A stretch of 34,846 nucleotides of DNA from NCBI GenBank assembly GCA_902594485.1, contig CACJMJ010000009.1:1-34846 (forward strand), in the 5' to 3' direction. The translations under genes were made by a program, and so were the position numbers. The notes under the pieces were generated by a model. The model had not been told where the DNA came from and ran no database searches. It saw nothing but the letters and a program-made list of their open reading frames with translations. The DNA comes from an uncultured Bacteroidota bacterium (GTDB taxonomy: Bacteria > Bacteroidota > Bacteroidia > Flavobacteriales > Flavobacteriaceae). Each line of letters starts with the position of its first letter. The first letter of the stretch is position 1. Of the stretch, positions 1 to 34,846 are shown piece by piece.

Positions 1-1035
1 CAAAAATTTGCAATTCCAACTAGATATCCAAGTGATGGCAGTTCATATACTAGTTTTGCTTCATATATAAATTGGTCATGGAATATGAGTGAGTTTTTTA
101 CATTTAATATTGGAACCCGATTGACTTTTACAGGTATTAAAGCTAGTTGGAATGATATAATTTCCGTTAATCCTCAACTATCAAAAATTGATCTAAACTC
201 TAGGGCGCTAACAACAACAGTCTCAATGAAGCTAAGGCCAAGTAAAAAGGTTCAAATAAGTACAGTCCTATCAAGTGGTTTCAGAAATCCTAATATAGAT
301 GATATTGGCAAGATTCGAGAAAATAATGGCCTACTAGTTGTGCCTAATACTTTTTTGAAACCAGAATATGCATATAACTTAGACCTTGGCATCGATTTTA
401 AATCTCTTGATAATAATAATTACATATCATTGAGAGGGTTTAGTACGATTATTTCAAGACACATAGGTAGAGATAATTATACAGTTTTCTCAGATATAAC
501 TACTCCTGATTTATCTACAATTATATACAATGGTGAAGAGGTAACTACAATTTCAAATAAAAATCTTGGGAATAGATTCATTCATGGATTCTCAGTTGAT
601 GGATTCTCTAAAATTCTTAACAATTTAAAGCTTAACTATAGCTTAACTTATACAGATGGAGATACTAATGAATCATATGGTCCTCTTCCATCTATTTCTC
701 CACTATTTGGATCAATTGCAATGACATACACTAAAAAAGACATGAATATTAAGGCAATCTATAGGTTTAGCCAATCCAAAGATGCTGATGAATACAGCTT
801 TGGAGGAGAAGATGGTCTTGATGAGACTCCATTCATAAATGGAGAAGATGGTCTAATCTACTTAGGAAGTCCAAAATGGTCAGATTTTTCAATTTATGGG
901 AGTAAAAATATTTCATCTGATATTGTTTTAAGGTTAGGATTAACAAATATTTTTGATGCGCATTATAGAACTTTTGCATCAGGAATTTCTGCACCAGGAA
1001 GATCTCTTCAAATTGGTCTAAACTTTAAATTATAA
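1..1035 (+). CDS. TonB-dependent receptor, C-terminal part (5' truncated by window)
   Basis: The reading frame is open from the first base, so this is the 3' end of a longer gene. It encodes about 344 residues of alternating polar and hydrophobic, aromatic-rich strands typical of an outer-membrane beta-barrel. The last stretch, with a TNIFDAHYRTFASGI-type motif followed by a final strand ending in NFKL, matches the end of TonB-dependent receptors of the FecA/FepA type, where a terminal aromatic strand is recognised by the BAM machinery. The plug and TonB box lie outside the window, so the substrate cannot be judged. A short GEDGL motif occurs twice about 13 residues apart, probably in an extracellular loop. 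A 59-bp gap separates it from ileS, with no clear terminator. Confidence 0.85.
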   Translation, partial: QKFAIPTRYPSDGSSYTSFASYINWSWNMSEFFTFNIGTRLTFTGIKASWNDIISVNPQLSKIDLNSRALTTTVSMKLRPSKKVQISTVLSSGFRNPNIDDIGKIRENNGLLVVPNTFLKPEYAYNLDLGIDFKSLDNNNYISLRGFSTIISRHIGRDNYTVFSDITTPDLSTIIYNGEEVTTISNKNLGNRFIHGFSVDGFSKILNNLKLNYSLTYTDGDTNESYGPLPSISPLFGSIAMTYTKKDMNIKAIYRFSQSKDADEYSFGGEDGLDETPFINGEDGLIYLGSPKWSDFSIYGSKNISSDIVLRLGLTNIFDAHYRTFASGISAPGRSLQIGLNFKL

Positions 1036-1094
1036 CCTATTATATTAACTTTTAATTGATCTAAAATCATTAATTTCGCCTTTAATTAAGCATA

Positions 1095-4000
1095 ATGGGA
1101 TTTAGAGAATCAAAAAACTTTTCACTTTCATCAATTTCATCAGAAATTCAAAATTTTTGGTTAAAAAATGATATTTTTTCTAAATCATTCAATAAAAAGG
1201 ATAGTTCAGATTTTATCTTTTATGAGGGGCCTCCATCAGCGAATGGCAAGCCTGGGATTCATCATGTGATGGCAAGAACCATTAAAGATGCTTTTTGTAG
1301 ATATAAGACTTTAAAAGGATATAATGTTAAAAGAAAAGCTGGATGGGATACCCATGGATTACCCGTTGAATTAGGTGTTGAAAAGGAACTCGGAATTTCA
1401 AAAGATGATATTGGTGATAAAATAAGTATATCGGAGTATAATAATGCTTGTAAAAAAGCTGTTATGAAATATACTAGTGAGTGGGAGTCTTTAACAAATA
1501 AGATGGGTTACTGGATTGATTTATCAGATCCTTATGTGACTTATAAGCCTAAATATATGGAAACCGTTTGGTGGTTAATTAAATCAATTTCAGAGAAAGG
1601 CCTACTATATAAAGGATATACTGTCCAGCCTTATTCCCCTGCAGCAGGTTCTGGACTGAGCTCACATGAACTTAATCAACCTGGAGCATATAAACAAATT
1701 AGTGATACATCCGTAATCGCTCAATTTAAATGTGTTGAAGATAATGCTTCATCCAAATTTAATTCCTTATATCCTTTCTATTTTCTTGCTTGGACTACAA
1801 CTCCTTGGACATTGCCTTCAAATACTGCTTTAACTGTTGGGGCTAAAATAGAATACTCATTTATAAAGACATTTAACCAGTATACAAAAGAAAAAACAAC
1901 TGTTGTTGTTGCTAGCTCTCTAATTGAAAAAGTATTTGCTAAAAATTTCTTTATTGTTAACCATGAAAATGAATTAGACACATTTAAAGAATCCGATTCT
2001 AAGATTCCATACTGTGTTATTAGTTCATGCAAAGGTATAGATATTGAAAATTTTAGATATGAAAGAGTATGGGATGAATCACCTCTACCTATTGATAATC
2101 CTGAAAACGCTTTTAGAGTAATTGTTGGAGATTTTGTTACAACTGAAGACGGTACAGGAATTGTTCATACAGCACCTACATTTGGTGCAGATGATTATAA
2201 GGCCGCAAAAAGCGCAACGCCTGAAGTTCCTCCTCTACAAGTCTTAGATTCAAATGGCAATAAAATTCCGCTTGTTGATCTAAAAGGAAAATTTATTGAG
2301 GGTATTGGAATGATTAGCGGAAAATATGTAAAAAATGAATACTATGCAGAAGAAGATATCCCCAAAAAATCAGTAGATGTTGAAATTGCAATTAGATTAA
2401 AAGAAAAAAATTTAGCATTTAAAGTAGAAAAGTATTCTCACTCTTATCCTCATTGTTGGAGAACTGATAAGCCTGTTTTATACTATCCTATGGAATCATG
2501 GTTTATTAAGGTTAGTGATTTAACGGAAAGGATGTATAATCTTAATAAAAATATCAATTGGAAGCCAAGTTCAACCGGAGAAGGAAGATTTGGAAATTGG
2601 CTTAAATCAGCAAATGATTGGAATCTCTCAAGATCAAGATTTTGGGGAGTCCCATTACCAATTTGGGTAAATGAAGAGAATTCAGAATATAAAATATTAG
2701 GATCTGTTGAAGAACTTATTAATGAGATTAATATATCTATAAAAAAAGGATATATGAAGTCTAATCCATTTGCAAACTTTGAAGTTGGCAATATGTCAGA
2801 AGAAAACTATGATAATATCGATTTACATAAAGATGTTGTTGATGAAATTATTTTATCTTCCAAAAATGGCTTACCCATGAAAAGAGAGAAGGATATAATT
2901 GATGTTTGGTTTGAGTCCGGATCTATGCCTTTCGCTCAAATTCACTATCCTTTCGAGAACAAAGACTTAATTGATAAAAAAACAAATTTCCCAGCTGACT
3001 TTATAGCAGAGGGTGTAGACCAAACTAGAGGCTGGTTTTATACACTTCATGCTATTTCTTCTCTATTATTTAACTCCATTTCATATAAAAATGTTGTCTC
3101 TAATGGACTTGTTTTAGATAAAAATGGTCAAAAAATGTCAAAAAGGTTAGGCAATGCTGTAGATCCATTTGATATGATAGACAAGCACAGTGCAGACGCT
3201 GTGAGATGGTATATGATCTCCAATTCAAATCCCTGGGATAATCTTAAATTTGATGAAGAAGGTGTAGCTGAAGTAAAAAGGAAATTCTTTGGAACACTTG
3301 AAAACGTATATAGTTTTTTTAGTTTATATGCCAATATTGACGGGTTTGCATATAAAGAGGATCATATTGATATTAAAAAAAGACCTGAACTTGATAGGTG
3401 GATTATCTCAGAGCTTAACTCATTAATTGAACAGGTAGATAGTGACCTTGGAAATTATGATTTAACTCCTGCTTCAAGAAATATTAATGATTTTGTTCAA
3501 GAGAAACTTAGTAATTGGTATGTAAGATTATCCCGAAGAAGATTTTGGAAGGGCGAGTACAATGAGGATAAAATTTCTGCATATCAAACACTATATGAAT
3601 GTCTTGTTAAAATAAGTAAACTTATATCTCCGATAGCACCTTTTTATTCAGAATATATTTTTCAATCCTTAAATATGGTTTCAAAAAGAGAAGATATTGA
3701 TTCCGTTCACTTATCAACCTTTCCTAATTCAATTCCTGAGTTAATTGACAATAAACTTGAAAATAAGATAAATCAAATAAGGAATATATGCTCATTAGCT
3801 CTTTCAATTAGGAAAAAAGAAAAAATTAAAGTTAGACAACCCTTAAACAAAATTATTATTCCTACAAAAAATAATGATGAACGTAATGAGATTGAAAATG
3901 CTAAATCACAAATACTGTCTGAAATAAATGTTAAGTCAATTGAATTTCTTGACAACAAAGACTCTCTTTTGGTAAAAGAACTTAAACCAAACTTCAAACT

Positions 4001-4493
4001 ACTTGGCCCTAGATATGGGAAGGTGATCAATGCAGTTGCTCAAGAAATTAAAAAACTTTCAAATAAGGAAATTGAAATTCTTGAAAATGAGGGGCATATA
4101 ACCCTAGTAGTTCAGAATGAAGAGGTATTGATCTCTATTGATGATGTTGAAATTAACTACAAAGACATTGAGGGTCTTTCTGTAGCAACTGATGGCAAAC
4201 AAACTATAGCACTTGACTTAAAATTAGATGAAAAATTAATTGAGGAAGGAATTACTAGAGAAATAGTTAACAGAATTCAAAATATCAGAAAAAATCAAGG
4301 CCTTGATGTCACAGATAAAATTGAAATTAATTTAAAAAAAACTCCTAAACTTGAACATGCGTTAAAATCAAATTTAGAGTATATTAAAGGTGAAACTCTA
4401 GCAATAAAATTATATTTTAGCGAAAATTTAGATGAAGGAGAGATAATAGAGTTTGATAATATAAAAACTGCTATAACCATAAATAAAGTTTAA
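1095..4493 (+). CDS. ileS: isoleucyl-tRNA synthetase
   Basis: Class I aminoacyl-tRNA synthetase that charges tRNA-Ile in the cytoplasm. The 1132-residue length fits the long type-2 (eukaryote-like) IleRS. The Rossmann catalytic domain begins near residue 42 (YEGPPSANG); the editing CP1 domain follows, with WTTTPWTLPSN near 233 and a GTGIVHTAPTFG segment; KMSKR lies at residues 680-684 (bases 3132-3146); the anticodon-binding and C-terminal domains follow. The HIGH signature is not HxGH but G54-I-H-H57 (bases 1254-1265), i.e. positions 1 and 3 are swapped. The GxHH form has been reported in type-2 IleRS and linked to very strong mupirocin resistance; resistance here is inference. A 1-bp gap to the next gene suggests cotranscription with the DksA-like gene and lspA. 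Confidence 0.98.
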   Translation: MGFRESKNFSLSSISSEIQNFWLKNDIFSKSFNKKDSSDFIFYEGPPSANGKPGIHHVMARTIKDAFCRYKTLKGYNVKRKAGWDTHGLPVELGVEKELGISKDDIGDKISISEYNNACKKAVMKYTSEWESLTNKMGYWIDLSDPYVTYKPKYMETVWWLIKSISEKGLLYKGYTVQPYSPAAGSGLSSHELNQPGAYKQISDTSVIAQFKCVEDNASSKFNSLYPFYFLAWTTTPWTLPSNTALTVGAKIEYSFIKTFNQYTKEKTTVVVASSLIEKVFAKNFFIVNHENELDTFKESDSKIPYCVISSCKGIDIENFRYERVWDESPLPIDNPENAFRVIVGDFVTTEDGTGIVHTAPTFGADDYKAAKSATPEVPPLQVLDSNGNKIPLVDLKGKFIEGIGMISGKYVKNEYYAEEDIPKKSVDVEIAIRLKEKNLAFKVEKYSHSYPHCWRTDKPVLYYPMESWFIKVSDLTERMYNLNKNINWKPSSTGEGRFGNWLKSANDWNLSRSRFWGVPLPIWVNEENSEYKILGSVEELINEINISIKKGYMKSNPFANFEVGNMSEENYDNIDLHKDVVDEIILSSKNGLPMKREKDIIDVWFESGSMPFAQIHYPFENKDLIDKKTNFPADFIAEGVDQTRGWFYTLHAISSLLFNSISYKNVVSNGLVLDKNGQKMSKRLGNAVDPFDMIDKHSADAVRWYMISNSNPWDNLKFDEEGVAEVKRKFFGTLENVYSFFSLYANIDGFAYKEDHIDIKKRPELDRWIISELNSLIEQVDSDLGNYDLTPASRNINDFVQEKLSNWYVRLSRRRFWKGEYNEDKISAYQTLYECLVKISKLISPIAPFYSEYIFQSLNMVSKREDIDSVHLSTFPNSIPELIDNKLENKINQIRNICSLALSIRKKEKIKVRQPLNKIIIPTKNNDERNEIENAKSQILSEINVKSIEFLDNKDSLLVKELKPNFKLLGPRYGKVINAVAQEIKKLSNKEIEILENEGHITLVVQNEEVLISIDDVEINYKDIEGLSVATDGKQTIALDLKLDEKLIEEGITREIVNRIQNIRKNQGLDVTDKIEINLKKTPKLEHALKSNLEYIKGETLAIKLYFSENLDEGEIIEFDNIKTAITINKV

Positions 4494-4494
4494 A

Positions 4495-4878
4495 ATGACT
4501 AAAAAGACAAAAAACAAGTATTCTGATAAAGAGTTAGAAAGCTTTAAAAAAATAATCAATGAGAAAATAGAAAAGGCTAAAATTGATTTAGACCTACTTA
4601 AAAGTGCATATATGAATGATAGTAATAATGGAACTGATGATACTTCACCAACATTTAAATCCTTTGAGGAAGGTTCTGAAACAATGTCAAAGGAAGCCAA
4701 TACTCAATTGGCTTTAAGACAAGAAAAATTTATTAGAGACTTAAAAAATGCTCTAATTAGAATCGAGAATAAGACATATGGGGTTTGTAGGGTTACAGGA
4801 AAGCTTATTGATAAAAAGAGGCTTAAAATTGTCCCTCATGCAACACTTAGTATTGAGGCAAAGAATATTCAAAAATAA
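4495..4878 (+). CDS. DksA/TraR-family protein with reduced zinc finger
   Basis: This 127-residue protein has a charged N-terminal coiled-coil region and a C-terminal remnant of the DksA/TraR C4 zinc finger (YGVCRVTGKLIDKKRL...PHATLSIEAK). DksA-family proteins enter the RNA polymerase secondary channel and tune transcription with ppGpp. Only one cysteine remains of the usual four, as in other Bacteroidota homologues as I recall them, so zinc is probably not bound. The position between ileS and lspA (1-bp gap upstream, 11-bp gap downstream) points to a single operon. The family call is firm; a direct RNA polymerase role is inferred, because the acidic tip of the coiled coil cannot be judged with certainty. 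Confidence 0.85.
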   Translation: MTKKTKNKYSDKELESFKKIINEKIEKAKIDLDLLKSAYMNDSNNGTDDTSPTFKSFEEGSETMSKEANTQLALRQEKFIRDLKNALIRIENKTYGVCRVTGKLIDKKRLKIVPHATLSIEAKNIQK

Positions 4879-4889
4879 GTTCTATTTCC

Positions 4890-5534
4890 TTGATTCCATT
4901 ACTCAAAAATATTGATGCAAAAAAATCTGTAATATTTATTTTAATATTAATTTTCATAGATCAATATGTAAAATTCTATATAAAGCTTAACTATCCTCTT
5001 ACTATATATGGTGAAATGCCAATTATAGATCTTGGTTTTTTTAAGCTTTTATTTATTGAGAATAAAGGAATGGCAATGGGAGCTAGACTTAATAATTTAA
5101 TCCCATTTTTAGATGATAACACCGCAAAACTTACTTTAACACTTTTTAGGATTTTTGCTTGTATCGGTATTGGTTTTTGGTTAAAAAACATAATTAAAAA
5201 CAAAGGCTCACAATTATTAATTATATGTATATGTCTAATTTTTGCTGGAGCAGTTGGAAATTTAATTGATTCTATTTTTTATGGTGTAATATTTTCATCT
5301 AGTTATGGTCAAGTTGCCACACTTTTCCCAGAAGTCGGTTATTCCTCATTATTTTATGGAAGTGTTGTTGATATGATTCAATTTCCATTAGCAACATGGG
5401 TCTGGCCTGCCTGGCTCCCTTATATTGGTGGTGAAGAATACACATTTTTTGAATATGTCTTTAATTTTGCTGATTCTTATATAAGCACAGGGGTAATCCT
5501 TTTATTAATCTTTAATAAAAAGGTTTCTTTTTAA
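4890..5534 (+). CDS. lspA: lipoprotein signal peptidase (signal peptidase II)
   Basis: Inner-membrane aspartyl protease that removes the signal peptide of diacylated prolipoproteins. It is 214 residues with four hydrophobic segments. Family motifs are in order: IDQYVKFYIK near residue 23, IENKGMAMG near 55, AGAVGNLIDSIFYG near 117, VVDMIQFP (first catalytic Asp) near 155, and FNFADSYISTGV (second catalytic Asp) near 190. The long loop between the last two motifs is usual for Bacteroidota LspA. The start is TTG: no in-frame ATG exists before the essential first membrane helix, and the upstream gene stops 11 bp away. Its stop codon interlocks with that of the opposite gene over 4 bp (5531-5534). 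Several lipoproteins in this window are potential substrates. Confidence 0.95.
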   Translation: MIPLLKNIDAKKSVIFILILIFIDQYVKFYIKLNYPLTIYGEMPIIDLGFFKLLFIENKGMAMGARLNNLIPFLDDNTAKLTLTLFRIFACIGIGFWLKNIIKNKGSQLLIICICLIFAGAVGNLIDSIFYGVIFSSSYGQVATLFPEVGYSSLFYGSVVDMIQFPLATWVWPAWLPYIGGEEYTFFEYVFNFADSYISTGVILLLIFNKKVSF

Positions 5535-6100
5535 TTAAAGTTATATGTCCTTGACGGCGTTACAACAAAATTAAGTGGAATATCATTGTCATTGATATCA
5601 CTAATTTTATCTATAGGATCAAATAAAGAAAGCCCAACTTTTATAACATCATTTTTAATATTACTCATAAACCTGTCATAATATCCTCCTCCATACCCAA
5701 CTCTATGACCGTTTTTGTCAAAAACTAAAAGTGGTACTATTATAATTTCAATTAATGATATATCAAAGCTAACTTTAATTATAGGCTCTCTAATACCAAA
5801 TTTATTTGAAGTAAACTTAGTGGTTTGATCTACTTCAAAATGAATCAAATTTTTATTAGACATTTTAGGAACTATTACTCTTTTATTTTTATTAAGCATA
5901 AAACTTATAATATCATTGGTATCTACTTCATGTTTAGATTCTACAGATAAGTAAACGTGATATATGTCTTTATCCCAAATACTTAGCTGAATTAAATTAT
6001 CCAGAATACCCTTAGATAGTTCCTGTAATTGGCCTATTGGTGTATTAGATCTCTTATCCTTGTAAACTTTTCGTAAAAACTTTTTTTCATTATTGATCAT
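5531..6100 (-). CDS. 5-formyltetrahydrofolate cyclo-ligase
   Basis: ATP-dependent conversion of 5-formyl-THF to 5,10-methenyl-THF, returning stored folate to the one-carbon pool (MTHFS/YgfA family). The 189-residue length is normal. The N-terminus has the basic RKVYKDKRSNTP segment; the phosphate-binding VGYGGGYYDRFM motif is near residue 134, and VPLLVFDKNGHRVG precedes it. It runs opposite to lspA, sharing the four bases TTAA as both stop codons, and is divergent from uvrC across a 41-bp gap. No exact TAnnTTTG box was found for this gene. Confidence 0.95.
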   Translation of the reverse strand: MINNEKKFLRKVYKDKRSNTPIGQLQELSKGILDNLIQLSIWDKDIYHVYLSVESKHEVDTNDIISFMLNKNKRVIVPKMSNKNLIHFEVDQTTKFTSNKFGIREPIIKVSFDISLIEIIIVPLLVFDKNGHRVGYGGGYYDRFMSNIKNDVIKVGLSLFDPIDKISDINDNDIPLNFVVTPSRTYNFN

Positions 6101-6128
6101 CAGCTTTAATATAAAATAAAAATAGCTT

Positions 6129-6136
6129 TAATTTTG
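6129..6136 (+). promoter_or_regulatory. Bacteroidota -7 promoter box for uvrC
   Basis: TAATTTTG is an exact match to the Bacteroidota sigma-A -7 consensus TAnnTTTG. It ends 5 bases before the uvrC ATG at 6142, so the transcript would have almost no 5' leader. No clear -33 TTTG element is visible. It also argues against the TTG at 6139 as the start. Confidence 0.5.
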
Positions 6137-6141
6137 TTTTG

Positions 6142-7869
6142 ATGGAACAATCTGAACTTCATATTCAATCAAAATCACTTCCAGAATTACCTGGTGTTTA
6201 TCAATTCTATGATGATGAGAAGATTATATATATAGGTAAGGCAAAAAACTTAAAAAAAAGAGTTACCTCATATTTTACAAAGAATCATGATAGCAAGAAG
6301 ACTAGGCTATTGGTGAGAAGTATAAAAAAAATTGAGAAGATTATTGTTGATTCAGAAATGGATGCTCTTTTACTTGAGAATAACTTAATAAAAAAATACC
6401 AGCCTAAATATAACATACTTCTAAAAGATGATAAATCATACCCTTGGATATGTATAGTTAAAGAACCTATCCCTGATATTTTTTATACTAGAAAGGTGGA
6501 AAAAAGAAGGGGAGAATATTATGGGCCCTTCACGAATGTTTACAGCGCTCGTTTTTTAATTAAACTAATTAAGGATATCTATCCTTTCCTGAATCACGAG
6601 CTGAATCATATGATAAAGAAAGAAACAGAAGATTCTATAAAAGTTAAATTTTCTGATAATATTCAGTCTATTAGACATCTTATTAAGGGTCATTTTAAAA
6701 AATCTATTGATGAATTAAAAGGTAGAATGGATGTCTTTTCTAAACAACTCCAATATGAAAAAGCCCAAGAAATTAAAGATAAACTTGATATTTTATATAA
6801 TTATCAGGCAAAGTCAACTATTGTTAATTCCAAGATAAGTGATATTGATGTTTTTGCTTTAGTCTCTGATCAGACTCATGCATATATTAATTATTTGCAA
6901 ATATCTTATGGTGCAGTTATACGATCTTTTACACTTGAAATAAAAAAAAGGCTTGAAGAAACTGATGAGGAAATTCTGAGGTTAGCAGTTATTGAGCTTA
7001 AACAAAGGTTTCACTCTCAAAGTAAAGAGGTTGTTGTTCCATTTAAAGTGAATCTTCCTGCAACACTCAAAATAACAGTTCCCAAAACAGGTGATAAGAG
7101 AAATTTAATAGAGCTTTCTGAAAGAAATGCAAAATTTTATAGAATTGATAAGTTAAAGCAGATAAAAATTGTAGATCCAGAGGCCCATGGAAATAGAATT
7201 ATGAAACAAGCAAAAAAAGATCTACAATTAAAAGAGAAACCTGTCCAAATTGAATGTTTTGATAATTCAAATTTAATGGGGACAAATCCTGTTGCATCAT
7301 GTGTAGTGTTTAGAGATGGTAAGCCATCGAAAAAAGATTATAGACATTTTAAGATTAAGAATATTGAAGGCCCTGATGACTTTGCGTCTATGGAACAAGT
7401 CATATTCAGGAGATTATCTAGGCTTTTAAAAGAGAGTAAACCATTGCCAAATCTTATTATAGTTGATGGAGGTAAAGGTCAGCTATCAGCAGGTCTAAAA
7501 AGTATAAAGAAACTTAATTTAGAAAAAAAAGTAGCTATAATAGGGATAGCTAAGAGACTTGAAGAAATCTTTAAACCAGATGACAAGCTTCCTTTATACA
7601 TTGATAAAAAATCAGAAACTCTAAAATTAATTCAGCAGTTAAGAAATGAAGCGCATAGATTTGCAATAAATTTTCATAGAGATATCAGGAGTAAAGATGC
7701 TCTTAAATCAGGCATTGATGATTTAGTTGGAATTGGTCCCATTCTTAAAGATAAATTATTGAAAAAGTATAAATCATTTATAAGACTCAAAGAATTAGAA
7801 GAGGATGAGTTAATAGAATTTCTCGGTAAGAATAGAGGTAGATCAGTTTTTAATCAATTAAGAAATTAA
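6142..7869 (+). CDS. uvrC: excinuclease ABC subunit C (UvrC) lacking the iron-sulfur cysteines
   Basis: The dual-incision nuclease of nucleotide excision repair, acting after UvrA/UvrB. 575 residues from the ATG; an adjacent upstream TTG is a weaker choice. The N-terminal GIY-YIG nuclease has GVY at 18-20, YIG at 30-32 and Arg40; the UVR UvrB-binding helix pair spans roughly 187-222; the RNase H-like C-terminal nuclease has ECFDNSN near 371 and VDGGKGQLS near 441, with a conserved NEAHRFA near 502; helix-hairpin-helix motifs end the protein. Between the GIY-YIG and UVR parts (residues about 144-183) the usual Cys-rich segment that holds a [4Fe-4S] cluster in characterised UvrC is shortened and has no cysteine. 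The only cysteines are in WICIV, IECFD and VASCVV. Confidence 0.97.
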   Translation: MEQSELHIQSKSLPELPGVYQFYDDEKIIYIGKAKNLKKRVTSYFTKNHDSKKTRLLVRSIKKIEKIIVDSEMDALLLENNLIKKYQPKYNILLKDDKSYPWICIVKEPIPDIFYTRKVEKRRGEYYGPFTNVYSARFLIKLIKDIYPFLNHELNHMIKKETEDSIKVKFSDNIQSIRHLIKGHFKKSIDELKGRMDVFSKQLQYEKAQEIKDKLDILYNYQAKSTIVNSKISDIDVFALVSDQTHAYINYLQISYGAVIRSFTLEIKKRLEETDEEILRLAVIELKQRFHSQSKEVVVPFKVNLPATLKITVPKTGDKRNLIELSERNAKFYRIDKLKQIKIVDPEAHGNRIMKQAKKDLQLKEKPVQIECFDNSNLMGTNPVASCVVFRDGKPSKKDYRHFKIKNIEGPDDFASMEQVIFRRLSRLLKESKPLPNLIIVDGGKGQLSAGLKSIKKLNLEKKVAIIGIAKRLEEIFKPDDKLPLYIDKKSETLKLIQQLRNEAHRFAINFHRDIRSKDALKSGIDDLVGIGPILKDKLLKKYKSFIRLKELEEDELIEFLGKNRGRSVFNQLRN

Positions 7870-7876
7870 TTTTATT

Positions 7877-7884
7877 TAATTTTG
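7877..7884 (+). promoter_or_regulatory. -7 promoter box for the DUF3108/M23/pgi set
   Basis: TAATTTTG is an exact TAnnTTTG match lying just after the uvrC stop and 10 bases before the ATG at 7895. It suggests that the three genes downstream have their own start site and a very short leader. No -33 element is recognised. Confidence 0.45.
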
Positions 7885-7894
7885 TATTGGAAAA

Positions 7895-8689
7895 ATGAAA
7901 ATTACTCTACTGTACCTTAAATCTCTATTTTTTAGTATTAATCTAATTTTCAGTCAAACAGCTTCTGTAGAATTTGAGCCATTTAAAGCTGGTGAAAATC
8001 TTGAATACAGAGTACATTATGGAATTTTTAATGCTAGTTATGCATCTCTAACCCTTTCAAATGAAAAGGTTGATGGGGAAGATGTTTTACTTGCTTCTGG
8101 TTATGGAAAAACAATTGGATTAGCTAGACTTTTTTTTAAAGTTGAAGATTATTACAGCAGCTATTTTGAAATAGAAAAAGTTCAACCTAAGCTTTTTAAG
8201 AGAAACATCTATGAGGGTGGATATACAAAAAACTTAGAAGTTAGTTTTAACTCAGAAAAAAAAGAAGCTACTGTTAATAATATAAAAAAGGGGACAACTG
8301 ATATTATTTCTACAAAGAATAATGTTCAAGACCTTATATCGTCATTATATTATCTTAGAAAGAATTTTTCTGCGGATGAAATAAAAGAAGGAGATTTTTT
8401 TACTATTAATATGTTCTATGATTCCAAGAATAGAGAGTTGGCTCTTAAATATCTTGGTAAAGAAACCATAAGAACTAAGTATGGTAAGATAGAGTGTCTA
8501 AAACTTATGCCTGCCACAAATAGAAGTAGAATTTTTAAAGGTGAGGGAAGTATAACTATTTGGCTTACAAATGATGAAAATAAAATCCCTATTCGAGTTC
8601 AGGCAGATTTATTAGTTGGGTCTATTAAAGCCGATTTAAATGAATATTCAGGAATTGTGAGTCCTCTTTTAATTAAACAAAAAAGCTAA
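7895..8689 (+). CDS. DUF3108-family exported protein
   Basis: 264 residues beginning with a signal peptide (hydrophobic core, cleavage likely after IFSQ near residue 22). The mature part opens with EFEPFKAGENLEYRVHYGIF, the start of the DUF3108 fold, which is thought to form an envelope beta-rich domain; the phrase IWLTNDENKIPIRVQADLLVGS near the end is also typical. No enzymatic residues are recognised. The stop codon overlaps the ATG of the M23 peptidase by one base (TAATG), so the pair is translationally linked. A role in cell-envelope assembly alongside the peptidase is inferred from this pairing only. Confidence 0.8.
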   Translation: MKITLLYLKSLFFSINLIFSQTASVEFEPFKAGENLEYRVHYGIFNASYASLTLSNEKVDGEDVLLASGYGKTIGLARLFFKVEDYYSSYFEIEKVQPKLFKRNIYEGGYTKNLEVSFNSEKKEATVNNIKKGTTDIISTKNNVQDLISSLYYLRKNFSADEIKEGDFFTINMFYDSKNRELALKYLGKETIRTKYGKIECLKLMPATNRSRIFKGEGSITIWLTNDENKIPIRVQADLLVGSIKADLNEYSGIVSPLLIKQKS

Positions 8690-9933
8690 TGAAAAATATT
8701 AGATTTTATTTTTTCTCATTATTGTTTTTAATTATCAACTTATTTAGTTCATGTGGTTCTGACATTACTTCAATTATTTCAGAAGATGAAGAGCCAATTA
8801 TTTATAAATATGGGTATGATGAATCAAAGCATATATTTAAGGAGAATAAAGTAGGAAGAGGTGATACTTTTGGAGACATCCTTGAAGGACAAGGTATTGA
8901 TTATCCCGAAATATATAAAGCTTTAGAAAAAACTAAGAATGACGTTGACTTCAGAATGCTTCAGCGTGGAAAACCATATACACTAATATATACAAATGAC
9001 TCGATACCTAGGTTAAAAGCATTTGTTTATCACCCTACTATAGAGGGGTATTCTATGATTCAACTTAAAGATAGTATATATGGAAAAACTTTTAAAAAGG
9101 AAAGAACATATAAAGATTTATCTGCATCAGGTAATATTGAAAACTCATTATACTTAACACTTGAGGAGCAGGGTAAAGACCCGTTATTAACATATTATTT
9201 ATCTGATATATATGCTTGGACAATTGATTTTTTTAGACTAGACAAGGGTGATAAATTTAAAGTCATCTATACACAAGCATACGTAGATGATACAATTCCT
9301 GTTGAAATCACAAAAGTTAAAGCAGCCTATTTTTTACATAAAGGAGTTGAAAGGTATGCATTTCAGTATGAGACCGATTCTATCAAGGGTATTGTTGAGT
9401 ACCTTGATCAAGATGCTAAGAATCTTAGAAGGGCTTTTTTACAATCCCCAATTAAATTTGGTAGAATTTCATCAAGATATAATCTTAGGAGAAGAATCGC
9501 ATTGTATGGCAATCGAATAAGGCCGCATAGAGGCACAGACTTTGCAGCTCCTGTTGGAACACCGATTATGTCAACAGCAAATGGAACAATAACTGAGGTA
9601 AGCTATACAAGAGCAAATGGGAGATATGTAAAAGTTAAGCATAACAATACATACACAACTCAATACCTTCACATGCAGAAAGCTAATGTAAAAGTAGGTC
9701 AATTTGTTGAACAAGGAGATGTAATAGGTTTTGTAGGAGTTACTGGATATACATCTGGTCCTCATGTATGTTATAGATTTTGGAAAAATGGACGTGAAGT
9801 TGATCCATTTAAACAAAAGCTACCAGAAGCTAAACCAATTAATGAGTCCTTAAAAAAGAAGTATCTTAATGATATTGTTTTAATTAAATCACAAATTGAT
9901 TCTGTAATAATTAAAAACAAAACATCTATATAA
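8689..9933 (+). CDS. M23-family peptidoglycan endopeptidase, lipoprotein
   Basis: LytM/lysostaphin-type metallopeptidase predicted to cut peptidoglycan cross-bridges in the periplasm. 414 residues; signal peptide with lipobox ending FSSC, lipidated Cys22. An OapA/LysM-like N-terminal region contains GRGDTFGDILEGQG. The catalytic domain has H280-RGT-D284, YLH328M and GPH359-V-C361. The usual HxH is HxC: the second His, normally a zinc ligand, is Cys. I recall this GPHVCYRFWKNG form in other Bacteroidota M23 proteins, so it is probably active, with Cys as possible ligand, but that is inference. It overlaps its neighbours by one base on both sides (TAATG at each junction), indicating an operon with DUF3108 and pgi. 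Confidence 0.93.
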   Translation: MKNIRFYFFSLLFLIINLFSSCGSDITSIISEDEEPIIYKYGYDESKHIFKENKVGRGDTFGDILEGQGIDYPEIYKALEKTKNDVDFRMLQRGKPYTLIYTNDSIPRLKAFVYHPTIEGYSMIQLKDSIYGKTFKKERTYKDLSASGNIENSLYLTLEEQGKDPLLTYYLSDIYAWTIDFFRLDKGDKFKVIYTQAYVDDTIPVEITKVKAAYFLHKGVERYAFQYETDSIKGIVEYLDQDAKNLRRAFLQSPIKFGRISSRYNLRRRIALYGNRIRPHRGTDFAAPVGTPIMSTANGTITEVSYTRANGRYVKVKHNNTYTTQYLHMQKANVKVGQFVEQGDVIGFVGVTGYTSGPHVCYRFWKNGREVDPFKQKLPEAKPINESLKKKYLNDIVLIKSQIDSVIIKNKTSI

Positions 9934-11474
9934 TGGCTTTATCAAAAATTAATCCCACAATACTATCTTCATGGAAAAAACTTATTCAGCAATTTGATAA
10001 AGAAAACAATCACCATATTAGTGACTTTTTTAAAGAAGGAGATAACAGGCTCGATGAGTTTACTATTAATTGGAATAACTTTTACGTTGACTTCTCAAAA
10101 AATAGATTAAGCAAAAATACCTTTAAGCTTTTGACAAGCTTATGTAAGGAAACTAATCTTAAAGATAATATTGATAAATATTTTAATGGAGCCATTATAA
10201 ATGAGACCGAAGGTAGATCTGTACTTCACACTGCCCTGAGATCATCAGGAAATGATGAGGTTGATAAAACACTAGATAAGATAATTAATATTTCAGATGA
10301 ACTTAATAATGCAAAGAGGTTAGGATATACCGGCAAAAAAATTACAGACGTTGTAAATATTGGAATTGGAGGGTCTCATTTAGGTCCAGAGATGGTAACA
10401 GAAGCGCTATCATATTATAGTAAAGGTGTCAAACCACATTTTATCTCAAATATAGATTCTGACTTTACATCAAAAATCTTGAAAGACCTAAATCCAGAGA
10501 CTACACTTTTTATAATTGTTTCAAAAACCTTTACAACCATTGAAACACTTGAAAATGCGAATAAAATAAGAGTTTGGTTTATAGAGAATGCAAGTGAAAA
10601 TGCAATAAAAGATCATTTTATAGCTATTTCAAACAATACTGAAGTTCCTAAAAAATTTGGTATTTCTCCAGATAATATTCTTTCAATACCTGACTGGGTT
10701 GGTGGAAGATTTTCATTATGGGGGTCTGTAGGGCTTGTTATTTCAATTGTCATAGGCTCTGAAAATTTTAAAGATTTTCTAAAGGGTGCACATGAAATGG
10801 ATATTCATTTTAAAAATTCTCCATTTGAAAAAAATATTCCAGTGGTCCTTGCTTTACTTAGTATTTGGTATAATAATTTTTTTAAGTGTGAAACTGAAGC
10901 TGTATTACCTTATAGCCAATTCTTAACAAAACTTCCTGATTATCTTCAACAGGCGAGTATGGAAAGTAATGGTAAAAGTATTGATAGAAGTGGCAAAAAA
11001 GTAAATTATCAGACTGGGTCAATAGTATGGGGATCAACAGGGACTAATGCTCAACATGCCTTTTTTCAACTAATGCATCAAGGGACTAAAATTATTCCAT
11101 CTGACTTCATTGCATTTAAAAGTTCATTATATGGTGATTCTGATCAACATGAAATTCTAAACTCGAATTTTTTAGCTCAAACAAATGCTTTGATGATGGG
11201 TAAATCAACCTCAGGTGAAGATATTCATAAAAATATAGATGGTAACAAACCATCAAACTCAATAGTTATTAACAAGTTAGACCCATTTAACCTTGGATCA
11301 TTAATAGCTATGTATGAAAATAAAATTTTTACAATTGGATCAATTTTAAATGTATTCAGCTATGATCAATGGGGTGTTGAGTTAGGAAAATCAATAGCTA
11401 AAGAAATTTTACTTGGTAATGAAGATACCCTTGACAAGTCCACAAAAAAAATAAGGGAGCAACTAAACGAATAG
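9933..11474 (+). CDS. pgi: glucose-6-phosphate isomerase
   Basis: Interconverts glucose-6-phosphate and fructose-6-phosphate in glycolysis and gluconeogenesis. 513 residues, a normal length for the bacterial short form. The two SIS folds are marked by NIGIGGSHLGPEMV near residue 142 and VSKTFTTIETLENA near 197; the PGI signature SIVWGSTGTNAQHAFFQLMHQG is near 360; the catalytic Glu is in QQASMESNGKS near 340. A C-terminal LDPFNLGSLIAMYENK segment completes the fold. It starts inside the stop of the M23 gene (TAATG). The metabolic link to the two envelope genes before it is not obvious beyond supply of hexose phosphate for wall precursors. Confidence 0.98.
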   Translation: MALSKINPTILSSWKKLIQQFDKENNHHISDFFKEGDNRLDEFTINWNNFYVDFSKNRLSKNTFKLLTSLCKETNLKDNIDKYFNGAIINETEGRSVLHTALRSSGNDEVDKTLDKIINISDELNNAKRLGYTGKKITDVVNIGIGGSHLGPEMVTEALSYYSKGVKPHFISNIDSDFTSKILKDLNPETTLFIIVSKTFTTIETLENANKIRVWFIENASENAIKDHFIAISNNTEVPKKFGISPDNILSIPDWVGGRFSLWGSVGLVISIVIGSENFKDFLKGAHEMDIHFKNSPFEKNIPVVLALLSIWYNNFFKCETEAVLPYSQFLTKLPDYLQQASMESNGKSIDRSGKKVNYQTGSIVWGSTGTNAQHAFFQLMHQGTKIIPSDFIAFKSSLYGDSDQHEILNSNFLAQTNALMMGKSTSGEDIHKNIDGNKPSNSIVINKLDPFNLGSLIAMYENKIFTIGSILNVFSYDQWGVELGKSIAKEILLGNEDTLDKSTKKIREQLNE

Positions 11475-11546
11475 CTAATAAATTTTATTTCAATTTAATT
11501 AACCGTATGTTAATATTTCATTAATGTAAATACGAGTGAATAATTT

Positions 11547-11554
11547 TACTTTTG
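11547..11554 (+). promoter_or_regulatory. -7 promoter box for TonB-dependent receptor
   Basis: TACTTTTG matches TAnnTTTG exactly, 26 bases before the ATG at 11581. The start site it implies, near 11560, lies downstream of an in-frame GTG at 11536, so translation must begin at 11581. The rest of the 106-bp gap after pgi holds no gene. Confidence 0.55.
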
Positions 11555-11580
11555 TTTATAAACAAAAATTAAAAGTATTC

Positions 11581-14115
11581 ATGAAAAAATTAAGCTTAAT
11601 CATATTTGCTTTATTTACAGCTACTGCTTATTCGCAAGATGCAGCACTTGACTCAATTGCTCTTTCTGAAGTAACCGTAACATCCAAGGTTGTTGATGTT
11701 GCAAAAGAGCGTCAAACTCCAATTGCATTTAGTACAGTAACAGGAGCTGAAATAGAGTTAAAAGGAGGTAACTTAGAGTTCGTAGAAACTCTTAAGAGGA
11801 CTCCTGGTGTTTACACCAATCAAGATAACGGTGGGTATGGTGATGGTCAAATGTACCTTAGAGGTTTTGGCTTTACAAATACAGCATATGTTATTAATGG
11901 TCAACCTGTAAATGATATGGAAAATGGAAGAATATACTGGTCAAACTGGGCTGGACTTCTTGATATTGCTTCAAGTGTTCAGATTCAAAGAGGTCTTGGT
12001 TCAACTTCTCTTGCCGTACCTTCAGCGGGTGGAACAGTTTCTGTTAATACAAGAGCTGCTGAGGCAACTCCTGGATCAGGACTTAAATTAATGTTAGGTG
12101 ATAACGGTTACCAAAAAACAACCGCATTTCACAATACTGGGGTAAATGAATTAGGCTGGTCATCAAGTTATCTTCTTGGATTCTGGCAAGGTGATGGATG
12201 GAGAAATGGTATGCAAGGTGAGGGTGTAACTTATGCCTTCTCTGTAGGTTATACTCCAAGAGGTGGCGATCACCAATTTAACTTATCTGTGCTTGGAGCT
12301 GGACAATGGCATCACCAGGCATATTATGGAACTCAGATTCAAGATTATCTAGATTATGGTCCTGGACAAGGAGATGATTATAGAAAATTTAATCAATTAT
12401 ATGGAGATTATAAAGGTGAAGAGTTTTCAGTGCTTAGAAATTATTACCACAAACCATTAGCAACTCTAAACTGGGATTGGGAAATCAGCAGTAGAGTTAC
12501 ACTAGCAACTTCTCTTTATGCTTCAGCAGGAAGGGGTGGTGGAACTGGTCTTAGAGGAAGAGGTTCATACGGAGCTACATCTTTTAGAGAGTCTTTCGCC
12601 GAATATATGGATGATCATTCAGAGTGGAGAAATGCAGATTATACAATTAATTGGAATACTGCAGTTTCAAAGAACTTAGCTGGAGCACATGTACCAGATA
12701 GTGGTCCTTTTGCAGGCATGAAACTTGGTTACCATAATACAATTGACGGATTACCAAGTAAATGGGGAGCTGACACTACAGTTAGAAGGTTTTCTACTAA
12801 CTCTCATAACTGGATTGGTGGTATTTCTAAAATTAAAATTGACTCAGATAACTTTAGATATGAGCTAGGTGTTGATTTAAGATCTTATAAAGCATATCAT
12901 AGAAGAGGTATCAGTGACTTCCTAGGACTAGATGGATATATATCTACAATTAATGGCTATAATTTTTCTGGAAATGGAGATAGAATTGGAACTGTTGTAA
13001 CAACTTCTTATGAATCTTCTCCTTTCAAGAATCTTGGTATGGATGATCCAAATGGAACGCAGAGATATTATATTGGTTATAATGATTGGACAGGTATAAA
13101 CGGGCTTATTGAATATACTGGAAATGATAGATTCTCTGCTGTACTTCAGATTGGGTCTACTACACAGAAATATCAAATAGAGCATTTTTATACTACTCAA
13201 CCTGATACAAAGAGTAGAAAAATTACTGTGAATGGAGGGTATATTAAAGGTGGAGCAAACTATAACATTAATGATAGGGCAAATGTATTTGTAAATATAG
13301 GTCAAATAAACAGACCTCCTTTAGTGGATGGTGTATTTACAAATGCTGATTACGACTTTAGAGAAGCTGAGGATATATCATCAGAGAAGATTACCTCTTT
13401 TGAATTAGGTTATGGTTTCACAGGTTCTAATTTTAAAGCGAAAGTAAATGCTTACTCAACAGTATGGGGTGACAGAAACTTTAGAAGGTCAACATCGGTT
13501 AATGATCAAGGTATTACTATAGTTTACAATAATGTAGAGCAAACACATCAGGGTATTGAGGGAGAATTTACTTGGTATCCATCTAGTAGACTTAGACTGA
13601 AAGGTATGGCTTCATTAGGTGATTGGAAATTTTCTAAAAATTTTAATGGTACTTCTTTCTACAATGATAATGGTCAAAATGCTGGAGAGACTGGTACACT
13701 TTATTTAGAAGGTGTTAAACTTGGAGATGCTGCTCAAACAGTAATGTACCTTGGAGCTACTTATAAAATGTCCGATAGATTATCCGCAGATATTGATTTC
13801 CAAACATACTCTAATCTTTACGGAAGATTTAGCCCACTAGATAGTGAGTTTTTCTCTGCAAATAATAGAGGGTCAATTGAACTACCGAGCTTTAGTCTTA
13901 TTGATATAGGAGCAACATACAGAACTACGTTCTTGGGTTATGAAACAATTGTTAGGATGAATGTAAACAACTTATTTGATGAAGAGTATCTGTCTCAATC
14001 TCAGACCAACATTCATAATGATGGAGGAAGAGCCTGGAATGGGGTAAACGTAGAAAACCTTGTATACTTTGGAAAAGGTACAACATGGAATTTAGGAGCT
14101 ACATTTAGATTCTAA
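11581..14115 (+). CDS. TonB-dependent outer-membrane receptor
   Basis: A complete 844-residue receptor. The ATG chosen gives a classical signal peptide (MKKLSLIIFALFTATAYSQ, cleavage after residue 19 or so); an upstream GTG would add 15 residues in front of it and precedes the promoter. The plug domain follows directly, with ERQTPIAFSTVTGAEIE, LKRTPGVYTNQ, MYLRGFGFTNTAYVINGQP and a QRGLGSTSLAVPSAGGTVSV segment; there is no N-terminal carboxypeptidase-D-like domain. The rest is beta-barrel, ending MNVNNLFDEEYLSQSQTN and a terminal ATFRF strand. No SusD partner is adjacent, so polysaccharide uptake is not supported; iron complex, vitamin or other small-molecule uptake is possible. Transcribed alone, ending at the hairpin at 14136-14168. 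Confidence 0.95.
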   Translation: MKKLSLIIFALFTATAYSQDAALDSIALSEVTVTSKVVDVAKERQTPIAFSTVTGAEIELKGGNLEFVETLKRTPGVYTNQDNGGYGDGQMYLRGFGFTNTAYVINGQPVNDMENGRIYWSNWAGLLDIASSVQIQRGLGSTSLAVPSAGGTVSVNTRAAEATPGSGLKLMLGDNGYQKTTAFHNTGVNELGWSSSYLLGFWQGDGWRNGMQGEGVTYAFSVGYTPRGGDHQFNLSVLGAGQWHHQAYYGTQIQDYLDYGPGQGDDYRKFNQLYGDYKGEEFSVLRNYYHKPLATLNWDWEISSRVTLATSLYASAGRGGGTGLRGRGSYGATSFRESFAEYMDDHSEWRNADYTINWNTAVSKNLAGAHVPDSGPFAGMKLGYHNTIDGLPSKWGADTTVRRFSTNSHNWIGGISKIKIDSDNFRYELGVDLRSYKAYHRRGISDFLGLDGYISTINGYNFSGNGDRIGTVVTTSYESSPFKNLGMDDPNGTQRYYIGYNDWTGINGLIEYTGNDRFSAVLQIGSTTQKYQIEHFYTTQPDTKSRKITVNGGYIKGGANYNINDRANVFVNIGQINRPPLVDGVFTNADYDFREAEDISSEKITSFELGYGFTGSNFKAKVNAYSTVWGDRNFRRSTSVNDQGITIVYNNVEQTHQGIEGEFTWYPSSRLRLKGMASLGDWKFSKNFNGTSFYNDNGQNAGETGTLYLEGVKLGDAAQTVMYLGATYKMSDRLSADIDFQTYSNLYGRFSPLDSEFFSANNRGSIELPSFSLIDIGATYRTTFLGYETIVRMNVNNLFDEEYLSQSQTNIHNDGGRAWNGVNVENLVYFGKGTTWNLGATFRF

Positions 14116-14135
14116 ACTACTCAATCTTAGTTATT

Positions 14136-14168
14136 AAAATAAACCCTATCAATGGTGGGGTTTATTTT
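14136..14168. terminator. bidirectional Rho-independent terminator
   Basis: An 11-bp perfect stem (arms 14136-14146 and 14158-14168) with an 11-base loop. On the + strand a T-run follows the stem (end of the TonB receptor gene); on the - strand the same hairpin is followed by a T-rich tract just after the recJ stop codon, which lies inside the right arm. It therefore serves both convergent genes. Confidence 0.85.
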
Positions 14169-15835
14169 TTTATAAATACCTCTCTTAAAGTTAATTCAAT
14201 AATTTCTTGACCTGAGAATGAGTTTAAGTTAACATTATAGAGGACATCAAATGATGACTGAAGGTCAACTAGCTCGATCTTCTTATCAAAACATATAAAT
14301 GGTAGTTGTGAACCATTTTTATCTTTAATTTTTGATTTAACGATTTGGTCGTCTTTCCCTAGAAATTTCAATTTAGAATCTATAAAGCAATTATTAGTTC
14401 TAAAAACTGGTCGTCTATTTCCTAAACCAAATGGAGACATCCTTCTAATGATTTTTATATTCTCAATAGTTAACTTTGAAAAGTCAATTAAAAGATCATA
14501 AGAAAAAGATCTTTTAAACATTGTTTGACCTACAGAATCTTTTACAATATCTTCAAATTGATTTTTAAAATTATTAAATTTTGATTTTCTTATTTTTAAT
14601 CCAGCTGCATACTTATGTCCCCCGAATTGTATTATATTATCCTTACAATTAGATAATGATTGATAAACATCATAATCTTTGACTGATCTTACAGAGCCAG
14701 TCAGTATATCTTTATTTGATTCTGTCATAACTATTGTTGGTTTGTAAGATTTTTCGATTATTCGAGAGGCGACAATTCCCAATACTCCCTGATTCCATCC
14801 TTCTCCATAAACAACATTAGTGAAACGTTCATTATCGATTTGCTTTAAAGCTTTATCAACAACATCTTTTTCTATTCTTCTTCTATTTTGATTTAAAAAT
14901 TCAACCTCATTAGAAATAATATTAGCTCTAGTAATATCTTCTTCAACTAACAAATCAACAATTATTTTTCCTGTCTTCATTCTTCCAGCTGCGTTGATTC
15001 TTGGTCCAATATTAAATGATATTTTTGATTCATCAATTCTGCCATTAATTGACTTCAAAAAATTTCTAAGACCTATCCTTGGTTTTGAATTTATAACATT
15101 TAACCCATGGAAAACCATAATTCTGTTTTCATCAATCAGAGGCATCATATCGGAAATTGTTGCAAGAGCTACAAAATCTAAGAATATAGATATGTCAATT
15201 GAATTCTTTAATAAAGAGTTATGAGCTGTTATTAATTTATATGCAATACCACAGCCACATAACTCCTTAAAAGGATATTTACAGTTTTTTTGTTTTGGAT
15301 TTAATATTCCAAAAGCATTTGGAATTTGATCACCTGGAAGATGATGATCACATATTATCATCTCTATATTCTTAGAATTAGATATGTCCACTTGGTTGAT
15401 TGCCTTTATACCGCAATCAACTGTTATTATCAATGAGACTCTGTTTTTCTCTGCATACTCAATAGCTTTTTCAGAGACCCCATAGCCCTCGCTGTATCTA
15501 TCTGGAATATAGTATAGAATGTCATAATTAATATTCTTAAAATATTTATATAACATGGCTGTAGATGTTGTTCCGTCAACATCATAATCTCCTAAAATCA
15601 TTATCCTCTCTTCTCTTGAATTTTCAATTTTTTCAACAACCTTCTTCATATCCTTCATAAGGAATGGATCGTGAAGTAAATTAATATCAGGACGAAAAAA
15701 CTCCTGAGCTTTTGCTAATGTGTTAACTTTTCTTTGGAGTAGTAAAGAGCATAAAAAATCATCAATTTTTATGTCTTTTTTAAGAGATTGGATTGTCTCT
15801 TTTTTAGGTTGCTCCTTTTCTATCCAATTATTCAT
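14162..15835 (-). CDS. recJ: single-stranded-DNA-specific exonuclease RecJ
   Basis: 5'-3' ssDNA exonuclease of the DHH family used in recombination and mismatch repair. 557 residues, typical. DHH-family motifs are in order: LGDYDVDGTTSTAMLY near residue 80 (metal-binding Asp residues), VDCGIKA near 139, ICDHHLPGD (the DHH motif) near 162, and FVALATISDMMPL near 221; the DHHA1 domain has INAAGRMKTG near 281 and QFGGHKYAAGLKI near 400. A C-terminal OB domain follows. Upstream 14 bp separate it from the rsmI stop, so it is probably the last gene of the operon with the 105-residue gene and rsmI. Confidence 0.97.
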   Translation of the reverse strand: MNNWIEKEQPKKETIQSLKKDIKIDDFLCSLLLQRKVNTLAKAQEFFRPDINLLHDPFLMKDMKKVVEKIENSREERIMILGDYDVDGTTSTAMLYKYFKNINYDILYYIPDRYSEGYGVSEKAIEYAEKNRVSLIITVDCGIKAINQVDISNSKNIEMIICDHHLPGDQIPNAFGILNPKQKNCKYPFKELCGCGIAYKLITAHNSLLKNSIDISIFLDFVALATISDMMPLIDENRIMVFHGLNVINSKPRIGLRNFLKSINGRIDESKISFNIGPRINAAGRMKTGKIIVDLLVEEDITRANIISNEVEFLNQNRRRIEKDVVDKALKQIDNERFTNVVYGEGWNQGVLGIVASRIIEKSYKPTIVMTESNKDILTGSVRSVKDYDVYQSLSNCKDNIIQFGGHKYAAGLKIRKSKFNNFKNQFEDIVKDSVGQTMFKRSFSYDLLIDFSKLTIENIKIIRRMSPFGLGNRRPVFRTNNCFIDSKLKFLGKDDQIVKSKIKDKNGSQLPFICFDKKIELVDLQSSFDVLYNVNLNSFSGQEIIELTLREVFIKK

Positions 15836-15849
15836 GAGAAAACTTAACT

Positions 15850-16536
15850 TTAGTCTTTTTCCTTATTTATACAAATTACGAACTCACCCTTTATTTTTTT
15901 ATCAGAAAAATGAACTATAGCATCACTAACTGAGCCCCTAAATGTTTCCTCATATATTTTTGATATTTCTCTACTGACAGAAATCTCCCTATCACTTCCT
16001 AGAAATTCTAATAAGTCAGACAGTGTTTTAATAATTCTATATGGTGATTCATAAATAACAGTAGTAATTGAATTATGTGAAATCTCTTTAAGTTTTGTCT
16101 TCCTACCTTTTTTTCTTGGTAAAAAGCCTTCAAAAATAAAGGCGTCACTTGGCAGACCACTTAAAACAAGAGCAGGTATTAAAGCTGTTGGACCAGGCAA
16201 GCATGTAATTTGAATTCCTTTTTTTATTGCTTCCCTAATTAATAAAAAACCAGGATCCGATATACATGGTGTTCCTGCATCTGTAATTAAAGAGATTATT
16301 TTATCCTGGAGCATAAATTCAACGTACTCATCCACTTTTTTATGTTCATTATTCAAATGATAACTTTTGACTTTTGTAGTTATTTTATAATGACTTAAGA
16401 GTTTTTTTGCGTGTCTAGTATCCTCTGATAAAATTAGATCTGAGTTTTTTAGAGTATCAATTGCTCTTATTGTTATATCATCGAGATTTCCTATTGGGGT
16501 TGGTACAATATAGAGTTTGATCTCATTTATCATCAT
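15850..16536 (-). CDS. rsmI: 16S rRNA (cytidine(1402)-2'-O)-methyltransferase
   Basis: SAM-dependent 2'-O-methylation of C1402 in the decoding centre of 16S rRNA. 228 residues. Motifs of the RsmI/tetrapyrrole methylase fold: LYIVPTPIGNLDDIT near residue 8, ILSEDTRHAKKLL near 35, SLITDAGTPCISDPG near 80, and CLPGPTALIPALVLSGLPSDAFIFEGFLPRKKGR near 115. Two ATG codons are adjacent at the start (16536 and 16533); either is possible. It starts inside the end of the upstream 105-residue gene (overlap of 11-14 bp), so the two are translationally coupled. Confidence 0.96.
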   Translation of the reverse strand: MMINEIKLYIVPTPIGNLDDITIRAIDTLKNSDLILSEDTRHAKKLLSHYKITTKVKSYHLNNEHKKVDEYVEFMLQDKIISLITDAGTPCISDPGFLLIREAIKKGIQITCLPGPTALIPALVLSGLPSDAFIFEGFLPRKKGRKTKLKEISHNSITTVIYESPYRIIKTLSDLLEFLGSDREISVSREISKIYEETFRGSVSDAIVHFSDKKIKGEFVICINKEKD

Positions 16537-16840
16537 CTGACTCAGGTATTTCAGTTACTAAATCTTTTATTGAATCAATTAAAGGGGTTATTTCACTTGC
16601 ATTATTAGGAGTTGAAAGTGTTTTTTTTGTAGCCAGATTTAGACCTTTGAGTGTTTCTTTGAGTCTCTCCTCATGAAGGAGCCAGTCAGCGTCTCTCTCT
16701 TGATTAGTAAGATATTTATGTATCACTGTTAATTCATATAACCTTTTAGAATCTTCATAAATGCTTTTTGAGTCATTTAGTGATGAATTATGAATTTTTA
16801 AAGCAAGTTCTTTAATTTTATTTTCTAGTTTTTTAAACAC
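16523..16840 (-). CDS. small conserved protein of unknown function
   Basis: I do not recognise a named family. 105 residues, highly charged, without signal peptide or membrane segment. The first two thirds are predicted helical with heptad-like spacing (FKKLENKIKELALKI, YEDSKRLYELTVIHKYLTN), and the acidic tail ends ESDDDK. It lies first in an operon with rsmI (overlapping by up to 14 bp) and recJ, divergent from tdk. A small helical protein next to rsmI and tdk is, as far as I recall, common in Flavobacteriia, which supports that it is a real gene. Function cannot be assigned. Confidence 0.7.
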   Translation of the reverse strand: MFKKLENKIKELALKIHNSSLNDSKSIYEDSKRLYELTVIHKYLTNQERDADWLLHEERLKETLKGLNLATKKTLSTPNNASEITPLIDSIKDLVTEIPESDDDK

Positions 16841-16873
16841 CTTAGTTTATTATTATAATGATTTACTTTTTGA

Positions 16874-16881
16874 TAAATTTG
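16874..16881 (+). promoter_or_regulatory. -7 promoter box for tdk
   Basis: TAAATTTG matches TAnnTTTG exactly and lies 25 bases before the ATG at 16907. An in-frame TTG at 16883 would fall at or before the implied start site, which favours the ATG. Confidence 0.5.
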
Positions 16882-16906
16882 TTTGTATTATAAATCAAAT
16901 TACAAA

Positions 16907-17488
16907 ATGTTTTTAGAAAATCCAGCATATAACAATGAACAATTCGGATGGATCGAGGTTATATGTGGATCAATGTTCTCAGGAAAAACTGAAGAGCTTA
17001 TTAGGCGTATTAAGAGAGCAAAGATTGCTAATCAAAACATCAAAGTCTTTAAACCTATTATTGACTCGAGAAGTAAAAGTTTTATTGAATCACATGATGA
17101 AAGTAAGCTTGAATGTATAGAAGTAAACTCTTCGAATGAGATCTTGGAGAAAGTTAATAATTGTGATGTTGTTGCCATAGATGAAGCTCAATTTTTTGAT
17201 GATCAAATAGTAAACGTTTGTAATAAGATAGCCAATAGTGGCATTAGAGTTATAATTGCGGGGTTGGATATGGACTATCTTGGCAACCCTTTTGGACCGA
17301 TGCCAAATTTAATGGCCGTTTCAGAATATGTTACAAAAGTTCATGCAGTCTGTAAAAAATCAGGAAACATTGCAAACTATAGTTACAGAAAAAATAAGAA
17401 AAAAGACATAGTGGTTATTGGAGAAAAAGATAAATATGAACCTTTAAGTCGTTCAGTATTTTATAAAAAAATGAACAAAAATAAATAA
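16907..17488 (+). CDS. tdk: thymidine kinase
   Basis: Phosphorylates thymidine to dTMP in nucleotide salvage; type II (TK1-like) enzyme. 193 residues from the ATG. The P-loop GSMFSGKTEEL spans residues 21-31, the Mg-binding VVAIDEAQFFDD lies near 94, and the lasso region has HAVCKKSGNIANYSYRKNKK near 150 followed by GEKDKYEPLSRSVFYK. The lasso normally carries a four-Cys zinc site; only one Cys of it remains here, as is usual for the Bacteroidota form in my recollection. An in-frame TTG 24 bases upstream was rejected on promoter position. Only 2 bp separate its stop from asd. Confidence 0.96.
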   Translation: MFLENPAYNNEQFGWIEVICGSMFSGKTEELIRRIKRAKIANQNIKVFKPIIDSRSKSFIESHDESKLECIEVNSSNEILEKVNNCDVVAIDEAQFFDDQIVNVCNKIANSGIRVIIAGLDMDYLGNPFGPMPNLMAVSEYVTKVHAVCKKSGNIANYSYRKNKKKDIVVIGEKDKYEPLSRSVFYKKMNKNK

Positions 17489-17490
17489 AT

Positions 17491-18486
17491 ATGAAAGTAG
17501 CTGTTATTGGTGCAACTGGGGTTGTTGGAACTGTTATGCTCAATCTGTTAGATAAAAGAAAATTCCCTGTTACTGAAATTATACCAGTTGCCTCGGAAAG
17601 ATCTGTTGGGAATAAGATTAAATTTCAAGGTAAAGAATATAGTATAGTCTCATTAACTGAAGCTGTAGCAATGAAGCCCGACATTGCACTTTTTTCAGCT
17701 GGAGGTTCAACCTCACAGGAATGGGCTCCTAAATTTGCAGAGAACGGAACACGAGTTGTAGATAACTCTTCTGCTTGGAGAATGGATTCGACAAAAAAGC
17801 TAATAGTTAGTGAAGTAAATTCAGCGACTTTAACTAAAGATGACTATATAATAGCCAATCCCAATTGCTCTACAATGCAGATGCTTGTTGTTCTAGCTCC
17901 TCTTCACAAAAAGTTCAAGATTAAACGTCTTGTAATATCTACATATCAGTCTGTGTCTGGTACAGGTAAAAATGCAATAGACCAGTTATATAGCGAGAGA
18001 AATGGCTCTAACTCTGAAAAAGTTTACCCTTATTCCATTGATCAAAATCTTTTACCACATTGCGACGTATTTGAAGAGGGGGGTTACACTAAAGAAGAGA
18101 ATAAACTAATCAATGAGACTAGAAAAATATTAAATGATAATAGTATTCAGATTACATCTACTGCAGTCAGAGTGCCTATAGAACTCTGTCACGGTGAGTC
18201 TGTTAATATTGAATTTGTAGATGAATTTAACCTTGAAGAAGTATTGAATGTTTTAAGAAGTTCTCCCGGATTAATTGTTGAGGATGAGCCAGAAAAAAAC
18301 ATATATCCAATGCCAATTAACGCTTCAAACAAAGATGAAGTTTTTGTAGGAAGAATTAGAAGAGATTTTAGTATAAAAAGTGGATTAAACCTTTGGATTG
18401 TTTCAGATAATCTTAGGAAAGGTGCTGCTACAAATACTATTCAAATAGCTGAAAAATTAATTGAGATGGGTATAGTAAAGTCCTAG
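17491..18486 (+). CDS. asd: aspartate-semialdehyde dehydrogenase
   Basis: NADPH-dependent reduction of aspartyl phosphate to aspartate semialdehyde, the branch point to lysine/diaminopimelate, threonine and methionine. 331 residues. NADP-binding [11 protein letters not shown] near residue 8; catalytic Cys126 in NPNCSTMQM; conserved His234 in [12 protein letters not shown]-terminal helix [16 protein letters not shown]. Cotranscribed with tdk (2-bp gap). Its TAG stop interlocks with the stop of accC on the other strand over the four bases CTAG (18483-18486). Confidence 0.98.
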
Positions 18487-19817
18487 ACTTCCGTTGACTC
18501 CATGAATCTTATGGTATAATTTCCTGATATAAAGTCTGGATGCTCCATCATTTTTTTATGAAATGGGATAGTTGTTTTTACTCCTTCAATAACAAATTCA
18601 TCCAAAGCTCTTTTCATCTTGTTTATTGCCTCTTCTCTAGTCTGAGCAGTTGTAATCAGTTTAGCAATCATTGAATCGTAATAAGGAGGAATTACATAAC
18701 CACTATATACATGGGTGTCAATTCTTACTCCATGCCCACCAGGAAAATGAAGATTATAAATCTTTCCTGGGTTAGGCATGAAATTATTTTCAGAATCTTC
18801 TGCATTTATTCTACATTCTATTGAACATAATTTTGGAAAATAATTCTTACCCTTTATTGGTTCACCAGCTGCTACTTTTATTTGCTCTCTTATTAAGTCA
18901 TAATCTATTACTTGTTCAGTAATTGGATGTTCTACTTGAATTCTAGTGTTCATCTCCATAAAATAAAAATTCTTATGCTTGTCAACAAGAAACTCAACAG
19001 TTCCAGCTCCTTCATATTTTATATATTCAGCTGCTTTTACAGCCGCTTCACCCATAGCTTTTCTCAACGGTTTAGTCATGAAGGGTGAAGGTGTCTCCTC
19101 AATTAATTTCTGATGACGCCTTTGAATAGAACAGTCTCTTTCTGATAGATGACAGGCTTTACCCTTAGAATCAGCCATAATCTGAATTTCAATATGTCGT
19201 GGATCTTCTATAAATTTTTCTAAATACATATCATCATTGTCAAAAGCTGATTTAGATTCTTGTCTTGCAACCTCCCATGCTTTCATCAAATCATTTGGAT
19301 CATTTGCCATTCTCATACCTTTACCTCCTCCTCCAGCGGTTGCTTTTAACATTACAGGATAGCCTATTTCGAGAGCAATATTTTGAGCATCTTCCAAAGT
19401 TGGAACAAGACCATCTGAACCAGGAATAACAGGTACTCCAGCTTTTTGCATTGTTTTCTTAGCTGTTGCCTTATCTCCCATTGCTTCAATCATTGAAGGT
19501 GAAGCTCCAATAAATTTTATTTTATGCTCCTCGCATATTTTTGAAAAATTACTATTCTCCGACAAAAAACCATAGCCAGGATGAATTGCATCAGCATTTG
19601 TTATCTCTGCTGCTGCAATAATATTTGCTGGTTTTAAATATGATTCATTACTGACAGCAGGACCAATACAAACTGCCTCATCAGCAAATCGGACATGTAA
19701 ACTTTCCTCATCAGCTTTAGAATAAACAGCTACAGTACTAATACCCATTTCTTTACATGTCCTAATGACACGCATAGCAATTTCTCCTCTATTAGCAATT
19801 AATATTTTTTTAAACAT
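18483..19817 (-). CDS. accC: acetyl-CoA carboxylase, biotin carboxylase subunit
   Basis: ATP-dependent carboxylation of the biotin on BCCP, the first half-reaction of fatty acid synthesis. 444 residues. N-terminal [22 protein letters not shown]-grasp glycine loop [11 protein letters not shown] near residue 162; catalytic [14 protein letters not shown] near 287; C-terminal [15 protein letters not shown] and a Y[14 protein letters not shown] segment, all standard. It is the last gene of the pdxA-to-accC operon and follows accB by 3 bp. Confidence 0.98.
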
Positions 19818-19820
19818 TTT

Positions 19821-20306
19821 TTATGATGGATCGATAACAAATAGCGGTTGATCAAACTCAACAGGACTTTGATCTTCAACAAGAATTTTAACAATTTTTC
19901 CTGATACCTCAGATTCTATCTCGTTAAATAACTTCATTGCTTCAATGACACAGAGAACATCTCCTTCAGCTATATTTTGTCCAACCTCGACAAATGAAGG
20001 CTTATCCGGTGATGGTTTCCTGTAAAAAGTTCCAATGATAGGGGACTTGATTATTATATGATTTGAATCTTCAGTTTTAGAGACCTCAACATCTGAAGTT
20101 TTTTCTTGAGCAATTTCTTGACTAACTGGAACTGCAACCTGTGTTGGAATATTTATTTTATTTGGTAATTCTTCAACAACTATTTGCTGTGGTATGTTTT
20201 TCTTTGTTTTAATTGTTATTTTAAAATCCTCTCTTTCAATTTTTACTTCCTCGACACCAGATTTTGAAACAAATTTTATTAGGTTTTGTATTTCTTTTAT
20301 ATCCAT
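19821..20306 (-). CDS. accB: acetyl-CoA carboxylase, biotin carboxyl carrier protein
   Basis: Carries biotin between biotin carboxylase and carboxyltransferase. 161 residues: an N-terminal domain ([24 protein letters not shown]), a flexible P/V/E-rich linker around residues 50-80, and a C-terminal biotinyl domain with the acceptor Lys125 in [11 protein letters not shown]. The residues after the lysine are Leu-Phe in place of the more common Met-Met. Lies between fabH (10-bp gap) and accC (3-bp gap). Confidence 0.97.
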
Positions 20307-20316
20307 GCTTTTTATT

Positions 20317-21324
20317 TTAATTATAGGCCCATGTTAAATATGCTGCACCCCAAGTAAGACCAGCTCCGAAAGCGGCAAGAATAATTTTATCTCCTTTTTT
20401 GAAATTATTCTCATAGTCATGCATTAGCAGGGGTATTGTTGCTGCTGTTGTGTTCCCATATTCTTCGATATTCATTAATACTTTATTTTTATCTAAATTA
20501 ATCTTTTCTGCGGTAGCATCAATAATTCTTTTATTAGCTTGATGAGGCAATAAATACTTTATTTCATCTGGATCAAGATTATTTCTAATAATAATCTGCT
20601 CTGTTGCATTTGCCATTTCTGAAACTGCTGATTTAAAAACAGTCTTTCCGTCTTGTGTAATATAATGCCATTTTTTTTCAAAAGTCTCTTTTGAAGTAGG
20701 GTATAGTGATCCTCCTGCTTTGATTTTTAACCACTCTGCACCAATTCCGTCTGATCTCAAAAATTCGTCCTCCCATCCAAAGTCATTATCACTAGGTTCA
20801 ATCAAAACTGCACCCGCTCCATCTCCAAATAAAATACTAGTAGATCTATCTGTATAATCAACTATTGAAGACATCATGTCCGCTCCAATTAAAAGAACTT
20901 TTTTATATCTACCAGATTCAATATAGCTAGTTGCCGTTGACATTCCAAACAAAAATCCAGAACATGCAGCATTAATATCAAATGCATATGCATTAGAGGC
21001 GTTTATTTGGGATGCAACTGTTGGAGCTGTTGATGCTCCGTGAAAGTCTGGAGTTATTGTAGACACAATCACTAAATCTATGGTATTTGGGTCTAATTCC
21101 TTTTTATTAATAAGGTCGTTCGCTGCATTTACGGCTAAGTAGGATGTAGCTTTCCCCTTTTTTTTTAGTATTCTTCTTTTTTTAATTCCAGTCCTTGCAG
21201 TTATCCACTCATCATTAGTGTCAACCATTTTTTCTAAATCTTTATTGGAAATAAAGTCTTCTGGAACATAACCACCAATTGCAGTAATAGCGGCTTTTAT
21301 TTTTTTTGTCTTGTTAGATATCAT
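20317..21324 (-). CDS. fabH: 3-oxoacyl-ACP synthase III (KAS III)
   Basis: Condenses acetyl-CoA or a branched primer with malonyl-ACP to initiate fatty acid synthesis. 335 residues from the ATG. Catalytic Cys121 in [13 protein letters not shown], His in [10 protein letters not shown] and Asn in [13 protein letters not shown] form the triad. N-terminal [17 protein letters not shown] is typical. A TTG at 21351 would add nine residues (total 344) that have no counterpart in the family, so the ATG is preferred, though the longer form cannot be excluded. It lies between rpmF and accB. Confidence 0.96.
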
Positions 21325-21380
21325 ACTAACATCAATTATGTCATTAGACAATTAAATTGATAATTTAAGATACTAGTTTT

Positions 21381-21569
21381 TTATGATTCTAAAGAATCAA
21401 CTAAAACTTTTCCTCTATAATAAAGCTTTCCTTCGTGCCAATGAGCTCTGTGATATAGGTGTGACTCACCTGTAGCCTGACATATTGAAATCTGTTGTTT
21501 CTCAGCTTTAATATGAGTTCTACGTTTATCTCTTCTAGTTTTAGATATTTTACGTTTTGGATGTGCCAT
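21381..21569 (-). CDS. rpmF: 50S ribosomal protein L32
   Basis: Small basic protein of the large ribosomal subunit. 62 residues with the standard start [19 protein letters not shown] and a C-terminal half [17 protein letters not shown]. It has one cysteine only, so this is a version without the four-Cys zinc ribbon found in some bacteria. Its ATG directly follows the stop of the upstream yceD gene, and fabH is downstream; a yceD-rpmF-fabH order is widespread in bacteria. Confidence 0.98.
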
Positions 21570-22088
21570 TTATAATAAATCTTTTAATTTGTCCCACCTA
21601 GGGTCAGTTTTTTCTTTAAAATTCTTTTTAGGTTTTAGTGCTTCTAGTTTTTCAACTATTTCTGATTTTAATGAACCGTTTTCTATTCCTGGATGAACCT
21701 TTTTTTGAGGAACTGCTAAAATTATACTTTCGTAAATTAAATGAGAAACGTCAATACTGTGTGAACCCGCTGGCATGAATATAACTTTATCATCTGTAGA
21801 GATTATATCATCTTTAAACTTCACGACAACTGCATGTTCAGTCTCCAAGTCAAGATTAAAACTTTCCATAGAAACATCACACTGAACCTCAATTTCACCA
21901 TTAAATGAAAACTTAAGGTTTAAAAGCGTAGACTGTTTCTCTAACTCAAGCTTAGCAAAAAGCTTAGCATCAAGAAAATCATAATAGTCAAAATTTTTAA
22001 AGAACTTATTTCCTAGTTCATAGTTAAAGAGATGTATCCCTTCTTTCAAACCTGAAAACTTTATCAAATATGGCGAAAGCGATTTCAT
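21570..22088 (-). CDS. DUF177/YceD-family protein
   Basis: 172 residues. The YceD (DUF177) family precedes rpmF in most bacteria and has been linked to 23S rRNA or large-subunit biogenesis; the exact role is open. The sequence has the family core LNLKFSFNGEIEVQCDVSME and a C-terminal DPRWDKLKDLL, a typical ending. One expected CxxC pair is reduced to a single Cys. The ATG at 22088 is used; the preceding in-frame GTG would add one residue. Its stop abuts the L32 ATG, which supports tight coupling of expression. Confidence 0.92.
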   Translation of the reverse strand: MKSLSPYLIKFSGLKEGIHLFNYELGNKFFKNFDYYDFLDAKLFAKLELEKQSTLLNLKFSFNGEIEVQCDVSMESFNLDLETEHAVVVKFKDDIISTDDKVIFMPAGSHSIDVSHLIYESIILAVPQKKVHPGIENGSLKSEIVEKLEALKPKKNFKEKTDPRWDKLKDLL

Positions 22089-22135
22089 CACTTAACTATT
22101 GAGCGGCAAATTTATAAAAATTTATCTATTTAATG

Positions 22136-23140
22136 TTAAACTATCTTATTTCTTAGCTCGTATATGTCCAATGCTAATTTTAAAGCGTGTTTAAAAGAAG
22201 ATGGGTCTGCAATACTCTTTCCGGCAATGTTGAAGCCTGTACCATGATCCGGAGAAGTTCGAATAATAGGAAGACCTGCACTATAGTTTACCCCTTCACC
22301 AAAAGAAATGGTCTTAAATGGGATTAATCCTTGGTCATGATATACTGCTAGAATAGCATCATATTTAGTATAATTATTATTACAAAAAAAAGTGTCAGCA
22401 GAAAACGGACCGTAAATTATATCTTCCTTTTGATTTAACTCATTTATAGCTGGAGTTAATAATTTTTGATCTTCAGTTCCAATTACACCGTTATCTCCAA
22501 CATGTGGATTAATTGAAAGAACTGCAATCTTTGGTTTAATTATACCAAAGTCTTTGTTTAAGACTTGGCATAAGAGTTTTAATTTCTTAGTTGTTTTTTC
22601 AACTGTAATATTACGGACAACATCTTTTAGTGCTATGTGCTCAGTTAGTAATCCCACTTTAAGTTTCTTAGAAACCATTAACATAATTGGATCTTCATTA
22701 AAATAGTGTCTTAAATAATCTGTGTGGCCTGAATGTTTAAACGATTCAGAGTAAGATAGATTTTTATCGATTGGCGAAGTTATTAAAACATCTATTTTTT
22801 TTTCATTGGCGTCTTTTACAGCTTCTTTAAATGATATAATTGCTTTTTGAGAAACTTGTTTATCAACTACCCCAAATTCATAGTTTGATTCCGTAAAGAC
22901 TTCTTTAATATTTAGTGAGTCATGAGATATTTCATCAAAACTTTCTATTTTTTTTATAGGAAGGGTATTAATGTTTAAATCTTTTTTCTGATTTATAATT
23001 AATTCATGTGAAGAATAAATTATATAATTACAATTATCGTTAGAAAGCCTATCAGATAAAGCTTTTAGCATAACCTCAATTCCAATACCATTAGGATCCC
23101 CTATAGAAATTCCAACATTAATTTTTTTTGATTTTACCAC
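22136..23140 (-). CDS. pdxA: 4-hydroxythreonine-4-phosphate dehydrogenase
   Basis: NAD-dependent step of DXP-dependent pyridoxal 5'-phosphate synthesis. 334 residues. Motifs: VGISIGDPNGIGIEVMLKAL at the N-terminus, TSPIDKN near 119, SGHTDYLRHYF near 137, SINPHVGDNG near 210, AVYHDQGLIPFKT near 267 and a C-terminal RTSPDHGTGFNIAGKS, including the metal-binding histidines. It is the first gene of the operon running through yceD, rpmF, fabH, accB and accC, with a -7 box at 23170-23177. Confidence 0.97.
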   Translation of the reverse strand: MVKSKKINVGISIGDPNGIGIEVMLKALSDRLSNDNCNYIIYSSHELIINQKKDLNINTLPIKKIESFDEISHDSLNIKEVFTESNYEFGVVDKQVSQKAIISFKEAVKDANEKKIDVLITSPIDKNLSYSESFKHSGHTDYLRHYFNEDPIMLMVSKKLKVGLLTEHIALKDVVRNITVEKTTKKLKLLCQVLNKDFGIIKPKIAVLSINPHVGDNGVIGTEDQKLLTPAINELNQKEDIIYGPFSADTFFCNNNYTKYDAILAVYHDQGLIPFKTISFGEGVNYSAGLPIIRTSPDHGTGFNIAGKSIADPSSFKHALKLALDIYELRNKIV

Positions 23141-23169
23141 TAGTTAATTTAATTACTAATTTTACTGAG

Positions 23170-23177
23170 CAAAAATA
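23170..23177 (-). promoter_or_regulatory. -7 promoter box for the pdxA-accC operon
   Basis: On the - strand this reads TATTTTTG, an exact TAnnTTTG match, 29 bases upstream of the pdxA ATG. It lies in the 46-bp divergent gap before ribE. No exact box for ribE itself was seen in the gap. Confidence 0.45.
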
Positions 23178-23186
23178 AAGATAATA

Positions 23187-23771
23187 ATGTTCACCGGGAT
23201 TATAGAATGTTTAGCAACGGTTAAAAAAGTTGAAAAAGAAAAGGGTAATCTAAATCTCTCTTTAGAGTCCTCTATAACCAAAGAATTAAAAATTGACCAG
23301 AGCCTTTGTCATAATGGAGTATGTCTAACCGTAGTTGGTATTGAAGATGATGTTTATACTGTAACAGTTATTGAAGAAAGCCTAAACAGAAGCAATCTTG
23401 GTAAGCTAATTCCTGGAGATATTGTTAATATCGAGAGGTCAATGTCAGTCAATTCAAGATTTGACGGGCACATTGTTCAAGGTCATGTTGATGAAGTTGC
23501 AATATGTTCTGAGGTTCAAGAGACCAATGGTAGTTGGAAATATGTTTTTAAACATAATAAAGAAAATGTTACAGTAGAGAAAGGCTCAATAACTATTAAT
23601 GGTGTTAGCCTGACTGTTGTTGATTCATCATCTGATTCTTTCTCTGTAGCTATTATTCCCTACACTTACGAAAACACAAATTTTAAAAACATTAAATCAG
23701 GAAGCTTGGTTAATCTAGAATTTGACATATTGGGTAAGTATATTTCAAAAATAATTACCAAAAAAACTTAA
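23187..23771 (+). CDS. ribE: riboflavin synthase, alpha subunit
   Basis: Dismutates two 6,7-dimethyl-8-ribityllumazine molecules to riboflavin. 194 residues made of two homologous lumazine-binding barrels. Barrel one: MFTGIIECLATV, HNGVCLTVVG, ESLNRSNLG. Barrel two: NSRFDGHIVQGHVDEV, ITINGVSLTVVD, IIPYTYENTNF. Divergent from pdxA, so two cofactor pathways share this promoter region. One base separates its stop from the next gene, implying cotranscription. Confidence 0.97.
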   Translation: MFTGIIECLATVKKVEKEKGNLNLSLESSITKELKIDQSLCHNGVCLTVVGIEDDVYTVTVIEESLNRSNLGKLIPGDIVNIERSMSVNSRFDGHIVQGHVDEVAICSEVQETNGSWKYVFKHNKENVTVEKGSITINGVSLTVVDSSSDSFSVAIIPYTYENTNFKNIKSGSLVNLEFDILGKYISKIITKKT

Positions 23772-23772
23772 A

Positions 23773-24723
23773 ATGAGCAGAATTCCTCAAGTAAATTTGA
23801 ATGATTATTTATCCGGTGATGCTAACAGCAAAGATAAATTTATAAAAGATCTTGGAAAAGGTTTTAGTGAGATTGGTTTTGTAGCAGTTAAGGGACACTT
23901 ACTTAATGATGAAGTAAAAGACTCATTATACAAAGAGGTTAAACAATTTTTTAATCTTCCAGATAGTGTTAAGTCTAAATATATTATTAAAGGTCTTGCC
24001 AGCCAAAGAGGTTTTACTCCTTTTGGTAAAGAACATGCAAAAGGAAAAAATGTAGGTGATTTAAAAGAGTTTTGGCATTTTGGACAGTATGTTAAGAATG
24101 AACCTGAATTAGAGAATAAATATCCTGAAAATATTATAGTAGAAGAGCTTGATGATTTCAACAAGATTGGTCAAAAAACCTATGAGCTACTTGAGGACAC
24201 TGGAAGACATATTTTAAGAGCAATTGCTTGTTATTTAAATTTGGAAGAAACATATTTTGATAAACATATATTTAATGGTAACTCCATTCTAAGAGCAATT
24301 CATTATCCTCCTATTACTGAAGAACCAAAAAAAGCAGAAAGGGCTGCTGCTCATGGTGATATTAATTTAATTACACTTTTGATGGGGGCCCAAGGTAGAG
24401 GGCTGCAGGTGTTAAATAATCAAGGAGAATGGGTTGACGCAATAGCTGAAGATGATGAAATTATTGTCAATATTGGAGATATGTTATCTAGACATACAAA
24501 CAATAAACTAAAATCAACTATACATAGAGTTGTAAATCCTCCAAAAAATCTTTGGAATAGCTCTAGGTATTCCATTCCTTTTTTCTTGCATCCAAGACTA
24601 GAGATGCCTCTTAATTGTATTGATTCATGTATTGATGAAAATAATCCAAAAGGGTTTGAGGATATAACAGCGGGAGATTTTCTTTATAAAAGATTAGTTG
24701 ATCTTGGTTTAGTTAAAGACTAA
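23773..24723 (+). CDS. isopenicillin N synthase-family 2OG-Fe(II) oxygenase
   Basis: Non-heme iron oxygenase of the IPNS/2-oxoglutarate dioxygenase fold. 316 residues. N-terminal DIOX_N region (IPQVNLNDYL...KGFSEIGFVAVKGH) and catalytic jelly roll with iron ligands H194 and D196 in AHGDINLITLLMG and H251 in STIHRVVNPP; the Arg in the following RYSIPFF segment fits the co-substrate site. Substrate cannot be told. It is not a penicillin locus: the neighbours are riboflavin synthase upstream and an opposite serine hydrolase. Its stop overlaps the stop of the opposite gene by 4 bp (24720-24723, CTAA). Confidence 0.9.
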   Translation: MSRIPQVNLNDYLSGDANSKDKFIKDLGKGFSEIGFVAVKGHLLNDEVKDSLYKEVKQFFNLPDSVKSKYIIKGLASQRGFTPFGKEHAKGKNVGDLKEFWHFGQYVKNEPELENKYPENIIVEELDDFNKIGQKTYELLEDTGRHILRAIACYLNLEETYFDKHIFNGNSILRAIHYPPITEEPKKAERAAAHGDINLITLLMGAQGRGLQVLNNQGEWVDAIAEDDEIIVNIGDMLSRHTNNKLKSTIHRVVNPPKNLWNSSRYSIPFFLHPRLEMPLNCIDSCIDENNPKGFEDITAGDFLYKRLVDLGLVKD

Positions 24724-25874
24724 TCTAAAAGATTTTTATAGAGAGTGTTTGATAATTTTGATAAAAAAGGAATCGCTGTATCTCCATACTCATAAATGTT
24801 GTCATTTATTATTTTGTTTTTATTTGTATAAATAGTTGCAGTTAAAAAAAACTCAACATCTTCTTTATAATTTTTAATATATGCGCTATCGGTTGATGTT
24901 CCATATGCCTGTCCAATCTTGTTGTATACCCTTATATCAGTATTGTTTAAAATTGTATCAGTACCATGAATAAAGAATTTATTATAAGATTTAAAGAATT
25001 TAGCATCCCCAATGTATTTAGCTCCAAGATCTTCATAGGTAAATCTACTCATCCAATACCTTAAGAAATCATAGTCTTCGACATTTAAATTAAAATTGGT
25101 AATGGAAATTTCAGGATAAATTAGATTCTTTATTATGTTATGCATATCTGTCAATGATGATCTGTTCTTAGATGAAAAATCTAGTGATTCATTTTTTATT
25201 TCTCCATCAATAAATCTTTTTTCACCTTTTTTTAAATTAGAAATATTACTACTAGCTAAAACAGGAATTTGATTTGCATTAGATGATATTATCTCATTAT
25301 CTAGAGTGCTAATTATCCATGTTGAATCTACAAAAGGATCAGGATTAAACTTATGATTTAAATAAGTGTTTTCAAACCCTGAATTACTCATAGATGAGTT
25401 AAAATAATTATAACCTATAAAATCAATTAGGACGTTTGAGGACGAATTATCACTAACTAGGAAAACATCAGCAATTAAATTCTGAAAAGAGGTAATTGAG
25501 TCCTTTAAAATAATTTCTTGGTTATTATTTATTAGAGAAAGTTTGATTTTAGATTTAGGAGTAATAGTTGACCCGTCAGCCCTCAACTCATTAATTTTTG
25601 AAAGAGCCATAACTGCAATAGGAAGCTTTATTGTGCTTGCTGGATAAAAATATTTTTCGTCATTTAATTGAAACTGAAAATCTGAAAATTCACTTTGTCC
25701 AATACTGTTTTTTGAAACTTCTGTGTAAAGAATTTGTATTTCATAGTTATCCTTGTCTTTTATAATACTTCTTAAAAAGTCATCTTCTTTAAAAGCTGAT
25801 CTAATAGGATCAGGGTTAAAAGAACAGCCAACTAAAAGAATAAGAGATATAATAAGCGCCACAGTATTTCTCAT
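24720..25874 (-). CDS. class A beta-lactamase-fold serine hydrolase, lipoprotein
   Basis: 384 residues from the ATG at 25874; a TTG at 25901 lies inside the preceding terminator hairpin and is rejected. Signal peptide with lipobox LLVGC, lipidated Cys17. The active-site SxxK is S80-TI-K83 (FYPASTIKLP), the SDN loop is VSDNSSSN near 141, and the third motif is KIG (in YNKIGQAYG), giving all three penicillin-recognising elements. I cannot locate a convincing Glu166-type omega-loop, so true beta-lactamase activity is uncertain; a D-Ala-D-Ala peptidase-like or esterase role is equally possible. A -7 box lies 5 bases upstream of the ATG. Confidence 0.85.
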   Translation of the reverse strand: MRNTVALIISLILLVGCSFNPDPIRSAFKEDDFLRSIIKDKDNYEIQILYTEVSKNSIGQSEFSDFQFQLNDEKYFYPASTIKLPIAVMALSKINELRADGSTITPKSKIKLSLINNNQEIILKDSITSFQNLIADVFLVSDNSSSNVLIDFIGYNYFNSSMSNSGFENTYLNHKFNPDPFVDSTWIISTLDNEIISSNANQIPVLASSNISNLKKGEKRFIDGEIKNESLDFSSKNRSSLTDMHNIIKNLIYPEISITNFNLNVEDYDFLRYWMSRFTYEDLGAKYIGDAKFFKSYNKFFIHGTDTILNNTDIRVYNKIGQAYGTSTDSAYIKNYKEDVEFFLTATIYTNKNKIINDNIYEYGDTAIPFLSKLSNTLYKNLLD

Positions 25875-25879
25875 AGTAT

Positions 25880-25887
25880 CAAAAATA
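25880..25887 (-). promoter_or_regulatory. -7 promoter box for serine hydrolase gene
   Basis: The - strand reads TATTTTTG, an exact TAnnTTTG match, ending 5 bases before the ATG. It abuts the terminator hairpin of the upstream gene (25888-25915), so any -33 contacts would fall within the hairpin sequence. Confidence 0.5.
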
Positions 25888-25915
25888 AAAAAACCCCTCA
25901 AATGAGGGGTTTTTT
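25888..25915 (-). terminator. Rho-independent terminator after secreted protein gene
   Basis: A 12-bp perfect stem (A/T base plus CCCCTC/GAGGGG core) with a 4-base loop, about 20 bases after the stop of the 25935-26684 gene on the - strand. The symmetrical A and T runs mean it could also stop + strand transcription. Confidence 0.85.
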
Positions 25916-25934
25916 GAAGAGTTGTTTTTTGGAG

Positions 25935-26684
25935 TTATTGTGTTGGTCTCAATGAAATGCCTGACCATAGTCTTATACTACTTACATGCTTTCTCATTTT
26001 AACAACTTCTTGGAGCTGTCGATTAGCATTCTGAGTAGGAACTCGAGAGAGCATTAAATCAGACATGTTTTCATAAAAATCAACTGTCATATAATTATGA
26101 TGGATGTCGTCTCCATAATTATCTATCCTCTTTAATAATCCCCAGCCTAATCTTGGGCCTAAATCTCCTGAGTTAAGACTGTTTTCTAATGCCTCATATT
26201 TAGCATCATTAGAATAATCTGTCTTCATTGGATTGATTACAGCAACTTGAGGTACCGCAGGTGTTTCACCATTATTACCAGCAAAGTTTAATCCTTTATT
26301 TACATAAACATTTTGCCAAACTAGAGTCCTTGCTTTAGCGTTCTTTTCTAGGAAGATTTCTCTGTCCATTTCACTATATTCAGGTCTCATTTTTGGTACT
26401 CCTACATTTGCATTAAGACTGTCTGGGTGTCTTGCAACTGTTACAATTAAAAGATTCCAATCAGATTCTGGTGTGGCACCTACTCTCCACCAGGTATCCC
26501 ATCCAGTAATTGTTCCCTCATCTATTCTCATTTGATGAAGCTCTTTCCATTTTTCATTCAATATAACGTTATATTGTTCACCTGGTGTTGTCTTGACAAA
26601 TTGAAAAGAAACAAAGTCGCCATTACCTTGAGCAGATATTGATCCTACTGCAAGGATTGCTATAAGTAAAAATAATTTTTTCAT
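25935..26684 (-). CDS. secreted protein of unknown function with two related halves
   Basis: 249 residues with a clear signal peptide (MKKLFLLIAILAVGSISAQ, cleavage after residue 19). I do not recognise a named family. The mature protein appears to contain two related segments: one around residues 27-95 (FQFVKTTPGEQYNVILNEKW...GWDTWWRV...NLLIVTVARH) and one around 148-215 (INPMKTDYSNDAKYEALENS...GWGLLKRI...NYMTVDFYEN). The strand-helix-G-W-strand-strand pattern resembles dimeric alpha-beta barrels (ferredoxin-like, NIPSNAP/monooxygenase-like), which is only a fold guess. Ends with its own terminator, so it is probably monocistronic and divergent from the sugar isomerase-like gene. Confidence 0.75.
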   Translation of the reverse strand: MKKLFLLIAILAVGSISAQGNGDFVSFQFVKTTPGEQYNVILNEKWKELHQMRIDEGTITGWDTWWRVGATPESDWNLLIVTVARHPDSLNANVGVPKMRPEYSEMDREIFLEKNAKARTLVWQNVYVNKGLNFAGNNGETPAVPQVAVINPMKTDYSNDAKYEALENSLNSGDLGPRLGWGLLKRIDNYGDDIHHNYMTVDFYENMSDLMLSRVPTQNANRQLQEVVKMRKHVSSIRLWSGISLRPTQ

Positions 26685-26761
26685 TTTTTTGATTTTAGTT
26701 TAGAATTAATTTGAAACTAAATTTAGGCAAAAAACCAATTCCTTTTATTAATTTACAACTT

Positions 26762-27736
26762 ATGAAACGAAGATCTTTAATTAAATCTGTTGCTGCTGCT
26801 ACAATAGGTGCCCCTCTGGTTAGCTTTAATAAGCCAGAAAGTAGCAACAACTTATCATTAAAAAAAATTAAACATAATCCTATTGGTGTGTCAACTTACT
26901 CTTTTTGGCAATTTAATGGACGAGAAACTCCAATTGAATATTGTATTGATAAAGCCTCTGAATTTGGATTCGATGGAATAGAATTACTACTTATTCAGAT
27001 GGAGTCAGAGAAAAATAATTATTTACAAAGACTTAAAAAAAGAGCATTTGATTCAGGTTTAGATATCATGGGACTCTCAACCCATCAAAGTTTTGTTAGT
27101 CCTGATGCATCAAAAAGAAAAGAAAATATTGAATTAACAAAGCATCAGATTGAAGTGGCATATTCTCTGGGAATTCCTACTATTAGAATTAATACCGGAA
27201 GGTGGGGAACAACAAAACCGATTGGAGATAAATCAGAATTTGATGTTCTGATGGACAACAAGGGTGTAGAGTCTATAATTGATGGATATACACAGGAAGA
27301 AGGCTTCAAATGGGTTATTGATTCTATTGAACAGTGTATTCCAACAGCAGAAAAGTGTGGTGTCGTTCTCGGTCTTGAAAACCACTGGGGTTTAGGTTTA
27401 ACTTCTAAAGGGGTAATGAAAATTGTCAATGCTATAAACTCTCCATGGTTAAGTGTTACATTAGATACAGGTAATTTCTTTGATAATAGAGAAGAGCAAC
27501 TAGCTGATTTAGCCCCGCATACCTGTTTGATTCAGGCAAAAACATACTATGGAGGTGCAAAATGGCCAGCTTTTGATCAAATTAATATTGATTATAAGTC
27601 GATAGGTGAGTTAATGAGGAAAAACAATTACAAAGGATATATCTCTCTTGAGTTTGAGGGAAATGAAGATGCTAACACTGCCATACCAAAAAGTCTTGAA
27701 TTATTGAGAAACTCATTCTATTATAATCTTAGTTAA
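26762..27736 (+). CDS. sugar phosphate isomerase/epimerase-like protein, Tat-exported
   Basis: 324 residues from the ATG. The N-terminus KRRSLIKSVAAATIGAPLVSF is a twin-arginine (Tat) signal, so the protein is folded in the cytoplasm and exported. The rest is an AP-endonuclease-2/xylose isomerase-like TIM barrel: GVSTYSFWQF, FGFDGIELLLIQME, LGLENHWGLG (metal-binding Glu and His), TLDTGNFFD and a C-terminal YKGYISLEFEGNED with a likely metal-binding Glu. Members isomerise sugars or inositols, often using Mn or Zn. A non-ATG frame extension upstream (from 26711) would bury the Tat motif and is rejected. The substrate is unknown. Confidence 0.9.
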   Translation: MKRRSLIKSVAAATIGAPLVSFNKPESSNNLSLKKIKHNPIGVSTYSFWQFNGRETPIEYCIDKASEFGFDGIELLLIQMESEKNNYLQRLKKRAFDSGLDIMGLSTHQSFVSPDASKRKENIELTKHQIEVAYSLGIPTIRINTGRWGTTKPIGDKSEFDVLMDNKGVESIIDGYTQEEGFKWVIDSIEQCIPTAEKCGVVLGLENHWGLGLTSKGVMKIVNAINSPWLSVTLDTGNFFDNREEQLADLAPHTCLIQAKTYYGGAKWPAFDQINIDYKSIGELMRKNNYKGYISLEFEGNEDANTAIPKSLELLRNSFYYNLS

Positions 27737-27746
27737 ATAGTTTTTA

Positions 27747-27754
27747 TACATTTG
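27747..27754 (+). promoter_or_regulatory. -7 promoter box for the YwaF-like operon
   Basis: TACATTTG matches TAnnTTTG exactly, 16 bases before the ATG at 27771, implying a leader of about ten bases. Confidence 0.45.
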
Positions 27755-27770
27755 AAAAAACCACTTTAGT

Positions 27771-28475
27771 ATGGAAGAAAATCCAATCCCAATTTATGTT
27801 GTTGAGTTTATGACAGATGAGTGGAAAACTTGGACTCTTTTTTCATTGGTGTTTATTTCTGTTCCTCTAATCGTTGCTAGGTTTTTAAACAGAAAACAGA
27901 AAATTCAGGTTACATATCTTATTGGGGTCATAATGATTCTTGATTTTATAACTGAAAATGGAGGATATATTATGAGTGGCACATGGGATGTTCAATATAA
28001 TTTACCTATTCAATTATGTGGAATATCTTCCCTAATATGTTGTATTCTTCCTTTTATAAAGAAAAAAGATAAGCTTTTTCAATTTGTTTATTATACAGGA
28101 GTTATCGGTGGTATAATGGCAATTTTGACACCGCAGATGAACTATTTTGACGGATCTTTAAGATACTATTTAAACTATTATGTTTCTCATAGTTTAATCA
28201 TAGTTCTGCCAATTTTTATGTTTCTTCATTTAGACCTTAAGCTTCCTAAATTTTCTTGGTTTAAAATTTGGATTCACCTTAATATCTTAATGGCAATCAT
28301 AATGCCAATTAATTTTCTATTAGACTCAAATTATATGTATGTTAATGCCGCCCCAGAGGTAAGCAACCCTCTTGTAATTGGAGAGTGGCCCTACTATCTA
28401 TTGATTTGGGAACCCCTTGTAATGATTATTGCATATTTAATTTATGCTATAAGTAGAAGAAAAATAATACTTTGA
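27771..28475 (+). CDS. YwaF/TIGR02206-family membrane protein
   Basis: 234 residues with about seven hydrophobic segments, no signal peptide. The family features are the charged break NRKQKIQVTYLIG, the LPIQLCGISSLICCILPF helix with the conserved L-C pair near residue 82, and the YYTGVIGGIMAILTPQMNY segment near 108. Homologues (YwaF, distantly TMEM164) have been suggested to act on acyl chains of lipids, but bacterial members are uncharacterised. Its stop overlaps the start of the next gene (TTGA), making the first joint of a three-gene operon. Confidence 0.85.
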   Translation: MEENPIPIYVVEFMTDEWKTWTLFSLVFISVPLIVARFLNRKQKIQVTYLIGVIMILDFITENGGYIMSGTWDVQYNLPIQLCGISSLICCILPFIKKKDKLFQFVYYTGVIGGIMAILTPQMNYFDGSLRYYLNYYVSHSLIIVLPIFMFLHLDLKLPKFSWFKIWIHLNILMAIIMPINFLLDSNYMYVNAAPEVSNPLVIGEWPYYLLIWEPLVMIIAYLIYAISRRKIIL

Positions 28476-28966
28476 GTATTTTAAAAATATTAGTTCTTCT
28501 CTTATTTATTTCATTTGATCAGTCAACTGAAAAGTGTTCTAACATTTACCTTATTAGACATGCTGAAAAAGTAAGAACTGATAAATCAGATCGCGATCCA
28601 GATCTTAATAATAATGGTTTTATAAGAGCTGAAAATTGGAAACAATATTTCTTTGATAAAGACATCTCTAAAATATATTCTACGAATTACAAAAGGACCG
28701 TGAAAACAGTTAAGCCTCTTGCCGAAAATAATAGTTTAGAAATACTCATATATTCTTCTGATGATATTATTTATAAAGATTTTATAAATTCAAGTGAGGG
28801 AGAAAACACTGTTGTTGTTGGTCATAGTAATACAATACCTGAATTTGTGAATAATCTTATTAACGAAGACTACTATGATCAAATTGATGACTTAAATAAT
28901 TCTAACCTTTATATTGTTTCTATTTGTAACTCCATTATAACCCACAAATTAATTACTGTCGATTAG
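28472..28966 (+). CDS. exported histidine phosphatase-family protein
   Basis: 164 residues. The start is a TTG overlapping the TGA of the upstream gene; no in-frame ATG exists before the catalytic motif. The N-terminus (MSILKILVLLLFISFDQ) is a signal peptide or anchor. The phosphoglycerate mutase/SixA fold follows with the phospho-acceptor His30 in LIRHAEK, an Arg in STNYKRTVKT and the second His118 in VVVGHSNTIPEF. Phosphomonoesterase activity on an envelope or periplasmic substrate is inferred. The next gene begins at the base right after its stop codon. Confidence 0.88.
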   Translation: MSILKILVLLLFISFDQSTEKCSNIYLIRHAEKVRTDKSDRDPDLNNNGFIRAENWKQYFFDKDISKIYSTNYKRTVKTVKPLAENNSLEILIYSSDDIIYKDFINSSEGENTVVVGHSNTIPEFVNNLINEDYYDQIDDLNNSNLYIVSICNSIITHKLITVD

Positions 28967-29575
28967 ATGGAGTCTCCTATAAAAGTTTTTAGTAATTGGG
29001 TTTTAAGTGGAAAAGATGAAGGTATGGAGAAAAACCACTCTGCATCTGTTGAAAATATGATTGAATATTCAACTAAAGGGATTGATAATTATAGTTTTAT
29101 AGATGCTGGTTGTGGAAATGGTTGGGTTGTCCGAGGGATTTCCTCTGATCCAAGATGTAAACAAGCAATTGGTGTAGACGGGTCAATACAAATGATTGAA
29201 AAAGCAAAAAGACTGGATAAAAAAAATAATTACTTCTGCTCTGACTTATTAGATTGGAATCCTAAAGAAAAAGTTGATATCGTTCACTCAATGGAAGTTT
29301 TTTATTATTTTAAAAAACCTGAAATTCTTGTAAATCATATTTATAACAATTGGCTAAACGAAGGAGGTCGATTGATTATGGGTATTGACCATTATAAAGA
29401 AAACAAACCATCAAACAACTGGAAGGAAGAGACATCAATAAGTATCATGCAATTATTCTCAGAAAACACATGGTTAGACTTTTTCAAAACAGCAGGTTTT
29501 GTTAATATAGAGTCTTGGTGCTTTGGTAAAGAAGGTGAATGGAATGGGACACTAATTATTACTGGAATTAAGTAG
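28967..29575 (+). CDS. class I SAM-dependent methyltransferase
   Basis: 202 residues, cytoplasmic. Rossmann-like methyltransferase with the SAM-binding motif I FIDAGCGNGWVVR near residue 44, the acidic post-I strand GVDGSIQMIEKAK near 67, a motif II CSDLLDW, and VDIVHSMEVFYYF near 103 followed by LNEGGRLIMGID. Substrate unknown. It directly abuts the histidine phosphatase gene. Its last 24 bases overlap the end of the opposite FMN reductase gene. Confidence 0.92.
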   Translation: MESPIKVFSNWVLSGKDEGMEKNHSASVENMIEYSTKGIDNYSFIDAGCGNGWVVRGISSDPRCKQAIGVDGSIQMIEKAKRLDKKNNYFCSDLLDWNPKEKVDIVHSMEVFYYFKKPEILVNHIYNNWLNEGGRLIMGIDHYKENKPSNNWKEETSISIMQLFSENTWLDFFKTAGFVNIESWCFGKEGEWNGTLIITGIK

Positions 29576-30112
29576 ATTTTCAACCTGACCAGAAAATATA
29601 CTTATCTGTTTATCTAGCTCTTCACTTAATTTTTTATCTGTAATTCCATCAGTGTCAGAAAAGTTTTCATTGAACTTAGGAAGAGCAAAATGAGGAATCT
29701 CTAGAGCACTTTGTCGAGAAAAACGAGATACGGCTGTTTGAAGAACTGTAATCCCTGCATTCTGTCCATCGCTAGTTGATAATAAAATTAAAGGCTTATT
29801 ACTCCATACGGTTTTTTCGATTACAGAGATCCAGTCGTATATGTTTTTGAATGCCGAGGTATAGGAACCGTTATGCTCAGCAAGTGAAATAATTATCCCA
29901 ATGCTTTCATTAACTAATTTTTTAAACTCATATGCTTTATCTGGAATACCTGTTTCTTCTTCTCTATCTTCACTGTAAATAGGCATTTCAAATTCATTTA
30001 AGTCAACAAGAATAGCCTCTTTTGGAGCCATTCTTTTGGCAACATAAGAGGCTAATTTTTTATTCTTTGAGTTTTTTGAGGAAGAAGCCCCAAAAGCAAG
30101 TAATTTACTCAT
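29552..30112 (-). CDS. NAD(P)H-dependent FMN reductase-family protein
   Basis: 186 residues with a flavodoxin-like fold. N-terminal LLAFGASSSKNSKNKKLASYVAKRM is the FMN phosphate loop; SLAEHNGSYTSAFKNIYDWIS near 97 and LLSTSDGQNAG near 130 are the usual isoalloxazine contacts. Such enzymes reduce FMN, quinones or metals. Its ATG overlaps the stop of a 27-codon CDGSH gene by one base (TAATG), and that gene lies 1 bp after yceI, so three redox or envelope genes form one operon. The 3' end overlaps the opposite methyltransferase gene by 24 bp. Confidence 0.93.
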   Translation of the reverse strand: MSKLLAFGASSSKNSKNKKLASYVAKRMAPKEAILVDLNEFEMPIYSEDREEETGIPDKAYEFKKLVNESIGIIISLAEHNGSYTSAFKNIYDWISVIEKTVWSNKPLILLSTSDGQNAGITVLQTAVSRFSRQSALEIPHFALPKFNENFSDTDGITDKKLSEELDKQISIFSGQVENLLNSSNN

Positions 30113-30195
30113 TATTGATTACTGTGAGAACCATCACAAAATCCTTCTGGGTTTTGAGTGTTTCCACAGCCACATCTAGGTCTATTAGAATTCAT
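30112..30195 (-). CDS. CDGSH iron-sulfur miniprotein (27 aa)
   Basis: A 27-codon ORF, ATG at 30195 to TAA at 30112, encoding CGCGNTQNPEGFCDGSH at residues 8-24 between MNSNRPR and SNQ. This is the CDGSH zinc-finger-like motif that binds a redox-active [2Fe-2S] cluster through three Cys and one His, here C8, C10, C20 and H24. The gap between the second and third Cys is nine residues where mitoNEET has eight. Known CDGSH proteins are usually 60 residues or longer; this is the bare motif, with an in-frame stop 12 bases above the ATG. The gene sits 1 bp after yceI and overlaps the reductase ATG by one base, which is strong evidence that it is translated. Electron exchange with the adjacent FMN reductase is inferred. 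Confidence 0.8.
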   Translation of the reverse strand: MNSNRPRCGCGNTQNPEGFCDGSHSNQ

Positions 30196-30196
30196 A

Positions 30197-30808
30197 TTAT
30201 GAAGTTTTTAAGTTAATTTTTAGTTCAATATCATCGTATATAAGCTTATCCCCAAGGTTTTCAAAAAATGTTCCGGATCTAAATTTTACATTATACTTAG
30301 AACGATCGAAAACAAGGTTAGCATTCCATCCATCCTCGGTATTTACCATTTCAAATAATACCGGATGTGAAATGTCTTTAATAGTTAAAAATCCATTAAC
30401 CATCCATTTTCCATTTGAAATTACTTCAGAGCTTGAAATATACAAATGTGCTGTTGGGAAAGATTCGACTGAAAAGAAATCATCTGATCTTAAGTGACCC
30501 TCTAATCTTTCTTTACTTCCTCCTGTTAAGTCTTGAACAGTAATAGATGTCATATCTACAAGAAATTCTCCTTGTGAAATTAGACCATCTGCAATCTCAA
30601 ATTGTCCAGATGTAAAATTAATAGTTCCGTAGTGAGAGCTTGTTGAAACTTCACGTCCAGTCCACATAAGGCTACTTTCATCTTGTACAATATTATAGGT
30701 TGCGTCAGCAGCAGTCATTGCCACATCATTAGTCTCTGCTGTTTTGTTTGAATTCATGTTACATGAAACCAGTGAGACAAACATTAATAAAGCGATTAAT
30801 TTTTTCAT
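30197..30808 (-). CDS. YceI-family lipoprotein
   Basis: 203 residues with a lipoprotein signal peptide (MKKLIALLMFVSLVSC, Cys16). The YceI lipocalin-like barrel follows: YNIVQDESSLMWTGREVSTSSHYGTINFTSG, FLVDMTSITVQDL, HLRSDDFFSVESFPTAHL and FLTIKDISHPVLFEM. YceI proteins bind long isoprenoid chains such as polyprenyl pyrophosphate or quinone precursors in a hydrophobic pocket. It heads an operon with the CDGSH miniprotein and FMN reductase. An exact -7 box was not found upstream; its start region is about 90 bp from the first dyad of the neighbouring operator array, so divergent control by the Xre regulator is possible. Confidence 0.95.
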   Translation of the reverse strand: MKKLIALLMFVSLVSCNMNSNKTAETNDVAMTAADATYNIVQDESSLMWTGREVSTSSHYGTINFTSGQFEIADGLISQGEFLVDMTSITVQDLTGGSKERLEGHLRSDDFFSVESFPTAHLYISSSEVISNGKWMVNGFLTIKDISHPVLFEMVNTEDGWNANLVFDRSKYNVKFRSGTFFENLGDKLIYDDIELKINLKTS

Positions 30809-30899
30809 GTATTAAAATTTTGCATAAAACTAGAAAAATCAACCCTTGAAGACTGTTTATAAAATAGTTTTAATTATTCTTTAACATCTTTTTGTATAA

Positions 30900-31016
30900 T
30901 GTAAAACAAACTATACATTTAATATGTAAAGCTTACTTTACAAATTATAAAAAAGTTTAATTATGTAAAGTTTATTTTACATAAATATTTATTATATTTG
31001 TAAAGTTTATTTTACA
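30900..31016. promoter_or_regulatory. array of 18-bp dyad operators upstream of the Xre gene
   Basis: Three 18-bp inverted repeats of the form TGTAAAG-n4-yTTTACA: 30925-30942 (TGTAAAGCTTACTTTACA, 7-bp perfect arms), 30964-30981 and 30999-31016 (both TGTAAAGTTTATTTTACA, 6-bp arms). A degenerate fourth copy lies at 30900-30917 (TGTAAAACAAACTATACA, one mismatch in the right arm). Centre spacings are 25, 39 and 35 bp. The last copy covers the start-site region and ends 1 base before the ATG of the Xre gene, so the simplest reading is autorepression by that protein. The rest of the 209-bp gap (30809-30899) shows no further structure. Confidence 0.8.
30993..31000 (+). promoter_or_regulatory. -7 promoter box for the Xre-Stealth cassette
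   Basis: TATATTTG matches TAnnTTTG exactly, 17 bases before the ATG at 31018. Its last two bases are the first two of the third operator dyad, and the second dyad sits over the -33 region, so a bound regulator would block polymerase. Confidence 0.6.
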
Positions 31017-31017
31017 T

Positions 31018-31212
31018 ATGCTTATAAATAGAGTTAAAGATTATCGAAAAGGTGCAAACTTAACACAAGAAGACTTAGCCTCAATGACTGGGGTTAGCAG
31101 GCAGACTATAATATCAATAGAAAAAAACAAATTTGTGCCTGGACTAGATATAGCCATGAGGATTGCCGAGTCTTTAAAAACACCAATTAATAAGCTTTTT
31201 TATTTTGTTTAG
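31018..31212 (+). CDS. small Xre-family helix-turn-helix regulator
   Basis: 64 residues, a single HTH_3 (Cro/C1) domain: VKDYRKGANLTQEDLASMTGVSRQTIISIEKNKFVPGLDIAMRIAESLKTPINKLF. The helix-turn-helix spans roughly residues 15-34 with the Q-x-x-I recognition helix (SRQTIISIE). Miniature regulators of this type often repress their own operon. Upstream lie three to four dyad operators overlapping its promoter, and its TAG stop directly abuts the ATG of the Stealth gene (TAGATG), so both are on one transcript. Other members of this size class usually precede a DUF2975 membrane protein; here the partner is different. Confidence 0.93.
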   Translation: MLINRVKDYRKGANLTQEDLASMTGVSRQTIISIEKNKFVPGLDIAMRIAESLKTPINKLFYFV

Positions 31213-32154
31213 ATGGAAAAAATTGATGCAGTAATAACATGGGTGGATGGTTCAGAACCAAACTATCAAAGAAAACTCAAAGAATATCTATCCAATAACG
31301 ACACAATAAAGAGGCAATATCTTCAAGCAAATGAAATTAATCTATGTGTCGCGTCTATTGTGAAATATGCGCCCTTTATAAGAAAAATCTTTATTGTGAC
31401 CGACAAACAGTCTCCAAACTTAGACAGCGTTAAGCATATTGTTTCCAAAGAAAAGATTAAAATTGTTGATCATGAAGAAATATTTCGTGACAACATAGAG
31501 TTTCTTCCAACATTCAATATTAGATCAATAGATGCTTTACTTTTCAGGATTAAAGATCTGTCTGAAAAGTTCATATATTTTAATGATGATATGTTTCTTA
31601 TAAAAAAAACAAATCCGGAAGATTGGTTTGTTGGCGATAAAGCTGTTTTAACTGGAAACTGGGTAAAAACTTATAATAAAAAGCCCATTAAAATTATTTC
31701 ACAAAAAATTAAAAGCTTTTTCAATATGAGGCCTAGCTTCAATGCCTCACAATCAAAAGCAGCTAACATTGCCGGTTTTAATAGCAAATATTTTAAATCT
31801 TATCATTGCGGTAGACCTCAAAAAAAATCAATAATTAAAGACTTTTATAACAAATTTCCTCAGAGACTTGAAAGTCAGATAAAACACAGGTTTAGAAACC
31901 CAGAACAATTTATGCCTTACAGTCTTTGTTGGCACCTACTAATTAGAGAAAACCTGTATTTAGAATCATCAACTAATAAATTAATTGAGATTGAGAAATC
32001 TAAAAAGCTGTCTCCTGAACAGCTTAGTAAGTTATTGCAATCTATAGATGCAAAAAAAGAGGTAAAGTTTTTGAACATACAAGATTTGAACCTAGCTCAA
32101 AAAGAAACACAAAAAGTTTTTCAAAACTGGTTTTTTAAAAAATTAAGAAAATAA
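31213..32154 (+). CDS. Stealth-family sugar-phosphate transferase
   Basis: 313 residues. The Stealth family links hexose-1-phosphate units in capsules and related polymers, and includes the GlcNAc-1-phosphotransferase fold. Conserved region 1 is IDAVITWVDGSEP at residues 4-16; conserved region 2 runs from FNIRSIDALLFRIKDLSEKFIYFNDDMF (NDDMF at 124-128); conserved region 3 contains YHCGRPQKK near 197 and HRFRNPEQFMPY near 225; a weak fourth region ends LNLAQKETQ...FFKKLRK. No signal peptide or membrane segment. It stands alone, with no capsule export or other glycosyltransferase gene nearby, and is cotranscribed with the Xre regulator. The acceptor is unknown. Confidence 0.9.
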   Translation: MEKIDAVITWVDGSEPNYQRKLKEYLSNNDTIKRQYLQANEINLCVASIVKYAPFIRKIFIVTDKQSPNLDSVKHIVSKEKIKIVDHEEIFRDNIEFLPTFNIRSIDALLFRIKDLSEKFIYFNDDMFLIKKTNPEDWFVGDKAVLTGNWVKTYNKKPIKIISQKIKSFFNMRPSFNASQSKAANIAGFNSKYFKSYHCGRPQKKSIIKDFYNKFPQRLESQIKHRFRNPEQFMPYSLCWHLLIRENLYLESSTNKLIEIEKSKKLSPEQLSKLLQSIDAKKEVKFLNIQDLNLAQKETQKVFQNWFFKKLRK

Positions 32155-32155
32155 A

Positions 32156-33370
32156 CTAAATAGCTTTAATAGCCTCAACTACAGTGTCTATCTCATTTTT
32201 TGTATTATATAAAGAAATACCAAGCCTTGTAACGCCCCCTTTACTTTCTAGACCTAATTCCTGAATTGCTTTGAGAGCATAGAAGTGCCCGTCCCAAGCG
32301 CATATATTATGCTTAGCTAGGGATGCGCAGACCTCTTGAGGAGAGTGGTCAGAATGAACAAATGAAACAGTCGGCGTTCTTTCTCTTGTAGAAAAATCAG
32401 GACCAATAACTGTTGTTTTGTCAAATCCATCTAATGATTCATAAAGATATTTTGCAAGATTAAACTCATGGTCACTGATGTGTAGGTATGCACTTTCCAA
32501 TTTTTCTCTATATGACTCCCCTTCTCCAAGAGTTGAAATAAAGTCGATGGCAGCTGACACACCTGCGCATGAGGCATGGTTTAGTGTACCTGTCTCAATT
32601 ATGTAGGGCGCTTCCTGATCTTGAACCACTAGTCTATCCGGGTCAAGACTTTCTAAAACACCCGGTCTTGAGTAAAGAAAACTTATATGCGGACCGTAAA
32701 ACTTATAAGCTGAACACAACATAAAGTCACAACCAAGCTTTTCTACATCAATTGAAAAGTGAGGAGCATAATGAACAGCGTCTAATAAAAAGAAACACTC
32801 TCGCCCTTTTAGATATTCTTTAACCTTTATAAAATTATTTAATGTTCCTAATGCATTTGAAGACATACCCATACAAACCATCACTGTTTTCTCATTTATC
32901 TTATTTTTAAAATCAGAGTAGTCCAGCGTTCCGTTTTGCATTAACTTAACTTCAATAATTTTCACACCTACCTCTTTTAATATCATCCATGGACCTCTGT
33001 TTGCTTCATGGTCTAGCTCAGTGACTATTACCTCGTCTCCTTCTTTAAATTTTTTTGATAAAGCCCTTGCCAAACTATAGTTTAATGTTGTCATGTTCTG
33101 ACCAATTGAAATTGAGTTAGGACTCTTTGCTCCTAGCATGGCGGCAACTTTAAATCGGAGATTATCCATAATAGAGTCTGTTTCTTTACTTGTAATAAAT
33201 TCTCCGTGTGTGTTTGCGTTTGATCTTAAATAATATTTGGAAATTGCCTCAATTACTTGAATAGGAACTTGCGTACCACCCGGACCATCTAGGTATATAA
33301 TTTGCTGATTAGACTCATTCACCCTGTTTAAAGAGGGAAAGTATTCTCTGGTTTTTTCTGAATTTATCAT
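32156..33370 (-). CDS. cysteine desulfurase-like protein (class V aminotransferase fold)
   Basis: 404 residues, PLP-dependent fold type I. N-terminal YLDGPGGTQVPIQVIEAI; H121 in TELDHEANRGPW stacks on PLP; D197 and H200 in LLDAVHYAPH; PLP lysine K223 in CSAYKFYGPH; C-terminal REGTPTVSF-like and GVTRLGISLYNT segments. It resembles the cysteine desulfurase-like TIGR01976 subfamily more than SufS or IscS, and no Suf or Isc genes are adjacent. A clear catalytic-Cys loop was not identified, so desulfurase activity is uncertain; a lyase or aminotransferase role is possible. One base separates its stop from the Stealth gene stop on the opposite strand. Confidence 0.9.
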   Translation of the reverse strand: MINSEKTREYFPSLNRVNESNQQIIYLDGPGGTQVPIQVIEAISKYYLRSNANTHGEFITSKETDSIMDNLRFKVAAMLGAKSPNSISIGQNMTTLNYSLARALSKKFKEGDEVIVTELDHEANRGPWMILKEVGVKIIEVKLMQNGTLDYSDFKNKINEKTVMVCMGMSSNALGTLNNFIKVKEYLKGRECFFLLDAVHYAPHFSIDVEKLGCDFMLCSAYKFYGPHISFLYSRPGVLESLDPDRLVVQDQEAPYIIETGTLNHASCAGVSAAIDFISTLGEGESYREKLESAYLHISDHEFNLAKYLYESLDGFDKTTVIGPDFSTRERTPTVSFVHSDHSPQEVCASLAKHNICAWDGHFYALKAIQELGLESKGGVTRLGISLYNTKNEIDTVVEAIKAI

Positions 33371-33431
33371 ATTATAAAGCTAGCTATGAAAAGTCCATAA
33401 TATCCCCATTCCGCAAAGCTTTCCATTTAAA

Positions 33432-34484
33432 CTAATCTGCAATTTTCCAAAAAGCAATTCCACCCGCTTGCTTTCCAACTTCAGCTGAAGCTACTAGCTT
33501 TAATTGCTCAAGGTTGATAACGTCAACCTTCCCAGATTCTCCACCAACACCCTCTACTGATACAAAAGCGTACTTGTTGTCCGGGGAAACTACAACGCCA
33601 TGTGGAATACTTGTCGTTGTTTTGATTCTTGAGATCTGTTCTCTGTTTTTCAACGACCATATTGACACAGCCCCTTCATTTTTTAGGGTAGTAATAAGCT
33701 TTTCGCCATCTGGCGAGACTGCAATATTATATGGTCCTTTTCCTGTTTTATAAACTTCTTTTACCTTCCATTTATTTGTATCAACTATGTAAATATTATC
33801 AGATCCATTAGCAGCAATATATAATTCATGACCTGATGGAGATGGGGTTACCCATGTTGGTTTAAGTTTAGAGTGGTGCATTGCATTTCTATGATGAGTG
33901 TTATTATCAAGGCTTAAGATTCTTTTTACACTCAAGTCAACTGCATCAATTTCAAAGAGCTCTCCAGACATCATTGCAACAGAGTAATGAAGATTACCAT
34001 CAGGAGACATTCTTGATCCATGGGGCATAATCCCTGTTTTAATTTTAGTTATCTCTACCATATACTCTGGATCTACAACAGAAACAGTACTTGTCTTCAT
34101 TAGGCCATGTAAATTGAAATTTACAACATAAAGAAGACCTGTTGTTTTTGATAATTGCATTGTAGCAGGAAAAAGGCCTAACTCAACCTTTGATAATGGC
34201 TCATTATTTTCGGTAGAATACTTTACAACTGATCCGTTTGGACTTCCATGCGCAAGTGATAAATACCAATATTTACCATTTGGGTCTACAGTTATTCCAT
34301 GTGGACCCTCGTTTTCTGTAGGCATTATCCCAACTGAAACTCTATCTGTTTCTATAATTTCTTTACCATCAAATTTCAATACAGAAACCTGGTCATCAGA
34401 CTCAGCTGCAACATAAACATAATAGTCCTGCGAAAAACCTGTATTTAAAATTAAAAGTGCTAAAAGTGAGTAAAGTGTTCGCAT
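33432..34484 (-). CDS. secreted YncE-like beta-propeller protein
   Basis: 350 residues with a signal peptide (MRTLYSLLALLILNTGFSQ, cleavage after residue 19). The mature protein is made of repeated YVTN/lactonase-type blades: YVYVAAESDDQVSVLKF, GPHGITVDPNGKYWYLSLAHG, ATMQLSKTTGLLYVVNFN, MPHGSRMSPDGNLHYSVAMM, TPSPSGHELYIAANGSDNIYIVDT, GPYNIAVSPDGEKLITTLKN and IPHGVVVSPDNKYAFVSVEG, which counts to a seven-bladed propeller. No catalytic residues are recognised; such proteins bind ligands or partners in the periplasm or outside. It follows the LVIVD-repeat gene by 3 bp in the same operon. Confidence 0.9.
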   Translation of the reverse strand: MRTLYSLLALLILNTGFSQDYYVYVAAESDDQVSVLKFDGKEIIETDRVSVGIMPTENEGPHGITVDPNGKYWYLSLAHGSPNGSVVKYSTENNEPLSKVELGLFPATMQLSKTTGLLYVVNFNLHGLMKTSTVSVVDPEYMVEITKIKTGIMPHGSRMSPDGNLHYSVAMMSGELFEIDAVDLSVKRILSLDNNTHHRNAMHHSKLKPTWVTPSPSGHELYIAANGSDNIYIVDTNKWKVKEVYKTGKGPYNIAVSPDGEKLITTLKNEGAVSIWSLKNREQISRIKTTTSIPHGVVVSPDNKYAFVSVEGVGGESGKVDVINLEQLKLVASAEVGKQAGGIAFWKIAD

Positions 34485-34487
34485 AAT

Positions 34488-34846
34488 TTAATCTATTATT
34501 CTTGGTCTTGTTAAATACTCGTTTACTTTAGACTGATCTGGCTTAGTCGGAAGTACTTTTGAAGATCCTATTCCACCATTATGGTCTGAATAAAAAACAT
34601 GTCCCTTATGGAGCTGTGCACCCCAAGTCATGGCAGCGTTAGGAATATATCCATTTGGATTTGCAGTATTAATATGCCCTATTTCACGTCCTTGTCTAAA
34701 AAGGTCCCCCATAAGCTCTCCGCTAATATCAACTATCCTAACACCTCCTGTATACATAGCAACATATAGTATATCATCCTCAATCCAGTAATTATGAGAC
34801 CCGTGTCCAGGAAGTTCATATCTAGCTACTTCTACTGGGTTGTTTA
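34488..34846 (-). CDS. LVIVD-repeat beta-propeller protein, C-terminal part (truncated by window)
   Basis: The frame is open to the window end, so the 5' part is missing; 118 residues are seen. The visible part starts NNPVEVARYELPGHGSHNYW and contains the LVIVD-type blade ILYVAMYTGGVRIVDISGEL, then a region with MTWGAQLHKGHVFYSDHNGG. LVIVD repeats form extracellular or surface beta-propellers in Bacteroidota. Its stop is 3 bp before the start of the YncE-like propeller gene, so two propeller proteins are encoded in one operon. An internal ATG at 34757 falls within a blade and is not the true start. Confidence 0.85.
   Translation of the reverse strand, partial: NNPVEVARYELPGHGSHNYWIEDDILYVAMYTGGVRIVDISGELMGDLFRQGREIGHINTANPNGYIPNAAMTWGAQLHKGHVFYSDHNGGIGSSKVLPTKPDQSKVNEYLTRPRIID

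Follow-up and report, generated by a model that had tools for sequence, protein, structure and literature searches.

By its pattern of conservation, a 27-codon open reading frame (ORF) between yceI and a flavin reductase gene of an uncultured Flavobacteriaceae bacterium is a real, conserved gene, and the X9 micro-CDGSH proteins, to which its product belongs by sequence, are a class distinct from classical CDGSH proteins, a variant rather than a member of the CISD family. X9 and X8 refer to nine and eight residues between the second and third cysteines of the motif. The explanation that we favor, at a probability of roughly 45%, is that the ORF is translated into a cytosolic X9 micro-CDGSH protein that would fold as a metal-closed hairpin and act in redox or electrophile stress. 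A conserved CDGSH-like protein of about 25 residues would ask how little protein suffices for a biological metal site, supplies short, synthesisable peptides with which such a minimal site can be tested, and gives a handle on the role of YceI in redox balance and on CDGSH function in bacteria.

Layout of the locus

The window (the whole stretch of 34,846 nucleotides that was analysed) belongs to an assembly of 860,652 bases that is 57.7% complete. The features on which the analysis bears are as follows.

29552..30112, minus strand: NADPH-dependent FMN reductase family gene (PF03358, 97 bits, above the cut-off of 24)
30112..30195, minus strand: micro-CDGSH ORF, 27 aa, MNSNRPRCGCGNTQNPEGFCDGSHSNQ (conserved in the genus, omega 0.115)
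30124..30174, minus strand: predicted metal-ligand module C-x-C-G-N-T-x-N-P-E-G-F-C-D-G-S-H, X9 class (pattern match, class separation)
30197..30808, minus strand: yceI, YceI-like domain protein (PF04264, 86.9 bits, above the cut-off of 23.7)
31018..31212, plus strand: divergent gene upstream of yceI for a 64-aa Cro/C1-type HTH protein (PF01381/PF12844)

On the minus strand, a gap of one base (30196) separates yceI from the ORF, and the FMN reductase gene starts on the last base of the ORF's TAA stop, forming a TAATG overlap. An earlier note on this DNA had described a 27-codon ORF placed 1 bp after yceI and overlapping the reductase ATG by one base, with C8, C10, C20 and H24 as ligands and nine residues between C10 and C20; the coordinates agree with this placement, and reading the minus strand returns the same codons, ligands and spacing.

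Judged by eye, a signal sequence with an LVSC lipobox marks the YceI of the window as probably exported; none is seen in the microprotein, so the two would occupy different compartments. The reductase is assigned to the NADPH-dependent FMN reductase family by its Pfam score, and its activity is a prediction. The HTH gene, which adjoins yceI in 19/19 genus loci, is a possible regulator of the yceI operon. The ORF is invisible to the standard model, since a search of its own genome with the Pfam CDGSH model returned nothing at E <= 0.001, and the microprotein scored above the cut-off of no Pfam model and had no match in NCBIfam.

Two further genes lie in the vicinity. A member of the TMEM164 family, which is better known from eukaryotes, is encoded at 27771-28475 (plus strand; PF14808, E 5.8e-39), and its gene stands beside the yceI operon in 18 of the 19 genus loci, the other locus (L006) ending before this point. 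A cysteine desulfurase-like protein is encoded at 32156-33370 (minus strand; TIGR01976, 374.8 bits, cut-off 352.35), about 1.3 kb beyond yceI, with two opposite-strand genes between.

Conservation of the ORF as a coding gene

A generalised motif pattern matched the window once and matched 0 of 100 dinucleotide-preserving shuffles. An orthologue of the FMN reductase was found in 19 of 25 genomes of the genus, the window's own included, and directly upstream of it an ORF with all four ligands stands in 19/19 loci (window included), which were retrieved through the reductase rather than through the ORF. A twentieth reductase place (L020), a weak second match (E 8.8e-5), is without the ORF. The TAATG junction is preserved in 17 of the 19 loci. 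Over 21 codons, the pooled Nei-Gojobori omega is 0.115 in frame, as against 1.80 and 1.12 in the other two sense frames and 2.94 in one antisense frame, and the differences per codon position (0.10, 0.09 and 0.38) are about four times as frequent at the third position as at the first or second. The retention of ORF, ligands and frame in close relatives and a low dN/dS were among the checks that the earlier note had proposed, and its prediction passed both in these 19 loci.

When searched with a profile, 20 of the 25 genus genomes contained the module, including one (G003) with no reductase match. The remaining five are drafts 54-84% complete, so the module may be truly missing there or hidden in gaps. 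Four genus genomes (G012, G015, G021 and G022; locus L143) have a second X9-type paralogue, which lies in a 58-aa frame about 10-17 kb from the yceI copy.

The ORF has a counterpart in a second phylum. Of 30 genomes from the genus of a Paenibacillus record (L125), 16 have one match each, one of them with an internal stop. The 25-aa Paenibacillus ORF is preceded by a Shine-Dalgarno-like sequence in 15/15 intact loci, its omega is 0.064 in frame and 2.5 and 1.03 in the shifted frames, and its DNA identity is 90%, compared with 43% in the ungapped sequence just upstream. In several of these loci, apparent terminator hairpins follow the stop directly (by eye). On sequence grounds, we regard the Paenibacillus data as independent proof of translation.

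An ORF of 27 codons in the gap between two genes invites the reading that it is a non-functional leader peptide or a chance ORF. The chance ORF was rejected on the shuffles and on the frame-specific constraint (omega 0.115), and the leader peptide on the constraint at the amino-acid level, on the in-frame fusions to YceI, RicT-like and bS16 proteins described below, and on the recurrence in another phylum with a Shine-Dalgarno sequence. Altogether, we consider a non-functional origin extremely improbable.

Separation of X9 from classical X8 motifs

To compare spacings, we searched loci L001-L090 for CxC...CDG[STA]H with 5-13 residues allowed before the third Cys; the queries that had retrieved these loci were the FMN reductase, X9 peptides and an X9 profile, and the set therefore leans towards X9. 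Only two spacings occurred, eight (35 occurrences) and nine (62, repeats of the window locus included). The two kinds of motif also differ at the position two before the third Cys, which is Pro in 25 of 27 unique X8 motifs and in none of 37 unique X9 motifs, the latter having Gly there in 37/37. X8 motifs lie in frames of 70-140 aa and X9 ORFs are mostly 24-35 aa long. Across all loci, we collected 185 unique X9 motifs, of which 168 have Asn or Asp three before the loop Gly and 91 have Pro as the next residue; these two positions were free, unlike the ligands, both Gly and CDG[ST]H, which the pattern fixed. Conservation of the ligands is informative only in the 19 syntenic loci, A1, A2 and the 185 motifs having been preselected for them.

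As far as the accessible text of PMC3174974 goes, the CISD consensus has 17 residues, Phi-C-x-C-x2-(S/T)-x3-P-Phi-C-D-G-(S/T/A)-H, the interface residues Phi1, P11 and Phi12 are shared, and a beta-sandwich dimerisation module with an N-strand and a P motif is described as a requirement of classical CISDs. The window protein has the CISD ligand set C-x-C ... C-x3-H (three Cys and one His). Its spacing is nine residues instead of eight, P11 is absent, Arg occupies the position of the hydrophobic residue before the first Cys, and with seven residues before that Cys and three after the His, it has no N-strand, P motif or beta-sandwich. Since the X8 spacing, P11 and the beta-sandwich are all lacking, the protein is not placed in the CISD family, and plain CISD membership was rejected on the separation of the X9 and X8 classes. 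More generally, Phi1, P11 and Phi12 are largely absent from the X9 class, and among the matches listed M, L or I precedes the first Cys in 13 of 103 stand-alone units. The nine-residue spacing, which the earlier note had set against the eight of mitoNEET as a point of added interest, thus breaks the published consensus and marks a separate class.

The same features bear on a further possibility, namely that the protein is a degenerate but bona fide CISD that dimerises and binds [2Fe-2S] exactly as mitoNEET does. It shares the ligand set and the CDGSH core with these proteins, and the closest solved sequences, although weak matches, are CISD chains (3tbn, E 0.011; 3tbm, E 0.19). However, the extra loop residue, the missing P11, the mostly missing hydrophobic residue before the first Cys, the lack of room for a beta-strand or P motif and a PF09360 score of 14.9 bits against a gathering score of 29.5 make such a protein improbable.

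The survey that set seven CISD types used PHI-BLAST with the eight-residue consensus, according to the part of PMC3174974 available, and would for this reason be expected to miss the X9 class. Our own literature search, which was thin on subscription journals, listed no title on the X9 class and no paper that pairs CDGSH with YceI, and the X9 micro-CDGSH family is apparently not yet described.

Distribution

At E <= 1e-7, the module is present in 15 of 299 genomes of the family, which belong to 12 of its 236 genera. Across the order, 31 of 395 genomes gave a match at E <= 0.001; these include at least one canonical X8 protein (G356, L080) and one unread match (G345). The phylum sample gave 11 matches in 395 genomes, own included: apart from the window, which is the single X9 case, nine are X8 and one (L090) is neither X8 nor X9 by pattern. 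None of the 15 family carriers in the sample has a genome larger than 2.7 Mb, and the trait may go with streamlined lineages, although the module is also found in Polaribacter (3.0 and 4.1 Mb) and in Paenibacillus-type genomes (5.9-9.2 Mb).

When the DNA pattern C-x-C-G-x-[ST]-x4-G-x-C-D-G-[ST]-H was run on named genomes, it returned at least 120 stretches, with about 0.2 matches expected in 257 Gb of random sequence (both strands, equal base composition; our arithmetic). Titles for 80 of the matches listed include Flavobacteriales, Paenibacillus, Brevibacillus and Verrucomicrobiota/Opitutae. A viral collection likewise returned at least 120 stretches, and among the matches listed 87 fall in frames no longer than 60 aa and 33 in frames above that length. 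Loci fetched by this pattern, named-genome and viral alike, cannot test spacing or ligands. The earlier suspicion that such a gene might be widespread and missed by annotation is borne out by a score below the Pfam cut-off and by occurrence in several phyla and on viral contigs.

Searches of phage and plasmid collections gave little. Among eight proteins compared with PHROGs, the window protein and the short viral ones had no match, and a 109-aa viral carrier (E 0.038) and the Paenibacillus 25-mer (E 0.27) matched weakly. One viral 26-mer had no match in cultured phages at E 1, a second viral peptide gave three weak places there at E 10 (E 2-8), and one Paenibacillus 25-mer had no match in plasmids at E 1.

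Free, tandem and fused modules

The 120 named-genome stretches listed resolve into 121 units: 103 stand-alone, 11 tandem pairs, three in long frames, two N-terminal YceI fusions and two with an internal stop. A unit counted as stand-alone if a single motif lay in an open frame no longer than 150 aa that did not also encode YceI. Among the matches listed, stand-alone ORFs counted from the last upstream Met are mostly 24-35 aa (median 27), and three frames among the 103 are longer than 60 aa (76, 93 and 96). The in-frame stops fall inside the motif in two of the 121 units (L096 and L122) and in two other loci (L060 and L364), all left out of intact counts. The tandem pairs (11 loci) have linkers of 7-13 residues, and those with a title seen are from Opitutae or Verrucomicrobiota.

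Four further families within the order have the module ahead of YceI in one frame. These N-terminal fusions have a hydrophobic segment between module and YceI, with basic residues on its N-terminal side; the fused module precedes the YceI signal or anchor helix and would therefore lie on the predicted cytosolic side. Six of 11 fusions checked (two of them identical) have no Met from the motif to the midpoint of the hydrophobic core, which makes a start that excludes the module unlikely in those six.

Other carriers are unrelated to YceI. Among the matches listed, the three long-frame units comprise two RicT-like proteins and one bS16. RicT/PSP1-like proteins of 383-400 aa, found at seven loci, have the X9 module as their last ~20 residues, and Pfam confirmed the PSP1 domain in one representative. 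In B. subtilis, RicT carries a [4Fe-4S] cluster, as stated in the accessible part of PMC6751060. The bS16 carrier (L190; Pfam-confirmed) is a 216-aa protein whose C-terminal part is a long acidic extension with the X9 module. At eight viral loci, an XkdF-type protein ends with the module; its Peptidase_S78_2 (XkdF) domain was confirmed by Pfam in one representative, and a 153-aa piece of one viral XkdF-type protein matched 13 cultured-phage records, every match stopping ahead of the motif. Some viral modules are internal instead of terminal (for example, those of L254, L272 and L275).

These carriers bear on an alternative in which the module is a zinc (or mononuclear iron) hairpin serving as a portable interaction tag, with a SEC-C-like role and a common partner such as the ribosome or a translation-linked factor. 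Its position near the N- or C-terminus of unrelated proteins (the YceI n-region, RicT-like, bS16 and XkdF-type) and its size, too small for the CISD fold, speak for such a tag, and the SecA metal-binding domain binds 70S ribosomes, according to the available text of PMC6620043. Against it, the third Cys opens a CDG[ST]H, which is the signature of CISDs and differs from the C-[CH] ending of SEC-C; the proteins scanned had no SEC-C Pfam match, many copies stand alone as microproteins and have no protein to mark, and some viral copies are internal. We hold the interaction tag to be a serious if unproven contender, nearly as likely as the redox reading.

Genes beside the module

YceI and FMN reductase genes were located with profiles grown from the window's proteins. 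Among the matches listed, YceI lies directly upstream on the same strand in 60 of 103 stand-alone units (a raw count), and the distance from its end to the first Cys is 24-85 bp in 60/60 of these cases. The 103 units listed divide into 49 with YceI upstream only, 11 with YceI and a downstream FMN reductase, four with a downstream FMN reductase only, one with YceI downstream and 38 with neither. The yceI linkage that the earlier note saw at one locus thus extends to most of the units listed and to the N-terminal fusions. The link to the FMN reductase stands in the window's genus and in six loci outside the 25 genus genomes (L092 and L103 with YceI; L099, L148, L152 and L181 without) and fails in 49 of the 60 YceI-linked units listed; nine of the 11 units listed with both genes belong to the window's genus, by contig or by sequence. 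With the reductase directly downstream in 15 of the 103 stand-alone units listed, a flavin reductase as general partner was rejected. Of 299 family genomes, 292 have YceI and 15 have the module, so YceI does not depend on the module.

Eleven of the 16 loci from the genus of the Paenibacillus record have a gene of the nitroreductase family downstream, on the same strand and starting 146-560 bp away in the 10 intact loci checked. Flavoenzyme neighbors thus occur in two phyla and are of different families (FMN reductase and nitroreductase); nitroreductase genes are common, and their linkage may reflect a single event. Among 26 loci picked for having no upstream YceI, the ORF has a divergent gene of an HxlR-type cluster beside it in seven and a DoxX-like gene in four, some of these loci being closely related and one representative per cluster having been scanned. 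HxlR, DoxX, nitroreductase and FMN reductase recall the quinone and electrophile stress genes of Bacillus. Among the viral matches listed, the commonest neighbor clusters are a family with no Pfam match (40), a small membrane protein with no match over the cut-off (36) and Peptidase_M15_3 (36), and this neighborhood looks like a lysis region.

Predicted structure and metal site

The AlphaFold model of a single module (30 aa) has a pLDDT of 73 and a pTM of 0.27, with bridge residues at 10 and 22; this weak model has no strand of three or more residues and found no match in a Foldseek search of the PDB. The tandem model, also weak (pLDDT 55, pTM 0.25), has two pairs of two-residue strands. These models fit a hairpin without proving one. 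The sequence [N/D]-P-x-G is a signature of a tight beta-hairpin turn. For the metal, we put an exposed, probably labile [2Fe-2S] cluster at even odds, zinc or mononuclear iron is a lesser but substantial possibility, and a site with no stable metal is unlikely.

Proposed function

In the explanation that we favor, the 17-residue module would fold into a beta-hairpin closed by the metal, with the N-P-D/E-G turn taking the place of the proline loop and the beta-cap that classical CISDs have, and three Cys and one His would hold the metal, with [2Fe-2S] as first choice. Between yceI and the flavin reductase gene, the window microprotein would be translated through termination-reinitiation coupling; it would be reduced by FMNH2 from that reductase, and act as an electron relay or as a redox or iron sensor in a response to redox or electrophile stress, of which YceI would be the envelope arm. 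Electron transfer across the membrane to YceI is no part of the proposal.

The lipocalin BcnA presumably belongs to the YceI family. In the portions of the two reports available, mitoNEET accepts electrons from FMNH2 that a flavin reductase has made and hands them to oxygen or ubiquinone (PMC9490426), and a secreted lipocalin system counters lipid peroxidation (PMC9113575). Taken together with the gene order, these reports make a role in redox or electrophile stress what seems to us the simplest reading of the window operon. Several observations count against this explanation: the 38 of 103 stand-alone units listed that have neither YceI nor FMN reductase; the bS16 and phage capsid-protease-type carriers, which do not suggest redox chemistry; the many YceI proteins without a module; the separate compartments; the weak models; the scarcity of CISD interface residues; and the nitroreductases, which are common and distant.

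A broader reading, which we offer as speculative and rather unlikely as a whole, makes X9 a self-contained, portable module of ~17 residues, perhaps the smallest natural [2Fe-2S] protein, which bacteria and viruses would use in two ways, free as a redox microprotein and attached to other proteins as a tag that senses redox state or iron. The tight N-P-x-G turn would close the site, so that no beta-sandwich dimer is needed. As part of the same conjecture, the tag would sit on proteins of translation, RNA processing, the envelope and capsid maturation, and the free form would stand beside flavoenzymes and YceI.

Comparison with known systems

CISD/NEET proteins (PF09360) share with X9 the order C-x-C...CDG[ST]H and a Ser or Thr three after the second Cys, whereas X9 has nine loop residues instead of eight, Gly in place of the CISD Pro, and no room for a beta-sandwich. 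SEC-C is, like X9, a portable, Cys-rich element of ~20 residues. Its pattern is C-x-C-x8-C-[CH] and begins C-x-C-G; X9 ends in C-x3-H with a nine-residue spacing, and neither the SEC-C pattern nor a Pfam SEC-C match was found in it. Among the tandem class II or type 6 CISDs (CISD3/Miner2, MmCISD), two modules occur in one protein, as they do in the X9 proteins of Opitutae; the X9 linker is 7-13 residues, as against ~20 residues in type 6 in the accessible text of PMC3174974, each module is X9, and the tandem model is of low confidence.

With mitoNEET and its flavin reductase, the likeness is that a CDGSH-type site and a predicted flavin reductase are encoded side by side here; the classical fold cannot form in X9. 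In the BcnA-LcoA system, in which a lipocalin and a cytochrome b561 act on lipid peroxyls, a YceI-type lipocalin is linked to the gene of a redox partner, as it appears to be at the X9 locus; there, the partner would be the microprotein and, in the genus of the window, the FMN reductase, rather than cytochrome b561.
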